From Pirellulales bacterium (GTDB lineage Bacteria; Planctomycetota; Planctomycetia; Pirellulales; Thermoguttaceae): 64,000 nt of DNA. The DNA lies in contig JAFGDS010000048.1 of NCBI GenBank assembly GCA_016931995.1, positions 1 to 64,000 of the forward strand, given 5' to 3'. Under the pieces are notes generated by a model that was given only the letters and a program-made list of their open reading frames with translations, did not search any database and was not told the origin of the DNA. Positions within the stretch are counted from its first letter, which is position 1. Each line of letters starts with the position of its first letter. Shown here one piece after another: positions 1 through 64,000 of this stretch. The position numbers were made by a program, and so were the translations under genes.

Positions 1-184
1 ACAAGGCTCAAATAACTAAACCATCACCGATAATTCCTTCACGGCCTCTCGGATATCTGGGCTACCCTACGAAGCCCCTTCGGGGCAAAGGGTCAGAGTC
101 AAGCTCAGAGATTGCTCCAATCAAGGTTAACGGCGTAGGGCGGCACTCAATTCAGCCCCTTCCTGGCGGCGCTGGCCGTGCCTC

Positions 185-2308
185 TCACCTTGGCCCGACC
201 GTCGAGAGGTCGAACGGCTCGAAACCGGCCAGGTTGGCCTTCGCGTCCGGCGGCAGGGTGAAGTCGCCCTGGGCGGGATTGGCGAATCGCGGGTCGGCGA
301 TCTTCGAGTTCTGGTCCATGCCGGCCTCGCGCCACTGGTCCCACGTGCGATCGGCAAAGCGGATCTCGCCCCCGCCGACGCGCCAGTACGTGTTGTGGTC
401 GAACGCGACGTTCAGCTTCGACCAGTTGCCGGACAGAAGCGTCCCCCGGTCCCAGAGCACGACGTTGCGCTCGAACGTGAAGCTGCGGTGCTCCTCCAGC
501 CGCGAACGCACGATTTGGGCGTCCCGGGCGAAGGCGATGATGTTGTTGCGGAAGACGTTTTCCTTGCCGTAGTGCTGGTGGAAGCCGCCGTGGGTGGTGT
601 GGTGGACGAGGTTGTTTTCGGCCAGAATGCGTGACGTGCCCTCGTCGAAGTAGATACCCCAGCCGCCGTATTTCCGGCCGGCCACGTCGTGGAAGTGGTT
701 GTGGCGAATGACGGTACCCTCGTGGTTGCCCAGCGTGTAGATGCAGCCCATGTCGCTTAGGAAGGGCTCGTCGCCGTTGTCCTTGACGCCGATGTGGTGA
801 ACGTGGTTGTACTCGACGACGTTCCGTTGCGCGGCGGCGGGCCCGTAGCCCCAGGTCCAGCCGACCGAGATGCCGGTGTACCAGAACCGGTTGATGTCGT
901 TGTGCGCGACGACGTTGTGAGACGATTGGCCGATCCACACGGCCACGCAACTGGGGAACAGATGGCCGCCGTCGGCGATCGTGCAATCGGACACCTCGTT
1001 GCCGGAGGTCTTCTCATTGTCGGCCTCGCGGACGACGACTTCGCCGATCTTGACGCCGCCGGCGCCCAGGTCGTCGAGCGTGCAGCGGCTGACGCGGTTC
1101 TTTTGGCATCCGCCGGCCAGCTCGATGGCGTAGTTGCCGATGTGCGACACCTCGCACCGCTCCAGCGCGCAGGACCGCGCGCCCGCGGCCCAGATGGCCC
1201 CCGGCACGCCGATGGCCGCCTGCGAGAAGCCGCTGCGCGTGGGGTCGGGCGCGAATCGCCAGATGTCCGGGGCCAGCTTGGCCGCGGCTTCCTGCCCGAC
1301 CAGCCCGTGGTCGAAGTACCACTCCGTGTGCGAAAACGTGATGCCACGGAAGACGACGTGCTCGACGAACCGGCCCGCCGCAGGCTCGCCCTCCAGCCGC
1401 AGCACCTGCGCCAGCCGCGGCGCGACGACCTGGGCCTGGTTGGGATCCACGCCGGCCGGCGGAATCAGGAATACGGCCTTCCCGCGGACGTCCACGTGGA
1501 ACTCGCCCGGCTCGGTCAAACACTCCCGCACGTTCTCGATCCAATACGGATCGCCCGGCTCGAGGAGAAACACGCTCTTTTTCGTGAAGCGGATCGTCCG
1601 CGTCCGCGGGTCGATCGACGCAATCGGGAGGCGGGACTCGACCCAACGGTTGCCGACGATCGCCTCGCCGTCGGTCGCCGAGGGCCAGGCCGCTAGATCG
1701 CCTTCGGCATGGACAAATTGGTTCACGCCGCGATTCCACTCGCCCGCGGGCGCGTCGTCGCCCAGGCCGGCGATACCCAGCGTGCCCTTCTTGGGCCAGC
1801 GCGCCCGGGCAAGCCGCGCGCCGTCGAGCCACATCTCGCGGAACTCCGCCGGGTTGCGGTCGGCCGGCAGCGGCGCGGTCCACGCCTCGCGGTCGTTGAT
1901 CGTCGTCTTGGTCCAGCCGGTAATCCGCTGGCCGCCGCTTATGACGGGCTGCTCGTCCTGATACGCGGTCCACACCACGGGCGCCTCGGGCGTGCCTGAG
2001 TCTTGCGGTTGGAGAACCAGCGGCTCGGCAAGCCGGTACGCGCCGCCGCGAAGACACACTTGGATGGGCCCGACGTTTTGTCCTTGATTCGTCTTGATTG
2101 CCCGGACCAGATCGCGGGCCTTCTGCGGCGTGGCCACGGGGCCGTCGGTCTTGCCGGCGTTCGGCTCGGCCAACGTGCCCGACCACGCGTCGTTGCCCTC
2201 CGGCGAGACGTAGACGACCGTCTCCTCCGCCGCCGGCGCGCCCGCGACGAAGAGGACGCACGCTGCCAACGCAATGCCGAGCCACGCAAGAACGGATTTC
2301 GCGAACAT
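185..2308 (-). CDS. Secreted right-handed beta-helix (pectate-lyase-like) protein
   Basis: A 707-residue exported protein. The start at 2308 is chosen because AAAGGAGAGAAG lies just upstream and a signal peptide follows at once (basic start, hydrophobic stretch, cleavage near GAPAAEE). An in-frame extension back to 2551 runs through a repeat and has no ribosome site. Residues from about 33 begin YVSPEGNDAWSGT, the usual opening of planctomycete and Bacteroidetes parallel beta-helix proteins. The middle (about 330-620) is rich in N/H/G-spaced short strands such as NEVSDCTIADGGH and NVVEYNHVHHIG, typical of pectate-lyase-like helices. The family binds or cleaves polysaccharides outside the cytoplasm, but many members have no measured activity. 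I infer a carbohydrate role; substrate unknown. No neighbour on the same strand suggests an operon. Confidence 0.85.
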   Translation of the reverse strand: MFAKSVLAWLGIALAACVLFVAGAPAAEETVVYVSPEGNDAWSGTLAEPNAGKTDGPVATPQKARDLVRAIKTNQGQNVGPIQVCLRGGAYRLAEPLVLQPQDSGTPEAPVVWTAYQDEQPVISGGQRITGWTKTTINDREAWTAPLPADRNPAEFREMWLDGARLARARWPKKGTLGIAGLGDDAPAGEWNRGVNQFVHAEGDLAAWPSATDGEAIVGNRWVESRLPIASIDPRTRTIRFTKKSVFLLEPGDPYWIENVRECLTEPGEFHVDVRGKAVFLIPPAGVDPNQAQVVAPRLAQVLRLEGEPAAGRFVEHVVFRGITFSHTEWYFDHGLVGQEAAAKLAPDIWRFAPDPTRSGFSQAAIGVPGAIWAAGARSCALERCEVSHIGNYAIELAGGCQKNRVSRCTLDDLGAGGVKIGEVVVREADNEKTSGNEVSDCTIADGGHLFPSCVAVWIGQSSHNVVAHNDINRFWYTGISVGWTWGYGPAAAQRNVVEYNHVHHIGVKDNGDEPFLSDMGCIYTLGNHEGTVIRHNHFHDVAGRKYGGWGIYFDEGTSRILAENNLVHHTTHGGFHQHYGKENVFRNNIIAFARDAQIVRSRLEEHRSFTFERNVVLWDRGTLLSGNWSKLNVAFDHNTYWRVGGGEIRFADRTWDQWREAGMDQNSKIADPRFANPAQGDFTLPPDAKANLAGFEPFDLSTVGPR

Positions 2309-2389
2309 GATCTTCTCTCCTTTCGCGGGCACGGAGGCCAGCACGTAGGTCAGGCCGTGCCTGACGGAACCGGACGAAGACGTTAATTG

Positions 2390-2502
2390 AACCACGAAAG
2401 ACACGAAATACACGAAAGGAGGTGGGAAGATGCGCCCTCCCGCGACGATTCTCAGCAGATCATAACAGCATCGTTTTCGTGTGATTCGTGTCTTTCGTGG
2501 TT
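2390..2502. repeat. R4 inverted repeat (ACCACGAAAGACACGAA family)
   Basis: Two perfect 18-bp arms, AACCACGAAAGACACGAA at 2390-2407 and its reverse complement at 2485-2502, enclose about 77 bp. The element lies in the gap between the beta-helix gene and the CYTH gene. A related half copy is at 11430-11457, and GGAG-type versions are at 30304-30426 and 51143-51382. No coding potential is seen. This is an intergenic repeat; its function is unknown. Confidence 0.8.
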
Positions 2503-2640
2503 CTCCCTTGTCGTTGCCGAGGAAGAGACACACTCTTGCGTTCGGCGGCACGGTGAGGGTTTGGAGGGAACTTCAGGCAGGGTGAATGGTGGTTGGCGCA
2601 GTCGGTCCTCGTCGCGGGACTCTCGCCAGGGCAAAGGCGA

Positions 2641-3234
2641 CTACTGACGGACATTGTCAGCCGGCCGGTCCGGCGGTGTCAAGCGGCCGGATTCCACCAA
2701 CAGGCGGAGGTAGCTGCGGCGTTCGCTGGCCGAAAGACCCAGTTCGGCGGCCAGCGCGGCGATACACACCCGGGCGGCGTCCAGCTCTTCCGCGTCGACA
2801 ACCAACTCCAACTCGACAAACGCGCCGAGCCCTGCGACCTCGTCGAGCGAGACCTCGACCGTGCGGCCTTGCCAGGGCACGTGGGCCTTGCGCCGTCGCT
2901 TGCGGACCTCGCCCACCGGCGCGAAACCCAGAGCCGCCAGAAGCGCGCGCCACGCCTCGAACGTCGCCTCGCCCTCGGGAAGCGGCAGATCCAGCTCGCG
3001 CCGGGTCTTGGTGGTCGCGTCCACCTTCGGACCCTTGTACGTGATCCGATTGACCGACCCGATGCGTCGCAGCCGTAGGGCTTCGTCCGTCTGGGCAAAG
3101 TCGCGCGCCGGGTGGTTGAAGTAGAGATCCACCTCGACGCGGACCCCGGAGACCTCCGCCGCCAGCAACGCCAAACGCGCCTCAACCGGCTCCAGCCCCG
3201 CCACGGGAAATTTCTGCTCGACTTCGTAGGGCAC
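2641..3234 (-). CDS. CYTH domain protein (class IV adenylate cyclase / thiamine-triphosphatase-like)
   Basis: A 197-residue cytoplasmic protein. The N-terminus holds the CYTH signature ExExK as E4-V-E6-Q-K8. Later conserved pieces are LRLRRIG and ITYKGP (basic and acidic residues lining the tunnel) and the acidic strand FVELELVV. CYTH enzymes act on triphosphates with divalent metals: class IV adenylate cyclase, inorganic triphosphatase or thiamine triphosphatase. The LRRIG...TYKGPKV arrangement resembles the class IV cyclase (CyaB) subgroup, but sequence alone cannot choose the substrate. The start ATG follows the GC-rich gap before groES; no strong Shine-Dalgarno is visible. The gene stands alone. 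Confidence 0.85.
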   Translation of the reverse strand: MPYEVEQKFPVAGLEPVEARLALLAAEVSGVRVEVDLYFNHPARDFAQTDEALRLRRIGSVNRITYKGPKVDATTKTRRELDLPLPEGEATFEAWRALLAALGFAPVGEVRKRRRKAHVPWQGRTVEVSLDEVAGLGAFVELELVVDAEELDAARVCIAALAAELGLSASERRSYLRLLVESGRLTPPDRPADNVRQ

Positions 3235-3700
3235 GGCAAGAGACCTCGTCGGAAAGGAGCGCCACCCGGTGGTGGACCTACTTCACCTTACGGGTCGGTT
3301 CTCGGCTTCACGACATCGTAGCGGAAGCCGTGCCAACCCGCGAAGGCAAGAATTCCATTTCACGGTGAACCACGACAGGCCGACGGTTCCCGCCGACGTG
3401 CCACGGCGATACACCTACCCACTTCCGGTGGATGGGTACCCTCTGCTAGGCCGTCCGGCTCCTGTCAAATTGGCAGTCGTGCGGCATTTGGGGTAAGGGG
3501 CGGCATCGTGTTTGCGGCGTAAAGCCTTTCTCCGAAGTCACTTAGCACGTCCAGTGGATTTGGCGCGCGGATTGCGTCAAAAGGGGAAAAACTCGGCCGC
3601 GATGCACACTTTGGCAGCCGTGTCACGCCGGCCTTCCGATGCCCGGCACTGGGTAGGCTGCCTGGAAATAGGAAAAGATCCCTTCGGAGGTGACTGAGCC
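3235..3700. other. Intergenic region upstream of groES
   Basis: A gap of about 470 bp that must contain the leader and probably the promoter of groES-groEL. I looked for a CIRCE operator (TTAGCACTC-N9-GAGTGCTAA). Only the left-half-like TTAGCACG at 3543 is present, with no matching right half, so HrcA control is not supported. No convincing -35/-10 pair was found. GGAGGTGA at 3687-3694 is the groES ribosome site. Confidence 0.5.
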
Positions 3701-4030
3701 ATGGCGAAGACGAAAGCCGCCACAAAGAAATCGACCGGGGCATTTCAACTCCAGCCGTTGGGCGACCGCGTCGTTGTCCAGCGGGAGGAGTCGGAGGAGG
3801 TGACTGCCGGGGGGATCGTCCTGCCCGACTCGGCCAAGGACAAGCCCTCCCGCGGCAAGGTCATCAGCGTCGGCAACGGCAAGCTGCTGGACGACGGCGC
3901 CCGGGGCGCGATGCAGGTGAAGGTGGGCGACCGGGTCGTGTTTTCCTCCTACGCGGGCGAGACGTTCCGGCTCCGCGATGAAGAGTACCTTCTGATGCAC
4001 GAGGATGACATCCTCGCGGTCATCGAATAG
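3701..4030 (+). CDS. groES: Co-chaperonin GroES
   Basis: A 109-residue protein, the lid of the GroEL folding chamber, acting as a cytoplasmic heptamer. Conserved parts are LQPLGDRVVVQREE, the mobile-loop region TAGGIVLPDSAKDKPSRG, GKVISVGNGK and the C-terminal EEYLLMHEDDILAVIE. It is about 12 residues longer than E. coli GroES because of a basic N-terminal tail (MAKTKAATKKSTG). The start is supported by GGAGGTGA 7 bp upstream. It lies 95 bp before groEL on the same strand, the standard groES-groEL operon order. Confidence 0.97.
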   Translation: MAKTKAATKKSTGAFQLQPLGDRVVVQREESEEVTAGGIVLPDSAKDKPSRGKVISVGNGKLLDDGARGAMQVKVGDRVVFSSYAGETFRLRDEEYLLMHEDDILAVIE

Positions 4031-4122
4031 GCCCGCCGCGGTCCCGCAAGCTGCGTCGCTTTCGACACAACCCAAGAGCCGGTGGGCACATCCCCACTCG
4101 ACGAGAAACAAGGAGACCATAA

Positions 4123-5745
<1,623 letters not shown>

Positions 5746-5781
5746 TCCCCTTGGGGCGACAAGATCGTACTCGCTTCCCCG

Positions 5782-5816
5782 CCCGTCGGCTCCCTGCCCA
5801 GGAGCCGGCGGGTTTT
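5782..5816 (+). terminator. Rho-independent terminator after groEL
   Basis: A 12-bp stem (CCCGTCGGCTCC at 5782-5793 with GGAGCCGGCGGG at 5801-5812, one G-T pair), a 7-base loop and TTTT at 5813-5816. It sits just after the groEL stop and before the next gene, so it should end the groES-groEL transcript. Confidence 0.8.
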
Positions 5817-5852
5817 CCATTGGCACCACTTCTATTGCGAAAGGCGCGCGGC

Positions 5853-7127
5853 ATGGTCACTCCGACGGAACGTGGAGACGGCATTCTTAAAACGGCTCTA
5901 TACAACTTCGAGCAGGCCGCCTGCCGGCTCAACCTGGGTGAGACGTTGCGGCACAAGATCCTGGCGGCCAAGGAGCGGATCGAGATGAACCTCACGCCGG
6001 TCCTGCCCGGCGGCCGCGTGCCCAGCGTGAAGGCCTTCCTCGTGCGGCACAACGACGCGCTGGGGCCGGCCAAGGGCGGCATCCGCATGACGCCGGACGT
6101 GACGCTCGACGAGGTGAACGGCCTGGCCATGGAAATGACTTGGAAGACGTCGGTCATTGGCGTGCCGTTTGGCGGCGGCAAGTCGGGCATCCAGTGCAAC
6201 CCCACCGAGCTTTCCGAGGAGGAGAAGGAGATCCTCATCCGGTCGTTCACCCGGGGCGCGCGGCGGCACATCGGGCCGGAGATCTACGTGCCCGCCCCCG
6301 ACATGGGCACCAACGAGCTCGACATGGCCCACATCCGCGATTGCATCTCGTATTCCGAGGCCACGTCGATCACCAACGGCTGCTTCGTGACGGGCAAGCC
6401 GGTCATCCTGGGCGGGATCGCCGGCCGGCGCGAGGCCACGGGCAAGGGCGTCGTGTACACGGTCCTGGCCATGTGCGAGCGGCTAGGGCTCGACCCTGCC
6501 CGGCTCCGCGTTGCCGTGCAGGGCTTTGGCAACGTCGGCTCCGTGGCGGCGACCGAATTGGTTCGCCGCGGCGCAACGCTTGTGGGTGTCGCCGATCTGT
6601 TTGGCGGCGTGACCCATCCCGACGGGCTCAACGTCGAGACGCTTGCCGAGCACGTTCGCCAGACGGGCACGGTGAAAGGATTCCCGGCCGGCGGCGTTCG
6701 GCCTATCGAGCCGGCCGACGTGCTCGAACTCGATTGCGACGTGCTCATTCCCGCCGCGGCCGGTTCGCAGCTTACGGCGGCCAACGTCGAGCGCGTGCGG
6801 GCGCGGATCGTTGCCGAAGGCGCCAACGCCCCCACCACGCCCGAGGCCGACGACGTTCTCAACCGGCGCGGCGTCCACGTGATTCCCGACATCCTCTGCA
6901 ACGCGGGCGGCGTGTTCGTCTCCTTTCTGGAATACACGCAGGAGACGCAGCGCGAGCAAATGACCCAGGCCGAAGTGGAGAGCCGTCTGGCCGAGCGGAT
7001 GACGCAGCGGTTTGACGACGTGTACTCGCTTGCCCAGAAGCAAAACATCTCGATGCGCGACGCCGCCATGAACCTGGCCGTCAGCCGCGTCGTCGAGGCC
7101 GTCTTCACCCGCGGGCTGTTGCCGTAA
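5853..7127 (+). CDS. gdhA: Glu/Leu/Phe/Val dehydrogenase (glutamate dehydrogenase)
   Basis: A 424-residue cytoplasmic dehydrogenase that interconverts glutamate and 2-oxoglutarate plus ammonia with NAD(P). The N-terminal dimerisation domain has GPAKGGIRM (71-79), then GVPFGGGKSGI around the catalytic lysine K110; the usual GGGKGGI has S at the second-last Gly here. PAPDMGTNELDMAHI follows. The Rossmann part contains VAVQGFGNVGSVAA, then PAAAGSQLTAANV and EGANAPTTPEAD, all usual for the family. The start is placed at ATG 5853, after GAAAGG; longer in-frame reading runs back into groEL in another frame. Whether it prefers glutamate or another amino acid is not certain from sequence, but the GDH motifs are strong. 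Confidence 0.93.
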   Translation: MVTPTERGDGILKTALYNFEQAACRLNLGETLRHKILAAKERIEMNLTPVLPGGRVPSVKAFLVRHNDALGPAKGGIRMTPDVTLDEVNGLAMEMTWKTSVIGVPFGGGKSGIQCNPTELSEEEKEILIRSFTRGARRHIGPEIYVPAPDMGTNELDMAHIRDCISYSEATSITNGCFVTGKPVILGGIAGRREATGKGVVYTVLAMCERLGLDPARLRVAVQGFGNVGSVAATELVRRGATLVGVADLFGGVTHPDGLNVETLAEHVRQTGTVKGFPAGGVRPIEPADVLELDCDVLIPAAAGSQLTAANVERVRARIVAEGANAPTTPEADDVLNRRGVHVIPDILCNAGGVFVSFLEYTQETQREQMTQAEVESRLAERMTQRFDDVYSLAQKQNISMRDAAMNLAVSRVVEAVFTRGLLP

Positions 7128-7152
7128 GAGACGTGCGGGCACCGGACTCACA

Positions 7153-7234
7153 GGTGCCATGGCCACGCTTGCGTGGCCATGCGGTGTGATTGCCCTGAAC
7201 AACATGCCCACGACAAGCGTGGGCATGGCGCCCC
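7153..7234. repeat. R6 two-hairpin repeat, copy 1
   Basis: An element of about 82 bp made of two palindromes, CATGGCCACGCTTGCGTGGCCATG and CATGCCCACGACAAGCGTGGGCATG-like, separated by about 20 bp. The ends GGTGCC and GGCGCC make the whole element an imperfect palindrome. A second copy with the same layout is at 52765-52844, inside the rhaT-like gene, and a half copy is at about 47240-47258. Confidence 0.75.
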
Positions 7235-7245
7235 AGCAGCCCACG

Positions 7246-7267
7246 GCACTGGCAGAGCCAGTGGCAC
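7246..7267. repeat. R1 repeat unit
   Basis: GCACTGGCAGAGCCAGTGGC and its two following bases form a 22-bp palindrome of family R1 (GTGCCACTGGCT-NN-GCCAGTGC). It is placed directly after the R6 element, upstream of the fucosidase gene. Confidence 0.75.
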
Positions 7268-7393
7268 TCATGCGCCACCGCTTGCCCTGCCCGTCTGCCC
7301 GTGCGACAATGAAAATCGCGTGAGGGGCGATTGTCGGACCGAAGGAGACAGTCCCCGGACGAAACACCGCACGACCCAAGAGGAATCTGATCC

Positions 7394-8908
7394 ATGACGA
7401 TGCGCACCTTCTTCACAACGCAGACCAGGGCTTTTCGAAACACTGCCTGGGCTCTTCAACGACTTGCCTCGGTGACGGCCGTGCTGCTTCTGTTCTTGTC
7501 CTGCTGTGCCACGGCCCTGGGCGTAGAAACCCCGGACGGGGCAACGGAAACGGATCCGGCGGTGCTGGCGAATCTGGAGAAGTTCCAGGACTTGAAGTTC
7601 GGGCTGTTTCTTCACTGGGGCCCATGCACGCAATGGGGGGCGCGGATCGCCTGGCCGCTGAGCGAGTCGCAAACCTGGGCCCGTCCGGACGATCTGCCCG
7701 CTTGGACCGAGCGAGGCAAGAACTTCGAGGTGTTCTCCCGCGACTTCTTCGATCTAAACAAGACGTTCAACCCGGTGCGGTTCGACCCCGACAAATGGGC
7801 GAAGGCCGCGGCGGACGGAGGCGTGAAGTACGTCATGTTCGTCACGAAATGCCACGACGGCTTCGCCCTGTTCGACACCAAACAATCAGCCTACTCGATC
7901 ACCGATCCGTCCTGCCCGTTCCACGCCCACCCGAGGGCGAACGTCGCCAAAGAGGTGCTCGACGCGTTCCGCCGGCGGGGCATCCGCGCGGGCGTGTATT
8001 TCTCGATGCCCGACTGGCATCATCCCGACTTCGAAGACCCCGACCTGCCCAAGGCGCGGCTCTTCCGGCCGAACTACGACGTCCAAAAGCATCCCGAAAA
8101 GTGGGAGCGGTACATCGGCTTCATGCACCGCCAGATCGAGGAGCTAATGACCGGCTACGGACCCATCGACGTGCTCTGGCTCGACGGCGGCGTCGGCGAC
8201 GACTGGAAGACGGACGAGTTGGTTGCCATGGCTCGTCGCCATCAGCCGGGCATCCTCTTCGTCCATCGCGGAGCCGGCGGGCGCTACGAAAACTACCGCA
8301 CGCCCGAGCAGCAGATTCCGGCGCGGGCCCTGCCGTATGCGTGGGAAACGTGCCTGACGATGGGCGACCGCTGGGCCCACGATCCCCAGGACTACTACAA
8401 ACCGGCCCGGGAGCTGATTCACCTGATCGTCGAGATCACGTGCAAAGGCGGCAATCTGCTGTTGGACATCGGGCCGGACGACCAAGGACGCCTGCCGGCC
8501 GAGTCCGTCGCGCGGCTTGAAGAAATCGGCCAATGGATGCGCGCGAACGGCGAGGCGATCTACGGCACGCGCCCCGTGGCGCCCTATCGCGAAGGCCGGG
8601 TGTGTTTTACCCGCAAGGGCGACGCGGTGTACTTGATTCACCTGGCCGAGCTGGCCCAGGTCCGGCCGCCGGCGACGATTGCCGTGTCGAGCATCCAGCC
8701 GGCCGAGGGCGCGGAGGTGACGCTCTTGGGCAAGAATCTTCCGCTCGAATGGGAGAAACGAGGAGACGGGATGGTCGTCCGCATTCCCGAGCGGATCTCG
8801 TGCCCCCTGCGGGGCGAACGGCCTTATTGCCGCCACGCCTGGACGGTCAAGATCAGTAAGGCCGTGGTTCACGGCGAGCCGCCGCGAGACGCAAACCGAA
8901 CCAAGTAG
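7394..8908 (+). CDS. Secreted alpha-L-fucosidase, GH29 family
   Basis: A 504-residue exported enzyme expected to release L-fucose from glycans. A signal peptide covers about residues 1-43 (long basic start, core VTAVLLLFLSCCATALG). The GH29 domain starts with KFGLFLHWGPCTQW, followed by KYVMFVTKCHDGFALFDT and the nucleophile segment DVLWLDGG (D264). C-terminal to it is TCKGGNLLLDIGPDDQG, also typical of GH29. A small beta domain follows from about residue 400. Both ATG at 7394 and ATG at 7400 are possible starts; AAGAGGAAT precedes them. The gene is flanked by repeats, not by a visible operon. Together with the sulfatases in the window it suggests use of sulfated fucose-containing polysaccharides, which is inference. 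Confidence 0.93.
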   Translation: MTMRTFFTTQTRAFRNTAWALQRLASVTAVLLLFLSCCATALGVETPDGATETDPAVLANLEKFQDLKFGLFLHWGPCTQWGARIAWPLSESQTWARPDDLPAWTERGKNFEVFSRDFFDLNKTFNPVRFDPDKWAKAAADGGVKYVMFVTKCHDGFALFDTKQSAYSITDPSCPFHAHPRANVAKEVLDAFRRRGIRAGVYFSMPDWHHPDFEDPDLPKARLFRPNYDVQKHPEKWERYIGFMHRQIEELMTGYGPIDVLWLDGGVGDDWKTDELVAMARRHQPGILFVHRGAGGRYENYRTPEQQIPARALPYAWETCLTMGDRWAHDPQDYYKPARELIHLIVEITCKGGNLLLDIGPDDQGRLPAESVARLEEIGQWMRANGEAIYGTRPVAPYREGRVCFTRKGDAVYLIHLAELAQVRPPATIAVSSIQPAEGAEVTLLGKNLPLEWEKRGDGMVVRIPERISCPLRGERPYCRHAWTVKISKAVVHGEPPRDANRTK

Positions 8909-8967
8909 GACATCGGGTGTCTTGCGCGGTCCCCTCATCCCGCGTGCAGCGGCTGACGGAACGAAGG

Positions 8968-8990
8968 CGGCGATGAATCGCCGCACTCCA
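8968..8990. repeat. R7 repeat, degenerate copy
   Basis: CGGCGATGAATCGCCGCACTCC is one arm of family R7 (GGCGACGAGTCGCCGCACTCC). It lies after the fucosidase gene. Two near-perfect copies in opposite orientation flank the C45-type gene at 33605-33630 and 34881-34906. Confidence 0.6.
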
Positions 8991-9081
8991 GACGCCGGGT
9001 CGGTGAGCGCCTTTCCGGACGCCGCCCCCGGAGTCTCCCAACGCCTTGTCCCCCCAACGGACATTCCGTCCGCCCGTCTGC

Positions 9082-9109
9082 TTGACGGGGGGGCACGCCC
9101 TGGTACAAT
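9082..9109 (+). promoter_or_regulatory. Candidate sigma-70 promoter
   Basis: TTGACG (9082-9087), a 16-bp spacer and TACAAT (9104-9109), close to consensus, 106 bp before the ATG of the PEP-CTERM gene at 9215. The region around it is GC-rich, so the match stands out. It is a pattern match only. Confidence 0.55.
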
Positions 9110-9214
9110 GGGCCCTGTGGCCAGACGGGGTAATCCTCGTATCCCTCATACCCTGGGCCGGTAGAAGGGCCACCGTTGTGACGCTAAGGGCAACCAGAGT
9201 CAGGAGGTTGTGTG

Positions 9215-10378
9215 ATGCGAGTCGCACCGTGGATTCTTTGTCTCATTCTCGTTGTTGTATCGTTCTCCGTCTCGCCGGCGCTGGCCGGCGACGGGACGGC
9301 GCCGTCGTGGTCGTTTCAGTGGACCGGTTACCAAAGCCAGACATCTCAAACGGCGGTGGCCATGCGCGACGGCCAAACGTGGCCGGTCATCTTCGGCCGA
9401 GTCAAAAGCGCGGCCTACGGGTTCTCCGCGATTTCGCTTCTGCCGGTGAAGAACCCGGAGACGAACACGTATTGGCATCCCATCGCCACGGGCCTGTTCT
9501 CCGAATCGCAGGGAACGCAAATCTCCGCCAAGACAAGTCCCGGGCCAGACGATCGCTTTGCCGTGCTCCTCAAGCCGGCCTCCACGTCGCCGCTCCAGTA
9601 TTCCGCCGCGGTGTTCGGCCCCGGTGGTAGCCGGACAACGCTCAACAACGTCAATGCCCTGGCGTTCGACTGCGAGGGCAATCTGCACACCGGCGACGAG
9701 GTGCCCGACAACCTTGCTTCGGGGTCCTTGATGCCCATCGACATCGCGGTCTCGCCCGCCGGCGACATCGCGGCGGTCGACCAACAGGAGTATTACTACT
9801 ACAGCACGTGGACGGACGCCTGGTATTCCGAGCCGTTGCCGTCCATGTCGTTGGTGTCTCCCTACTCGATCAGCGTGGTGATGGACTCCGTCGGACGTCC
9901 CTACGTCGTCGGCGCCAGGTCGGGGGCCCTCGTCACCGGCGTGTTCAACATCGCGCAGGGCGGCTGGCAGTGGACCACGTTGGCGACAACCACGACCATG
10001 TCCAACACGAGCGTCGCGCTGGCGGCCGATGGCCAGGGCGGCGTCGGTCTGGCATGGGCCGAGGGGCTGCTCGGCTCGAATGGGGGCGTCCTCCGTTACG
10101 CGTACAACGCAACCGGTTCGGCGGATGGCTGGGACGTAAGCGCCGTGGCGTCCACCCTGACGTGGCCGGTCGGGGTCGGCCGTCCGGGCGTGGTGCATCC
10201 CGTGCAGTCGGTTGGGCTCGCCTTCGACGCGGCCGACAACCCCGTGATCTCGTTTGTCACGACCTCGGGTGACATCTGCCTGGCGTACGACCCGGTGGTC
10301 GCCGTGCCGGAGCCGGCGGCTTGGCTCATGGCCCTCGGCGGCCTGTCGATTCTGGCCCTGCGCCGTCGCCGGAGTTGA
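9215..10378 (+). CDS. PEP-CTERM sorting domain protein of unknown function
   Basis: A 387-residue secreted protein. It has a signal peptide (VAPWILCLILVVVSFSVSPALAG) and a C-terminal PEP-CTERM signal: VPEPAAW, a hydrophobic helix (LMALGGLSILAL) and RRRRS. Such signals direct sorting by exosortase to the cell surface, with removal of the C-terminus. The body has no recognised catalytic motif; repeated segments with GNLHTGDEVPDN, AVSPAGDIAAVDQQ and DSVGRPYVVG look like blades of a beta-propeller. The ATG at 9215 sits 7 bp after AGGAGG; a GTG 3 bp earlier is less likely. A sigma-70-like promoter lies upstream and an R9-containing gap follows. Confidence 0.85.
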   Translation: MRVAPWILCLILVVVSFSVSPALAGDGTAPSWSFQWTGYQSQTSQTAVAMRDGQTWPVIFGRVKSAAYGFSAISLLPVKNPETNTYWHPIATGLFSESQGTQISAKTSPGPDDRFAVLLKPASTSPLQYSAAVFGPGGSRTTLNNVNALAFDCEGNLHTGDEVPDNLASGSLMPIDIAVSPAGDIAAVDQQEYYYYSTWTDAWYSEPLPSMSLVSPYSISVVMDSVGRPYVVGARSGALVTGVFNIAQGGWQWTTLATTTTMSNTSVALAADGQGGVGLAWAEGLLGSNGGVLRYAYNATGSADGWDVSAVASTLTWPVGVGRPGVVHPVQSVGLAFDAADNPVISFVTTSGDICLAYDPVVAVPEPAAWLMALGGLSILALRRRRS

Positions 10379-10717
10379 ATACGGGAGGGCGAGGCTCCCG
10401 CCGAGCCGCTGGTTGACGACCGGTCGTCGCACACCGGGAGCTTCGCCCAGCTTGACGGCTTCGCCGTAGCCCACGGCAAGCCAGGCGTTTATGAGTGGGC
10501 AGTGGTGGGCCTTGATGTCCAGCCCGCCGCAGCCGTGGCGGCGCACCTCGGGCGCGAACGTGGCCCCGTCGCGGGGGTGGGGCCAACCCAGCGGTTCGAG
10601 GGCGAAGCTCCGCCGCCGCTCGCTCTGGCAGCCGCCGCGAGCGCCGGGTAGGATGGATGCCCGGCGGACATTCAACGTGACAAGGTCTTTCGTGGCGATC
10701 CTTGGGAGGAGACGATC
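10379..10717. repeat. R9 repeat and possible gene remnant
   Basis: The gap begins with GGGAGGGCGAGGCTCCCGCC (10382-10401), a palindrome of family R9 that recurs in other gaps. The remaining bases have open reading on the minus strand (residue pattern FALEPLGWPHPRDGATF, then GLDIKAHHCPLINAWLAVGY) but no start, ribosome site or recognisable family. This could be a decayed gene or a longer repeat. GGGAGGAG at 10705-10712 is the ribosome site of the next gene. Confidence 0.5.
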
Positions 10718-11407
10718 ATGCGCACTGCGGCGATGACACTTTCGATCGTGGCGGCCCTGGCGGCCGCAAGCCTTGCGGCAAAACCGGTTGCCAAGCCGGC
10801 GCATCCCGATTCGAGCGGCTGGAAGGATCTCTTTGCCGCCGATCTCTCGGACGCGATCCGGCCGGAGGGCGTGTGGACCTTCGCCGATGGCGTGCTCACG
10901 GCCAGCGAGGACCAGTGCATTTGGACCAAGGAGAAATTCGGCGACTGCGTCGTGGACCTCGAGTTCAAGACGGCCGACGGCACCAACAGCGGCGTGATCG
11001 TCTATTGCAGCGACACGAATAACTGGATCCCCAACTCGGTCGAAATCCAGATTGCCGACGACTTCGCGTCCAAGTGGTCGGAGAGCCCGAAGACGTGGCA
11101 GTGTGGGGCTTTCTTCGGCCATTTGGCCGCCAAGGAGCGAACGGTGAAGAAGCCGGGCGAGTGGAACCGGATGACGGTCACCTGCCGCGGCAAAATTATC
11201 AAGGTCGCCCTGAACGGCAAGGTGGTCAACCGGATCGACATGAGCCGGTGGACCTCGGCCACGAAGAACCCGGACGGCAGCGAGATCCCCTCCTGGCTCA
11301 ACAAGCCGCTGGCCGAATTGCCCACCGAAGGCCACATCGGCCTGCAGGGCAAGCACGCCGGCGCCCCGATCTACTTCCGCAATCTGAAGATCAAGCCGGC
11401 GAAATAA
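10718..11407 (+). CDS. Secreted DUF1080 protein (3-keto-disaccharide hydrolase-like)
   Basis: A 229-residue exported protein. A signal peptide spans about residues 1-20 (MTLSIVAALAAASLAAKP). The body is a concanavalin-like beta-sandwich of the DUF1080 type, with opening GWKDLFAADLS, then VWTFADGVLTAS, FKTADGTNSGVIVY and the closing GHIGLQGKHAGAPIYFRNLKIK. Some DUF1080 members hydrolyse 3-keto sugars, and many are found beside Gfo/Idh/MocA oxidoreductases; that partner pairing is not seen directly here. The ATG is preceded by GGGAGGAGACGATC. The gene is isolated between an R9 gap and a gene on the same strand 59 bp further on. Confidence 0.88.
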   Translation: MRTAAMTLSIVAALAAASLAAKPVAKPAHPDSSGWKDLFAADLSDAIRPEGVWTFADGVLTASEDQCIWTKEKFGDCVVDLEFKTADGTNSGVIVYCSDTNNWIPNSVEIQIADDFASKWSESPKTWQCGAFFGHLAAKERTVKKPGEWNRMTVTCRGKIIKVALNGKVVNRIDMSRWTSATKNPDGSEIPSWLNKPLAELPTEGHIGLQGKHAGAPIYFRNLKIKPAK

Positions 11408-11466
11408 CGGCAGGATTTGGCGTGTCGCCTCGTTTTCGCGTATTTCGTGGTTCTCCCTAATCCTCC

Positions 11467-12639
11467 ATGACCAATCCCGTCGCCGGCCGACGCGAGGCGT
11501 TCGCGGACGTGTATCAATGTCCGGGGTCGGACTGCCCGATCAGCCGGGCGGTGCATCTGGCGCGGCTGGCCGCGTACGATCCGGCGTGCCGGACGTGTCC
11601 GCGTCGTGGCGAGACGGCGGGCCTGTCCGACCGGCGACTGCGGCGGATCGAGGAAGTGGAATCCCGGCCGGCCGCGAGGCCGCTTATCACGTCCGCGGGG
11701 TTCGAGGGCGTGTGGCTCAGCGAGTTTGGCCCGGCGGAGTGCCAACAGGCGGGCAGGGCGTTTGGAATTGACCTGCGGCGGTTGGGCCATGGCATCGAGG
11801 GGGACAGTCCCATTTTCGCTGACGCGATAATCGGGCCAGTCCCCTGTGACGCATCTGGGACTGTTCCCCTCGGCACGTCCGCGGGCTCGTCGCGCGTGCT
11901 GCTGGCGGGAAACGGCGCCGCCCATGCGCCGGAGGCGCTGGCCGCGCTGAGCCAGGGGCTTCGTTGGGCCGGATGCGACGTGGTGGAGCTCGAACCGGTC
12001 ACCGCCGGGGCCATCGCCTGGGCCGTCGGGCGGCTCGACGCGGACGGGGGCGTGCTCGTCGGCACGCCCGGCCACCGGGCGCACGTCGCCGGGCTGACGT
12101 TCTGGCGGCGCGGCGCGGCGGGCCCGCTGGCGGGTGAATCGCTCGACGCGCTTGCACGGCTCTACCACGCCGCTCTCGATCGACCGCGGCGGACGTACGG
12201 CGCGCACGGCCGGGCGTCTGTCGCCGAAGACTACCTGGCCGGCTTCGCCGGGCACTACCACGCCCTGCGACCGCTTGCGATCCTTCTGGACACGCCTTGT
12301 GGGCCGCTGGCGGACTATCTTCAGACGCTCACCGCCACGAGCGCCTGCGCGATCCGGCGGGATCCCATCGACGTGGAGATTGGCCCGGGCGCCGCCGGCG
12401 GCGATCGTTTCCATTTCGCTGCCCGGATCGACGGCAACGGTTTCGCGTGTCGCGTCTGGGACGAGCGCGGCGCGGCGGTTGACGTCGATCGACTCGCCCG
12501 TGTTATCGCCAACGAGCGTCCTCGTCCGGCATTGCCCGCCACGGGCACGCCCGACGCCCTGGTGACGCTCACGAATCTGCTCGCGCTGTTGAGCCGGCGC
12601 GACCGTCCGCTGTCGGAATGGATGGACGTGGCGGGGTAG
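11467..12639 (+). CDS. Degenerate phosphohexomutase-like protein with in-frame repeat
   Basis: A 390-residue protein. Residues about 140-250 resemble domain I of alpha-D-phosphohexomutases: VLLAGNGAAHAPEALAAL, then a G-rich loop, and GVLVGTPGHRAHVAGLTFWRRG in the place of the active-site TASHNP segment. The phosphorylated Ser and the metal loop DGDxDR are not seen, so mutase activity is doubtful. The N-terminus carries four cysteines (CPGSDC at 18-23, CRTCP at 42-46), a possible metal site. Residues about 112-136 (GDSPIFADAIIGPVPCDASG) are translated from an R5 repeat and look like an insertion between the two parts. The 3' end overlaps the convergent gene at 12569-13018 by 71 bp. Function unknown. 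Confidence 0.7.
   Translation: MTNPVAGRREAFADVYQCPGSDCPISRAVHLARLAAYDPACRTCPRRGETAGLSDRRLRRIEEVESRPAARPLITSAGFEGVWLSEFGPAECQQAGRAFGIDLRRLGHGIEGDSPIFADAIIGPVPCDASGTVPLGTSAGSSRVLLAGNGAAHAPEALAALSQGLRWAGCDVVELEPVTAGAIAWAVGRLDADGGVLVGTPGHRAHVAGLTFWRRGAAGPLAGESLDALARLYHAALDRPRRTYGAHGRASVAEDYLAGFAGHYHALRPLAILLDTPCGPLADYLQTLTATSACAIRRDPIDVEIGPGAAGGDRFHFAARIDGNGFACRVWDERGAAVDVDRLARVIANERPRPALPATGTPDALVTLTNLLALLSRRDRPLSEWMDVAG
11799..11871. repeat. R5 repeat inside a coding region
   Basis: GGGGGACAGTCCCATTTTCG begins at 11799 and TGGGACTGTTCCCCTC lies at 11856-11871, an inverted arrangement. The same bases occur as an intergenic element at 51446-51529. Here the element is read through in frame by the phosphohexomutase-like gene. 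Confidence 0.7.
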
Positions 12640-13018
12640 ACGGAACAGAAAGGGTCCCTCCGACTGAAGGGTGCGCCGCCACAAGCCGTGATGCCGCCGC
12701 GGCTTCGCCGCAGGATTTTTTTAGGCATGCTGAGCGAAGCGAAGCATCTCGGCGCGCCTCGCGCGCATCACGGCAGCCCAACAGCCCGCGTAGTCCCTCG
12801 GGCACGTCCAACTCGCCCAGGCGAGGGTCGCGGCGAAGGGCGTCCAACACGGCGTCGAGCTGATCCTCGGGGCCGGCGGCCAGATCGAGGAAGACCCACT
12901 TGGCTCCGTTGATCTCGCATCCCCCCGCGCCGCGTCCGCCGAGCCATTCCTGGCGGATCCGATAGCCGGCCTGACCCGCCAGACCCAGCGCCGCTTCAAG
13001 CAGATCGACCGTGTGCAT
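12569..13018 (-). CDS. Small conserved planctomycete protein with repeat-encoded C-terminus
   Basis: A 149-residue reading frame starting at ATG 13018, after AAAGGAAT. The first 84 residues (VDLLEAALGLAGQAGYRIRQ, then EWLGGRGAGGCEINGAKWVF and LDLAAGPEDQLDAVLDALRR) look like a compact conserved protein of the planctomycetes; I do not know its role. From about residue 88 the frame runs into an R3 repeat (12726-12752), and the product becomes low-complexity (RDASLRSACLKKSC onward). The native stop therefore seems to have been lost by repeat insertion, and the extended frame overlaps the convergent gene. It ends 236 bp from the PfkB gene, also on the minus strand. Confidence 0.65.
   Translation of the reverse strand: MHTVDLLEAALGLAGQAGYRIRQEWLGGRGAGGCEINGAKWVFLDLAAGPEDQLDAVLDALRRDPRLGELDVPEGLRGLLGCRDAREARRDASLRSACLKKSCGEAAAASRLVAAHPSVGGTLSVPSTPPRPSIPTADGRAGSTARADS
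12726..12752. repeat. R3 repeat unit
   Basis: CATGCTGAGCGAAGCGAAGC followed by ATCTCGG, a copy of the family TCATCCTGAGCGAAGCGAAG. It is read in frame as the C-terminal part of the small gene on the minus strand. Confidence 0.75.
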
Positions 13019-13051
13019 GGTGGATTCCTTTCCGGTCATTCCCAGCGCCGA

Positions 13052-13072
13052 GTGCCACTGGCTCCGCCAGTG
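13052..13072. repeat. R1 repeat unit
   Basis: GTGCCACTGGCTCCGCCAGT plus G, palindromic, located in the leader of the small conserved gene that starts at 13018 on the minus strand. Confidence 0.75.
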
Positions 13073-13095
13073 TGTGAAGCTGGACATTCTAACGG

Positions 13096-13260
13096 CTCTA
13101 GGAACGTGTTTTGAAATTGGGCGCCACTGCTGGCTCGTCCAGCAGTGCCGGCGAATCCTGGGGGAGAAAAGGGCGGATTCCGGGGGAGAAACACTGCTGG
13201 ACAAGCCAGCAGTGGCACCCCCAAAGCGGCCGTAACGCATTTCCAAACACGTTCTAAAAG
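13096..13260. repeat. Nested inverted repeats (outer GAACGTGTTT, inner R2)
   Basis: Outer arms around GGAACGTGTTTTGAAATT (13101-13118) and AATGCGTTT-like ATTTCCAAACACGTTC (13239-13254) are inverted, imperfect copies. Inside, two R2 copies are inverted: GCCACTGCTGGCTCGTCCAG at 13123 and CACTGCTGGACAAGCCAGCA at 13192. The right outer arm reaches the stop codon of the PfkB gene. Confidence 0.7.
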
Positions 13261-14156
13261 CTCAGCATCCGTTTGTATTCTTCCATGCGGCGGTCGAGGT
13301 CGGCGCGCTGGATCTGCTGGAGTCGGTCCAGACTGAAGGCTTCCACGGTGAAGCTAGCGGCCAGCGTGCCGTAGGCCATGGCTTTTTTGAGCGTTTTGGG
13401 ATCGACGTTGCCCTGCTCGGCCAGGTAACCCATCATCCCCCCGCCGAAGCTGTCGCCGGCCCCGGTCGGATCGACGACGTTGGGCGTGGGGAAGGCGGGC
13501 AAGACGTACGTTTCGTGCTGGCTGAAGAACATGGCGCCGTGCTCGCCTTTTTTGATGACAACAAAGCGCGGGCCCATCTCGCGGACCTTGTGGCCCGCCC
13601 GGACGAGGTTTTCGTCGCCGGTAAGGAGCTTCGCCTCGCTGTCGTTGAGCACCAGCCCGTCGATCCGACGCAACAGCTCGGCCAGCTCGTCCGCCGCGCC
13701 GCGGATGTACAGATCCATCGTGTCGGCCACGCGCAGGTCCGCGCCCTTGCACTGATCGAGCACCCGCATCTGGATGGCCGGCGGCCCGTTGGCCAGGAAG
13801 AGATACCGGCACCGGGTAACCTCTTCCGGCAGCACGGGATCGAACCGGTCGAAGACGTTCAACTGGACGTCGAGCGTTTCGCGGTCGTTCATGTTGGGCA
13901 GGTACTTGCCCGTCCAGCGAAACGTCTTCGCCCCGGGGACCACCTGCAAGCCGGTCGTGTCGATCTGGCGGGCGGCCAGGAGCCGGGTGTGCTCCGCCGG
14001 CCAGTCCTCGCCCACGGCGCTCACGAGATGCACGGGCGTGAAGAAGCTGGCCGCATAGGCGAAGTACGTGGCCGAACCGCCCAGCACGTTGTCTCGCGAC
14101 TCGGTGGGCGTCCGCACGCTGTCCAAGGCAACCGATCCGACGACCACCAGTGGCAT
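13254..14156 (-). CDS. PfkB family carbohydrate kinase
   Basis: A 300-residue cytoplasmic kinase of the ribokinase/PfkB type, expected to phosphorylate a sugar or nucleoside with ATP. Motifs are N-terminal VVVGSVALDSV, GGSATYFAYAASFF in the substrate lid region and the second signature DPTGAGDSFGGG near residue 230, with D of GAGD as catalytic base. VLNDSEAKLLTGDENL is the usual NxxE segment. The substrate is not readable; ribokinase, fructokinase and adenosine-kinase-like options remain. The start is the ATG after GAAAGGACGAG. The gene is downstream of nothing on its strand except repeats. Confidence 0.9.
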   Translation of the reverse strand: MPLVVVGSVALDSVRTPTESRDNVLGGSATYFAYAASFFTPVHLVSAVGEDWPAEHTRLLAARQIDTTGLQVVPGAKTFRWTGKYLPNMNDRETLDVQLNVFDRFDPVLPEEVTRCRYLFLANGPPAIQMRVLDQCKGADLRVADTMDLYIRGAADELAELLRRIDGLVLNDSEAKLLTGDENLVRAGHKVREMGPRFVVIKKGEHGAMFFSQHETYVLPAFPTPNVVDPTGAGDSFGGGMMGYLAEQGNVDPKTLKKAMAYGTLAASFTVEAFSLDRLQQIQRADLDRRMEEYKRMLSF

Positions 14157-14530
14157 GGGGTCTCGTCCTTTCGTGTGTCACGGGGATTCTGGAGACTGCC
14201 CCAGGATGATCCTCGCGCGAGCGGCGCCATCCTGGTCGCGGCGCATGTCCTTACGGAGTAGAGTATCAGCATGTCGCTGGCGCGCACAAGGGCTGCCAGG
14301 ACGGACCGAGCCCGTCCCTCCGACATCGCCCCGGGATCGCGGGACGGCCGCCAGCACCATCGCGAGGGTACGTCACCCCGGCCCGGCAACCATGTCGCCA
14401 GAGTGCCACGGGCTCCGCCAGTGCGACACTCTCGGTGGCCCAGGGCACTAGCAAAGCCAGTGGCGCCCAAACAGCGATTCTCCGAGTAGGACGCACCACA
14501 CGGAACGGGGAAAGACGCTCGTCCGCCGGA
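14157..14530. repeat. Repeat-bearing gap with paired R1 units
   Basis: Holds an R1 unit GTGCCACGGGCTCCGCCAGT at about 14402 and an inverted partner GGGCACTAGCAAAGCCAGTG at about 14444. No gene with a plausible start was found. The 5' part contains the leader of the PfkB gene. Confidence 0.6.
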
Positions 14531-14668
14531 CTACTGCGAGTAGCTCGCGGGGGCCGAGTTGCCGCAGGGGAATCCGCCCCAATCGCACAGGTTCGACCCG
14601 CCGCAGCAACAGCCCGCCACAAGGCCAAGGCCCGCCCACACCACGACGCACAACAGAAGGCGCCTCAT
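14531..14668 (-). CDS. Tiny Cys-rich lipoprotein
   Basis: A 45-residue precursor. ATG 14668 follows GAAGGAG. The N-terminus [20 protein letters not shown] has basic residues, a hydrophobic core and a lipobox (V-A-G-C20). The mature part is only about 26 residues and rich in Cys and Gly ([17 protein letters not shown]), ending SAPASYSQ. It would be anchored by lipid in a membrane after signal peptidase II. No homolog or function is recognised; similar tiny lipoproteins are common in planctomycetes. Confidence 0.6.
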
Positions 14669-14972
14669 CAGACCAACTCCTTCGGGTGGAACGGCCGGCG
14701 GAATGGCCGGATACCCCACCCATGAGGAAAGACATCCCCCTCGAAACAAGCCGCGAGATTCTAGCGACAACGGCCGCGGGATTCAATACGATTCTTCCGC
14801 CCTCGCCGGGTCGAAGAGATCCGGGGAAGCTGCGGAGCACGCACCCCCGCCACTCCGCCAGGGACGGGGTCCCCCTCCGTTGCCGAGATTCTTCGCTTCG
14901 CTCAGAATGACACCACGTTTCGCCTGCCCAGAACGTCCCGCTTTGCTCGAAAAAACCCCCCAGGAGTCGGCC
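14669..14972. repeat. R3-bearing leader of glnS
   Basis: A gap of about 300 bp with an R3 copy (GAGATTCTTCGCTTCGCTCA at 14887-14906, then GAATGAC). CAGGAG at 14961-14966 is the glnS ribosome site. No other feature was seen. Confidence 0.55.
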
Positions 14973-16673
14973 ATGTCCTCTGATAATCCCAACAACGCCA
15001 GCGGTCCGCTCGACTTCGTCCGCCAGATCGTGGCCGACGACCTCGGGACCGGCAAGTACCAGGGCCGGGTGCACACGCGGTTTCCGCCCGAGCCGAACGG
15101 CTATCTCCACATCGGCCACGCCAAGTCGATTTGCCTCAATTTCGGCATTGCCGCCGAAAACGCCGGGGGACTGTGCAACCTGCGGTTCGACGACACGAAT
15201 CCCTGCAAGGAGGAGGTCGAGTACGTCGAGTCGATCAAACAGGACGTCCGCTGGCTCGGGTTCGACTGGGCCGACCGCGAGTACTACGCCTCCGACTACT
15301 TCGACCAGCTCCACGAATGGGCCGTGCGGTTGATCCGCAAGGGCAAAGCCTACGTTTGCGACCTGTCGGCCGACGAGATCCGCGAGTATCGCGGCACGCT
15401 GACCCAGCCGGGCCGCAACAGCCCCTACCGCGATCGGTCGATCGAGGAAAACCTCGACCTGTTCGCCCGGATGAGGGCCGGCGAGTTTCCCGACGGGGCG
15501 CGGACCTTGCGAGCCAAGATCGACATGGCCGCCGCCAACGTGAACCTTCGCGACCCGGTGATGTACCGCATCCTGCACGCGACGCACCATCGCACGGGCG
15601 ACAAGTGGTGCATCTACCCGATGTACGATTTCACCCACGGCCAGTCCGACTCGATCGAGCGGATCACGCATTCCATCTGCACGCTGGAATTTGAAAACCA
15701 CCGGCCACTTTACGATTGGTACATCGACGCCTTGGAGATCTACCATCCGCGGCAAATCGAGTTCGCCCGGCTGAATCTCACGTACACCGTGATGAGCAAG
15801 CGGCGGCTGCTCGAGCTGGTCCAGGGCGGCCACGTCCGCGGGTGGGACGACCCGCGGATGCCCACGATCAGCGGGCTGCGCCGCCGAGGGTATTCGCCCG
15901 AGGCCATCCGCGGCTTTTGCTCCGTGGTGGGCGTGGCCAAGTTCAATAGCACCGTGGACATCCAGCTCTTGGAACACTGCCTGCGCGAGGAGTTGAACCG
16001 CACGTCGCCGCGGGTGATGGCCGTGCTAAGGCCGCTGAAGCTCGTGATCGACAACTATCCCGCCGATCTCGTGGAGGAAATGGACGCCGTCAACAATCCC
16101 GAGGACCCGTCGGCCGGCACGCGCAAGATTCCGTTTTCGCGCGAGCTGTGGATCGAGCAGGACGACTTCATGGAAGACCCGCCCAAGAAGTACTTCCGGC
16201 TGGGGCCGGGGCGCGAGGTGCGGCTGCGCTACGGGTATTTCGTGCGGTGCACGGATTTCGTGAAGGACGCCGCCAACCGGGTGGTCGAGGTCCACGCGAC
16301 GTACGACCCGGCCACGCGCGGCGGCGAAAGCCCTCCGGACGGCCGCAAGGTGCAGGGCACGATCCACTGGGTTTCGGCCGCGCACGCCCGGCCGGCCGAG
16401 GCGCGGCTCTACGATCATCTCTTCACCGTGGAAGACCCCGGCGACGTGCCCGAGGGCGGCCACTTCACCGACAACCTGAACCCTCGCTCGCTCGAAGTCG
16501 TGCCACGATGTTGGGTCGAGCCGAGCCTGGCCGCCGCGCGGGCCGGCTCCCGCTGTCAGTTCGAGCGGCTCGGCTATTTCTGCGTCGATCCCGATTCGAC
16601 GCCCGAACGGCTCGTCTTCAACCGCACGGCGACGCTGAAAGACACCTGGGCGAAGATCCAAAAGCGGACGTAG
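14973..16673 (+). CDS. glnS: Glutaminyl-tRNA synthetase
   Basis: A 566-residue class I synthetase that charges tRNA-Gln with glutamine using ATP. The signature [17 protein letters not shown] (HIGH motif, about residues 38-54) is specific to GlnRS rather than GluRS. The KMSKS equivalent is VMSKRRL (about residue 275). The C-terminal beta-barrel anticodon domain includes [17 protein letters not shown] and the terminal [11 protein letters not shown]. Length matches the bacterial enzyme. The start follows CAGGAG; in-frame reading further upstream enters the R3 repeat and the lipoprotein gene and is rejected. Confidence 0.97.
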
Positions 16674-16730
16674 CAGCGCATGCGTGGGGCTGTGCCGGTC
16701 GGCGTTCGGCGACGTGTTGCGTTGGCATTG

Positions 16731-17072
16731 TCAGGACGCGGCTGGTGGCATTCGCGCGGGTGGACGGCGGCGGCGCAGATAGAGCTGCTCGACGACGCTG
16801 CGTTGGGCGTCGACGGGATCGAGCAAGTCCCGCCGCACGATGGCGGCGAGCTGTGCGCGGTCGGTCGCGAGCAGCTTCTTCCTCAGCCGGGCCGCCGCGC
16901 GACGCACCGCCGCCGGCGTGCGGCCCAGCAGGGCGGCGATCTCGTGCGTCGTGCAATCCAGCGCGATGAGTCGAGCGACCTGCCGCTCGGTCGCCGAGAG
17001 CCGGGGCTGCCTGTCGCGGCCGACCGCCAGAAGCCAAACCAGGTTTTTCCGCAAGGGCCACGGGCGCGCCAT
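16731..17072 (-). CDS. Small HTH protein (LuxR/sigma region 4-like)
   Basis: A protein of about 113 residues. LSATERQVARLIALDCTTHE followed by IAALLGRTPAAVRRAAARLR is a helix-turn-helix like that of LuxR-type regulators or sigma factor region 4. No receiver or sigma region 2 is present. The start at ATG 17072 is uncertain; a GTG at 17114 adds 14 residues, and neither has a good ribosome site. The C-terminus is basic (RRRRPPARMPPAAS). It lies between glnS and the zinc-ribbon gene. It could be a DNA-binding regulator; the target is unknown. Confidence 0.6.
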   Translation of the reverse strand: MARPWPLRKNLVWLLAVGRDRQPRLSATERQVARLIALDCTTHEIAALLGRTPAAVRRAAARLRKKLLATDRAQLAAIVRRDLLDPVDAQRSVVEQLYLRRRRPPARMPPAAS

Positions 17073-17182
17073 ACCCGAGCGTAGGTCGCCGCCGCCGCCC
17101 AGTCGGAACCCCACGAGAGACTACAGCCCCCCCCGGATGCCGTCGCGCGAGGGAAAGGCAGTCTTGGGGGCAAAGGGCAATC

Positions 17183-17464
17183 TCAATCCCCCTTGATGAC
17201 CGAGGGCCCTTCGCCGCAGGTCTTTTCGTAGTGACCCCCGCCCGCCCGTTTGTACTGCGTAAACCCTTTGTTGGCAAGGTTTTTCGGGCTGAGCATGTCC
17301 CGCGTGCTCTTGATCGCCGCAAAGGGGGCCAACACCCGATGGCACGCCGCGCCGCATTCAGGGCATTCCGTCAGCGGGGTCTCGGCCACCGGCTGCAACA
17401 CCTCGAAGCCGTTGCGGCAGAACGGACACCCCTCGGCGTCCGGCTGATACTGGTAAAGCGGCAT
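17183..17464 (-). CDS. FmdB-type zinc-ribbon protein
   Basis: A 93-residue protein beginning MPLYQYQPDAEGCPFCRNGF. The two CxxC knuckles, CPFC and CPEC, form a zinc ribbon of the FmdB/CxxC_CxxC_SSSS type; the Tyr-rich start is usual for that family. A longer C-terminal part ends GHYEKTCGEGPSVIKGD. The start is fixed by GGGAGG 5 bp upstream; a longer frame back to 17509 is not needed. Family role is poorly known (regulatory or metal-related). It lies upstream of ndk's 3' side with a repeat between. Confidence 0.8.
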   Translation of the reverse strand: MPLYQYQPDAEGCPFCRNGFEVLQPVAETPLTECPECGAACHRVLAPFAAIKSTRDMLSPKNLANKGFTQYKRAGGGHYEKTCGEGPSVIKGD

Positions 17465-17546
17465 CGCAACCTCCCGCCGTGCAAACCGGGCAATCCTGAC
17501 ACTCTCCAATCCTACATTCTTTGCAGGCTCCCTCCACCGGACAACT

Positions 17547-17591
17547 GCCCAGTCCCCTCTCCCTCTGGGAGAGGGTTAGGGTGAGGGCATC
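17547..17591. repeat. R8 repeat (CCTCTCCC/GGGAGAGG)
   Basis: TCCCCTCTCCCTCTGGGAGA then GGGTTAGGGTGAGGGC, a palindrome with a G-rich tail. Related copies are at about 19378-19425 and 62813-62866. This type is widespread in several phyla. Confidence 0.75.
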
Positions 17592-17623
17592 TGCCACCCG
17601 GGCAAACGGCAGGGATGTCGCCT

Positions 17624-18085
17624 TCACCGCTCGTCCGCCGCATGGAACCAGCATTCCAGCGTGGGCTCGTAGGCGTGGATCTCGTCGGGTTTGAAGAAGA
17701 TCGCGATTTCTCGGGCGGCGGCCTCGGGACCGTCCGAGGCGTGGACGAGGTTCATCTGGTGGCTCGATCCCAAGTCGCCGCGGATGGTACCCGGCGCGGC
17801 CTTCAGTCCGTTGGTCGCCCCGACCATCTCCCGGACCACGCGAATGGCCTCGGGCCCTTCGACAATCGCCGCCACCAAGGGGCTGGCGGTGATGAAGGCC
17901 TCGAGATGCGGGTACCAACCCTTCTGGACATGCTCGGCATAGTGCCGCCGGGCCAGCTCGGGCGTGACGCGCAAGAGCTTCATGGCCATGAGGTTGAAGC
18001 CTTTCTCCTCGAATCGGGCCAAGACGCGGCCCACCAGACGCCGCTGGACGCAGTCGGGCTTCAGCAGGACAAGCGTGCGTTCCAT
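17624..18085 (-). CDS. ndk: Nucleoside diphosphate kinase
   Basis: A 153-residue cytoplasmic enzyme that moves the gamma phosphate from ATP to other NDPs through a phosphohistidine. Family marks are ERTLVLLKPDCVQRRLVGR, GATNGLKAAPGTIRGDLG and the active-site NLVHASDG with H115; the ending EPTLECWFHA is also usual. It is about ten residues longer than the 143-residue E. coli protein. ATG 18085 follows GGGAGATATGCTCC. The gene stands on its own, transcribed away from the DUF1207 gene. Confidence 0.95.
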   Translation of the reverse strand: MERTLVLLKPDCVQRRLVGRVLARFEEKGFNLMAMKLLRVTPELARRHYAEHVQKGWYPHLEAFITASPLVAAIVEGPEAIRVVREMVGATNGLKAAPGTIRGDLGSSHQMNLVHASDGPEAAAREIAIFFKPDEIHAYEPTLECWFHAADER

Positions 18086-18326
18086 GGAGCATATCTCCCG
18101 TCATTCGGATTCGTAAACTGCGAATTATAGCCAGCGCGTGCCGGTCGCTCAACGACGGCGGGCGCGGATAAATGGCGAACACAGGCGATTTGATGCCGGG
18201 ACCGCTCGACCGATTGGCAAAGAATACCCGATTTGCCGATGGTTCCCAAGGGGTAAGCCGTATGGGTGAGACGGCCGAGTGCCACTGGCACTCGGGTGGT
18301 AAGGCGGCTGGAAGACGGAACGCACG

Positions 18327-19352
18327 ATGAGACCATCCCCTTTGCCGATCGGGCGGCGACTTTTCGGCGGGCTGCTGCTGGTGGGCACGCTGGCGGCGGC
18401 GCTGCCCGGCGCGCGGGCCGGCGATCCGGTCTTCTGGCCGAGCGTCGGCCGCGACGCGTTGCTGATGCGGACGCCCGGCGCCCCCGCGGCGCCCATGGAA
18501 CCGCTGCCGCAGGCGCCGGTGGCCCAGTCGTTGCGCCAGATCGATGCGGCGCCGGTAGTGCTCGATCCCGCCCCGCCGCTTTGGTATCGCCGCGCATGGC
18601 AATGGCAGGTCCTGCCCGAGGGGCTTCTGTATAAATCCTATCTGGCCGGCGTGAAGGAGTCGCGGTTCGCCGCGCAGTGGGCGCACGAACGCAACGAGGG
18701 GTGGATCTGGGACATCGCGCTGGGCGGTCGCGTGGGCGTCCTGCGCTACGGCACCGAGGGTCCCGTCGATCCCGAGGGCTGGCAGATCGACATGGAAGGC
18801 GCGGGCCTGCCGCGGCTCGACCTCGGATCCGAGATGGACCTCGTCGCCTGCGACTACCGTTTCGGCGTGCCCATCACGTACGCCCGTGGCCAGCATCAAA
18901 CGAAATTCGGTTACTACCACCTCAGCTCCCACCTGGGCGACGAGTGGATGATCCGCCATCCTGGGCTCGCGCGGATCAACTACGGCCGCGACGCCCTGGT
19001 GCTGGGCCACTCGATCAACGTGGGCGAGGCGGTCCGCGTGTACGCCGAAGCGGCCTGGGCGTTCCAGACCGGCGAGGGCACCGAGCCTTGGGAGTTTCAG
19101 TTCGGCGCGGAATACAGCCCCCGGCGGCCCACGGGGCTGCGCCCCGCGCCGTTTCTGGCGATCAACGGCCACCTGCGCGAGGAAGTGGACTTCGGCGGCA
19201 ACGTGACGGTTCAGGCGGGCTGGCAATGGCGCGGCGCAACCGGCCACCTGTTCCGCATGGGCTTGCACTATTTCACCGGGATGAGCGATCAGTTCGAATT
19301 CCACAACCGCTACGAGAGCAAGATCGGACTGGGGATTTGGTACGATTATTGA
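18327..19352 (+). CDS. DUF1207 exported protein
   Basis: A 341-residue protein with a signal peptide (RRLFGGLLLVGTLAAALPGARAG). Residues from about 93 read LPEGLLYKSYLAGVKESRFA, the DUF1207 hallmark, followed by AALGGRVGVLRYG-like strands and a closing GLGIWYDY. DUF1207 is a planctomycete/Verrucomicrobia family with a predicted outer-membrane beta-barrel: alternating strands such as TKFGYYHLSSHLGDEWM and FEFHNRYESKIGL support that. The function is not known. An R1-like GAGTGCCACTGGCACTCG at about 18277 precedes it. Confidence 0.85.
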   Translation: MRPSPLPIGRRLFGGLLLVGTLAAALPGARAGDPVFWPSVGRDALLMRTPGAPAAPMEPLPQAPVAQSLRQIDAAPVVLDPAPPLWYRRAWQWQVLPEGLLYKSYLAGVKESRFAAQWAHERNEGWIWDIALGGRVGVLRYGTEGPVDPEGWQIDMEGAGLPRLDLGSEMDLVACDYRFGVPITYARGQHQTKFGYYHLSSHLGDEWMIRHPGLARINYGRDALVLGHSINVGEAVRVYAEAAWAFQTGEGTEPWEFQFGAEYSPRRPTGLRPAPFLAINGHLREEVDFGGNVTVQAGWQWRGATGHLFRMGLHYFTGMSDQFEFHNRYESKIGLGIWYDY

Positions 19353-19517
19353 CGTACCGATCGACGTCGCTTCCCACACTCCCCTCGCCCGCTCGCGCCA
19401 GAGGGGTCGGGGGTGAGGGCATTTGGCAAACGCACGAGGCGTCTCGGCGGCGTCATGCCGAGCGAAGCGAAGCATCTCGGCTTGGGCAACGCCAAAAAAA
19501 TCCTTCGCTGCGCTCAC

Positions 19518-19602
19518 GATGACGGGCGATTTCGCTCAGGATGACGGGCGATTTCGCTCAGGATGACGGGCGATTTCGCTCACGATGACGGGCGATTTCA
19601 CC
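19518..19602. repeat. 22-bp tandem repeat (four units)
   Basis: The unit GATGACGGGCGATTTCGCTC plus two bases starts at 19518, 19540, 19562 and 19584, exactly 22 bp apart, with only small differences in the last unit. The unit looks like an expanded half of an R3 repeat (CGCTCAGGATGAC). It fills the 3' gap between the DUF1207 gene and the convergent sulfatase gene; an R8 copy (about 19378-19425) and an R3 copy (19455-19481) lie just before it. Confidence 0.85.
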
Positions 19603-19636
19603 CGCGTTGGGCGGTCTTCCAGCGGGATTCGGTCGC

Positions 19637-21184
19637 TCAGTCTTCGCCGGATCGTGAACCATCCAGCGGCGGCATGGGAAAAAGCTCGCTGGGCACGCGC
19701 TCGGCGGCCATGATGCGGCGCATCCGATCGACGACCTCCGGGTGCTCGGCGGCCACGTCGCGGGTTTCGCCCGGATCGTCCTTCAGATTGTAGAGTTCGA
19801 TGGCCAGCGGGTTGGCGTTGCCGGGCCGAAGGATCCGCTGGCGAACCGCCTTCCAATCGCCCCGGCGCACGGCCTGCTGGCCGCCGTAGCCGGTGAACTC
19901 CCAGTACAAGTGCTCGTGCCGCTTCTGCCGATCCGGCCGGTCCAAGAGCGTCGGGGCGAAGCTAATGCCGTCGCTATCCGCCGCCGGCGCGGCGCCGGTC
20001 AGATCCGCGAGGGTTGGCATCACGTCCCACGCCGCGCACGGCAGATCGGCCGTCGTTCCCGGCGCGATCCGACCGGGCCACCGCGCGATCATCGGCACGC
20101 GGATCCCGCCCTCGTACAAACTGCCCTTCAAACCCCGCAGCGGGCCGACGCTTCCAAAGAACCGGTAATCGACCTCCTTCTCGACGTGCGACGTGCCGTT
20201 GTCGGACGAGAACATCACCAGCGTCTGGTCGTCCAGCCCCAACTCGCGCACGAGGGCCGCGATCCGTCCGACGTCCTTGTCCAGCCGGCTGATCATGGCG
20301 GCGTACGCGGCCCGGGGCGTCTGGTGCGGCGTGTAGCCCCGGCCGGTGAACGGCTTCTCTTTCCACTTGCCCAGATAGGGCGAGAGCTCCTCGTCGGGCA
20401 CGTGCAGGGCCAGGTGCGGTATCGTCGATGGGAAGTACAGGAAGAACGGCCGGTCCTTGTTCTGGCGGATGAAATCGAGCGCGACCTCGATCATGCGGTC
20501 CGGGGAGTAGTCGGTCGATTTGAATGCCGCGTAGCTGGCCGGATCGTTCGGGTCGGCGCCCGGAGGAAACGGGGCGTGTCCCGGCACGGGCGGGTGGTTA
20601 TCCAGGAGCACCTTCTCATCGTTGCGCCAGAGATAGGCCGGGTAGTAGGTGTGCGCGTGCGTCTGGCTGTTGTAGCCGAAGAAGAGCTCGAAGCCCTGCC
20701 TGTTCGGATGGCCCGTCGTGCCCACGTTCCCCAGCCCCCACTTGCCCACCGCGGCCGTGGCATAGCCGCGCTCCTGGAGCATCTCGCCGAGGGTCCGCTC
20801 CGCGTCGGGGATGGGCTGTTCGCCGGGAAAGTCCAGCCCGTATTGCTCCACCACCTCCGGCGCGAGCCGGGCCCCGCGGTTGTCGCGAATGAACGCGTGG
20901 CCGGGATGCTTGCCGGTCAAAAGCGCGCATCGCGACGGCGCGCAGACCGCGTTGCCGCAGTAGAATTGCGTGAAGCGGATGCCTTCGCGGGCAAGCCGGT
21001 CGACGTTCGGCGTCTGGATCTTCTCTTGGCCGTAGCAGCCCAACTCCGCGTAACCAAGATCGTCGGCCAGGATGAAGATGACGTTGGGCGGCCGCCGGGG
21101 CGCGTCGCCCTGGGCGTGCGAAGTGCATGCCGCGACGACAAACGCCACCCCAAACGCGCCAAGACGCCCTATACATTTTGTCAT
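19637..21184 (-). CDS. Secreted sulfatase (arylsulfatase type)
   Basis: A 515-residue sulfatase that removes sulfate esters, most likely from polysaccharides, outside the cytoplasm. The N-terminus MTKCIGRLGAFGVAFVVAAC ends in a lipobox-like VAAC20, so it could be a lipoprotein. Metal-binding D41-D42 (ILADDLG) and the formylglycine site C81-A-P-S-R (CAPSRCALLTG) are present, so it needs formylglycine-generating enzyme. FSSDNGTSH holds a further conserved site. The C-terminus has DDPGETRDVA, usual for this family. Substrate not readable. Overlapping reading frames on the other strand are shadows. Confidence 0.93.
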   Translation of the reverse strand: MTKCIGRLGAFGVAFVVAACTSHAQGDAPRRPPNVIFILADDLGYAELGCYGQEKIQTPNVDRLAREGIRFTQFYCGNAVCAPSRCALLTGKHPGHAFIRDNRGARLAPEVVEQYGLDFPGEQPIPDAERTLGEMLQERGYATAAVGKWGLGNVGTTGHPNRQGFELFFGYNSQTHAHTYYPAYLWRNDEKVLLDNHPPVPGHAPFPPGADPNDPASYAAFKSTDYSPDRMIEVALDFIRQNKDRPFFLYFPSTIPHLALHVPDEELSPYLGKWKEKPFTGRGYTPHQTPRAAYAAMISRLDKDVGRIAALVRELGLDDQTLVMFSSDNGTSHVEKEVDYRFFGSVGPLRGLKGSLYEGGIRVPMIARWPGRIAPGTTADLPCAAWDVMPTLADLTGAAPAADSDGISFAPTLLDRPDRQKRHEHLYWEFTGYGGQQAVRRGDWKAVRQRILRPGNANPLAIELYNLKDDPGETRDVAAEHPEVVDRMRRIMAAERVPSELFPMPPLDGSRSGED

Positions 21185-21499
21185 CGAATCCTCCTCCCTG
21201 CCGGCGCGGCGGCCGGCGGTTCGTTGCGTCGAGTGCCACGGGCTATGTCAGTGCTTCATCGCGCCGCGTGCCACTGGCTTCGCCAGTGCTTCATCGCGCC
21301 GCGCGCCACGGGCTTCGCCAGTGCCTTGCCACACGGACGACTGACCACGGCACTGGCAAAGCCAGTGGCACGCGGTCAAAGCCGGCGGCACACACGCGGC
21401 TCGGCGGGAGCCTCACCCGCCGGTCATCCTGAGCGAAGCGAAGGATCTCGGTGGTACGACACAATGCCAGATGCTTCGCTTCGCTCAGCATGACCTTTA
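21185..21499. repeat. Repeat cluster (four R1, one R9, two R3)
   Basis: Contains R1 units at about 21231, 21269, 21305 and, inverted, 21351; GGCGGGAGCCTCACCCGCC (R9) at 21402-21420; and two R3 halves in inverted order, TCATCCTGAGCGAAGCGAAG at 21424 and CTTCGCTTCGCTCAGCATGA at about 21474. The gap separates the sulfatase and iron alcohol dehydrogenase genes. No gene found. Confidence 0.75.
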
Positions 21500-22690
21500 C
21501 TACTTGGCAAGCAGCTCGCCAAACAGATCCTCAAGTTGCGCGCGTTCAATCGGGCGCGGGTTATCGTGCAAGGACGGCGTGGTGCCGTCGATCGCGTTTT
21601 GAGCAAGACGCGGGGCCAAAACACTGGCCGATTCGTGCGGGACGAACGCCCGATCGGGCAGGCCCACCGACGCCAATAGGTCCACGATCCGCGCGACGAA
21701 CCGATCCGCTTGCTCGGCGGGCGTCGCGCCGCCCAGGCCGCAGACGTCGGCCAGCCGGGCGTATTGCTCGGCGCACGCCGGGGCGTTGTACCGGAGGTTC
21801 ACCGGCGTGGCCATCGCCACGGCCTCGCCGTGCGGCACGTGCAACAGCGCGCCCACGGCATGGGCCAGGGCGTGGGTCACGGTCACGCCCGCCGACTCCA
21901 GCGCCATTCCCCCCAACACCGCGGCCAGCGACAGGGCGTGCCGGGCCTCGCCGTCGTCGGGCGAGGAAACGGCCCGGCCCAGGTGCCCGACGACCAACGC
22001 CACCGCCTCATGGCCCAGGGCCGTGGCCAGCGGGTTGGCGCGGCGGCTCAGGCACGCCTCGATGGCGTGGCCCAAGGCGTCGGCCCCACAGCCGGCCGTC
22101 AGCCGCGCCGGGCACGAAAGCGTCAAGTCCGGATCCACCAGGGCCACCCGCGGCGCCAGCGCGGGACCGTAAACAATCGTCTTGACCGGCGCGTCCGGCA
22201 GGGCCCCCACGCCGCGCTGGATGATGATGGAAAGCGAGGTCACCTCCGCGCCGGTGCCCGCCGTGGTGGGCACGGCCACCACCGACAATGCCTCGGCGGC
22301 GGGATACGATTGCGGGTTAGTCTTCGTGCAGTCCCAAAGCGTGTCGCGACCGATGGCCAACAGGGCAATGGCCTTGGCCGCGTCGAGCACGCTGCCCCCG
22401 CCCACCGCGACCACCACGTCCGCGCCCGCCTCGACCGCCTGTTGGGCGCCGGCCGTCACCGTTTCCGCGTCCGGCTCGGGTACGATCTCGAGAAAGGGGA
22501 CTACCGCGAGACCCGCCGCCTTGAGCGATTCGGTCGCCGCGGCGTAAGCCGCTTCCAACGGTGGCGAATCCTTGTAGCCGACCACCAGCGCGGTTTGCCC
22601 CCAGGCGGCCGCCACGCGCCCGACTTTACGGAGTCGTTTGGGGCCAAATTCGATTTGCGTGGGGAGAAAGAAGGCCCAGGGACGCGACAT
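21500..22690 (-). CDS. Iron-containing alcohol dehydrogenase
   Basis: A 396-residue cytoplasmic oxidoreductase of the Fe-ADH family, acting on alcohols or aldehydes with NAD(P). Cofactor loop VVAVGGGSVLDAAKAIA (GGGS), then VPTTAGTGAEVTSLSII, and the metal-binding region with D in CGADALGHAIEA and histidines in THALAHAVGALLHVPHGEAVA match the family. Such genes in planctomycetes often serve 1,2-propanediol or lactaldehyde steps of fucose and rhamnose breakdown; here that is only context. The gene starts at ATG 22690 and is preceded by repeats. Confidence 0.9.
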   Translation of the reverse strand: MSRPWAFFLPTQIEFGPKRLRKVGRVAAAWGQTALVVGYKDSPPLEAAYAAATESLKAAGLAVVPFLEIVPEPDAETVTAGAQQAVEAGADVVVAVGGGSVLDAAKAIALLAIGRDTLWDCTKTNPQSYPAAEALSVVAVPTTAGTGAEVTSLSIIIQRGVGALPDAPVKTIVYGPALAPRVALVDPDLTLSCPARLTAGCGADALGHAIEACLSRRANPLATALGHEAVALVVGHLGRAVSSPDDGEARHALSLAAVLGGMALESAGVTVTHALAHAVGALLHVPHGEAVAMATPVNLRYNAPACAEQYARLADVCGLGGATPAEQADRFVARIVDLLASVGLPDRAFVPHESASVLAPRLAQNAIDGTTPSLHDNPRPIERAQLEDLFGELLAK

Positions 22691-22825
22691 GGCAGGCTCA
22701 ATCTGTTGCGAGGAAGACTGTCTTACGCGTCCTCTCCCGCCTTCGGGAAAGGGGCCGGTTTGCTTATTCGGCTCGCGCCGCGCCGTATGCCACTGGCGTC
22801 ACGCCGTGTGCCAGAGCAAGGAAAT

Positions 22826-22880
22826 GCACTGGCGGAGCCAGTGGCACTCGACACTGCACTGGCGGAGCCAGTGGCACTCA
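22826..22880. repeat. Tandem R1 units
   Basis: Two near-identical units TGCACTGGCGGAGCCAGTGG follow one another with a 30-bp period (from 22825 and 22855). The right edge (CAGTGGCACTCA) supplies the stop codon of the gene at 22878. Confidence 0.8.
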
Positions 22881-24068
22881 CGCGTCGGTCGTCACGGATT
22901 CGACCTGGACCGCGTCGCCCGCCAGGGGCCAAGGCGCCGCGGGCCGCGGGACCGAGGGCTCCGGGGCGTGATCGCCCAACTCCTGTTGGATGACGCGAAA
23001 GTCGTCGAAGCAGGCCTCGAAAGCCTCGACCACCACGGGGTCGAAATGGCGGCCCGACTCGATCAGGATCATTTCCTTCGAGTCTAACGGAGAGAAGACC
23101 GGTTTGTAAGGCCGGGCGGACGTCAGGGCATCGTAGACGTCGGCGACGGCCACGATGCGGGCCGGAAGGGGGATGTCCGTGCCCGCCAAACCGGCCGGAT
23201 ATCCCGTCCCGTCAAACCGCTCGTGGTGGTACCGGGCGATCGTGGCCGCCATGGCCAGGAATTTTCCCCCGTGCTGCTGCCACACCGCCTCGTCCAGAAT
23301 CTGGGCGCCGAGAATGGTATGCTCCTGCATCCGGCGGAACTCGTCCGGCGTGAGCGGGCCCGGCTTCAACAGGACGGCGTCGCCGATGCCCACCTTGCCG
23401 ACGTCGTGCAGCGGGCTGGAACGGTACAGGTCGTCGAGGAATCGCTGGTCGATCTGGCCGGCATAGGGACTCGCGCGACGGAGTTGCTCGGCCAGAAGCT
23501 GCGAGTATTCCCGCATCCGCACCAAATGGTTTCCCGTCACGTGGTCGCGGCATTCGGCCACCTTCGCCAGGACGAACACGGCCGCGTCCTGCGCGGCGGC
23601 CAGCTCGCGCTGCTGGATCTCCGCGATACGCTGGGCCCGGGTCCGTTGGGTCTCGATCTCCGCCTGAATCGCCGCCGCGCTGGCCAGCGCCGCGCGCAAG
23701 CGGAAATGCAGGTGGACGCGCGACCGCAGCTCGATTGGATTGAACGGCTTGACGATGTAGTCGTCCGCCCCGCAATGGAAGGCGTGCGTTTGCTCGCTGA
23801 ACGACGACTTGCCCGACACGACAATCACGTGGATCGTGTCGCCGGCCGGCTTCGCCCGGAGCAGCCGGCAGGTGGCGTGCCCGTCCAGGCCAGGCATCAT
23901 GATGTCCAAAAGGATCAGATGGGGTCGGAACGAATCGACCTTGTCCAATGCTTCGCGACCGCTGGCGGCCGTCTCGACCTCGTACTCCGTGTTGAGCGTG
24001 TTGGCCAGAAGCGCGCGAACGGACGGATCGTCGTCCACGACCAGGATTTTGCCGGACCTATCCACCAC
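22878..24068 (-). CDS. Response regulator with HD-GYP phosphodiesterase domain
   Basis: A 396-residue two-domain protein. Residues 1-125 form a CheY-like receiver: VVDDD near the N-terminus, phospho-acceptor D55 in LILLDIMMPG, and K107 in DDYIVKPF. A coiled linker (about 130-165) leads to an HD-GYP domain with H221-D222 (PLHDVGKVG) and HHERFDGTGYP (281-291). HD-GYP domains hydrolyse cyclic di-GMP, so this is a likely signalling output of an unseen histidine kinase. The last residues (PRPAAPWPLAGDAVQVESVT) are low-complexity and the stop lies in an R1 repeat, so the C-terminus may have been altered. Confidence 0.9.
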   Translation of the reverse strand: MVDRSGKILVVDDDPSVRALLANTLNTEYEVETAASGREALDKVDSFRPHLILLDIMMPGLDGHATCRLLRAKPAGDTIHVIVVSGKSSFSEQTHAFHCGADDYIVKPFNPIELRSRVHLHFRLRAALASAAAIQAEIETQRTRAQRIAEIQQRELAAAQDAAVFVLAKVAECRDHVTGNHLVRMREYSQLLAEQLRRASPYAGQIDQRFLDDLYRSSPLHDVGKVGIGDAVLLKPGPLTPDEFRRMQEHTILGAQILDEAVWQQHGGKFLAMAATIARYHHERFDGTGYPAGLAGTDIPLPARIVAVADVYDALTSARPYKPVFSPLDSKEMILIESGRHFDPVVVEAFEACFDDFRVIQQELGDHAPEPSVPRPAAPWPLAGDAVQVESVTTDA

Positions 24069-24267
24069 GATTCATTTCCCCCGGCCACACCCATTGCCGC
24101 CAAGGGAAATATAGCAGCCGCGCCAGCCGCCGGCGGGGATTTCCGGTCCGATTGTGCGGAGAATGCCGGGTTTTCGGCCCCCCGTCGAGCCGCTCGCGGC
24201 TTCGCAACCAAAAGCCAAGCGAAACGCGCCACTGCTAGACAAGCCAGCCGCGGCACCCGCCAAGCGG

Positions 24268-24936
24268 TTATTCCGACTTGCCCATCCGGCCGCGGAGATA
24301 CTCGGCGGCTTCGCGATGCCCGCTGTTGTGGGCCAACTCCAGGGGCGTTTGGCCTCCGGCATTGACGACCCCCACGTCGGCGGCGGAATCCAAAAGCGCG
24401 GCAAGCAGGTCCATGTTGCCGTCGGCCGCCGCGAAATGGCAAGGGGTCCAGTCCGACGCGGTTCGGGCGTCCACGGCGGCGCCCCGCGTCAAAAGGAGCC
24501 GGACCACCTCGGCGCGACGGCCGATCACGGCGGCGTGCAGCGGGGTGCCCCCATCCTCGCCATTCGGGGCGTCGATCGCGGCCCCGCGGTCCAGAAGCAA
24601 TTCGACCAGCTCCCGGTGGCCCTCGGCGGCGGCGTAATGAAGCGGCGATCGGGCCCGGCCCCCGTTCGGATTGGCGCCGCGCTCCAGGAGCAGTCGGGCC
24701 GAGGCGAGCTGACCCCAATACGCCGCGTACTGCAGGGGAACCATGCCCATCACGTCCTCGGCATGAATGGCCTTGGGCTCGGCCGCGAGCAGCTCACGCA
24801 GCCGCTCGACGTTGCCGAAGGACACCGCGCGATGGACCGGACCGGTGCCCCGTCGGACGTACCGCCACGCCAGGAACACGACGGCGAGCACCGCGACCAG
24901 GGGTATCAAGGCAATCAGCCAAGGTGGAACAGCCAT
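24268..24936 (-). CDS. Membrane-anchored ankyrin repeat protein
   Basis: A 222-residue protein. The N-terminus is a single transmembrane anchor (WLIALIPLVAVLAVVFLAW), then five or six ankyrin repeats (about 33-217) with motifs such as SPLHYAAAEGHRELVELLLD and TPLHAAVIGRRAEVVRLLLT. Ankyrin repeats bind proteins; no enzyme domain is present. ATG 24936 follows GGGAGG; the longer frame back to 25041 has no support. The role is unknown. R2-like bases lie just downstream (about 24227-24260). Confidence 0.85.
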   Translation of the reverse strand: MAVPPWLIALIPLVAVLAVVFLAWRYVRRGTGPVHRAVSFGNVERLRELLAAEPKAIHAEDVMGMVPLQYAAYWGQLASARLLLERGANPNGGRARSPLHYAAAEGHRELVELLLDRGAAIDAPNGEDGGTPLHAAVIGRRAEVVRLLLTRGAAVDARTASDWTPCHFAAADGNMDLLAALLDSAADVGVVNAGGQTPLELAHNSGHREAAEYLRGRMGKSE

Positions 24937-25363
24937 ATCGCCTCCCGCCGCTTGCGAACGGTGCCCCTGGAATTGTACCTGATCCTCACCTTTTGGAGTA
25001 CCGCCAATGCCGCAAAATGGTTTGCTTGCGTGAACGTCCAACCATCATTACCCTTCTTGTGGGTATAATATACCCCCGTATTGGGTTTTTCGGTTCTTGT
25101 CACACGCTGCCGCACGGGGAAGAGGCTTGTCACGACCCAAAAGGGTGGTTGCCCGCATGGCGCCCAAGGTGTTCTCGTCCCGCGAAGCGAGGCGGACGAT
25201 CCCCAATCCGGCAACACCATCCTTCGCTGCGATCCGATTGACGGGGGACCCAGGCGAAGACTCCCAAGATCTGTCGCCGCGCGCTTTGCACTTGCCGCCC
25301 CCCACGGTCTGCCTCATACTTTTGTACCTGTTTCCTCCAAGTGATCGCGAAGGTCCAGCCGAG
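24937..25363. other. Gap with a palindromic AT-rich box
   Basis: About 430 bp between two divergent genes. GGGTATAATATACCC at 25061-25075 is a 15-bp hairpin-like sequence that includes TATAAT, so it may be a promoter -10 element or an operator for either gene; no good -35 box was found. The rest, up to 25363, has open reading frames with no ribosome site or homology. Confidence 0.45.
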
Positions 25364-26656
25364 ATGTCTTCTTCTCAACCAACGGCGGTCCCTTCGCGAG
25401 CGCGGCGTTGGATTGAACTCCTTCTCCTCCTCGCCGCCCTGGGCGTGCGGGCCGCGATGGTGATCGAGTGGCCGGGGGCGCTGGTGGAGGATCCGGACGG
25501 ATATCGGGCGCTGGCGCGGAACGTGGTTGAGCACGGGACGTTGGGGCGGGGCGACGTGGCGTCGGCGTATCGGCCGCCGCTGTACCCACTTACGTTGGTC
25601 CCCTGCGTGCTCGTCGAAGAGTACGCCCGGCCGGCAATCGCGGTCCTGCACGTTCTGCTGGGCACGGCCACGGTCTGGATCGTGTTTCGCCTCGGCTGGG
25701 CGTGCGGGCTGGGCTACTGGGCGGTCCTGGCCGGATTGCTCGTGGCCTGCGACCCAATCCTGTTGGGCCAGTCCACGCAAGTGATGACCGAAACCCCGGC
25801 GGCCCTGCTCACCGCGCTGGCCCTGTGGCTTCTCGTGCGAACGGTCCAATCGCCCACCGCCGGCAGGGCCGCCGCGCTGGGCGCCGTCCTTGGTCTGGCG
25901 GGACTCACCCGGCCCGAACTCTTGCTCTGGGCGCTGGCCGCCGCGCCGATGCTCCTGATCGTTCTGGAGCCCTGGGCGGTCCGGGCGAAGGTGCTGGGCG
26001 CCGCGACGGCGGCGATGCTCGTGGTGATTGCGCCCTGGGCAGCGCGAAACCAGGCGCATTTCGGGCGGCCCCTCGTCACCACGACGCACGGCGGCTATAC
26101 GATGCTCTTGGCCAACAACCCCTCTTTTTACGAACACCTGCGAACCGCCGGCTGGGGCAGCGTGTGGGACGCCCAGCAGCTCGGCCCGGCCTGGGGCGGC
26201 AAGGCCCACCACGCCGGGCCCGCCGACGAATGGGCCGCCGACCGCCGCGCGTACAATGCGGCGTGGAACGCCATCGCCCAACAGCCGCGAACGTTCGCCT
26301 GGGCGTGTCTCGTCCGCACCGGGCGACTTTGGGCCGTCTCCCCCCACCGGGGAGATGAACGTCTCCGCTGGGCGGTGGCCGGATGGTATGTGGTCGAGTA
26401 CATCCTGGTTCTCTTGGGAATATGGGCGATTTGCCGCTCCCGCAGAGACCCGGGCGGGTTGTGGCTTTGGGGGATCCTCCTGGTGGTCTGCATGACGGGG
26501 GTGCATGCCGTCTATTGGAGCGACATGCGGATGCGGGCCCCGTTGACGCCGGTGCTGGCCCTGGCGGCGGTCGCCGCCCCGGCGTGGTTGCGGCCGAATC
26601 GCCTGGCATCTAAGCGCAATGAGAAAAGGGATTTAGACGAGTTCATTGATCTGTGA
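25364..26656 (+). CDS. GT39-like integral membrane glycosyltransferase
   Basis: A 430-residue polytopic protein of the ArnT/PMT-like GT-C fold. The first membrane helix (IELLLLLAALGVRAAMVIEW) is followed by an acidic external loop EDPDGYRALARNVVEHG; D/E there is the usual catalytic-loop residue of such enzymes. Eight or nine more helices follow (for example AVLHVLLGTATVWIVFRLGW and AVAAPAWL at the end). Family members use polyprenyl-phosphate sugars to glycosylate lipids or proteins in the periplasm. The start at ATG 25364 is chosen over longer frames by its position before the first helix. The next gene starts nearby on the same strand. Confidence 0.75.
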   Translation: MSSSQPTAVPSRARRWIELLLLLAALGVRAAMVIEWPGALVEDPDGYRALARNVVEHGTLGRGDVASAYRPPLYPLTLVPCVLVEEYARPAIAVLHVLLGTATVWIVFRLGWACGLGYWAVLAGLLVACDPILLGQSTQVMTETPAALLTALALWLLVRTVQSPTAGRAAALGAVLGLAGLTRPELLLWALAAAPMLLIVLEPWAVRAKVLGAATAAMLVVIAPWAARNQAHFGRPLVTTTHGGYTMLLANNPSFYEHLRTAGWGSVWDAQQLGPAWGGKAHHAGPADEWAADRRAYNAAWNAIAQQPRTFAWACLVRTGRLWAVSPHRGDERLRWAVAGWYVVEYILVLLGIWAICRSRRDPGGLWLWGILLVVCMTGVHAVYWSDMRMRAPLTPVLALAAVAAPAWLRPNRLASKRNEKRDLDEFIDL

Positions 26657-26741
26657 ACCCGCCTTGATCCGGCCGGGCCACACACCTATAATCCCGCCCG
26701 CCGCGGAATGCCGCCACGGACCAGGAGGGTCCGCTCCTCGA

Positions 26742-29700
26742 TTGTTGCGTTCCAAGCGCAACGCCGGCTCCCCGCGCTTCCCGCTATTAGGCAAGGACGC
26801 CACGCTGCTTCGACCCGACCTCGCGACGAATCCGGCCACGGGGCGCTGCGCGCATGCAAGATGGCGCGCTTGCGGGGTCGCATTGCGCGCCGCGGCAATC
26901 GCGGGCTGGGCCATCGTGGCCATCGCGGCCGGCGCGAGCCTCGCGCGGGTCGAGCTGCCCGAGGCGGAATCGAGAGCGTCCATCGCCGTATCGGCCGACT
27001 GGGCCCAGCGATGGATGCAGGGCTCGTACGAAGTCTGGGTGCTGCGGGGGAATTGTCGGATCCAGCAGGGGCTCGATGTGGCCCAGAGTAAAGAGGCCGT
27101 GCTCTGGGTGGACCGCTCGGGGCCGATCCCGCCGGAGGGCCAGAACGTCATCGCCTATCTCGAAGGCGACGTGCTGATTCGCCGCGAGGTGGAGCGTCAG
27201 AACGTCACGCTGACGGACGAGACGTGGTTTGGGCGGCTGCGGGGCAACGGCGTGATGACGCGCATTGCGCAGGTTGCGGGGCCGCCGGAGGTCCCGCCGG
27301 CCATCTACCGTCGCGGCATGGCCCGCCGTATGCCCGAGGTCAGCCGCGCCATCCGCCACACGCAATACACGCAACTCGACACGCCGCCCGAGCCCGTGGC
27401 GCCCGGAACGCCGACGGGCGCGACGCGGCGGATCCGCATCCTGCCCCGCGGCAATTCGCGGATGCAGGCCGACTGGACGCCCGGCCCCACCGGCCGCGAC
27501 GCGATCGGCGTGATCAACTCGGGCGTGAACCTGATCGTCGACGGTCTGCCCGGCTGGGGGACGATCGACGTCGAGACCGACCGGCTGGTCATTTGGACCG
27601 TGGGGCCGGATGAGCTCCGCGCCCGCAACGAAGCCCTGCAAAGCGAGGACCTTCCGCTGGAGATCTACATGGAAGGCAACATCGTCTTCCGGCAGGAGCA
27701 GCGGGTGGTGTACGCCGACCGGATGTACTACGACGTGCGGCGCAACGTCGGCATGATCCTGGGCGCGGAGATGCTCACGCCCGTGCGGAAGTTCGAGGGT
27801 CTCTTGCGCCTGCGAAGCGAGATCCTCCACCAGACGGACGCCAACCACTACTTCGCCCAGAACGGCTTCGTCACGTCCAGTCGGATGGGCAAGCCCGGCT
27901 ACCGCGCCCAGATCGGCGACGTCGAGGTCGAGGATTTCCAGCGGCCCGTGTTCGATCCCGTCTCCGGCGAACAGGTCGGCACGGAGGCCGATCAACGGGT
28001 CACGGGCCGCAATACGTTCCTCTTCCTGGAAGACCTACCCCTCTTCTACTGGCCCATCGTCTCGACCACGCTCGAGGAACCGACCTTCTTCATCCGGCGG
28101 GCCGTCTTCCGCAACGATCGGGTCTTCGGCACGCAGATCCTCACCAAGTGGGACGGCTACCAGTTGCTCGGCGTGAAGAACAAGCCGGAGGGCACCGATC
28201 TCGACCTGACCCTGGACTACCTTAGCTACCGCGGGTTCGGCCACGGCGCGAGCATGAGGTACAACCGCACGGGACTGTTGCGTGTCCCGGGCCGCAACGC
28301 GGGACTCGTCGATTACTGGGGCATCAAGGACCACGGCCACGACAATCTCGGTCGCGACCGGCGCAACCTCATGCCCGAGAAAAGCTATCGCCACCGCCTC
28401 TTCTGGCAGCATCGCCAGGAGCTCACTTCCGACTGGCGCGTCTCGGCCGAGGTCGGGTGGATCAGCGACCGCAATTTCCTCGAACAATACTACGAGCGCG
28501 AGTGGGACGAACTGAAGGACGAGGCCACGGGCGTCGAGTTCAAACGCCGCGCGGATAACACCACCTGGAGCATTACCGCCGACACCCGCCTCAACGAGTT
28601 CTTCACCCAAACCGAGTGGTACCCCCGGGCCGACCACTACTGGCTCGGCCAGCCGCTCTTCGGCGACGCGCTGACGTGGCACGAGCATTCGCAGGCCGGC
28701 TATGGACGCTACCGCATCCTGAGCACGCCGGAAAACCAGGCCGATCAAGACGTGTTCGCGCCGCTGCCTTGGGAAATCGCCGCCAAGGGCGAGCGGCTCG
28801 TCACCACGCACGAGCTGGACTGGCCGCTCCAGTTCGGCCCGGTCAAAACGGTGCCCTATGCCCTGGGACAGTTGGCCCATTGGGGCGAGGACCTGACGGG
28901 CGAAAGCCTCAATCGGGCGTATTGGCAGGCGGGCATGAGGGCAAGCCTGCCGATGTGGCGGGCGGACCCGAGCATCGAAAGCGCGCTGTGGAACGTGCAC
29001 GGCCTGGCGCACAAGATCGTCTTCGACGCGGAATTCTCCGTGGCCGAAGCCAACCGCGACGTCGAGCGGCTGCCGCTTTACGACGCGCTGGACGACGACT
29101 CCGTCGAGGCGTTCCGCCGCCGGCTGGCCTTTTTGACGTTCGGCACGCCCACCACGCCTGTCACGCCCCAATACCCCGCGCAGTTCGATCCCCGCTACTA
29201 CGCCCTGCGGTCGGGCCTGGCCGGCTGGGTCACCTCGCCCAGCGCCGAGGTGCTCGACGACATGATGGCCCTGCGCCTGGGCATGCGCCAACGCTGGCAG
29301 ACGAAGCGGGGTATGCCCGGCTCGCGCCACATCCTCGACTGGGTCACCTTCGACACCGGCGTCGTCTGGTTTCCCAACCCCGATCGCGACAACTTCGGCA
29401 CGGCCCTCGGCCTGGCCAACTACGACTTCCGCTGGCACATCGGCGACCGGCTGACGCTGGTTTCCGACGGGCTGTTCGACTTTTTTGACGAGGGCCAGCA
29501 GATCGTCACCCTGGGCGGGTTTCTCAGCCGGCCGCCGCGCGGCAACCTCTATCTGGGCGTCCGCTTTCTCGAGGGCCCCATCAGCAGCCACGTCCTCACG
29601 ACGTCGTACAGCTACCGCATGAGCCCCAAGTGGATCTCCGCGTTCGGCATGTCGGTCGACCTGCGCGACGGCGGCAATGTCGGCCAGCGGCTCGCCATCA

Positions 29701-29867
29701 CGCGGGTGGGCGAGGCGCTCTTGTTCAGCGTCGGCTTCAATATCGACGCCACCCGCGGCAACTACGGGGCGACGTTCATGATGGAACCGCGGTTTCTTCC
29801 CAAGTCGCGACTGGCCCGGGCCGGCGGCGCGTACGTGCCCGTCGCGGGCGCGTACGGACTCGAATAG
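26742..29867 (+). CDS. LptD/OstA-like outer-membrane protein
   Basis: A protein of about 1,040 residues. After a hydrophobic N-terminal segment (about 47-65: LRAAAIAGWAIVAIAAGASL) comes an OstA-like region of short beta strands (VLRGNCRIQQG, VIAYLEGDVLIRRE and YADRMYYDVRRNVG), then a long C-terminal part with alternating strands consistent with a beta-barrel (for example WISAFGMSVDLRDG). In LptD this inserts lipopolysaccharide into the outer membrane. Planctomycete members are divergent, so only LptD-like is claimed. No ATG fits the start: the frame opens at TTG 26646; TTG 26742 lies 13 bp after AGGAGG, and TTG 26883 is a shorter option. Followed 11 bp later by dgkA. Confidence 0.75.
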   Translation: MLRSKRNAGSPRFPLLGKDATLLRPDLATNPATGRCAHARWRACGVALRAAAIAGWAIVAIAAGASLARVELPEAESRASIAVSADWAQRWMQGSYEVWVLRGNCRIQQGLDVAQSKEAVLWVDRSGPIPPEGQNVIAYLEGDVLIRREVERQNVTLTDETWFGRLRGNGVMTRIAQVAGPPEVPPAIYRRGMARRMPEVSRAIRHTQYTQLDTPPEPVAPGTPTGATRRIRILPRGNSRMQADWTPGPTGRDAIGVINSGVNLIVDGLPGWGTIDVETDRLVIWTVGPDELRARNEALQSEDLPLEIYMEGNIVFRQEQRVVYADRMYYDVRRNVGMILGAEMLTPVRKFEGLLRLRSEILHQTDANHYFAQNGFVTSSRMGKPGYRAQIGDVEVEDFQRPVFDPVSGEQVGTEADQRVTGRNTFLFLEDLPLFYWPIVSTTLEEPTFFIRRAVFRNDRVFGTQILTKWDGYQLLGVKNKPEGTDLDLTLDYLSYRGFGHGASMRYNRTGLLRVPGRNAGLVDYWGIKDHGHDNLGRDRRNLMPEKSYRHRLFWQHRQELTSDWRVSAEVGWISDRNFLEQYYEREWDELKDEATGVEFKRRADNTTWSITADTRLNEFFTQTEWYPRADHYWLGQPLFGDALTWHEHSQAGYGRYRILSTPENQADQDVFAPLPWEIAAKGERLVTTHELDWPLQFGPVKTVPYALGQLAHWGEDLTGESLNRAYWQAGMRASLPMWRADPSIESALWNVHGLAHKIVFDAEFSVAEANRDVERLPLYDALDDDSVEAFRRRLAFLTFGTPTTPVTPQYPAQFDPRYYALRSGLAGWVTSPSAEVLDDMMALRLGMRQRWQTKRGMPGSRHILDWVTFDTGVVWFPNPDRDNFGTALGLANYDFRWHIGDRLTLVSDGLFDFFDEGQQIVTLGGFLSRPPRGNLYLGVRFLEGPISSHVLTTSYSYRMSPKWISAFGMSVDLRDGGNVGQRLAITRVGEALLFSVGFNIDATRGNYGATFMMEPRFLPKSRLARAGGAYVPVAGAYGLE

Positions 29868-29878
29868 GCGGTCTTGCC

Positions 29879-30286
29879 ATGTTTCAGGACGAGCGCGAAC
29901 GAACCGAGAGGCTCTGGAGCGAGAAATTCCGCGACGCCTTCCGCGGTCTGAAGCAGGGCGTCCGCGGCCAAAGCAGCTTCTTCGCCCATTTCTTTCTCGC
30001 GGCCGTGGTGATCGTGGCCGGTTGGACGCTGGGCGTCAGCCGCGCGGAGTGGTGTCTGTTAGCGCTGTGCATCGCCGGCGTGTTTTCGGCGGAGATGTTC
30101 AACAGCGCGCTGGAGTCGATGGCCAAGGCGATCACCCACGAGCACAACCCCCACGTTGGCGGCGCGCTGGACATCGGCAGCGCCGCCGTCCTGATCGCGT
30201 CGATCGGCGCCGCGGTCGTCGGCGCCGCGGTCTTCCTCCACCGCGTCGGCCTGCTGTTCGAGTGGTGGCCCGGCGCGAAGACGTGA
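29879..30286 (+). CDS. dgkA: Diacylglycerol kinase-like small membrane protein
   Basis: A 135-residue integral membrane protein with three predicted helices (FFAHFFLAAVVIVAGWTLG, WCLLALCIAGVFSAEMF and AAVLIASIGAAVVGAAVFL). The DgkA/undecaprenol kinase signature EMFNSALE is present, with the catalytic Glu and Asn and the basic N-terminal amphipathic helix FRDAFRGLKQGVRGQ. Such enzymes phosphorylate diacylglycerol or undecaprenol and feed envelope recycling. It starts 11 bp after the LptD-like gene, so the two are likely one transcript. Which lipid is used is not clear. Confidence 0.9.
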   Translation: MFQDERERTERLWSEKFRDAFRGLKQGVRGQSSFFAHFFLAAVVIVAGWTLGVSRAEWCLLALCIAGVFSAEMFNSALESMAKAITHEHNPHVGGALDIGSAAVLIASIGAAVVGAAVFLHRVGLLFEWWPGAKT

Positions 30287-30303
30287 GCAAAGGGATGGAG
30301 ATC

Positions 30304-30426
30304 ACCACGGAGACCCGGAAGCCCTTTCTTTGGCCCAGGCTGGAGAAAGGACACGAAAGCGCCTGGGCCAGAATTCTCGGACGGACGCCAAGACGTCATC
30401 CTCCGTGTTCTCCGTGTCTCCGTGGT
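30304..30426. repeat. Nested inverted repeat (outer R4, inner TGGCCCAGGC)
   Basis: Outer arms ACCACGGAGACCCGG (30304-30318) and CCGTGTCTCCGTGGT (30412-30426) match with one mismatch. Inside, TGGCCCAGGC (30331-30340) and GCCTGGGCCA (30361-30370) are a perfect 10-bp inverted pair. The right outer arm lies partly within the last codons of the gene that ends at 30396. Confidence 0.75.
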
Positions 30427-33413
30427 AAATCCTCCCTATTCCTTCCGGCAAGCGCCACGTAGCGGCCGTCGTCCAGGGCGACAAAAACGCGGCCCTGGGC
30501 GTCCAGGGCAAGGCCCCATTGGATCGGCCGGTCGGGCAGGTCGTGCCGCCAGAGCACGCGGCCGTCGTCCAGCGCCAGCGCGGCCACTGCATACCGCGAC
30601 TCCGAAACCGTGCCGGCCACGACCAAGGCGTTCTCCCCCAACGCCAAGGCCAGCGGCTCGGCGAAGTGGGTCGATACCCACGCGATCCGCGGCTTTTTCG
30701 CCGGATCGGGGTCGGCAACGATCCGGAATAGGCGGTCGTCCACGCCGCGGATGACGGCGGCCTCCGAATCGGCCTGCACAAGCCGGCGGCAGAAGTACCG
30801 GCCCGCCCAATAGTCCTTGGGCGCGTATAACAATCGGTCGAACGCCACGACGCGATCGTTCACGACGAACAGCTCCCGACCGCGCGGCGCCTTGTGGTGC
30901 CATTCGGGTCCAAGCTGGGTCAGGCAGCGGCCATCGTCCAGATCGTACACGGCGGGCGAGGCGACGTTGCCGCCGGCCAGATAGAGTTGTCCCTTGTGCA
31001 ACAGCAGATGCCCCTGCACGCTCACGCCGCTGGCACGCTGATCGTCGTCGAGGCAACCCGAGCGGTTGTTCTGCCAGTGGATCCGCCCGCTCGCGGCGTC
31101 CAGCGCGACAACGTGCGTGCCGTCGTAGCTGGCGATGCCGGCGGCGGCGTAGACCGTGTCGCCCTCGGCCAACACGCCCGAGGCCACGGGCCAAGTCGAA
31201 ACGAGCCGGCCGTAGACGGGGATCTTCCGCTCTTGGGGCGCGACGCGGAACCGCCAGAGCGGCTTGCCCGAGGACGCCTCGAAGGCGTACACGTTTCCGT
31301 CGCCGCTGCCGATGAAGAGCCGTCCCTCGCTGACCGAAGGCGGAAACGCGATGGGCCCGCCCGTGTGGACCGTCCAGCACGGCGCGCCGCTGGCGGCGTC
31401 CACCGCGCGGATCGCCCCGTCCGACCCGCTCAAGAAGACCATTCCCCCGGCGGTGACCGGCGCGGCGGCGTCGCGAGGGCTGGGCGGCACGTACTGCCAG
31501 GCGGTGGCCACCTCGGAGCGGATCGCCACGGGGCTCGATGCCCGACGGCGGTTGTCCGCCCGATACGTCGGCCAATCGCCCGGCGCGGTCTCCAGCGGCG
31601 CGAGCGGCTCGTCGGCCGCCGCGAACGTCTCCAACCGTTCTTCCTCGACCGCGTCGCGGTGGAAGCGGAAGTCGCCCGCCGGACCGAGACAGATGATTCC
31701 CACCAGCGACAAGCTGCAGTCGCACATCCAGGGCCCGAAGTAGAGCATCCCGCCGGCCACGATCACGCCGTCGTGGCAATCCGGCCGCATCAAGGCAATC
31801 CGTTCGGGATGGCGGTCGGGCAGGGTCAGGCGGAGCGTGCCGCTGTTCTCGTAGGCTCGGGCGAAAATGCTATCCGCCGTGCCCGTCGCGCGGGTGCAGT
31901 TACCCCGAGGCACCGGCAGATCGGCCAGCACCCGGCCGGTGAGCGGCTCGAAGAGCTTGCTTGGCCCGGTGCGGCCCAGGGCAAAAAGCCCCTCGTCCCG
32001 AAGGACCAGTTGAAGGTTGCCGTCGGGGTGTTGCCAGAGCAGCCGGCCGTCTTCGGTCGAAGCGGCCACTAGCCGCGTCCGCTGCGGTCCAGCAAAGTAC
32101 AACGCTCCCTCGCCGCACATCAGGTACGTCTGGGAGGAGAACCCCTTGTTGTAGAGCTGGGCCCGATCGTGCGGGCCGATGGCCTTCAGGAGTTCGGAGT
32201 CCGCCGTGCGCCAAATCTCCTTGCCCGTGGCCGCCTCGCGGCAGGCCAGCCAGTTCGGATGGGAGTAGAAGTAGATCCGTCCGCCCCGCATGGCCACCGC
32301 CCGGGCGTCGATCGGCTCCTTTTCGGTGTGCAGCCAGCGGACCTCGCGCGTGGCCAGGTCCATGGCGAACATCGTGCGGCCGAAGCCCCAGGGGTAGTCG
32401 GGCCGGTCGTAGCCGGGCGTCATGGGCTGCCAGGGCCAGCCCGCGTGCGTGCTCGCGCCGCGCAGTGTCGCGTCCCGGAGTTCTTCCCCGCCGACCACCG
32501 CGTACAGCACGCCGTCGTCCAGGGCCATCCACTTCCAGACCGGTCCGTCGGCCTCCTTCGGCGCGACAATTTCGTCTTTCACCTCGCCCGTGGCCGTGTC
32601 GATCAGCTTGCACGAGCGGCTGTCGGCCACGTACAGCACGTCGGGCGTGGCGACCATCGTGTTGCGATGGATGTTGAAACCCTCCTCCAGCGGCCGCTTC
32701 CACAGCAGCGTTCCGTTGTAGCCGTTGAAGGCCACGAGCGTGTTGAGCCACGGCCAATCGCGCTTCTTGAAGCCGACGTGGCCAAACGCTTTGAACACGC
32801 GACCGGCCGACGTGACCGTCACCTCGGGAAACGGCACGTAAAACGGCTCCGCCAGGAACTGCGTCAGGTAGGGCGCGCGGGCGAGCTGGTCCGACGACTG
32901 CGTGTTGTTGTTCGGACGGCGGTACGGATGGGTCCAATCGTCCGCCTCGCTGGGATACGGTTTGACGACCTCCTCGGAGGCGAGAATCAGCTTGCCCAGC
33001 GGCCGTATCGCGCGGAGCAGCTCGGCCTTGTGGGTCGAGGCGTCCGCAACCCGCTCGGGCAAGACCACCACGGCATCGGCCAACTGGTCGGCAAGATGGA
33101 TGGGCGCCCAGGGCCCCTCTTCGACGAACACGCGCGTTCCCAGTAGGCCGAGCTTGTCGAGACTCGCCCGGGCCGACTCGACCACCTGGCGATCGGGATG
33201 CTGCACGTGGATCGTCAATTCGCTCCGCGCGGCCAGCGCGGCGGCCGGCTCGGCCGGCGCGTCGGCCAGAAGCACGCAGATGCCCCGCGGCGAGTCGAGC
33301 CGCTCCAGAACGGCGTCGGCGTCGAACGGATTCTCCTCCGCCCCGGCACGGGCCGCGAGAATCGCCATCACCGCCGCCATCCAACACCACACCATGGGTC
33401 TGTGTTGCAACAT
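30396..33413 (-). CDS. Large exported PQQ-like beta-propeller protein
   Basis: A 1,005-residue secreted protein. A signal peptide is present (VWCWMAAVMAILAARAGAE). Residues about 45-140 form a Rossmann-like domain similar to the methyltransferase-like part seen in this family (ELTIHVQHPDRQVVESARAS). The rest is built of PQQ-type beta-propeller blades, for example GTLLWKRPLEEG, TGKEIWRTADSELL, ASGAPCWTVHTGGPI and SGKPLWRFRVAP. No dehydrogenase active-site residues are obvious, so the activity is unknown. The final residues (EDLPRRHGEHGG) are translated from an R4 repeat, suggesting the original stop was displaced. Start at ATG 33413, with GGGAGGTGCGGG upstream. Confidence 0.85.
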   Translation of the reverse strand: MLQHRPMVWCWMAAVMAILAARAGAEENPFDADAVLERLDSPRGICVLLADAPAEPAAALAARSELTIHVQHPDRQVVESARASLDKLGLLGTRVFVEEGPWAPIHLADQLADAVVVLPERVADASTHKAELLRAIRPLGKLILASEEVVKPYPSEADDWTHPYRRPNNNTQSSDQLARAPYLTQFLAEPFYVPFPEVTVTSAGRVFKAFGHVGFKKRDWPWLNTLVAFNGYNGTLLWKRPLEEGFNIHRNTMVATPDVLYVADSRSCKLIDTATGEVKDEIVAPKEADGPVWKWMALDDGVLYAVVGGEELRDATLRGASTHAGWPWQPMTPGYDRPDYPWGFGRTMFAMDLATREVRWLHTEKEPIDARAVAMRGGRIYFYSHPNWLACREAATGKEIWRTADSELLKAIGPHDRAQLYNKGFSSQTYLMCGEGALYFAGPQRTRLVAASTEDGRLLWQHPDGNLQLVLRDEGLFALGRTGPSKLFEPLTGRVLADLPVPRGNCTRATGTADSIFARAYENSGTLRLTLPDRHPERIALMRPDCHDGVIVAGGMLYFGPWMCDCSLSLVGIICLGPAGDFRFHRDAVEEERLETFAAADEPLAPLETAPGDWPTYRADNRRRASSPVAIRSEVATAWQYVPPSPRDAAAPVTAGGMVFLSGSDGAIRAVDAASGAPCWTVHTGGPIAFPPSVSEGRLFIGSGDGNVYAFEASSGKPLWRFRVAPQERKIPVYGRLVSTWPVASGVLAEGDTVYAAAGIASYDGTHVVALDAASGRIHWQNNRSGCLDDDQRASGVSVQGHLLLHKGQLYLAGGNVASPAVYDLDDGRCLTQLGPEWHHKAPRGRELFVVNDRVVAFDRLLYAPKDYWAGRYFCRRLVQADSEAAVIRGVDDRLFRIVADPDPAKKPRIAWVSTHFAEPLALALGENALVVAGTVSESRYAVAALALDDGRVLWRHDLPDRPIQWGLALDAQGRVFVALDDGRYVALAGRNREDLPRRHGEHGG

Positions 33414-33604
33414 CCCGCACCTCCCGAGTCAATCGCGTGGCCAAGGACCGGTTCGCGCGCCCCCCGTAGGCTACCACTTCCCGATGGATAGAGGAATACC
33501 CTGCCCGAAGGCGCCCCCCACGTCTGGCCAAGGCCGGGCGGATCGTGGTAGAGTGAACACGCTGGATGGGTGGGAGCCGTATCGATGCAACACAATCGCG
33601 AAAA

Positions 33605-33630
33605 CGGCGACGAGTCGCCGCACTCCAAAG
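33605..33630. repeat. R7 repeat, left copy
   Basis: CGGCGACGAGTCGCCGCACT followed by CCAAAG. Its reverse complement (25 of 26 bases) lies at 34881-34906, on the other side of the C45-type gene. Confidence 0.8.
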
Positions 33631-33644
33631 AAGGGAGAAGCCTC

Positions 33645-34871
33645 ATGATCGTTCGTCGCCCGGCGCTGGCGGTTGTCGCTTTGGTCGGCCTGCTGGCCGG
33701 CGCGTCGTGTTCCTCGGCTCGGGCCGTCGAAAAGCTCGCCGGACGGCTCGAAACCCGCCAGGGCGTGTCCATCCTGTTCCTCCACGGCACGCCGCGCGAA
33801 AACGGCTACGCCCAAGGGTATCTGCTGGCCAAGCGGGTCACGGTCCTCTTCGAGAACGCCTTCGAGCGGATTGGCGATTTCGCCGCGGGCGTGAACTACG
33901 AGCAGCTTTCGCGGTTGACCCAAGTGATTCTCAAGACCTCCGAACGCGAGCGGGCCGAGGCCGAGGGCATCATCGCCGGCATCCGCGACCGGCTGGGACC
34001 GGATGGCTTGAAGAGCAAGGCGCTCGGGCGGGAACTCTCGGCCGACGACGTGCTCAACGCCAACGCCCTGCCCGACCTCGGGCGGATGGGCTGCTCGTCG
34101 TTCGCCGCCTGGGGTAGCCGCACGGCCGACGGCGGGCCCATCGTGGGCCGCAATCTCGACTACTTCGGTCGCGAGGTGTTCTCCGGCGCCCACGTGCTCG
34201 TCGTCCGCGCGTCCACCGAGCCGAATCGCCGCGGTTGGGTTGCCCTGAATTTCGCCGGCGGGATCGGCGTCGGCACCGTGATCAACGACGCCGGCACGAT
34301 GGTGGCCACGCACGACAGCGGCGGGCTTCGGGCGATGCCCGCCGGCCAGATGCGCTGCCGCGGGTTCATCGTCCGCGACCTGGTCGAGTCCCTCTCGGGC
34401 TCGGGCGACGTGCCCGACCAGGCCGCGCGATTCTGCCGACGAGAGCCGACTTCGTTCGCCACGAACCTGCTCATTGCCCCACCGTCCGGGCCCGCCGGCG
34501 TGCTCGAATACGACCAGGACGTCGCCAACCAGCAGGGCGTCACCCTCCGCCGGCCCGCCAAGGGCGAGGACTGGATCGTCGTGACGAACCACTACCGCGA
34601 CCGCGCCGCGCCCTATGAGTGTCCCCGTTACGAATCGCTGGCCGAGCCTTTGGCCGCCGGGCGAAAGCTCGCCTCGACCGCCGACGGCTGGGACCTCATC
34701 ACCCGCGCCTCGCGCGACGGCACGCTCCAAACGGTCGTCTACCAGCCCTCGATGCACAAGATCCTCCTGAGCTTCTCGACCGCCACCACGCCCGCCCACA
34801 AGGTGAAGCCCGTTGAGTTTGACATCGAGGAGTTGTACAAGGAGGCCAAGGCCGCCACCGATGCTGAGTGA
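33645..34871 (+). CDS. Exported C45-type peptidase/acyltransferase-like hydrolase
   Basis: A 408-residue protein with a signal peptide (VVALVGLLAGASCSSARA). The fold and motifs resemble the C45 family of N-terminal nucleophile hydrolases: MGCSSFAAWGSRTADGGPIV with putative nucleophile C150, then GRNLDYFG and GTVINDAGTMVATHD. In that family autocleavage exposes the Cys, which then hydrolyses an amide bond, such as in penicillin precursors or other acyl-amino acids. The substrate here is unknown. ATG 33645 follows AAGGGAGAAG. Two R7 repeats in opposite orientation flank the gene within 40 bp on each side. Confidence 0.75.
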   Translation: MIVRRPALAVVALVGLLAGASCSSARAVEKLAGRLETRQGVSILFLHGTPRENGYAQGYLLAKRVTVLFENAFERIGDFAAGVNYEQLSRLTQVILKTSERERAEAEGIIAGIRDRLGPDGLKSKALGRELSADDVLNANALPDLGRMGCSSFAAWGSRTADGGPIVGRNLDYFGREVFSGAHVLVVRASTEPNRRGWVALNFAGGIGVGTVINDAGTMVATHDSGGLRAMPAGQMRCRGFIVRDLVESLSGSGDVPDQAARFCRREPTSFATNLLIAPPSGPAGVLEYDQDVANQQGVTLRRPAKGEDWIVVTNHYRDRAAPYECPRYESLAEPLAAGRKLASTADGWDLITRASRDGTLQTVVYQPSMHKILLSFSTATTPAHKVKPVEFDIEELYKEAKAATDAE

Positions 34872-34880
34872 CTTTCGCGC

Positions 34881-34906
34881 CTTTGGAGTGCGGCGACTCG
34901 TCACCG
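34881..34906. repeat. R7 repeat, right copy
   Basis: CTTTGGAGTGCGGCGACTCG followed by TCACCG, inverted relative to the left copy at 33605-33630; one base differs. Confidence 0.8.
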
Positions 34907-35319
34907 CCTATTCGGGACTGCGATGATCCACGACGACGGTTTGGACGGCATTGTCGTGGCAACACGTTCCTGCCCGTTCTCCGCGCTAATGAGCAATCGT
35001 GCTGCTCCCCAAGTCCATGTGGGGCATTGGAAGCATCCCCCTGTTGGGTGTATCCTGGCGATTCGAATAATCAATCCACATCTTTCAAGGTGGACGCCGG
35101 CCGGAATGAAGCGGTATTCTAGCGGTGGAGGCCCACGAATGCCGATGATGCGCCATATGCGCCCATTCGTGGTCACGTGTCAACCGACCTTCCCTCGCGC
35201 GTAAATACGTTTCTGATATGCGCCGGCTAATGGCGTTGCGTCACTTGCTGATCATGCGGTCCGTATAATTAGCTGGGTTTCGGTCGACATCCGGCCCATC
35301 GCTGTCACCTTTTGCTGCA
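34907..35319. other. Leader region of the ImmA/IrrE-DUF4411 pair
   Basis: About 410 bp. From about 35180 the base composition becomes visibly richer in A and T than elsewhere in the window. TATAAT at 35264-35269 is a good -10 box about 50 bp before the ATG at 35320, but no -35 box at proper spacing was found. A short open frame at 34923-35204 has no ribosome site or recognisable product and is not called. Confidence 0.45.
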
Positions 35320-36483
35320 ATGCCAACGATCGCCATCAAACCCGAACTCATCCGCTGGGCGATTGATCGCTCCGGTTTGCCGGTGGACGAGCTTGCGCAG
35401 AGGTTTACCAAGCTCGAGCAATGGGTAACCGGTGAGAAGCAGCCAACCTTTCGGCAACTGGAGGATTTTGCCAAGAAGACGATGACGCCGTTTGGCTTTC
35501 TTTTTCTCGACGAGCCGCCACAAGAGCAGCTTCCCATACCGGACTTCCGTACAGTCGGTGATACGCCGATCGACCGGCCGAGTCCCAATCTCATTGAGAC
35601 AATCCACACGATGCAACGTCGCCAAACATGGATGCGGGATTATCTCATTGAAGAAGGCAATGAGTCGTTGACGTTCGTGGGCAGCGGCAAAGGTGCAAAT
35701 GACATCGTCGGGCTTGCTCGGCAAGTCCGACGGACATTGAACCTCGACGTTGACTGGGCTGAACGGCTCGCCACGTGGGACGAGGCGCTGACAACGTTAA
35801 GACGCGCCATCGAACGAATCGGCATTCTCGTTTTCAGCAACAGCGTGGTCGGCTTGAACAACCGCCGCAACCTCGATCCCGAAGAGTTCCGTGGATTCGT
35901 GCTGTGCGATTCCCACGCGCCCCTGATCTTTTTGAATTCGGCGGACTCCAAGTCGGCTCAGATGTTCACTTTGGCTCACGAGCTGACTCACGTTTGGCTT
36001 GGCACGGACGGGTTATTCAACCTCGTGAGAATGATGCCGTCGAACAAGGGTGCGGAACAGTTCTGCAATCGCGTAGCGGCTGAATTTCTGGTGCCGGGCG
36101 ATAAGCTGAAGGAACGTTGGGATGAGGCCAGCGAGATTGATACGCCATTTGACGTCATTGCACGGCAGTTCAAGATTAGCCCCCTTGTCGCCGCTCGCCG
36201 CGCGCTCGACCTACGACTAATCGACCAATCGGCGTTCTTTCGCTTCTACGAGCAGTATCGGGAAAGTTGGCTACAACGAAAGGACGAGCGACGAAGGGAG
36301 GCGAGCGGCGGCAACTTCTATCGCACAATACGGTCTCGGTTGAGTCGCCGTTTTTCGAGCGCCGTGGTCCGTGCGGTCCGTGAAGGTCGCATCCTTTACC
36401 ACGACGCTTACCGCCTGACTGACCTCAAAGGCGAGACCTTCAACCGCTATGCCCGCCTCGTTCTTGGAAGGGATACGGAATGA
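35320..36483 (+). CDS. ImmA/IrrE family metallo-endopeptidase (antitoxin-like)
   Basis: A 387-residue protein. The first 60 residues look like a small helix-turn-helix or XRE-like region (LIRWAIDRSGLPVDELAQRF, then EQWVTGEKQPTFRQL). The C-terminal half is a zinc metallopeptidase of the COG2856/ImmA-IrrE type with HELTH at 220-224 (TLAHELTHVWLG), preceded by GFVLCDSHAPLIFLN and followed by NRVAAEFLVP. Family members cleave repressors or act as antitoxins in combination with HTH domains. It overlaps the next gene by 4 bp (ATGA), so the two are translationally coupled. The base use is unlike the neighbours, suggesting acquisition by transfer. Confidence 0.9.
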   Translation: MPTIAIKPELIRWAIDRSGLPVDELAQRFTKLEQWVTGEKQPTFRQLEDFAKKTMTPFGFLFLDEPPQEQLPIPDFRTVGDTPIDRPSPNLIETIHTMQRRQTWMRDYLIEEGNESLTFVGSGKGANDIVGLARQVRRTLNLDVDWAERLATWDEALTTLRRAIERIGILVFSNSVVGLNNRRNLDPEEFRGFVLCDSHAPLIFLNSADSKSAQMFTLAHELTHVWLGTDGLFNLVRMMPSNKGAEQFCNRVAAEFLVPGDKLKERWDEASEIDTPFDVIARQFKISPLVAARRALDLRLIDQSAFFRFYEQYRESWLQRKDERRREASGGNFYRTIRSRLSRRFSSAVVRAVREGRILYHDAYRLTDLKGETFNRYARLVLGRDTE

Positions 36484-37040
36484 GCGGTCGTAGATGTTAT
36501 GTTCTCGATGCCAACGTCTTCATCGAGGCAAAAAACAGGTATTACAGCTTCGAGATTTGTCCAGGTTTCTGGAAAGCACTGGTCGTGCAACACCAAGCAG
36601 ATCGTGTTGTCAGTATCGACAAAGTGCGCGAGGAACTTGTCAAAGTGCAAGGCACAACGGAAGACAGCGACGAAGAAGATCGTGATCTCTTGAGTGACTG
36701 GGCGCGTGACAGTGTTCCAAGCATCTTCTTCAAGAAAGTACAAGACCCCGCCGTGATTGAGGTCTTTCAGGAGATGGTTCGCTGGGTCACCTCTCAGGAA
36801 CAATACACGCCAGCGGCCAAGGCCGAGTTCGCATCTGTCGCCGACGGTTGGTTAGTCGCTTATGCCAAAGCCAATGGGCTTGTTGTCGTAACGCGCGAGG
36901 CATACCGCCCCGATGCCAAGGCGTCGGTTCCCATACCGAACGTTTGCCACGAATTCCATGTTGAACACGTCAACACTTTTGAAATGCTCAAGGACCTCAA
37001 TGTGAAATTCATCCTGAGCACCAAGCGACGGCGACGATGA
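36480..37040 (+). CDS. DUF4411 PIN-like protein (probable toxin)
   Basis: A 186-residue protein of the DUF4411 family, related to PIN-domain nucleases. The opening MSGRRCYVLDANVFIEAKNR gives the first acidic residue D10; E51, D122 and the E140 region (VVVTREAY) can supply the other metal ligands. PIN toxins cleave RNA. DUF4411 genes are commonly found just after ImmA/IrrE-HTH genes, and the 4-bp overlap here fits a toxin-antitoxin operon with the antitoxin first. The target RNA is not known. The ribosome site GGAAGGG lies inside the upstream gene. Confidence 0.85.
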   Translation: MSGRRCYVLDANVFIEAKNRYYSFEICPGFWKALVVQHQADRVVSIDKVREELVKVQGTTEDSDEEDRDLLSDWARDSVPSIFFKKVQDPAVIEVFQEMVRWVTSQEQYTPAAKAEFASVADGWLVAYAKANGLVVVTREAYRPDAKASVPIPNVCHEFHVEHVNTFEMLKDLNVKFILSTKRRRR

Positions 37041-37161
37041 GTCGCCTGCAACCGTTGCTTTAGGATGTCGCTCACAATGCCAGCGCTTCCGGTCCGGCAG
37101 AACACGACGTTCCGTCATTCGGAATTGCCGTTTCATCCCTCTATCAACGTCAAGGGAAACA

Positions 37162-38475
37162 ATGTCCACTAAGAAACACAAGCCGGCCGGCGCCACCCGG
37201 CGCGAATTCCTCAAGGCCTCCATGGCCACCGCCGCGGTGGTCGGAGGGCTGTCGATCGCCCGCGCGGCCCACGCGGCCGGCGACCCGACGATCAAGATCG
37301 GCCTCGTCGGCTGCGGCGGACGCGGCTGCGGCGCAGCGGCGCAGAGCATGGCGGCCGGGCCCGAGGTCCGGCTCGTGGCCATGTGCGACCTGTTCGACAA
37401 CCGCCTGCAAGCCGGGCGCAAGGCCCTGGCGAACGCGTGCCCGAAGCAGGTCGCCGTGGACGACGACCACTGCCACGTCGGTTTCGATGGGTATAAGAAG
37501 GTGATCGACGCGGCCGACGTGGTGCTCATCGCTTGCGCGTCGAAGTTCCACCCGTTCTACGCCGAGGCGGCCGTGAAGGCCGGCAAGCACGTCTTCGTCG
37601 AAAAGCCCCACGCCATCGACCCCGTCGGCGTCCGCCGGATGGAGGCCGTCTGCGATCTGGCCAAGGAAAAGGGCCTTAGCGTCGTCTCGGGTCTGCACAG
37701 CCGGTACAACGTCGGCTGGCAGGAGACGGTCAAGCGGATCCACGACGGCGCGATCGGCCAGATCGTTGCCATGCAGTCGATGTTTCTCCGCGGACCGTAC
37801 CGGCTGGAGCCCCGCGATCCCAACCATAACGAAATCCAGTATCAATACGCCAACTGGTACCACTTCCGCTGGCTGTCGGGCGACGACGTGCCCCAGTCGC
37901 TCGTGCATAACGTGGACCGGATGCTCTGGATCCTCAAGGAGGAGACGCCCACCTGGGCGTTCGGCCTGGCCGGGCGGTCGTCCTCGTTCGGCGAAATCTA
38001 CGGCGACATGTTCGACCACCACACGGCCGTCTACGAGTTCGCCAGCGGCGCGCGGCTCTACGCCCTGTGCCGCACCCAGCTCGGCTGCTACGACAACGCC
38101 ACGGACGTCGTCATGGGCACCAAGGGCACCTGCCACCTGGGCGACTGCAAGATCGAGGGCGAAACGAAGTGGCGATTCCGAGGGCAGCACAACGACCCCT
38201 ACGCCGCCGAGCAGAAGGCCCTGATCGACTCGATCCGCCAAGGCCAGCCCATCAACAGCGGCTACCACATGAACAAGAGCACCATGGTCGGCGTATTGGG
38301 CCAGATCGCCTGCTACACCGGCAAGGCCGTCGCCTGGGACGAAGCCCACGCGGCCAACCTCCAATATGGCCCCGCGCCGGACGACTCGAACTTCGACACC
38401 CCACCCCCCACCACCCCCGACCCCACCGGCAACTACCCCCTGCCGCTGCCGGGCATTACGAAGCTGTTGGGGTAG
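37162..38475 (+). CDS. Gfo/Idh/MocA family oxidoreductase, Tat-exported
   Basis: A 437-residue protein. The N-terminus has a twin-arginine signal (ATRREFLKASMATAAVVGGL, RR at 13-14), so it is exported folded, typically with bound NAD(P). The Rossmann part starts IKIGLVGCGGRGCG, the usual EKP segment is HVFVEKPHAIDP, and the alpha/beta C-terminal domain follows. Family members oxidise or reduce sugars and cyclitols; Tat-exported ones are typical of planctomycetes. The tail is proline-rich (TPPPTTPDPTGNYPLPLPG). ATG 37162 follows AAGGGAAACA. No operon partner is evident. Confidence 0.9.
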   Translation: MSTKKHKPAGATRREFLKASMATAAVVGGLSIARAAHAAGDPTIKIGLVGCGGRGCGAAAQSMAAGPEVRLVAMCDLFDNRLQAGRKALANACPKQVAVDDDHCHVGFDGYKKVIDAADVVLIACASKFHPFYAEAAVKAGKHVFVEKPHAIDPVGVRRMEAVCDLAKEKGLSVVSGLHSRYNVGWQETVKRIHDGAIGQIVAMQSMFLRGPYRLEPRDPNHNEIQYQYANWYHFRWLSGDDVPQSLVHNVDRMLWILKEETPTWAFGLAGRSSSFGEIYGDMFDHHTAVYEFASGARLYALCRTQLGCYDNATDVVMGTKGTCHLGDCKIEGETKWRFRGQHNDPYAAEQKALIDSIRQGQPINSGYHMNKSTMVGVLGQIACYTGKAVAWDEAHAANLQYGPAPDDSNFDTPPPTTPDPTGNYPLPLPGITKLLG

Positions 38476-38490
38476 AGCGAGTCAGCGTCG

Positions 38491-38519
38491 GGTGCCACTG
38501 CTGGCTTGTCCAGCAGTGT
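38491..38519. repeat. R2 repeat unit
   Basis: GGTGCCACTGCTGGCTTGTC then CAGCAGTG, palindromic, just after the Tat oxidoreductase gene. Confidence 0.75.
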
Positions 38520-38644
38520 TGAGCGTGGGTGGGATGATGCGGCCTGGGGTTGCGGGGTGGTCAAGAATTTGCCTTGAACGCCGCGCGCCGGCGCGGTAGA
38601 ACGCACCCGTGAGATGACCGCCGTCGGACGCGGATGGCCAGGTT

Positions 38645-38790
38645 CAGTAGTTCCAAATTCGCCCCGCAAGTCATCCTGAATTCGCCCCCGCAAGTCATCC
38701 TGAGCGCAGCGAAGGATCTCGGTGGCAAGGGAGATTCTTCGCTTCGCTCAGACTGACGGTATCGATTGCCTCCGAGATTTGGAACTACTG
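38645..38790. repeat. Nested inverted repeat around R3 (CAGTAGTTCCAAAT arms)
   Basis: Perfect 14-bp outer arms CAGTAGTTCCAAAT (38645-38658) and ATTTGGAACTACTG (38777-38790). Inside are R3 copies in inverted orientation (TCATCCTGAGCGCAGCGAAG at 38696 and GATTCTTCGCTTCGCTCAGA at about 38732), and a direct repeat of CGCAAGTCATCCTGA at 38665 and 38689. It lies between the oxidoreductase gene and the sulfatase gene. Confidence 0.8.
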
Positions 38791-38816
38791 AGGCTCTTTT
38801 TTGGTGGTTTGTTCCC

Positions 38817-40346
38817 ATGAAGCGATTCCCCCATTCGGTTCCCCGGTCGAAGCGTTCGTTTCGATCGCTGTTGGCCGCTTCGGTTGCCGCCGTGTTGATC
38901 GCGGCGCTCGCCGGCGCCGCGGCAGCGGCCGAGTCGCGCCCCAACGTGTTGTTCATCATGGCCGACGACCTGAACAATTCAATGGGCTGCTACGACCACG
39001 CGCTGGTCAAAACGCCCAACCTCGATCGGCTCGCCCAGCGAGGCGTCCGCTTCACGCAGGCGTACTGCCAGTTTCCGTTGTGCGGGCCGAGCCGAAATTC
39101 GATGCTCACGGGGCTCTATCCCAATAGCACGGGCATTCTCTCCAACGGGCAGATCTTCCGGCAGACGATCCCCCGGCACAAGAGCCTGCCGCAGGCGTTT
39201 CGTTTGGCCGGCTACTTCGCCGGTCGGATCGGCAAGCTCTACCACTACGGCGTGCCGCGGTCGATCGGGACCAACGGCCACGACGATCCCGGCTCGTGGG
39301 AGCTCGAATTGAACCCGGCCGGCTGCGACCGGCTGATCGAGGAGCCGGACATCTTTTCGCTCCGCCCGGGCCAGTTCGGCGGAACGCTCAGTTGGCACGC
39401 TTCGCCGCGGGGCGACCTGCTGCACACCGACGGCCTTTTGGCCAGCGACGCCGAGTGGGTCCTGGATCGCTGCGCCCGACGCAACGACCGCCCGTTCTTC
39501 CTGGCCGTCGGTTTCTACCGACCGCACACGCCCTACGTCTCGCCCAAAAAGTACTTCGAGGGCTACCCGAAGGAGCGGATGCCGCTGGTCCAGGGCGTCA
39601 AGGAAGACCAGAGGGACGTTCCCGCGCCGGCGCTGGCCAGTCGCCACGTGGAACAAGATCGAATGACCGACGACCTACGGCGGCAGGCCATTCAGGCCTA
39701 TTTCGCCAGCATCACGTTCATGGACGCGCAGGTGGGCCGCGTGCTGGACGCGCTGGATCGGCTCGGCCTGGCCGACAACACGATCGTCGTCTTCACCAGC
39801 GACCACGGCTACCATCTCGGCGAGCACGGCCTGTGGCAGAAGATGAGCCTGTTCGAGGAGAGCGCCCGCGTGCCGCTGATCGTTGTCGCCCCCGGCGTGA
39901 CCAAGCCGGGCGGCGTGGCGCGGACGCCGGTGGGCCTGGTGGATCTCTATCCGACGCTCGCGGGACTCTGCGGCGTCGACGCCCCGGACAACCTCCAGGG
40001 CCAGAATCTCGCGCCGATCCTGGCCGACCCGTCGCTGCCCGGCCGCGGCTGGGCGTTGAGCCAGGTCACGCGCGGCGGCGCGAAAAAGACCACCTTCGGG
40101 TTCACGCTGCGCACGTCCCGATGGCGCTACACCGAATGGGACGAGGGCCGCCGGGGCCGCGAGCTCTACGACCACCAGAACGATCCTCGCGAGCAAACGA
40201 ACCTGGCCGACGAGCCCGCGCACGCCGACCGCGTGGCGGCGCTTTCCACCCAACTCCGCGCCGCCGCGGCGTCCACCCTCCCCGACTCAGGAACGATCCC
40301 CTCCGTGCGTCCCGGCCTCTGGCTGCCGAACCTGACGAACCCGTGA
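38817..40346 (+). CDS. Secreted sulfatase (iduronate-2-sulfatase type)
   Basis: A 509-residue exported sulfatase. A basic N-terminus and a hydrophobic stretch (SLLAASVAAVLIAALAGAAA) form the signal peptide. D50-D51 (LFIMADDLNNSMGCYD) bind metal; C89-G-P-S-R (CGPSRNSMLTG) is the formylglycine site. PFFLAVGFYRPHTPYVSPKK and VVFTSDHGYHLGEHGLW are marks of the iduronate-2-sulfatase-like subgroup, which acts on sulfated uronic acids or fucan-like glycans. ATG 38817 is used; upstream frames run into the nested repeat. The downstream PEP-CTERM-like gene is 35 bp away on the same strand. Confidence 0.93.
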   Translation: MKRFPHSVPRSKRSFRSLLAASVAAVLIAALAGAAAAAESRPNVLFIMADDLNNSMGCYDHALVKTPNLDRLAQRGVRFTQAYCQFPLCGPSRNSMLTGLYPNSTGILSNGQIFRQTIPRHKSLPQAFRLAGYFAGRIGKLYHYGVPRSIGTNGHDDPGSWELELNPAGCDRLIEEPDIFSLRPGQFGGTLSWHASPRGDLLHTDGLLASDAEWVLDRCARRNDRPFFLAVGFYRPHTPYVSPKKYFEGYPKERMPLVQGVKEDQRDVPAPALASRHVEQDRMTDDLRRQAIQAYFASITFMDAQVGRVLDALDRLGLADNTIVVFTSDHGYHLGEHGLWQKMSLFEESARVPLIVVAPGVTKPGGVARTPVGLVDLYPTLAGLCGVDAPDNLQGQNLAPILADPSLPGRGWALSQVTRGGAKKTTFGFTLRTSRWRYTEWDEGRRGRELYDHQNDPREQTNLADEPAHADRVAALSTQLRAAAASTLPDSGTIPSVRPGLWLPNLTNP

Positions 40347-40381
40347 TGGTCGGCCGAAAACGCTTATTCCAGGAGACAGCC

Positions 40382-41494
40382 ATGAAACGCTCCGTGTTCC
40401 TTTTGGCCATGCTCTTCGGGGTCCTCTGTTCTTTGGGGCAACTCGAGCCGGCGCATGCGACAGTCACTTGGAGTGGCGATCTCAACCCGGCGGATCCAAC
40501 CGAATGGACTCTCGGCACGTACGGCTACGTTGGCGACCGCGGTAGCGGCGCGCTGAGCGTTACCAACGGCAGTGGCGTGATGACGGGCTACGGCCATATC
40601 GGCAGCTCCCCTGGCGCGACGGGTCTTGTCGCCGTGGAGGGCGCCGGCTCGACGTGGATGAACAGTCGCGAACTCCACGTCGGCAGGTACGGCAGCGGCA
40701 TCTTGAACGTCACCGGCGGCGGCGCGGTCACCAGCGGCGACTTCAGCTACGTTGGCGTCCAAGCCGACTCGACGGGGCAGGTCACCGTGGATGGGGCTGG
40801 GTCGACCTGGACGAACCAGGGTAGTCTCTACGTGGGTTGTTCGGGCTACGGCACACTGACCATCACCAATGGCGGCGCGGTCCGTGATCTCCGCGGCTTT
40901 GTCGGTGATAACTCCGGCTCAACGGGCAACGTCACGGTCGATGGTATCGGTTCGACCTGGACAAACGACCTGAGACTGTACCTGGGTTATCATGGCAGCG
41001 GCACGCTGAATGTCGCCAACGGAGGACTCGTCAGCGTTGGGGAGAGAATGAGCATGTACTACAACGGTGGTGACGGCGGCTTCGTGAACATGTCCACCGG
41101 CGGGGTGTTGACGCTGCTCGGTGACGCCGATGACTCCTTGGCCAGCTTCCTCGACTTGATCGTGGGAACCGACGCGATACGGTACTGGGATGACTCGATG
41201 CGCAATTGGGCCAACATCACGAGTGCGACGCCCGGTGTCGACTACACGCTGACCTACATCGACGATAGCAGTAGTGACTTGTACGGCTATACCGCGCTTA
41301 CCGTCGGGACGGTTCCAGAACCCTCAACTCTCGTTCTCATGGGCTTGGGCGCCGCTGGGCTTCTCTTCCGGATTCTGGGAAGGAGAGACAATAGCGGTTC
41401 TCTCAGAAATCCGTGGGACTGTTCGCTCCGAGGCAGGAACCGACTCGGCCAGCGCGCGACTCCATGCAATCGTTCTCGCGGGGAGGGGGAATGA
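40382..41494 (+). CDS. T5SS/PEP-CTERM repeat protein
   Basis: A 370-residue secreted protein. Signal peptide MKRSVFLLAMLFGVLCSLGQ. The body consists of four degenerate repeats of about 50 residues, each with a Gly-rich turn and a V/T-strand pattern such as GSGILNVTGGGAVTSGD and STGQVTVDGAGSTWTN; this matches the T5SS/PEP-CTERM-associated repeat that gives passenger-like beta-helices. It closes with VPEPSTLVLMGLGAAGLLF and RR, a PEP-CTERM. Unusually, about 32 residues follow the RR (DNSGSLRNPWDCSLRGRNRL onward), partly from R5-like bases, so the stop appears displaced and sorting might be impaired. ATG 40382 follows AGGAGACAGCC. Confidence 0.85.
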   Translation: MKRSVFLLAMLFGVLCSLGQLEPAHATVTWSGDLNPADPTEWTLGTYGYVGDRGSGALSVTNGSGVMTGYGHIGSSPGATGLVAVEGAGSTWMNSRELHVGRYGSGILNVTGGGAVTSGDFSYVGVQADSTGQVTVDGAGSTWTNQGSLYVGCSGYGTLTITNGGAVRDLRGFVGDNSGSTGNVTVDGIGSTWTNDLRLYLGYHGSGTLNVANGGLVSVGERMSMYYNGGDGGFVNMSTGGVLTLLGDADDSLASFLDLIVGTDAIRYWDDSMRNWANITSATPGVDYTLTYIDDSSSDLYGYTALTVGTVPEPSTLVLMGLGAAGLLFRILGRRDNSGSLRNPWDCSLRGRNRLGQRATPCNRSRGEGE

Positions 41495-41790
41495 AGGTCT
41501 CGTGTCGTTAGACCTTGTCTCATAACAGGTTAAGGTCTGCCCGCCGCGTGGCGGCAGCTCGTTTTCCCGCCGGCGGAGGGGATAAATCGGGTGGGTGGGG
41601 CGGGGGGAACGTTTGCGTTGCCCAGATTGCCTAATTAGAATTCAAGTTACGGCGGATCGTGGACCGGCCACGCTGGGGTGGCCGGCCGGTCGCCGGCACA
41701 TCGGCCAAAAGACACTCCCGCCCGGCCTGCTCGCGCGGCTGGGTGGGAGTGTTACCGGAATTCCCCCGGAAACCAGTGGAGAAGCAGCTC
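41495..41790. other. Intergenic gap
   Basis: About 300 bp. CTGCCCGCCGCGTGGCGGCA at 41537-41556 forms a weak hairpin followed by CGTTTT, a possible terminator for the preceding gene. GGCCACGCTGGGGTGGCC at about 41667 is a small palindrome. GGAG at 41778-41781 is the likely ribosome site of the next gene. Nothing else was seen. Confidence 0.4.
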
Positions 41791-43158
41791 ATGCGTTGGC
41801 AAGTTGTCGGTTGGGTGGCGGTCTGCGCGTTGGCCGCCGTCGTGTTGGCGCCGGCGGGCGCGCAGGGACAGTTTGTACCGGCCGGCGTGGTGGTCGACGC
41901 CCAGGGCGTGCTGCACAAGCAGGTGGTGCGGGATCCGGACGGCAGCCTGACGCGCCAGCGCGCGGCGGCGGCCTTGGCCACCCTGGATCGCGACGTGGCC
42001 GCCGTGAGTCCGGATCGCAAGATCTCGCTCACGCGGCTGGAGGCCCAGTTGCGCCGTCAACAGGGCGTTCCCACCGAAGCGATGCGCTACCTTGCGGGGC
42101 TGCAGCGGGTCCGCTACGTCTTCTACTATCCCGAAACCAAGGACATCGTGATCGCCGGCCCGGCCCAGGGCTGGATGACCGATCTGACCGGCCGCGTGGT
42201 CGGTCTGAAGAACGGCCGGCCGACGCTCCAGTTGCAGGACCTGGTCGTGGCGCTTCGAGCCTTCGGCCCGGACGGCAAGGAAACGCCGGAGATCGGCTGC
42301 TCGATTGATCCCACGCCGGAAGGCTTGGCGGCTTTCCAGCAGTTCCAGCGACGGATGGTGGTGGAGTACCAGCGGCGGGGTCCCGCACGGACTCTCCCCT
42401 TCATCGTCGAGGGGTCGCGCGAAACACTCGGCATGCACAACGTCACGGTCACCGGCGTGTCGCCCAACACGCACTTCGCACAAGTGCTGGTCGAGGCCGA
42501 CTACCGGATGAAACTGATCGGCATCGGGCTCGAGCAGCCGCCGATTCGGCTGGCCAGCTACGTGGATCGCGCGTCGCCGTCCCACGCGGCCAGCAACGCC
42601 CTGCAGCGATGGTTCTTCACGCCGGACTACCACTGCGTCCGCGTGGGCGAGGACGGTCTGGCCATGGAACTGGTGGGTGACGGCGTGCAACTGGTCGGCG
42701 CGGATGAGATGGTCGCCGGCGATGGCGTTCGCCGTCAAGCCTCGCGGGCAGATCGGGCCAGCCAGGCATTCGTCACCGGTTTCACCAAGAAGTATCCCGA
42801 GCTGGCCGACCGCTCGCCCGTCTTCGCCGAGCTGCGCAACCTGATCGACCTGGCCGTGGCCGCGGCGTTCATGCAACAACAGGGTTACTACGAGAAGGCC
42901 GGCTGGGACCTTGGCTTGCTGGGCAACGAAAAGGATTTCGCCGCCGAGGTCTATCAGGCGCCCAAGCAGGTCGAGACGATCATCAACGTGGTGTCCAAGG
43001 GCAACAGCGTGATGACGCCCATCGGCGGCGGCGTGCACATTGAGCCGACGCAGGCCCTCGACGCGGAGAATCTGCTTGAAGACGAGGGCGGCAAGGTGGA
43101 CGCGGCCCGCAAACAAGTCAAGATCCAACTGGCCGAAGGTCAGTGGTGGTGGGATTGA
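41791..43158 (+). CDS. DUF1598 exported protein
   Basis: A 455-residue protein of the planctomycete DUF1598 family. The signal peptide is [20 protein letters not shown]. Conserved parts are [20 protein letters not shown] near the N-terminus, [19 protein letters not shown], the central [18 protein letters not shown] and [18 protein letters not shown]. No catalytic motif is known and its role is unknown. ATG 41791 follows GGAGAAGCAGCTC. The 3' end overlaps by 41 bp the end of the convergent kinase gene at 43118. Confidence 0.85.
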
Positions 43159-45250
43159 CCTCGTCGGCGGGCGCCTCGACGAGCGGTTCGAGATACCGGC
43201 CGAGCATCGCGCGGAAAGCTTGCTGGTTGATCGGCTTGGTGTGATATCCGTTGCATCCGGCGGCCAGGCACTTGTCGCGGTCGCGTTGCATGGCGCTGGC
43301 CGTCAGGGCGACGATGGGGCCGTCCCAGCCAAGCTGGCGGAGCATCCGCGTGGCGTTGTAGCCGTCCAGGGCGGGCATCTGCATGTCCATCAGGATCAGG
43401 TCATAGGGCCGATCCTCGTCGGCCGCTTCGGCCACCCGCTCGAGTGCCACGCGTCCATTCTCGGCGACGTCCACATCGAGGCCGGCCTTCTCCAGCAGGA
43501 TCGAGATGAGCCGCTGGTTGTCGATGCCGTCCTCGGCCAGAAGGCCGCGGAGCAGCCCTTGGGGCGCGGCGGCGGCCGGGCGGGATGGCGTCTTGGCCGT
43601 GGGACGGGACGGCCCGTTGATTCGCGGCACTCCGTCGAGCTTGCCGGGATCGATCGAGAGGGTGAACGTGCTTCCGCGGTCCGGCTGGCTCTCGACGCGG
43701 ATGCCGCCGCCGAGGGCCTCGGCGAGGCGTTTGGAGATGGCCAAGCCCAGACCCGTCCCGCCGAAGCGGCGCGTCGTGGTCGAGTCGGCCTGGGTGAAGG
43801 GTTGGAAGAGCCGAGCGGTGGCCTCGGGCGTCATGCCGATGCCCGTGTCGCTCACGTCCACGCGCAGCGCCGGCTTCCCGCCCTCGGGCTCGTCCAGGGC
43901 CATTTCGACGCGTACGTGCCCCGTCGTGGTGAACTTCACGGCATTGCCCACCAAGTTGACGAGAATCTGCCGCAGCCGGTTGGAGTCGGTGCAAATGGTC
44001 TCGGGAAGGGGAAAACGACCCTCGATCTCCAACCGAAGGCCCTTGGCCTCGGCCCGGGATCGCATCAGGTCGTCCACTTCCTCAAGGATTTGCCAGGGCG
44101 AGCAGTCAACCTGCTCCAGGGCCGTCTTGCCGGCCTCGACCTTCGATAGATCGAGGATGTCGTTGATCAACTGGAGGAGGATTTCACCGTTGCGCCGGAT
44201 GGTTTGCACGTGGGCGTGGCGTTTGGTCTCGGGCAACCCTTCCTCGCACAACAGATCGGCGTAGCCGAGAATGGCGGTCAGGGGCGTTCGGATCTCGTGG
44301 CTCATGTTGGCCAGGAACTCGGTCTTGGCCTGGGTGGCCGCCAGGGCCGCGTCGTTGAGCCGCTCCAATTGCGCGTTGGCCTCTTGCAGGGCGGCGGCGT
44401 ATTGGGTGAGCGCCTGTTCGCCTTTCAGGCGTTGGGTCACGTCCTGGAGGATGCACAGGACGGCCGGCTGGCCGGCGACGGTGAGCCGTTTCAGGGTGGC
44501 CTCGACGTCGATCGGCGTGCCGTCGAGCCGCTGGACCCGCCAGTAGCCGTGCTGGGTTTGACCCTCCACGGCACGGCGGAGCGCGACCTCGACCTTGGCG
44601 GCCGACGCCAGACCATCCGGCTGGAGGGGCGGGAAGAAATCGGCGGGGGTTCGCTTCAGAAGCTCTTCGCGCGGACAGTCCAGCAACTCGCATATGTATT
44701 CATTGCAGTCGACGATCCCGTCGCGCAGGAGCACGAAGCCCTCGGTCGAGTCGTCGAAAATGGCGCGGTAGCGTTCCTCGCTTTCCTTCAGCGCGTCGGC
44801 GACCCGGGCGACTTGATCGTAAGACCGCTTCACGCGCAGCGCCGCGCGGAGCCGGGCGATCAGCACGCCGGGAGCGAACGGCTTGGAAATGTAGTCGTCG
44901 GCGCCCGCGTCCAAACCCGCGATGATGCTCTGCTTGCCCGTCAGGCACGTCAACAGAAGCACCGGAATTGATTGTGTCGCCGGGTCCGCTTTGAGACGGC
45001 GGCAAACCTCGATGCCGTCGACGTCGGGCATCATGACGTCCAGGAGGATCACGTCGGGACGTTCCGCGCCGCAGACGCGCAGCGCCTCTTCGCCGCTGGC
45101 GGCGGTGAGCACGTCGCAGCCGCGGTCCCGCAGCTCGTCGGCCAGGATCGCGACGTTCAACGCCGTGTCGTCGACTACAAGCACGCGCGCCCCAACCAGC
45201 ACGTCCTCGACGCGCGGCGCGCCGTCGACCGCCGGCATGTCGTGTTTCAT
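43118..45250 (-). CDS. Hybrid sensor histidine kinase with two receivers and a PAS domain
   Basis: A 710-residue cytoplasmic signalling protein. Order: receiver 1 (21-140, acceptor D71 in [13 protein letters not shown]), PAS (about 155-275), HisKA with phospho-acceptor H318 ([17 protein letters not shown]), HATPase with [15 protein letters not shown] and [13 protein letters not shown], and receiver 2 (about 570-690, acceptor D622 in [13 protein letters not shown]). No membrane segment is present. Receiver 1 first and receiver 2 last make it both a response regulator and a hybrid kinase. The start at ATG 45250 follows GGAAGAG; frames beginning upstream at 45409 enter a repeat. The sigma-54 activator next to it is a possible partner, but not shown. 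Confidence 0.9.
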
Positions 45251-45588
45251 CGGTTTCTCTTCCACTTGGCTCACAAGGCAAGACCGCGGTGAAAGGGTGG
45301 ACGGGGGAAGGCGAGGCGCCGGCCCAGCCACGCAAAGGGAACGTTGGCCCGCGGCGCGGCGGGAGCCTCGCGATGGCGGCCTCCCGGCGCGCGTGGCGTC
45401 CTGTTCCACGCCGTGTCGGCTGCCCCGACAATTCTAGGATGCAATGGGATCCGCGGCGCCCTGGACCCGGCCAGCACAACCGATACGGCCGGCGCAATCG
45501 GCCCGGCTCGGCAAGTCATCCTGACCCTGAGCGAAGCGAAGGATCCACGAGCGTAGCCGTTTCGCCCAGAAAGACCAGGGCGCTTCGT
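45251..45588. repeat. Gap with R9 and R3 repeats
   Basis: GGCGAGGCGCCGGCC at 45311 and GGCGGGAGCCTCGC at 45358 are R9 arms; the R3 unit TCATCCTGACCCTGAGCGAA (about 45516-45535) runs on into GCGAAGGATC. No gene was seen. Confidence 0.6.
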
Positions 45589-47157
45589 TCACGACGGCGA
45601 AGGCCCGCGGAAACGACGCCAGTTGACGCCGAGCTTGCGCATGCGGGCGCGAAGCGTGTTGGGGTTGACGCCCAATCGAACGGCCGCGCCGTGGGGGCCT
45701 TCCACGCGGCCGGCCGTGGCCGCGAGCGTCGCCTCGATGTGGGCGCGGATGACGTCGTCCAGCGAGGCGCCGACCGCGGTCGCCGCCGCGCTGCACCCGG
45801 AAGCCGCCGCCCGCGGCGACGCCGGCGCCGCGGCGCCGACGCCGAGGGCCTTGCCGACGTCGAGCGAGACGCCGTTTCCCAGAATGGCCGCGCGGTCCAT
45901 CACGCTGGCCAACTCCCGGATGTTGCCCGGCCACGAGTACGACGCCAAGAGCCGGATGTCCGCCTCCGAGGGCAGCACGACGGGCAAACCAAACCGGCGG
46001 GCCGCCCGCTCGGCGAAGTGCCGCGCCAGCTCGGCAACGTCCTCCAACCGCTCGCGCAAGGGCGGCAAAACAATCGGAAAGACCGCAATGCGGTACCACA
46101 GATCGGCGCGGAACTCGCCCCGGCCGACCATGTCGGCCAGATCGCAGTGCGTGGCGGCGACGATCCGCACGTCGACGTGGATCGGCTGCTGTCCGCCCAC
46201 GCGCTCCAGCCACCCGTCCTGGAGAATCCGCAGCAGGCGAACCTGCGCGGCGGGCGGCAGCTCGCCGATCTCGTCGAGGAAAAGTGTGCCCCCGTCGGCT
46301 CGCTCGAACCACCCCTTGCGCGATTCGACCGCGCCGGTGAACGCGCCGCGCTCATGGCCGAAGAGTTCCGAGTCGATCAGCTCGGTCGGAATGGCGCCGC
46401 AGTTGACGCGCAAGACGGGGCCCTCGGCGCGCGGCGACCGCATGTGGATCGTCCGCGCGATCAGCTCCTTGCCCGTGCCCGTCTCGCCGAAGATGAGCAC
46501 CGGCGCGTCGGATCGGGCGACGAGATCGACCCGCTCGATGACGGTCGCCAGCCCGGTGCCCGTGCCGACGATGGTGTCGCCCAGGCTCTGCCGGCCCAGA
46601 CGGAGCAGGAGCGACCGGTTCTCGGCTTCCGCCGCCTCGCGGAGGGAGGCCATCTCGCAAAGCTGATGGTCGTTGGCCAACGCGGCGGCAAAGGGATCGA
46701 GCAACACCCGCGCCAGGGCCTGGTGTCGGGCGTCGAAACGGCTCTCGCCCGCGGCCACGAACACGAGAATCCCCCGCGAGCCGTCCGGTCCGGCCAGCGG
46801 GCCGGCGAGGACCTCGGCGTCGGTCTGGAACGGAACCGCCAGTTGCAGCTCCGCGTCCAGCGGGGCGCCCCGTTGTCGGTGACGGAGGGTCCCGTCGGCG
46901 CACCACGTCCCGATCCGCCGCAACTGGGCGGCCGAACATGGCGTCGGCACCGCCGAGATCCGCTCACCCTGCTCGGGCAAGCCCACGGCCGCCGTCTCCA
47001 GGCACGAACGCCGCGGATCCACCCGGCGGATCACCAGTTGCCCCAGGGGCATGTCCGACACCAGCATGGGCGCAATCGTCCCCGCCGACTCGGCGATCTC
47101 GATGTGTCGGCACGCCTCCTGCCAAACGCGAAGCAGCAATTCCCGGGATTTGTCCAT
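45589..47157 (-). CDS. Sigma-54 dependent transcriptional activator
   Basis: A 522-residue enhancer-binding protein. The N-terminus (1-180) is GAF-like, able to sense a small molecule (for example DAELQLAVPFQTDAEVLAGP). The AAA+ domain has Walker A GETGTGK (224-230), the sigma-54 contact loop GAFTGA (271-276), Walker B FLDEIGE (292-298), and the sensor WPGNIRELASV. A Fis-type HTH closes the protein (EGPHGAAVRLGVNPNTLRAR). It would activate sigma-54 promoters by ATP hydrolysis. ATG 47157 is favoured over a GTG at 47169. It stands directly downstream of the glycosidase genes on the same strand, which may be its targets. Confidence 0.92.
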   Translation of the reverse strand: MDKSRELLLRVWQEACRHIEIAESAGTIAPMLVSDMPLGQLVIRRVDPRRSCLETAAVGLPEQGERISAVPTPCSAAQLRRIGTWCADGTLRHRQRGAPLDAELQLAVPFQTDAEVLAGPLAGPDGSRGILVFVAAGESRFDARHQALARVLLDPFAAALANDHQLCEMASLREAAEAENRSLLLRLGRQSLGDTIVGTGTGLATVIERVDLVARSDAPVLIFGETGTGKELIARTIHMRSPRAEGPVLRVNCGAIPTELIDSELFGHERGAFTGAVESRKGWFERADGGTLFLDEIGELPPAAQVRLLRILQDGWLERVGGQQPIHVDVRIVAATHCDLADMVGRGEFRADLWYRIAVFPIVLPPLRERLEDVAELARHFAERAARRFGLPVVLPSEADIRLLASYSWPGNIRELASVMDRAAILGNGVSLDVGKALGVGAAAPASPRAAASGCSAAATAVGASLDDVIRAHIEATLAATAGRVEGPHGAAVRLGVNPNTLRARMRKLGVNWRRFRGPSPS

Positions 47158-47404
47158 GGGCTTGTCCACCAGAAGACACGGTTATTCTACCATATATAGT
47201 GGCTGTTTTCCACCAAATACGGTCGGATCGGTGGCTGGGTACCGTGGCCACGCTCGCGTGGACGCAACGGCCGGGTGCCACTGGCTCTGCCAGCGCGTGA
47301 ATCCCCGCATTACGAAGCACTGGCAAAGCCAGTGGTACCCGGCAAGAGCCCCAAGCCATGGCGTATTGTGCAAGAACCAGGCCAAAGCCGGGCGTCGTCG
47401 CCGT
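47158..47404. repeat. Gap with paired R1 units and half R6
   Basis: R1 unit GGGTGCCACTGGCTCTGCCA at about 47274 and inverted CACTGGCAAAGCCAGTGG at about 47319-47336. CCGTGGCCACGCTCGCGTGG at about 47241 is a half copy of R6. Promoter for the activator gene is not clear. Confidence 0.6.
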
Positions 47405-49168
47405 CTACTTGTACAGAATGGGATTGGTCCGCCAGTCGTTGGCCTTCTCGTGGCCGTATTGCTCGACGCGGGGGCGCCGCTCGCGGAGCCGGACGGACTC
47501 CAGCCCAAGGAAGTAGCCTTCGGACGCGGCGCTCTTGCCGACGCATTCCAGCCGCAGCGTGTAGCGGCCCGGCTCGGGCCAGAAGTCCAAAAGGTGGAAC
47601 TCCCAATCCTTCAACCCCGGCGAATAAAAATCCAGCGGCCCGCCGAGCTTCACGCCGTCCAGATAGGGCTGATACCGGCCGAAGTCCGCCGAACACGTTG
47701 CTTTCAACAGCAGCCGTAGCGGCTCCTTCCGCTTCACCTCGAAGGGGATCTCGACCCAGGCGTCTTCGGCCTTCTCGGGGCAATACAAGAGCTGCGGCTG
47801 GTCGAACAGCTCGGGCAGGTTCTGAACCTCGGCGGCGCCGGCGCCGTGGTATTTCGGGTCGGTGAAGTCCTTGCCGTAGGCGACGACCCGCTCGATGTTG
47901 GGCAGCCGGCGCTGGGCGGCGTCCGGCGCCCGGGCGGTGAAGGTGGGCGTGCCGGTCTGATACCAGAAGGCTACGCTCGCGTAGTCGTCCTGCCGTTCGT
48001 TCCAGCTCATCTTCTTGTAGTCGGGGTTTTCGTCGGGCGAGATCCAGCTCTTGTGCTCGAGAGTGACCTTGATGCCCTTGTTGAAGAGGATCGGATCGGC
48101 CAGGTACCAGCGGTAGGCCGCGGTCATGCCGCCGACGATCTCGAACTGGTCGAAGCACGGCACGCCGAAATAGGGCGTGCTGGCGGTGGCCAGCCCGTAG
48201 GCGCAGCCGAAGAATTCCTCCGTGCCGGTGCCCCAGATGGACGGCTGCCGCTCGCCGTCGATGTAGATCTTTTCGTCGCCCTCGCCGTACCACAGCGGGC
48301 TGCGCGTGCGGATCGCCAGCACGGTGCCCACGTAGTGGCCTTTGCCCTTCGTGTCGAGGATCAGGTAGTCCTTGCCGCCCTCGGCCGGATATTCCTGGCG
48401 ATACTGGGCGTGGAAGTAGGGCGTGTCCTCGCTGATCGAGTCTTTTTTGACCCAGTCGACGTGATAGTACAGCCCCTGAACGGGCTTATCGCTCTGGTTG
48501 ACGATTTCGATCCGCGCGGACTTGCGAAACGGCATGTACCAGTAGCAGTTGTACGAGTCGCCGCTTTCGACGACGACGGGGATGCTGTTCACCTCGCGGC
48601 GCTTGCCGAAGCAACTGGCGAAGAAGTCGCCCAAAGGCGCCTCGACGCCGGGCCGCTTGCTGCCGTCCCAATAGATCCGCAGCAGCATCTCCTGATGATT
48701 GGCCCCGCCCGGCCAGCCGAACGTGAACCACATGTGCGTGATCGCGCCGGGTCCCTTGGCGTCCAGGGCGACGTGGGTTTCGCCCGGCGCGACGCGGACG
48801 TTGTCGAAGTTGCTGGCCTCCGCGTCGTCTCCCTGGGGCGGCGCGTCCAGGCGGTGCTTTCCGCCCACCCTCGCCGCCGACGACGCCCTCATGCTGCGTC
48901 CCTCGATGGGCCGGGCGAGCCCTTCGAGGAGCGACTGCCCCCAGGCCGTGCCGGGAAGGAGCGTGAGCGCGGCCAAGACAGAGAGCCAAGCGCGGTGTGC
49001 CACCGGCTTTCGCCCGAGTGCCACTGGCTTTGCCAGTGCCCCGGACCGTTGGATCGTGACTCGGTTGAGCCCGGCGCCGAGTGCTCTCGCTCCACTTGAC
49101 GCACTGGCGGAGCCAGTGGCACGCGTGATTTCGGAGATTACCAACCAACCAGCAGGTGTTTTCGTCAT
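47405..49168 (-). CDS. DUF2961 protein (GH172-like) with repeat-extended N-terminus
   Basis: A 587-residue exported protein. The DUF2961 body starts near GITHMWFTFGWPGGANHQEM-like ITHMWFTFGWPGGANHQEML, with IYWDGSKRPGVEAPLGDFFA and GTGTEEFFGCAYG, and ends in a beta-sandwich (GRYTLRLECVGKSAASEGYF). DUF2961 enzymes of GH172 release difructose or D-arabinofuranose-type sugars; the substrate here is unknown. A signal core is AWLSVLAALTLLPGTAWG at about residues 62-79. About 50 residues before it (TGSASASSGARALG and GALAKPVALG) are translated from two inverted R1 repeats inserted in the leader part. ATG 49168 has ACGGAG upstream; a GTG before the signal core is an alternative. Confidence 0.8.
   Translation of the reverse strand: MTKTPAGWLVISEITRATGSASASSGARALGAGLNRVTIQRSGALAKPVALGRKPVAHRAWLSVLAALTLLPGTAWGQSLLEGLARPIEGRSMRASSAARVGGKHRLDAPPQGDDAEASNFDNVRVAPGETHVALDAKGPGAITHMWFTFGWPGGANHQEMLLRIYWDGSKRPGVEAPLGDFFASCFGKRREVNSIPVVVESGDSYNCYWYMPFRKSARIEIVNQSDKPVQGLYYHVDWVKKDSISEDTPYFHAQYRQEYPAEGGKDYLILDTKGKGHYVGTVLAIRTRSPLWYGEGDEKIYIDGERQPSIWGTGTEEFFGCAYGLATASTPYFGVPCFDQFEIVGGMTAAYRWYLADPILFNKGIKVTLEHKSWISPDENPDYKKMSWNERQDDYASVAFWYQTGTPTFTARAPDAAQRRLPNIERVVAYGKDFTDPKYHGAGAAEVQNLPELFDQPQLLYCPEKAEDAWVEIPFEVKRKEPLRLLLKATCSADFGRYQPYLDGVKLGGPLDFYSPGLKDWEFHLLDFWPEPGRYTLRLECVGKSAASEGYFLGLESVRLRERRPRVEQYGHEKANDWRTNPILYK
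49018..49122. repeat. Inverted R1 pair inside coding sequence
   Basis: GTGCCACTGGCTTTGCCAGT at 49018-49037 and inverted GCACTGGCGGAGCCAGTGGC at 49101-49120, both read in frame by the GH172-like gene as the residues upstream of its signal peptide core. Confidence 0.8.
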
Positions 49169-49230
49169 CGTGGAACTCCGTGGTGAACGTAGCGTTGTGG
49201 TGTAAGCGCCACCCAGCCGCGAATCGCGCG

Positions 49231-50235
49231 CTACTCGGCGGGCGATTTGGCGCCGGGCGGGGGCAGGGAGGTCGGGGCGTCGTCGAGGCCGTCGTTCCAG
49301 TCGAGCGGGGCGAGGTAAAGGCCCTTTTGGCCCCAGCCGCAATGGGTGACGTACCATTTGCCGTCCACGTCGCGGACCACTTCGGCGGCGTGCGACGCGA
49401 TGTGCCCGACGTGGTCGTCTAGCGACCAGCGCAGTGGGTCGCGGCTGCGGAAAACGGTCGTGCCGACGTATCCTTCTCGTGGGCCGCAAAACAGGTAGTA
49501 GTATGGGCCGCGACGGACCACGAACGGCGATTCGGTCGGCCCGCCGTATTGGCCCACCGACGGATCGCGCAGGACGATGGTCCGTCCCCGCCAATGGACG
49601 AGATCGTCGCTCGTGGCGGCGACGACCACGTGGTTGCCGCCGTCGGGGCGGAGCGTTGCCGTGTAGTACATGACCCATTGATCGGGCAGGCGGAGCACGA
49701 AGGGATCGCGGGCGTCGAATCCGTCGATAATCAAGGGATTGGCCGGATGCCGGGTCCACGTCTTCAGCTCCGGCGACGTGGTCAGATGGATCCGATAGCG
49801 CGTGTGGTCCTGGTTGCCCGCGCAGTAGTACATGTAATAGAGTCCCTTGTGCCGGACGACGTGCGGCGCCCAGAGGTGCTCTTCGCCGGCGGCCGGATCG
49901 ACCGTCATGGCGAAGGGCAGCTTGTCCCAGGGCGATTGGGTGAGCTTTCGCGCGGTGGCATGGGCGAAGTTGTCGGCGTCGAACGGGACAAAGGGCTTCG
50001 GGTGCGTGATGCCGAACATGTGCCATAGACCCTGCTCGTCGCGGACGACGCAGTGGTCGTTCATTGCCCACTCGGTGTCCTCGCCGACCGATTGATCGAA
50101 GATCCTCTCGAAGGGTCCTGCCTTGACCATGTCGGGCGGAGCGGCCTCGTCCGCCGGAGCGCCGGCCGCCCATCCCAACGCCGCGCCCAGCACGACGGTC
50201 TTCCACCCCACGGGCCCCGCGACACCCCAAGCCAT
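49231..50235 (-). CDS. GH43/GH32-like five-bladed beta-propeller glycosidase
   Basis: A 334-residue secreted protein. Signal peptide residues include WKTVVLGAALGWAAGAPADE. The fold resembles the GH43/GH32/GH62/GH68 propellers: NDHCVVRDEQGLWHMFGITH holds a candidate catalytic Asp, HLWAPHVVRHKGLYYMYYC and FDARDPFVLRLPDQWVMYYT are typical blades, and TESPFVVRRGPYYYLFCG holds a possible acid Glu. Activity may be on arabinose or xylose or fructose chains; not determinable. ATG 50235 follows GGGAGGTGC. The GH172-like gene follows 62 bp later on the same strand, so co-transcription is likely. Confidence 0.85.
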   Translation of the reverse strand: MAWGVAGPVGWKTVVLGAALGWAAGAPADEAAPPDMVKAGPFERIFDQSVGEDTEWAMNDHCVVRDEQGLWHMFGITHPKPFVPFDADNFAHATARKLTQSPWDKLPFAMTVDPAAGEEHLWAPHVVRHKGLYYMYYCAGNQDHTRYRIHLTTSPELKTWTRHPANPLIIDGFDARDPFVLRLPDQWVMYYTATLRPDGGNHVVVAATSDDLVHWRGRTIVLRDPSVGQYGGPTESPFVVRRGPYYYLFCGPREGYVGTTVFRSRDPLRWSLDDHVGHIASHAAEVVRDVDGKWYVTHCGWGQKGLYLAPLDWNDGLDDAPTSLPPPGAKSPAE

Positions 50236-50267
50236 GGTTCGCACCTCCCGATCGAGTCGTGGTCAAA

Positions 50268-50290
50268 GCACTGGCGGAGCCAGTGGCACA
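50268..50290. repeat. R1 repeat unit
   Basis: AGCACTGGCGGAGCCAGTGG then CAC, in the leader of the GH43-like gene. Confidence 0.75.
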
Positions 50291-50369
50291 CAATGGTTGA
50301 AGGTCGGACTCACCGCCGAACGAGGAACCGACGGTAACGAACCATTCTATTGGCCAACTGCCGGGCCGG

Positions 50370-51068
50370 TCAAGCGACGGGGGCGCCGTCGGATTCGAGC
50401 TGGTCGCCGAACGAGACCGGGGCGGCCAGGGCGTCGGCCAGACGGGCGAGGTAATCGCGGCGCGGGATCTCGATCGCGCCCAAACGGGCGGTGTGCGGCG
50501 TGAGTTGTTGGAGATCGAGCAAGCGGTAGCCGCGGCGCCGAAGGTGCGCGACCAAATGTGCCAGGGCCACCTTCGAGGCGTCGCGGACCCGATAGAACTT
50601 CGACTCGGCCGAAAACAGCCCGGCGATCGCCACGCCGTAGAGCCCGCCGGCAAGACAGCCTTCGTACCAGACCTCGACGCTGTGGGCGTGGCCGAGCCGG
50701 TGCAGCCGGGTGTACGCGTCGATCATCCGCAGGGTGATCCACGTGCCGTCCTCTCGCCCCGGGCCCATGGCGCAGCCGGCGATGACGCCGCTGAAGTCGC
50801 GGTTGCACGTCACCTGGAACCGTCCACCGCGGAGCGTGCGGGCCAAGCGGCGGCTGATCCGCAGCCCATCCAGCTCGAGAATCGCCCTGGGATCGAGCGA
50901 CCACCAGAACATGGGCGCGCCCTTGGGGCCCAGGGGCCACGGGAAGACGCCGTGCCGGTAGGCGTCCAAGAGCCACGCGGGCGAGAGCGACCCGCCCACG
51001 GCCAGCAGGCCCTCCTCGTCGGCCATCTCGGCCGGCGGGAAGAAACGGGATGGGGGCAGCGCGGACAT
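50370..51068 (-). CDS. aat: Leucyl/phenylalanyl-tRNA--protein transferase
   Basis: A 232-residue cytoplasmic enzyme that adds Leu or Phe to the N-terminus of proteins starting with Arg or Lys, marking them for ClpAP. Conserved parts are FPPAEMADEEGLLAVGGSLS, DAYRHGVFPWPLGPKGAPMF, WWSLDPRAIL, DGTWITLRMIDAYTRLHRLG and HSVEVWYEGCLAGGLYGVAI, all typical of Aat. GLFSAESKFYRVRDASKVAL and the closing DLQQLTPHTARLGAIEIPR also fit. The start ATG 51068 lacks a good ribosome site; a GTG at 51104 is possible. It is upstream of the GH43-like gene on the same strand but a housekeeping gene. Confidence 0.95.
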   Translation of the reverse strand: MSALPPSRFFPPAEMADEEGLLAVGGSLSPAWLLDAYRHGVFPWPLGPKGAPMFWWSLDPRAILELDGLRISRRLARTLRGGRFQVTCNRDFSGVIAGCAMGPGREDGTWITLRMIDAYTRLHRLGHAHSVEVWYEGCLAGGLYGVAIAGLFSAESKFYRVRDASKVALAHLVAHLRRRGYRLLDLQQLTPHTARLGAIEIPRRDYLARLADALAAPVSFGDQLESDGAPVA

Positions 51069-51525
51069 GGTGGTTTTTGCCGCGGGGGCGCGCAACGAGC
51101 ACACGGAGGCAATGAAACGCCAAACTGTCGTCGGACGAGGAAGATCACCACGGAGACACGGAGGGCACGGAGATATGAGTGGGACGGGTTCGACAAAGCC
51201 TCATCCCAGAGCCCAAGCTGCGGCGTCATGCTGAGCGCCGCGAAACATCTCACCTCCAGCAACTTAACCGAGATCCTTCGCTTCGCTCGGGATGACGTGT
51301 ACCTTGCTCAGGATGACGTGCTGTTGCGGCAAAATTCTGGGATACGGGCTACTCCGTGCCCTCCGTGTTTCCGTGGTGAATCTTGCCCCGCAATGCAACG
51401 ACGCCTGCATTGTGCGGCGGCGCGGCCGGTTTGGCAAGGTGCGGAAGGGCATAGTCCCATTTTCGCTGGCGCGCAATTCGGGACAGTCCCCGGGGCGCGA
51501 AAATCGGGACGGTTCCCCGGGCGGC
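51069..51525. repeat. Gap filled by nested R4/R3 and R5 repeats
   Basis: R4 arms GATCACCACGGAGACACGGA (51143) and TCCGTGTTTCCGTGGTGAAT (51362) enclose R3 elements (GTCATGCTGAGCGCCGCGAA at 51227, GATCCTTCGCTTCGCTCGGG at about 51273, GCTCAGGATGACG at 51306). R5 fragments (TAGTCCCATTTTCGCTGGCG, then GGGACAGTCCC) follow at 51450-51529. No gene. Confidence 0.75.
51143..51382. repeat. Nested R4 inverted repeat around R3
   Basis: Outer arms GATCACCACGGAGACACGGA-GGGCACGGAG (51143-51172) and CTCCGTGCCC-TCCGTGTTTC-CGTGGTGAATC (51352-51382) match over about 30 bp. The roughly 180 bp between contain R3 units in inverted order, as at 38645-38790. It is the longest nested palindrome in the window. Confidence 0.8.
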
Positions 51526-52674
51526 TCAATAGAAGCCGAATTCGTAGGCGGCGTCGTAGAGGGCGACGATGTTCTCGGGCGGGACGCCGGCCTGGATGTT
51601 GTGGACGTTGTTGAAGACGTAGCCGCCGCCGGGTTTGAAGACCTCCAGATGCCGGCGGACGTGGCGGCGGATTTCGTCCGGCGCGGCGACCGGCAGGACG
51701 TGCTGGGCGTCGATCGCCCCGCCCCAAAGGACCATCTCGCGGCCGAAGCGGCTCTTGAGCCCGGCGGGGTCCATTCCCGCGGCGCTAATCTGCACGGGAT
51801 TGAGCGCGTCGATGCCGATGTCGGCCAGATCGGGGATGTACTCGGTGCACGCGCCGCAGGTGTGGTACCAGAGCTTGGCCTTCGTCCGCGAGCGGATGTA
51901 CTGCGTGAGCCGCTTCTGCCGCGGTTTGACCAGATGCCGATAGAGGGCCGGGCGGAAGAGCGGCCCGTCCTGCCCGGCCAGGTCGTCGCCGAGCATGATC
52001 ACGTCCACCAGATCGCCCACCTCGTCCAAAAACGCGCGGAACCAGTCGAGCCAGAACTGAAGGACGCGGTCCAACAGGGCCTCGCAGAACTCGGGCTGCG
52101 CGAGCAGGTCGACGTACCATGCCTCGAGGCCGCGCATATACCAGCACGTTTCATAGATCACGCCGGAGATACCGCTCACGACGGCGTAGGGCGTCTCGCG
52201 GCGCAGGCGGAGCGCTTCGGCGCGCAGCCCTCGGAATCGGCCGGGATTGTCGCCCCGGGGAAACGGGTAGCTCTCGATGTCCTGGACCGTCGCGTCGGCC
52301 AAGGGGTGGTGGGAGACGTCCATGTACAGCGGCTGGTCGTCGGGCATGGACCAGCGGACGCCGAACTCGTCCACCAGATCGTGCCATACCCGGCCTTTGC
52401 GCTCGTTCACCTGGATCGCGCCGTCGAACCCATCGGCCGCGCCGGCCGCGATGTAGCGCGTATCGACGCGAAACCGCTGGAGCAATTCCTCGCACGGCCG
52501 GGCCAACTGCTGCACGGCGTCCATGATCCGTACGTCGTCGCCGATGCCGAGGTGCTTCACCAGGGCCTGGTAGGCGAACTTGTGGATGCCCGTCTGGTTG
52601 CCGCCCAGGTCGATCGGCACGCGGTCCGGCCGCTTATGGTCCAGCGCCGCCAGCACGCGCTGGCGCGGCGTCAT
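51526..52674 (-). CDS. Uroporphyrinogen decarboxylase-family (UroD/MtaA-like) protein
   Basis: A 382-residue cytoplasmic protein with the UroD TIM-barrel. The start ATG 52674 (MTPRQRVLAALDHKRPDRVP) follows AGGAAACC and matches the usual start of this subfamily; a longer frame from 52707 lacks support. Marks include DRVPIDLGG, DDLAGQDGPLFRPALYRHLV, the metal-type HTCGACTEYIPDL, and GIDALNPVQISAAGMDP. Members related to MtaA and CmuA move methyl groups to corrinoids or thiols, but many in planctomycetes lie near sugar genes with no known function. Here it follows the RhaT-like gene, so a role in the rhamnose unit is possible. Confidence 0.8.
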   Translation of the reverse strand: MTPRQRVLAALDHKRPDRVPIDLGGNQTGIHKFAYQALVKHLGIGDDVRIMDAVQQLARPCEELLQRFRVDTRYIAAGAADGFDGAIQVNERKGRVWHDLVDEFGVRWSMPDDQPLYMDVSHHPLADATVQDIESYPFPRGDNPGRFRGLRAEALRLRRETPYAVVSGISGVIYETCWYMRGLEAWYVDLLAQPEFCEALLDRVLQFWLDWFRAFLDEVGDLVDVIMLGDDLAGQDGPLFRPALYRHLVKPRQKRLTQYIRSRTKAKLWYHTCGACTEYIPDLADIGIDALNPVQISAAGMDPAGLKSRFGREMVLWGGAIDAQHVLPVAAPDEIRRHVRRHLEVFKPGGGYVFNNVHNIQAGVPPENIVALYDAAYEFGFY

Positions 52675-52706
52675 GGTTTCCTGTTGTACGAGGGCGTCAA
52701 GCGACA

Positions 52707-53948
52707 TCAGTTGGGATCCGAACGTAGTAGAAGATGTGAGACGTCTGGTTTGTTGTGTTGTGCGGGCGCCATGGCCACGCTTGCGTGGTCATGCACGGTG
52801 TTTCTCGGTAAAACATGCCCACGGCAAGCGTGGACATGGCGCCCGGCGCTTTGGGATGCCTCCGCGGCGTTTTGAGACGCCTCCTCGGGGCTTTCCTTCT
52901 CTTTCGCGGCCAGGTAGTTGCCCCAGCCGACGACAATCGTGGAGAGCACGAGCACGACGATGCCGGTCCAGAGGAGCTGTTTGGTCCGTGGAACGACGCC
53001 GCGCCACTCGCGGAAGCCCAGTCCCCAGAAATTGCCGAAGATAATGATGAACGCCATGTGGATGGACCAGCTCGAGAAGTCGTATTTGCCCATCCGCGTG
53101 GTGCCCATCCCGTAGAACATGAATTGCAGATACCAGATGGCGCCGGCCAGGGCGCTGAAGAGGTAATTGAGCAGGAGCCGCTCGCCGCCGGGGCGGAAAT
53201 AATCGCCGGCCGAACGGTTGCGGACGTTGAGCCACGCGCACCAAAGCAGGTTCACGGTGAATCCGCCGGCAAAGGCCACGACGAACACGGGCGTGTTCTT
53301 CCACAACTCGGGCGTGCCCAGCTCGGCGGCCCGATCGGCGATCGGCTTGCCCGAGGCGATGGCGAACGCCATGCAGGCGCTCATCACGCCGGCGAAAACG
53401 GCCACCGTGGCGCCCTTGGCGAAGTTGAATTCGCGAACGGTTTTGCGTTTTTCCTCGTCGGAAAGGGCCCGCTCCTTGGCCGCGCCCGCCGCGCCGCAGA
53501 CCGCGATGCCGGCCAGACAGACGGCCACGCCGGCCAGCGTGGCCAGCCCCGCCGCCGTGGAGAGGATCTCCGCGCTTTGGCCCTGGGCGATGGGGGGAAT
53601 GAGCGTGCCGAAGGCCGCGCAAAAGCCCAACGCCATCGCGTTGCCCAGCGAGATGCCCAGGTAGCGCATCGACAGGCCGAACGTCAACCCTCCGATCCCC
53701 CAGAGGGCGCCGAAGCCGTAGCACCGCGCCAGGCTCGCGACTGGAGAACCGGCCAGAACGTCGAGCAATCCCGGCACGACCGCAAGGCCCACCACCCAGG
53801 GCGCGACGATCCAACTGAAGAACCCGCCGACGATCCAATAGCTCTCCCACGACCAGCCTTGCACCCGACGAAACGGGATATAAAAGCTGGCCGCGGCGAG
53901 TCCACCGATCGCGTGCAGAAAAACGCCGAGAAATGGATTGGCCGTCAT
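52707..53948 (-). CDS. rhaT: L-rhamnose/proton symporter RhaT-like, with repeat-encoded tail
   Basis: A 413-residue integral membrane transporter with ten predicted helices. RhaT marks are FLGVFLHAIGGLAAASFYIP, WESYWIVGGFFSWIVAP, RYLGISLGNAMALGFCAAFG and QFMFYGMGTTRMGKYDFSSW. It would import L-rhamnose (or a similar 6-deoxy sugar) with H+. The last 45 or so residues (RHVHACRGHVLPRNTV, HDHASVAMAPAQHN) are not RhaT-like; they are translated from an R6 two-hairpin repeat (52765-52844) that lies across the original gene end. ATG 53948 is 16 bp after the GH106-like gene, suggesting a shared transcript. Confidence 0.88.
   Translation of the reverse strand: MTANPFLGVFLHAIGGLAAASFYIPFRRVQGWSWESYWIVGGFFSWIVAPWVVGLAVVPGLLDVLAGSPVASLARCYGFGALWGIGGLTFGLSMRYLGISLGNAMALGFCAAFGTLIPPIAQGQSAEILSTAAGLATLAGVAVCLAGIAVCGAAGAAKERALSDEEKRKTVREFNFAKGATVAVFAGVMSACMAFAIASGKPIADRAAELGTPELWKNTPVFVVAFAGGFTVNLLWCAWLNVRNRSAGDYFRPGGERLLLNYLFSALAGAIWYLQFMFYGMGTTRMGKYDFSSWSIHMAFIIIFGNFWGLGFREWRGVVPRTKQLLWTGIVVLVLSTIVVGWGNYLAAKEKESPEEASQNAAEASQSAGRHVHACRGHVLPRNTVHDHASVAMAPAQHNKPDVSHLLLRSDPN
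52765..52844. repeat. R6 two-hairpin repeat, copy 2 (inside a gene)
   Basis: GGCGCCATGGCCACGCTTGC starts the element and CATGGCGCCC ends it; two palindromes are separated by about 20 bp as in copy 1 at 7153-7234. This copy lies in the frame of the RhaT-like gene and encodes its tail. Confidence 0.8.
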
Positions 53949-53964
53949 GCAGGCGGTCTTTCGA

Positions 53965-56900
53965 TCACGGGGAATACTGTTTCAACACAAACGGCTCGAA
54001 CAATCCATAGCTCAGCGTGCTGTAGCTTTCGCCAGGCGGAAGCGACTTCGGAGCTCCCCAAAACGCCGAGGGCCACGCCGAGCCGACGCACCGGCCGTTG
54101 TGGTGCGGGCCGAGCGTGTTGCGAAGCGTGCCGATCACCGTCACCTCGACCGTGTTGCGCCCGGCGCGGATCCACTTCGTCGCGTCAAGCTCCCACGGCG
54201 CGTGGGAAATGTAGCCGGCCGGCTGGCCGTTGACGGTCACCCGGGCGACGCTGCCGTGCCAACGCCCCAGCGCCACGCGGTACGCGCCCTCGGGCTTCGC
54301 CACCGAGAACGTCTCGGTGTAGGCTACTCCTTGGGAAAAGAAGGGGCAACCCTGCCGGTCCCAGCCGCCGACGTCCAGGCCGCTGCCGTCCACCAGGTGC
54401 GCCGCGGCGCGGTCGAACGAATCGCCCAGCTCGCTGGAGCGCGCGGCGATCGTCGCGCCTGGGATCGGCTCGTTGCCGCCCGCGCCCTTGGCGAAGAACT
54501 GGACCTCGGAGAGGCCCACGAAGGCGTTATCCACGCTGGCGTCGCTCGTCGGGAACGTCACGCCGGCGTGATTCGACAGGATGTCGAACCGGACGAACCG
54601 CGCGCCGGCGCCGCGGACGCGCAGGGTCCGCGGGAACGTGGGATCGACGGTTGGGCCAATCGATCCGTCGCGGGCCTGGTCGAGCGTGAACGTGCCCAGT
54701 TCGGTGAAGCTGTCGGGCTTGCCGGTCGGGGAGGCCAACACGCGGAGCTGCTTCACGCCGCGCTGGGTCAGGTTCACTTCGTTGTAGTTCCAGATCTTGA
54801 TGATGGACAAATCAACCGGCCGGCCGAGGTCGAACGTGACCGACGGCGCGCCGTCGTTCTTCGACGCGTCGCCCCCGTGGCGGCCGATCCCGGCGGTGAG
54901 CCACATCGTGCCGTCCGGCGTGGTGGCGTGGCTGTCGCGCTGGGTCATGTCGAGCGGCTTGGGTGGCTCGATGACGAAACCCGCGTCGGTCGGCCGCAAC
55001 GAGAACTCGCCCAGCACGTAGGCCGGCTCGAGTTCGTGCCAGATGGTGAATGGCGCGACCTTCACGGTCACTTCGTTGGCCCCGGGCTTTGCCACGCCGG
55101 CCAGATCGATGACGCCGAATGCCCGGTCGAGCCACCACTGGTTTGGCGCGGCCGAGACCGGCTGGCCGTTGCACGCGATCGTATACAGATCGGGCCGTTC
55201 GATGACGATCGAAAGCCCGGCCGGCACGTCGCCCTCGATCGTGAAGCGATACGTGGCCTCGAACCCGCTTTCCGGCGGAAATGTCTTGGTAATCAGCGAG
55301 TCGCGAAGCTGGACCTCGTTGTCCCACGGGTTGCGATCCATGCCGTTCTTGCGGAAGGCAAACTGCTGCGCCTCGCGGAAGTAGACGTTTTGGAGCGACT
55401 CGCCCCCGGCCGAAACGTCCACGTAGTCGAGCGTCAACACGTTGGGGCCCGCGCGGCGGATGGCGGCTGGTTTGGTCGGGCGGAGCGTCTTGACCACCTT
55501 GGGCTCGGCCGGGCCCGGTGGGCAGGGCTTATTCGAGAGGAACACCAGCAGACTGCCACAGGGCGGAAGCGTGAAGTCCGCCTTGACCCCGGCCTCGCCG
55601 GTGGCGAACGGATAGCCGCGGATATCGCCGGTTTCCAGGTCCCATTGCTCGAAGCCCTGGGCGGCCGATTCGATCCGGCCGGCCGTCGGGTCCGTGATGC
55701 TCGTGTTGACGAGGAACAGAATCTCGCCATCGTCCAGCCGCCGGCGGTGGTGATGGAGGATGCCGCGGTCGCCCTCGGCACGTTGAATCGTCAGGCCGTC
55801 CGCTTGCGTCCGCTCGACGGCCGCGGCAACGGCTTCGTCCACGGTGGCCAGCTTCCACGAGGCGGCCTCGGCCAGCTTCGCGCCCTGGGGCGACTCGCGA
55901 CCGTCCACCCACGCGGGCGACGGACCGCACGAGACCACGCGTCCGCCCGCAGCGACGTACTTCTCGAGCAACTCCATCGTCTCGGCGTTGAGAGTCTCGG
56001 TGAACGGCGCGAGAATCACGAGGTCGTACGCCCGACGGCCAACGACCAGCGCCGCGCGGCCTCCTTCCGCGCGGACCGAGCCCTCTCGGGCCAGGATGTT
56101 CTCGCAACCCATGTCGTACTCCGCCTGGACGCGTTCCAGCCGGTTGACGAGGTCCTGGAACGAGTTGCCCAGCCGATGGATCTGCCCCTGGGTCGAGCCG
56201 TCGTGGCGGTAGAGCCACGCGGTCGTCGTGGGCTCGATGAGCAACACGCGGTTGATTTGTTCGCCCTCGCTGAGGGTCAGCGAAAGCCGGGTGAAGTAGG
56301 ACGCCATCGTGTGGTAGGCTTCCCACCACGGCGCATGGTACGAAAACGACTGCGGATGGTCTCGCTTCCGCGCGCCCCGGACCGTGACGTACGACAGGTG
56401 TTCGTTGAGCGTGTTCACGCCCAAGACGTAGAGCCAGTCGCCAATCCGCTTCATGTCCTCCAGACGCAAATCCCAGCCGCCGGCGCCGTAGGCCTCGCAG
56501 AGCGTGCGCCGCTGGCCGCACTGATTGGCCACGCTGCCGAGTTCCTTCACCATCCGCGCGTTGCCGAACTGGGCGTTGACGCCTTCGGCGTATTGGTTCA
56601 TCAGGCAGTCGATCGCCGGCCGCTGCGGCCAGGCGTACATGGCCATGTCGTCGGGCGTCGCGCCGCCGCCAGGCCAGCCGTGCTCGAAGTAATGGCCCGT
56701 GAACTCCAGATCGTGCGCGTCGCAGTAATCGCGATACGGCTTGCACCAATGCGCGATCATCTCCTCCAGAAGGAACTGATCCCAATCGTGCCGCACGCGG
56801 CGCCAATCGCCCACCGGACGGACGATGCTGGGCAAGTTGTCCAAAAGATCGTATCCCCAGCGGGCGGCGAACCGCTCCGGCATGTTCGCGCTCCAGTGCA

Positions 56901-57651
56901 GCCCTCCGGCCGGCTCAAGGTGCGGCTCGTCCGTGAACACGCCCGGCACGCGCTTGCCGAAGTGCTCGGCAACCTCGCGCTCGTACGCCCCCATCGTGAT
57001 CTCGAGGAACTTCTCCGTCACGCCGGGGCGAATCAGATCGACGTAGAACTTGCCGCCGTACCAACCGCTGGGCTGGGCCAGCCGGATCCGGCCCGCGAGG
57101 TACCGTCCCGCGGGCAGCGTCTCGCCGGAGCGAGCCTTGGCCGTGACGTTCTCAAAGCCGCCCTCGGTCAATCGGTAAAGGGCCACGTAATCGGCGTTCT
57201 TGGGCGGGCCGTCGATTTCCTCCAGATGGAGCCCTTGGCCTCGCGATTCGGGCATGGCCTCGGGCACCAGGCCGCCGGCAAAGCCCGAGGGATAGGAATT
57301 CTCGTCGTAGATCCACACGTTCATATCCAACCGCTCGGCCTCGGCCAGCGCGCGGCGCCACAGGCGGAACCAGTCCTTCTCGAGATACGGCGTCATCAAC
57401 CCGGGCCGCGGATGCACCCAAACCTGCTTGACCTGCTGGCTGGCCAGGTCTTCCATCGTGCCGACAATTTGCTCCTCGGTCAGCAGGTCGTTCCAGGTCC
57501 AAAGCGGCCCGGAGCTGTAGTCCCGCGACGGGTGGGCGAACTGGGCCTTGACGCTGGCCGAATCCGCGCCGCGGGCGGGGATGCCCGCCACGACAGCAAA
57601 TAGAACGGATATCAGCAAGAACGCGGCGCACACGAAGCGGGAGCGGATCAT
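53965..57651 (-). CDS. Large GH106-like alpha-L-rhamnosidase, secreted
   Basis: A 1,228-residue exported glycosidase. Signal peptide: IRSRFVCAAFLLISVLFAVV. The catalytic part begins PLWTWNDLLTEEQIVGTMED and includes VWIYDENSYPSGFAGG (candidate catalytic Glu) and GVFTDEPHLEP, both typical of GH106-type rhamnosidases. DRRHDGSTQGQIHR-like RHDGSTQGQIHRLGNSF and a beta-rich middle follow, then discoidin-like and jelly-roll domains (GMFDLGRPVDLSIIKIWN-type VTFDLGRPVDLSIIKIWNYN). Substrate: L-rhamnosyl glycans, inferred. ATG 57651 follows AGGAG; upstream in-frame codons lack a ribosome site. Next to a RhaT-like gene. Confidence 0.85.
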   Translation of the reverse strand: MIRSRFVCAAFLLISVLFAVVAGIPARGADSASVKAQFAHPSRDYSSGPLWTWNDLLTEEQIVGTMEDLASQQVKQVWVHPRPGLMTPYLEKDWFRLWRRALAEAERLDMNVWIYDENSYPSGFAGGLVPEAMPESRGQGLHLEEIDGPPKNADYVALYRLTEGGFENVTAKARSGETLPAGRYLAGRIRLAQPSGWYGGKFYVDLIRPGVTEKFLEITMGAYEREVAEHFGKRVPGVFTDEPHLEPAGGLHWSANMPERFAARWGYDLLDNLPSIVRPVGDWRRVRHDWDQFLLEEMIAHWCKPYRDYCDAHDLEFTGHYFEHGWPGGGATPDDMAMYAWPQRPAIDCLMNQYAEGVNAQFGNARMVKELGSVANQCGQRRTLCEAYGAGGWDLRLEDMKRIGDWLYVLGVNTLNEHLSYVTVRGARKRDHPQSFSYHAPWWEAYHTMASYFTRLSLTLSEGEQINRVLLIEPTTTAWLYRHDGSTQGQIHRLGNSFQDLVNRLERVQAEYDMGCENILAREGSVRAEGGRAALVVGRRAYDLVILAPFTETLNAETMELLEKYVAAGGRVVSCGPSPAWVDGRESPQGAKLAEAASWKLATVDEAVAAAVERTQADGLTIQRAEGDRGILHHHRRRLDDGEILFLVNTSITDPTAGRIESAAQGFEQWDLETGDIRGYPFATGEAGVKADFTLPPCGSLLVFLSNKPCPPGPAEPKVVKTLRPTKPAAIRRAGPNVLTLDYVDVSAGGESLQNVYFREAQQFAFRKNGMDRNPWDNEVQLRDSLITKTFPPESGFEATYRFTIEGDVPAGLSIVIERPDLYTIACNGQPVSAAPNQWWLDRAFGVIDLAGVAKPGANEVTVKVAPFTIWHELEPAYVLGEFSLRPTDAGFVIEPPKPLDMTQRDSHATTPDGTMWLTAGIGRHGGDASKNDGAPSVTFDLGRPVDLSIIKIWNYNEVNLTQRGVKQLRVLASPTGKPDSFTELGTFTLDQARDGSIGPTVDPTFPRTLRVRGAGARFVRFDILSNHAGVTFPTSDASVDNAFVGLSEVQFFAKGAGGNEPIPGATIAARSSELGDSFDRAAAHLVDGSGLDVGGWDRQGCPFFSQGVAYTETFSVAKPEGAYRVALGRWHGSVARVTVNGQPAGYISHAPWELDATKWIRAGRNTVEVTVIGTLRNTLGPHHNGRCVGSAWPSAFWGAPKSLPPGESYSTLSYGLFEPFVLKQYSP

Positions 57652-57944
57652 GGCGGGGCTCCTGAACGGTTGACGGGAGGAATGGTTGGGAGGGAAAGCG
57701 TGGTGACCGTAGGGTGGGTCGAGGTCGCGAGAGCCTGGGATGGGGCTTCGGAGATCAATCACTCCGCATGGGACGTTCAACGCGACGCGCCAAACTGCCG
57801 CGACCGAAGCTCCACCGGCCAAACTCGATTGTATGTCAACCACCCCAAAACGAGAACCCCGCCTGACCCAAGTCTCATTCCGGCAATGAGAAACGTCCTC
57901 GCCTCGCCAGATCGCCACCATTGTCAATTTCGGGGCCTCGTTGC
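57652..57944. other. Gap with hairpin near the DUF1559 stop
   Basis: No gene. CTCGTTGCTCACAACGAG at 57936-57953 is a 7-bp hairpin overlapping the stop of the DUF1559 gene; it lacks a T-run. GTAGGGTGGGTCGAGGTCGC at 57709-57728 resembles a common short repeat. Confidence 0.4.
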
Positions 57945-58994
57945 TCACAACGAGCGTGCATCAACGGACTGGCCGTCTTGTCGGTTGCCCAGGAGACCGT
58001 GCGTCACCGGGTCGATTTCGTAGCTGATCTGCCGGACGCTGCCGTCGCACATGACCATGTTGCACGAGGCGGGATGCGCCGAACCGAAGAGCAGCCAATT
58101 GTTGTATCCTGGTTGATCCTGCATCGGCGGATAGCCCGGCCCGGCCCAGCGGGTGATGTCGCCGTTGTCGCCAATGTACAGGCTTTCGTTGTCGCCCATG
58201 TCCCTCGCGTTTTCGTAGTAGTCCGGCATGAGGTACTTCTCGCCGAACATGTAGGTGTTGGCGGTTCCGTCGGGAATATCGTTGACGGAAATCTCGCTGC
58301 CGGGATAGAAGACGCCGTTGATCACGGCGGCAATCGCGTTCCAACTCGCCTGCCCCGCCGCCGACTCGGCGGCGGCGATTGAGTCGGGCCCGTAATACGC
58401 GAACGCCGAGTCATTCGTGCTGGGGCATGGATTGCACGAGGCGTCCGTGGGATCCGGCCCGCCGCTGGCCGCGTAGTCGCTCCGCGCGACCTCGTCCGTC
58501 CTATCCGAGAAATTCGGCGTGGCTTCCCGGGCATCCACCGTGCCGATCGGGTAGAGCCGGCACGCGCGACGGCTCGGACAGTTGAAGATCGGAAGCGGCT
58601 GCTGAAGCATCACTTTCGCCGAGGCCGTTCGCGCCGCGCCCGCGAGGCCCCGCTGCAATCCGTGAATCTGCCCCTGCTCGATGTAGGGCAGCAGGTTGAA
58701 CATCCAGCCGCCCGGCTGGTGGCGGTCCACGCCGCGCTCCGGGTCGCCGATCCAAAGCCATCCCCAGCCGTTGGTCGGAAAGTGCCCGTGGGCCGCGTGG
58801 TGGCTGTGCGCCGCCGCGCCAAGCTCCTTCAAGTGGTTCGCGCATTGCAGCCGCCGGGCCGCTTCGCGCGCCGCCTGCACGGCGGGCAACAACAACGCAA
58901 TCAACACGCCGATGATCGCGATGACCACCAGCAGCTCGACGAGCGTGAAGCCCCGGGACGTCCGTCCAACCTGGCTAACGGCGATTCGGTCCAT
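57945..58994 (-). CDS. DUF1559 prepilin-type protein
   Basis: A 349-residue protein typical of planctomycetes. The N-terminus has the type IV pilin/type II pseudopilin signal: [20 protein letters not shown] with cleavage after G, followed by [15 protein letters not shown]. The rest is the DUF1559 domain, closing with [12 protein letters not shown] (H-x9-DG) and the stretch [15 protein letters not shown]. It is probably exported and assembled by a pilin-type system; the family is very large and without a known role. ATG 58994 is chosen because the signal begins about 15 residues later. It precedes the GH106-like gene on the same strand. Confidence 0.92.
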
Positions 58995-59086
58995 GACGAA
59001 TCCACTCCCGTGAAAAGGGCCGCGCCGCGCGAAGCCGCCAGCGGCTCGGCCACAAACGCGATTTTCCTTCGTTTCCGCACGGCGCT

Positions 59087-60652
59087 TCAAATCCGACGAC
59101 GCAACAGACCCATGGCCAATCCGGCCAGGCAAAGCGCCAGCACGCACGGCTCGGGCACGGCCGCGCCCGTGGGCAAACCCGTACCCCAGTTCGCCGAGAG
59201 AATCGCCAGGTCCAGATCGTCCACCTTGCCGTCGTCGTTGAAATCGCCTTGGCTCCAGCTCGCGCCGGTGGCCAGCAGCCAGTTGGCGGCCAGACGCGCG
59301 GCGTCGTCTTTATCCACGTCGCCGTCGCGGTCGGCGTCGCCCGGCGGATACTCCACGGGAATGCCGACGTAGAAATCCACCTCGTTCAGGCCCACGAAGT
59401 TGTTGTCTCCGCCCAGCCCCGAGAGAATGTCCAACTTGACGTACTGGGCCACGACGCCGCCCAGATTCACCACCTGGCCGGGATTGGCGCCGTCGCCGGT
59501 GGCCTGGCTCAGTTGGTACGTGCCCAGCGACGTGAACGTGACGCCGTCGGTGGACGTGAAGACCTCGATCTCGCCGGATCCGCGGTTGGTGAGGTCCATC
59601 GGCGGATCCCAATATGGATAGTTCTCGTTGTAGTTGTACACGACCATCTTGGCCAACGGCCGCGCTTCGCCCAGATCGAAGAGGATCCAGGGATCCAAGT
59701 CGTTGGGCGCGGCGAAGGTGCCGTTGTTGAGCCACATGCCGTCGACCTGGCCCGAGACGCCGTCGGGCCACGTGGTCCCGCGTCCAACGCCATCGGTCGT
59801 GTTCGCGGCGAATCGCATAAAGCCGCCGAGGAGTTCCGTGGACGCCGTGGCCCCGACGCCGCGCAGCGGAAGCTCGTCCGGCAGCGTGCCCACGCCCACG
59901 TCCAGCGGCGTCTTGGTCTGCGCGGCCAGCTCGGCGATTTGCGCGGGGGTGAGCATGTCGTTGAAGACCGCCACGTCGTCGACGCTGCCGGTCATGCTGC
60001 CCCAAACGTCCTCGCCGCCCACCCAGGCCCCAATCGTCAGCGACGTCGTCGGCGAGATGCTCAGGCATTCGCCCGGCAGCGTGCCCTGCGAAACGCCGTC
60101 CAGAAACAGTTCGCTCACTCCGGTGAAGTGCGGCTGGAACGTCACGGCGACGTGGTGCCAGGTGTTGTCGCCCACCGGCGTCGTCCCGGTGATCGTGGGC
60201 AGGATGCCGGACGAATTCCACGTGACTCCCGCGGCGGCTGGGTCGGCGACGCTCAGGGAAATGAGGTTGTTCGTGAAAACGTCGTTGCTTTGTCTTGCCA
60301 AGACGGTGCCGTAATGGCCGTAATCGCCGTACAAGCCCGTCTGCGGGCCGGACCACTTCACCCATAGGCTGATGGTGCCGACGTACTGGCCGTCGAGCCC
60401 TCCGCCGCCGGGAATCTCGATGAAATCCGGCCCGGCGCCGTTAAACGCCATCGCGCCGCCGGGAACTCCGTTTCGGTCGTCGGTGGCACTCGGGCCGGGG
60501 AGACCCCACGGGTTGCCGTCCGTGCCGACCGTGGCCGTCGCATTGCCGTCCAGCGGCCAATAGCCAACCAGGTCCGCCCGGGCCGACCCCGCCAGCCACA
60601 ATCCAACGACCGCCGCGGCCGCGCTCCACGCCCTTTTGGCCTTCGTATCCAT
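59087..60652 (-). CDS. LamG/discoidin/dockerin PEP-CTERM protein
   Basis: A 521-residue secreted protein. Signal: [19 protein letters not shown]. Residues about 25-230 are a LamG/concanavalin sandwich ([54 protein letters not shown]). Then comes a discoidin-like region ([40 protein letters not shown]). Residues about 440-495 hold two dockerin-like calcium loops ([40 protein letters not shown]). It ends in [19 protein letters not shown] plus RRRI, a PEP-CTERM. Carbohydrate binding is likely. ATG 60652 follows GAGGTACC. A closely similar paralog lies just upstream. Confidence 0.9.
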
Positions 60653-60756
60653 CGCTTGGTACCTCACGAAAAGAGACGGACAAATCAAAGTGATCCGGCA
60701 ACGCCTGTCTCACGCTCAACCGCGAACCCTCCGCGCGTCCCAGACCGCCGGAAGGC

Positions 60757-60854
60757 GTTGGAGGCGGGAAGGCGAGTTCCCGCCTCCGACGCATGGGGTG
60801 TCCCGCCGGCCGCCTCGCCACGGGCCGGCGGGACGGAGGTGTGCCTCCGTCCTA
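60757..60854. repeat. Palindromes between the LamG paralogs
   Basis: GAGGCGGGAAGGCGAGTTCC plus CGCCTC at 60761-60786 and GGACGGAGGTGTGCCTCCGT plus CC at 60831-60852 are small hairpins. The second touches the stop codon of the 60852 gene, and could act as a terminator for it although no T-run follows on the minus strand. Confidence 0.55.
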
Positions 60855-62216
60855 GAACCGTTGTCTCCTTCGCCAGATCGCCACCATCGACAACCCCCCC
60901 AGCGCCGCCAACAGGGCGGCGGACGGCTCGGGCACCGCGTAGAAATCGACTTCATTCAGGCCGACGAGGTAAAAATCACCCGCCGCGTCGCCGTGTCGCG
61001 AAAGGACGTCGAGTTTCACGTACCGCGCGACCAGACCGCCGAGATCGACCGCCTGGCCAGGGTTGTTCCCGTCGCCCGTGGCCGGGTCGAACTCGTGGAT
61101 CCCCACCGAGGTGAACGTCACGCCGTCGGTCGACGCGAGGATCTCGACCTCCTTCACGCCCCGAACGACGAAGCTACCCCAGTCGGGATAGCTCTCGTTG
61201 TAGTTGTACAGGACCATTTTGGCCAAAGGCTGTTCCTCGCCGAGGTCGAACGTGATCCAGGGATCCAGATCGTTGGGCTCGGCGAACGTGCCGTTGTTGA
61301 GCCACATGCCGTCGACCCGGCCCGAGACGCCATCCGGCCAGGTCGTCCCGCGTCCGACGCCGTCGGTCGTATTCGCGGCGAAACGGCTGAAGCCGTTGAG
61401 TTCCGACGACGCCGTGGCGACGACGCCCCGCAGGGGAAGCTCGGCCGGCCGCGTGCCCGCGCCCACGTCCAGCGGCGTCTTGGTCTGCGCGGCCAACTCG
61501 CCAATCTGCGCAAGGCTCAGGATGTCGTCGAACACCGCCACGTCATCGAGACTGGCCGTGGCGCTGCCGTAGAAGCCGCCGCCGTTGCTAACCCAAGCCC
61601 CGAGCGTCAGGGCCGTCGTCGGGAAAAGACTTAGGCACTCGCCCGGCGCGGCGCCCTGCGAGACGCCGTCCAAAAACAGCTCGTTCACGCCGGTGAAGTG
61701 CGGCTGGAAGGTGATCGCGACGTGATGCCACGTGTCGTTGCCCACGGGAGTGGCCCCGAAAAGGGACGGTATCACTCCCGATGACGACCAGTTCACGCCC
61801 GCGGCCGCCGGGTCGGCGCCGCCCAGCGAGAGCAGATTGTTCGAGAAGACATCGTCTTCTTGCCGGGCGAGAATCGTGCCGTATTGGCCGTAATCGCCAA
61901 ACACGCCCGTCTGCGGGCCGGACCACTTCACCCACATGCTGATCGTGCCGACGTACTGGCCGTCGAGCCCTCCGCCGCCGGCCACGGAAACATACTGCCC
62001 GATCGCCGCGTCGAACGCCAGCGCGCCGCCGGCCGCGCCGTTGCGGTCGGCCGCGGCCGTCGGGGCGTTCACCGGGACGCCGCTCGTGCCCACCGTCGCC
62101 GTGGCGTCGCCGTCCAACGGCCAGTACGCGACCAAGCCGGCCTGGGCCGACGCGGCAAACAGAAAAGCCGCCGCCATTGCACAACAAAACGCTGCCGCCG
62201 TTTTTCGCCTGCGCAT
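60852..62216 (-). CDS. LamG/discoidin PEP-CTERM protein (paralog of the 59087 gene)
   Basis: A 454-residue secreted protein. Signal: AAFCCAMAAAFLFAASAQAG. LamG part: [34 protein letters not shown] and [20 protein letters not shown]. Discoidin-like part: LRGVVATASSELNGFSRFAA and FDLGEEQPLAKMVLYNYNES. It ends VPEPSAALLAALGGLSMVAI and WRRRQRF. It lacks the dockerin pair of its neighbour. Long runs are identical to the paralog in protein and DNA, so this is a recent duplication. ATG 62216 follows GGGGAG. Confidence 0.9.
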   Translation of the reverse strand: MRRRKTAAAFCCAMAAAFLFAASAQAGLVAYWPLDGDATATVGTSGVPVNAPTAAADRNGAAGGALAFDAAIGQYVSVAGGGGLDGQYVGTISMWVKWSGPQTGVFGDYGQYGTILARQEDDVFSNNLLSLGGADPAAAGVNWSSSGVIPSLFGATPVGNDTWHHVAITFQPHFTGVNELFLDGVSQGAAPGECLSLFPTTALTLGAWVSNGGGFYGSATASLDDVAVFDDILSLAQIGELAAQTKTPLDVGAGTRPAELPLRGVVATASSELNGFSRFAANTTDGVGRGTTWPDGVSGRVDGMWLNNGTFAEPNDLDPWITFDLGEEQPLAKMVLYNYNESYPDWGSFVVRGVKEVEILASTDGVTFTSVGIHEFDPATGDGNNPGQAVDLGGLVARYVKLDVLSRHGDAAGDFYLVGLNEVDFYAVPEPSAALLAALGGLSMVAIWRRRQRF

Positions 62217-62871
62217 CTCGAAGCTCCCCTACGTGACAGAAGAAACCAGTAGACAAGGATCGGAGGAGTCAGCCCGCCTGATAGTCCATGGTAAAAGCCC
62301 ACCATTGGAAGTACACAGCGTTTCGCGACAGTTTTCCGGCATTTTGCGACACGGTGGGAGGACACGTCGGCAAGCGGAAATCGCGTCCGGAAGAAGGACT
62401 TGCACGACGGCGGCCATTCCCGCCAGCAATCCGTTAATCCTAGTGTAGTGATTCACGCTGTTGGGGTCTTATTCAGTGAGTGCCACTGGCTCCGCCAGTG
62501 CGGGATTCCACGGGATTCCCCACGGCGGCTCGCACTGGAAAAGCCAGTGGCACTCAAAAGACTGCTTTCAATACGATCCCCCAATTCGGAATCACTACAC
62601 TAGTCCTAAAACAAGCGAACGTCTGGGGCGTTTGGAGTGGTTTTTTGGTGAAGATATCGAGTGGCCTGCTCCCCAAAAGCTGATCCATGTGTTATGAGAG
62701 TCCAAGAGCCCCTGGAGGGGGCGAGGAGGACTTTCGGCACGCCGAAGGAGAAGCATCTGCTCAGCGCCTGGCCCGCTTTTCCGCTCCGCTTTTCCGCCCA
62801 ACCCCGAGTCCCAACCCCCTCACCCCCGGCCCCTCTCCCGCTTTCCGGGAGAGGGGAGACGCGGTGGACCG
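62217..62871. other. Repeat-rich gap
   Basis: About 650 bp without a supported gene. It contains the leader of the LamG paralog, the nested repeat at 62440-62603, and an R8 unit at about 62813-62866 (CCCTCACCCCCGGCCCCTCT, then GGGAGAGGGG). The open frames here have no ribosome site. Confidence 0.5.
62440..62603. repeat. Nested inverted repeat (outer CTAGTGTAGTGATTC, inner R1)
   Basis: Perfect 15-bp outer arms CTAGTGTAGTGATTC (62440-62454) and GAATCACTACACTAG (62589-62603). Inside are two inverted R1 units: GTGCCACTGGCTCCGCCAGT at about 62481 and CACTGGAAAAGCCAGTGGCA at about 62534. Same plan as the other nested elements. Confidence 0.8.
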
Positions 62872-64000
62872 TCAGACGTCCTCCGGCACCGTGAACGGCG
62901 CGCGGTAGAAGCCGCGAGCGATACGGTTGGCTTCGGGGTGGTCCTTGAAGCACTCGTTCTCCCGGTCCACGTCGAGCCAGGGGCCCAGGGTGACGCTCTT
63001 GGACTCGAGGTCGATCTCGTGGGCCCGCAGGTGGTCCAACAGGCGGTCGTACATCTCGTTCAGGACGGGGATATCCTGGACCTGGCGGCGCATTTCGCGA
63101 TGGTCGGCCGGGGCGCCGACGCGGTAGGAGATGTTGCCCACGTGGGTGACGGACGTGGAGAGGTGCCCTTCGAGCACGTCGGCATTGAGCAGGTTTCGGT
63201 CGCCGGCGCGGACGGCCTCGATGAAGTTCTCGAAGTGGCGTTCCGGGCCGGTGAACTTCTTGACGAGTTTGCCTTCGCGGTCGTGGACCGACCCGCCGAC
63301 GCTGGCGTAGTTCGAGATCATCGCGTGGCCGCCCTCGCACTCGGCGCATACGCCGGTCGCCAGGCCGCGGAAGTTGGGCACGTGCTTGCGCATCAGGTCG
63401 AAACTGGTCATCCACTTCTTCGCGGTGGGCAGATTATGTACCTCGTAGAGAACCGGGGCGGAAGGGAAGTCGTAGTAGGCGATTTGCGTGTTGGGCACGT
63501 TGCCCGCGTCGTCGAAATTGAACCGGCCGCCGATGCTCATCGCGCGGCGCGGGAGCAGGGGCTCGTTGAGGAGCCACCGGGCGATGTCGATTTCGTGGAC
63601 GCCCTGATTGCACGACTCGCCGTCGCCCGTGTTCCAGTCGAAACTGCAATCGTACTGGAGCTTGGGTCGGTAGACGGGCTGCATGGCCGCCGGACCGCAC
63701 CAGAGGTCGTAGTCAATGTAGTCGGGAATGACCAGCGGTTCGCTCAATTTGCCGATCGGCTGGCGAAGCTTGTTGGCGAAACCGGTAACGTAGCAGATCT
63801 TGCCGAGGTTGCCCGCCTGAAGCCACGCGATGACGTCGATGATGGCCTTGGTGGATCGGGCCTGGGTGCCGGTCTGCACGATGCGGTTGTACTTCCGCGC
63901 CGCTTTGACCATCTGCCGGCCTTCCCAGATGTAATGGGAAAGCGGCTTCTCGCAGTAGACGTGCTTGCCCGCCTGACAGGCCCAAATCGTGCTCAAGGCG
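62872..64000 (-). CDS. Gfo/Idh/MocA family oxidoreductase, 5' end outside the window
   Basis: A partial gene: 376 residues to the stop, with the start beyond the window edge. The Rossmann remainder has ACQAGKHVYCEKPLSHYIWE (EKP segment with the catalytic Lys). The C-terminal alpha/beta domain contains SFDWNTGDGESCNQGVHEID (ligand His), ALSIGGRFNF-like RRAMSIGGRFNFDD and a tail of about 90 residues. The reaction is probably a sugar or cyclitol oxidation or reduction. It is preceded on its 3' side by an R8 repeat. Residues and length match planctomycete members that are Tat-exported, but that signal would be off the window. Confidence 0.88.
   Translation of the reverse strand, partial: ALSTIWACQAGKHVYCEKPLSHYIWEGRQMVKAARKYNRIVQTGTQARSTKAIIDVIAWLQAGNLGKICYVTGFANKLRQPIGKLSEPLVIPDYIDYDLWCGPAAMQPVYRPKLQYDCSFDWNTGDGESCNQGVHEIDIARWLLNEPLLPRRAMSIGGRFNFDDAGNVPNTQIAYYDFPSAPVLYEVHNLPTAKKWMTSFDLMRKHVPNFRGLATGVCAECEGGHAMISNYASVGGSVHDREGKLVKKFTGPERHFENFIEAVRAGDRNLLNADVLEGHLSTSVTHVGNISYRVGAPADHREMRRQVQDIPVLNEMYDRLLDHLRAHEIDLESKSVTLGPWLDVDRENECFKDHPEANRIARGFYRAPFTVPEDV

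Follow-up and report, generated by a model that had tools for sequence, protein, structure and literature searches.

The window, that is, the whole 64,000-nucleotide stretch analysed (positions 1 to 64,000 of contig JAFGDS010000048.1 from the Pirellulales bacterium assembly GCA_016931995.1; 5.43 Mb in 153 contigs), carries at 13096–13260 one palindrome inside another, raising the question of whether such nesting records repeated insertion of one repeat family into the loop of a second or a single element that contains both. REPINs and MITEs are usually treated as separate bacterial repeat classes with different transposases. The feature is very probably a copy of a non-autonomous transposable element of composite build, in which TIRs of a family here called T1 surround a REPIN; such captures would have taken place at least twice in this bacterial family.

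The repeat search of the window detected an outer inverted pair (13095–13117 and 13239–13261; 23 nt, 83%) enclosing an inner one (13119–13147 and 13192–13220; 29 nt, 93% complementary), and comparison with other T1 copies set the element ends at 13102 and 13254. Together they confirmed the nested palindrome described in the earlier note, with imperfect outer inverted arms around an inverted inner pair, and its remark that the right arm extends to the PfkB stop was also correct. The resulting 153-bp unit at 13102–13254 reads arm, TGGGC, REP-B, linker, inverted REP-B, ACCC, spacer, arm:

13099–13101, no strand: left flank TAG, an imperfect target duplication (expected TNA; one mismatch to the right flank TAA)
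13102–13117, plus strand: left TIR of the T1 MITE, 16 bp, GAACGTGTTTTGAAAT, defined from the sequence and the copy comparison
13123–13147, plus strand: REP-B unit 1, with GGGC in front at 13119–13122
13148–13191, no strand: linker of 44 bp, made up of a diverged pair of 22-bp copies (20-nt repeats at 13150–13169 and 13172–13191)
13192–13216, minus strand: REP-B unit 2, inverted, with the outer ACCC at 13217–13220
13221–13238, no strand: 18-bp right spacer between the REPIN and the right TIR
13239–13254, minus strand: right TIR, 16 bp, whose last base doubles as the G in the minus-strand TAG stop of pfkB
13255–13257, no strand: right flank TAA, an imperfect target duplication (left TAG)
13254–14156, minus strand: gene for a PfkB-family carbohydrate kinase (PF00294, 100.5 bits), whose stop codon is abutted by the element

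A single copy of the 22-bp linker was present in two other T1 copies (L048 and L069). The closest named relatives of the PfkB protein are planctomycetes, mostly Pirellulales-type MAGs, and in all eight relatives inspected pfkB ended in its own stop codon without a T1 element; one of them (L165) had a REP-B-like unit about 90 bp downstream, without T1 arms. A 225-aa open frame beginning with a TTG in the right arm crosses the window copy into the downstream gene; in our judgement the ATG near 13018, outside the element, is the more likely start of that gene. A promoter-like site directed outward to the downstream gene was noticed on the minus strand at 13086–13115 (TTCAAA, 18 nt, TAGAAT; 9/12, with a mean of 0.1 for shuffles), its first hexamer lying in the left TIR. 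The DNA of 13080–13280 folds with z = -6.7, and as RNA the 153-nt element forms one long hairpin of -90.5 kcal/mol (z = -10.8). The only Rfam match, to a microRNA family, reached 30.4 bits against a gathering threshold of 100, far below the threshold, and was rejected as an identity for the element.

The T1 arm, allowing three mismatches at most, had 62 matches genome-wide and none in the control, and the loci collected contained 19 arm pairs 60–300 bp apart. Exact 3-bp TNA repeats flanked seven of the 19 pairs, compared with three of 133 control comparisons with shifted flanks; the other 12 lacked an exact duplication, among them the window copy with its single mismatch, and TNA preceded 46 of 74 distinct T1 arms. 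T1 thus shows, as MITEs do, inverted termini of the same family at both ends of many dispersed copies, a small size without an own transposase or coding capacity, and a target-site duplication that is evident at the level of the family and imperfect in the window copy. The two-armed copies with a REP-B core measured 86–168 bp, with one of 212 bp. Other bodies were also found between T1 ends, e.g., one of 281–298 bp in which a different palindrome forms an inverted pair, and two one-armed T1 copies (L034 and L072) contained REP-A doublets. We abandoned the idea of one-armed copies being broken precisely at the edge of the REP, since the search would have missed breaks within the REP.

The exact REP-B palindrome had 62 forward and 52 reverse matches in the 5.43-Mb genome, at least six fully symmetric sites being counted on both strands, and the reversed-pattern control had none. 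A strong fold at the 3' end of pfkB is also what an ordinary transcription terminator or a random palindrome would provide, but no T-run terminator was called inside the element, and a repeated family with TIRs and target duplications is at odds with either origin. As a full explanation this was refuted by the copy numbers of REP-B and the arms, set against controls of zero, and by the target duplications; we regard it as extremely improbable.

Within a sample of 1.264 Mb (60 stretches plus the window) 244 REP-A, 63 REP-B and 176 REP-C units were recognised, corresponding to 193, 50 and 139 per Mb, and the three doublet types spanned 11.7 kb in total. Neighbouring units within 120 bp were inverted in one orientation in 18/18 cases for REP-B, 77/119 for REP-A and 67/69 for REP-C, so the dominant arrangement is an inverted pair with a short linker, as in REPINs. 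The REP head of REPINs is given as GT(A/G)G in the available part of the source (PMC2817692), and the heads beside the palindromes here, mostly GTGC or GCGC, differ from it. REP-A was present at four of the seven Y1_Tnp loci of the genome, including both sides of the RAYT-like gene L066, whose score with NF047646 was 70.4 bits, under the cut-off of 80. None of these seven loci carried a REP-B site, so that a RAYT-like route of spread is presumptive for REP-B. A tandem 22-bp repeat, CGCTCAGGATGACGGGCGATTT, which includes part of a REP-C-like sequence, was seen elsewhere in the window at 19511–19620.

The position of REP-B relative to the arms was far from random. Inward of the 74 T1 arms the first REP-B began at 22 bp in 17 and at 39 bp in 15, at other offsets in seven, and was absent within 200 bp in 35; outward, the control direction, REP-B was found at one of 74. 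In the 1.264-Mb sample seven of nine T1 arm pairs held a complete REP-B doublet against a mean of 0.01 of nine for random windows of equal length, which never exceeded one in 2000 rounds, and the same sample had REP-A doublets in both T2 pairs and REP-C doublets in all three T3 pairs. A fixed place of the inner units inside the outer ones, by which the earlier note had wanted its idea to be judged, was therefore found, 32 of the 74 arms having one of the two main offsets. The linkers suggest how the place came to be fixed. Among 45 distinct REP-B doublets, taken from loci picked by arm or by REP-B and so enriched for arms, 20 had the MITE-type linker and all of these were armed (12 with two arms and eight with one); of the 25 with other linkers four had one arm and 21 none, and 40 of 44 singlets were without an arm, items with less than 30 bp of flank (also given as 50-bp-scale flanks) being excluded. 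Hence REP-B also exists free of arms in the same genome, both as doublets with other linkers and as singlets, and the T1-enclosed doublets of this genome have a common linker lineage, most of them with the 22-bp linker duplication.

What the earlier note had proposed, a preferential insertion of one family into the loop of another, was not upheld within T1. Because the doublets with the MITE-type linker were all armed and most free doublets had other linkers, the T1 nesting is best explained, as far as sequence can tell, as a composite element inherited as one unit by shared descent, which makes repeated preferential insertion unnecessary; repeated insertion as the cause of the fixed T1 nesting was rejected, linker and arms being co-inherited. 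A weaker form of the proposal survived, since the nesting recurs in T1, T2, T3 and T4. Similar nesting had been reported for the gaps at 30304, 38645, 51143 and 62440, and inverted outer arms were indeed present at all four and REP doublets in three, but 30304 held none of the five defined REP families:

38645–38790, no strand: T3-type element of 146 bp, TIR CAGTAGTTCCAAAT around a REP-C doublet, flanks AGGTT/AGGCT, imperfect
62440–62603, no strand: T2-type element of 164 bp, TIR CTAGTGTAGTGATTC around a REP-A doublet
51145–51379, no strand: CACGGAG-type inverted arms around a REP-C doublet (gap 51143), no target duplication seen
30304–30426, no strand: CACGGAG-type inverted arms, interior not among the five defined REP families, the weakest case

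The T3 copies were mostly 122–124 bp long with a REP-C doublet, and 11 of 22 had exact 5-bp duplications (control 0/154); a search of 119 same-family genomes with an exact pattern found the composite of T3 and REP-C in one, the genome of the window itself. T2 had eight clear copies, seven with a REP-A doublet and one with a collapsed doublet, and no duplication outside the CTAG ends was found in nine pairs. The ten distinct CACGGAG-type pairs, in which target duplications were not seen, included five with a REP-C doublet, four of them beginning 69–80 bp from the arm start.

Search of the 119 same-family genomes (own included) with the T1 arm plus REP head gave matches in six genomes from five of 40 genera, and REP-B alone was wider, in 20 genomes and 18 genera. 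Five two-armed T1 copies inspected from other genera were 130–132 bp long, four of them with exact TNA repeats. A further TIR family, T4 (CAGYCCGTTGAAAAA), encloses the REP-B doublet in genomes G068, G004 and G005, which belong to related genera, and exact 4-bp duplications were present in 11 of 18 entries, two of which are inner fragments of others; 10 of the 11 were YTAR, and the control gave 0/126. A sample of G068, 338 kb taken entirely from contigs with known matches, had 30 REP-B doublets, 23 with two T4 arms, four with one T4 arm, one with T1 and T4 and two free, i.e., 28 of 30 with at least one arm, plus three singlets. Nearly all REP-B doublets in this sampled part of G068 thus lie beside or between arms, which bears on the idea of one repeat riding on another. 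The same 338 kb had 87 T4-like arm matches, 36 without REP-B inside, many of which are probably chance matches in coding sequence. At the fetched REP-B doublets, arm-like ends were recognised by eye at all eight loci of G005, three of ten of G027 and neither of the two of G026, despite seven T1 matches in G026 in the search with arm plus REP head. A hybrid in which one REP-B core lies between a T4 end and a T1 end was observed at the same locus in G068 (L362/L408) and G004 (L363); the G004 doublet has collapsed into a single palindrome. The genus of G004 also includes G067, which had other sequence at this locus. T4 ends in G068 were also seen around other palindromic cores (L404, L406 and L416), namely GGGGTGGCAG...CTGCCACCCC, single or as a doublet, and a further doublet; both ends were visible for L416, flanked on either side by TTAG, and one end for each of the two others. 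Because T4 ends enclose other palindromic cores as well, the cores look exchangeable.

Some observations favour preferential insertion. On this view, REPINs moved by RAYT on single-stranded hairpins would insert repeatedly into MITE loops at the stem-loop junction. In its favour are the same position of the REPIN beside the short arm in T1 and T4, the variety of palindromic cores enclosed by T1 and T4 ends, and T1 linkers at chance identity across genera next to near-identical REPs, a pattern that fresh insertions would give as well. However, the T1 doublets of the window's genome share a linker lineage, most with the 22-bp duplication. The loci collected by then included no convincing REPIN-free T1/T4 pair of 33–62 bp, a potential target, one 40-bp T1 match looking like chance, and T1 and T4 have the inner TTGAAA(A) in common, so that their ends are maybe related and the equal geometry may be homology. 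We consider such repeated insertion unlikely.

Another possibility is that the REP core has a function in the MITE, its hairpin or a REP-binding protein aiding the pairing of the ends or protecting transcripts, so that REP-cored MITEs would out-compete others and selection would keep the REP. In 20 two-armed T1 elements with at most five mismatches in both arms (12 from the window's genome and eight from others), the REP units were 97–98% and the arms 81–84% identical between genera; the spacer reached 55% (45% after shuffling) and the linker 42% (39% after shuffling), and the 23 T4/T4 composites in 338 kb of G068 are in the same direction. Yet the REP units were recognised by similarity (at most five mismatches of 25), so that their identity could not fall below 80%, and exact REP patterns had served to fetch several loci, while exchange with free REPs could keep the REPs alike without selection; a working role of this kind appears rather doubtful. 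The cores could also be mere passengers, if MITEs arise from any DNA between two IS ends in repeat-rich intergenic regions, as the dense REP-A, REP-B and REP-C populations would allow. The doublets cover only 11.7 kb of the 1.264 Mb, yet the recurrent T1–T4 bodies, a set biased by having been found via a search for nesting, mostly have a palindromic core; this reading could be right, and we lean against it. The REP core may be an aid to mobility, be maintained by exchange with free REPs, or be mere cargo.

Under the favoured composite-element reading, a DDE-type transposase encoded elsewhere would bind the T1 TIRs and act in trans, moving the whole unit (mostly about 130–155 bp) into TNA targets, and the REPIN would sit at a fixed place because the transposase moves everything bounded by the TIRs. 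The same REPIN family, where free of TIRs, has presumably been spread by RAYT-like Y1 transposases, and a TIR pair would have captured the REPIN more than once in this bacterial family. Nesting in T1 to T4, three different duplication lengths in three of these families and other cores in T1 and T4 ends suggest that the uptake of REP-type cores, either through recombination or through insertion into the loop, probably took place on more than one occasion. An extension, for us a tentative and doubtful one, would make the REPINs an exchangeable, selected core of DDE-type MITEs with dual mobility, spreading alone by RAYT or between the ends of several IS families and exchanging TIRs through recombination at the REP, a take-over that would drive the amplification of REPINs in some genomes; the exchange is suggested by the T1/T4 hybrid found at one locus in two species.

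TNA and YTAR are target motifs in the IS5 family with its IS1031 and IS5/IS427 groups. T1 has the 3-bp TNA target of an IS5/IS1031-type end, and this provisional label is taken from the duplication size alone. According to the available parts of the sources, members of the IS1031 group commonly have 3-nt targets (PMC2516522), and 4-bp duplications occur in some elements of the IS5 and IS427 groups, most IS427 ones having 2-bp duplications (PMC3281130). The duplication lengths of T1 and T4 hence match those in the IS5 family, but no transposase was linked here to T1 or T4 ends: a T1-like arm was not found at the two DDE_Tnp_1 loci of the genome (L256 and L257), and a DNA query with the IS end over 60 genomes (the window's and 59 relatives) for an autonomous IS with T1 ends returned only contig ends of the window's genome and a short match in G021 (bases 35–59 of 83), in apparent coding sequence and probably due to chance. 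Seven contigs of the window's own assembly (C27, C28, C31, C50, C58, C110 and C138) break off 81–86 bp inward of a T1 arm, and their interiors are of two kinds, neither of them that of the MITE. Such breaks would be expected of a longer multi-copy element with T1 ends, and one may have been lost in assembly, the two interiors possibly being the two ends of an insertion sequence.

MITEs, REPINs and REP-targeting IS elements are already known; a REPIN-cored MITE was not among the papers listed by the literature searches, which covered few subscription journals. The comparisons below hold for the accessible parts of the cited sources. Bacterial MITEs such as RUP, NEMIS, ERIC and Nezha (PMC3733652) resemble the present elements in having TIRs of 15–30 bp, a noncoding and foldable body of 70–300 bp and a frequent position near genes; unlike in them, a complete REPIN, from a REP family abundant in its own right, forms the core here, and several TIR families are built alike. 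The REPINs of REP-RAYT systems (PMC3116915, PMC2817692) share the two inverted REPs, short linker and high copy number, and L066 is flanked by REP-A, but here many doublets lie between TIRs with target duplications. The nearest precedent is in Pseudomonas putida and P. fluorescens, where degenerate REPs at RAYT-type genes sit next to stem-loops of unrelated sequence, in 'hundreds of these bizarre structures' (PMC3733652): there, too, REP sequence is linked, in many copies, with inverted repeats not related to it, but the structures flank tyrosine-transposase genes, the REPs are degenerate and the passage mentions no target duplications. IS elements targeting REPs (PMC1525189) show a similarly tight association of IS and REP, with the difference that there the IS inserts into the REP, while here the REPIN is inside the TIRs. 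The presence of REPINs at fixed places in several TIR families suggests that one selfish repeat may ride on another, and the REPIN-cored MITE families are natural replicates for asking what role REP palindromes have in mobility. They also call for caution, as nested palindromes need not mean repeated insertion hot spots.

Several minor observations were made on the surroundings of T1 and the rest of the window. T1 ends tend to adjoin stop codons: of the 37 arms (out of 74) kept for having a TNA flank and at least 600 bp upstream, 13 terminate an open frame 100 or more codons long, the local permutation mean being 7.0 and 13 being reached in three of 2000 rounds; with thresholds of 150, 200 and 300 codons the observed number was reached in 27, 22 and two of 2000 rounds, respectively. 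At two loci a TAG stop takes its G from the first position of the TIR, namely in the window at 13254–13256 and at L362/L363 in G068 and G004. A 70-bp repeat with GGACAGTCCC-type sequence occurs in the window at 11775–11844 and 51422–51491, the copies being 74% alike and one of them lying inside a long open frame, and 59608–61890 contains a tandem duplication that has diverged, its pieces lying about 1.57 kb apart and being 74–85% identical.
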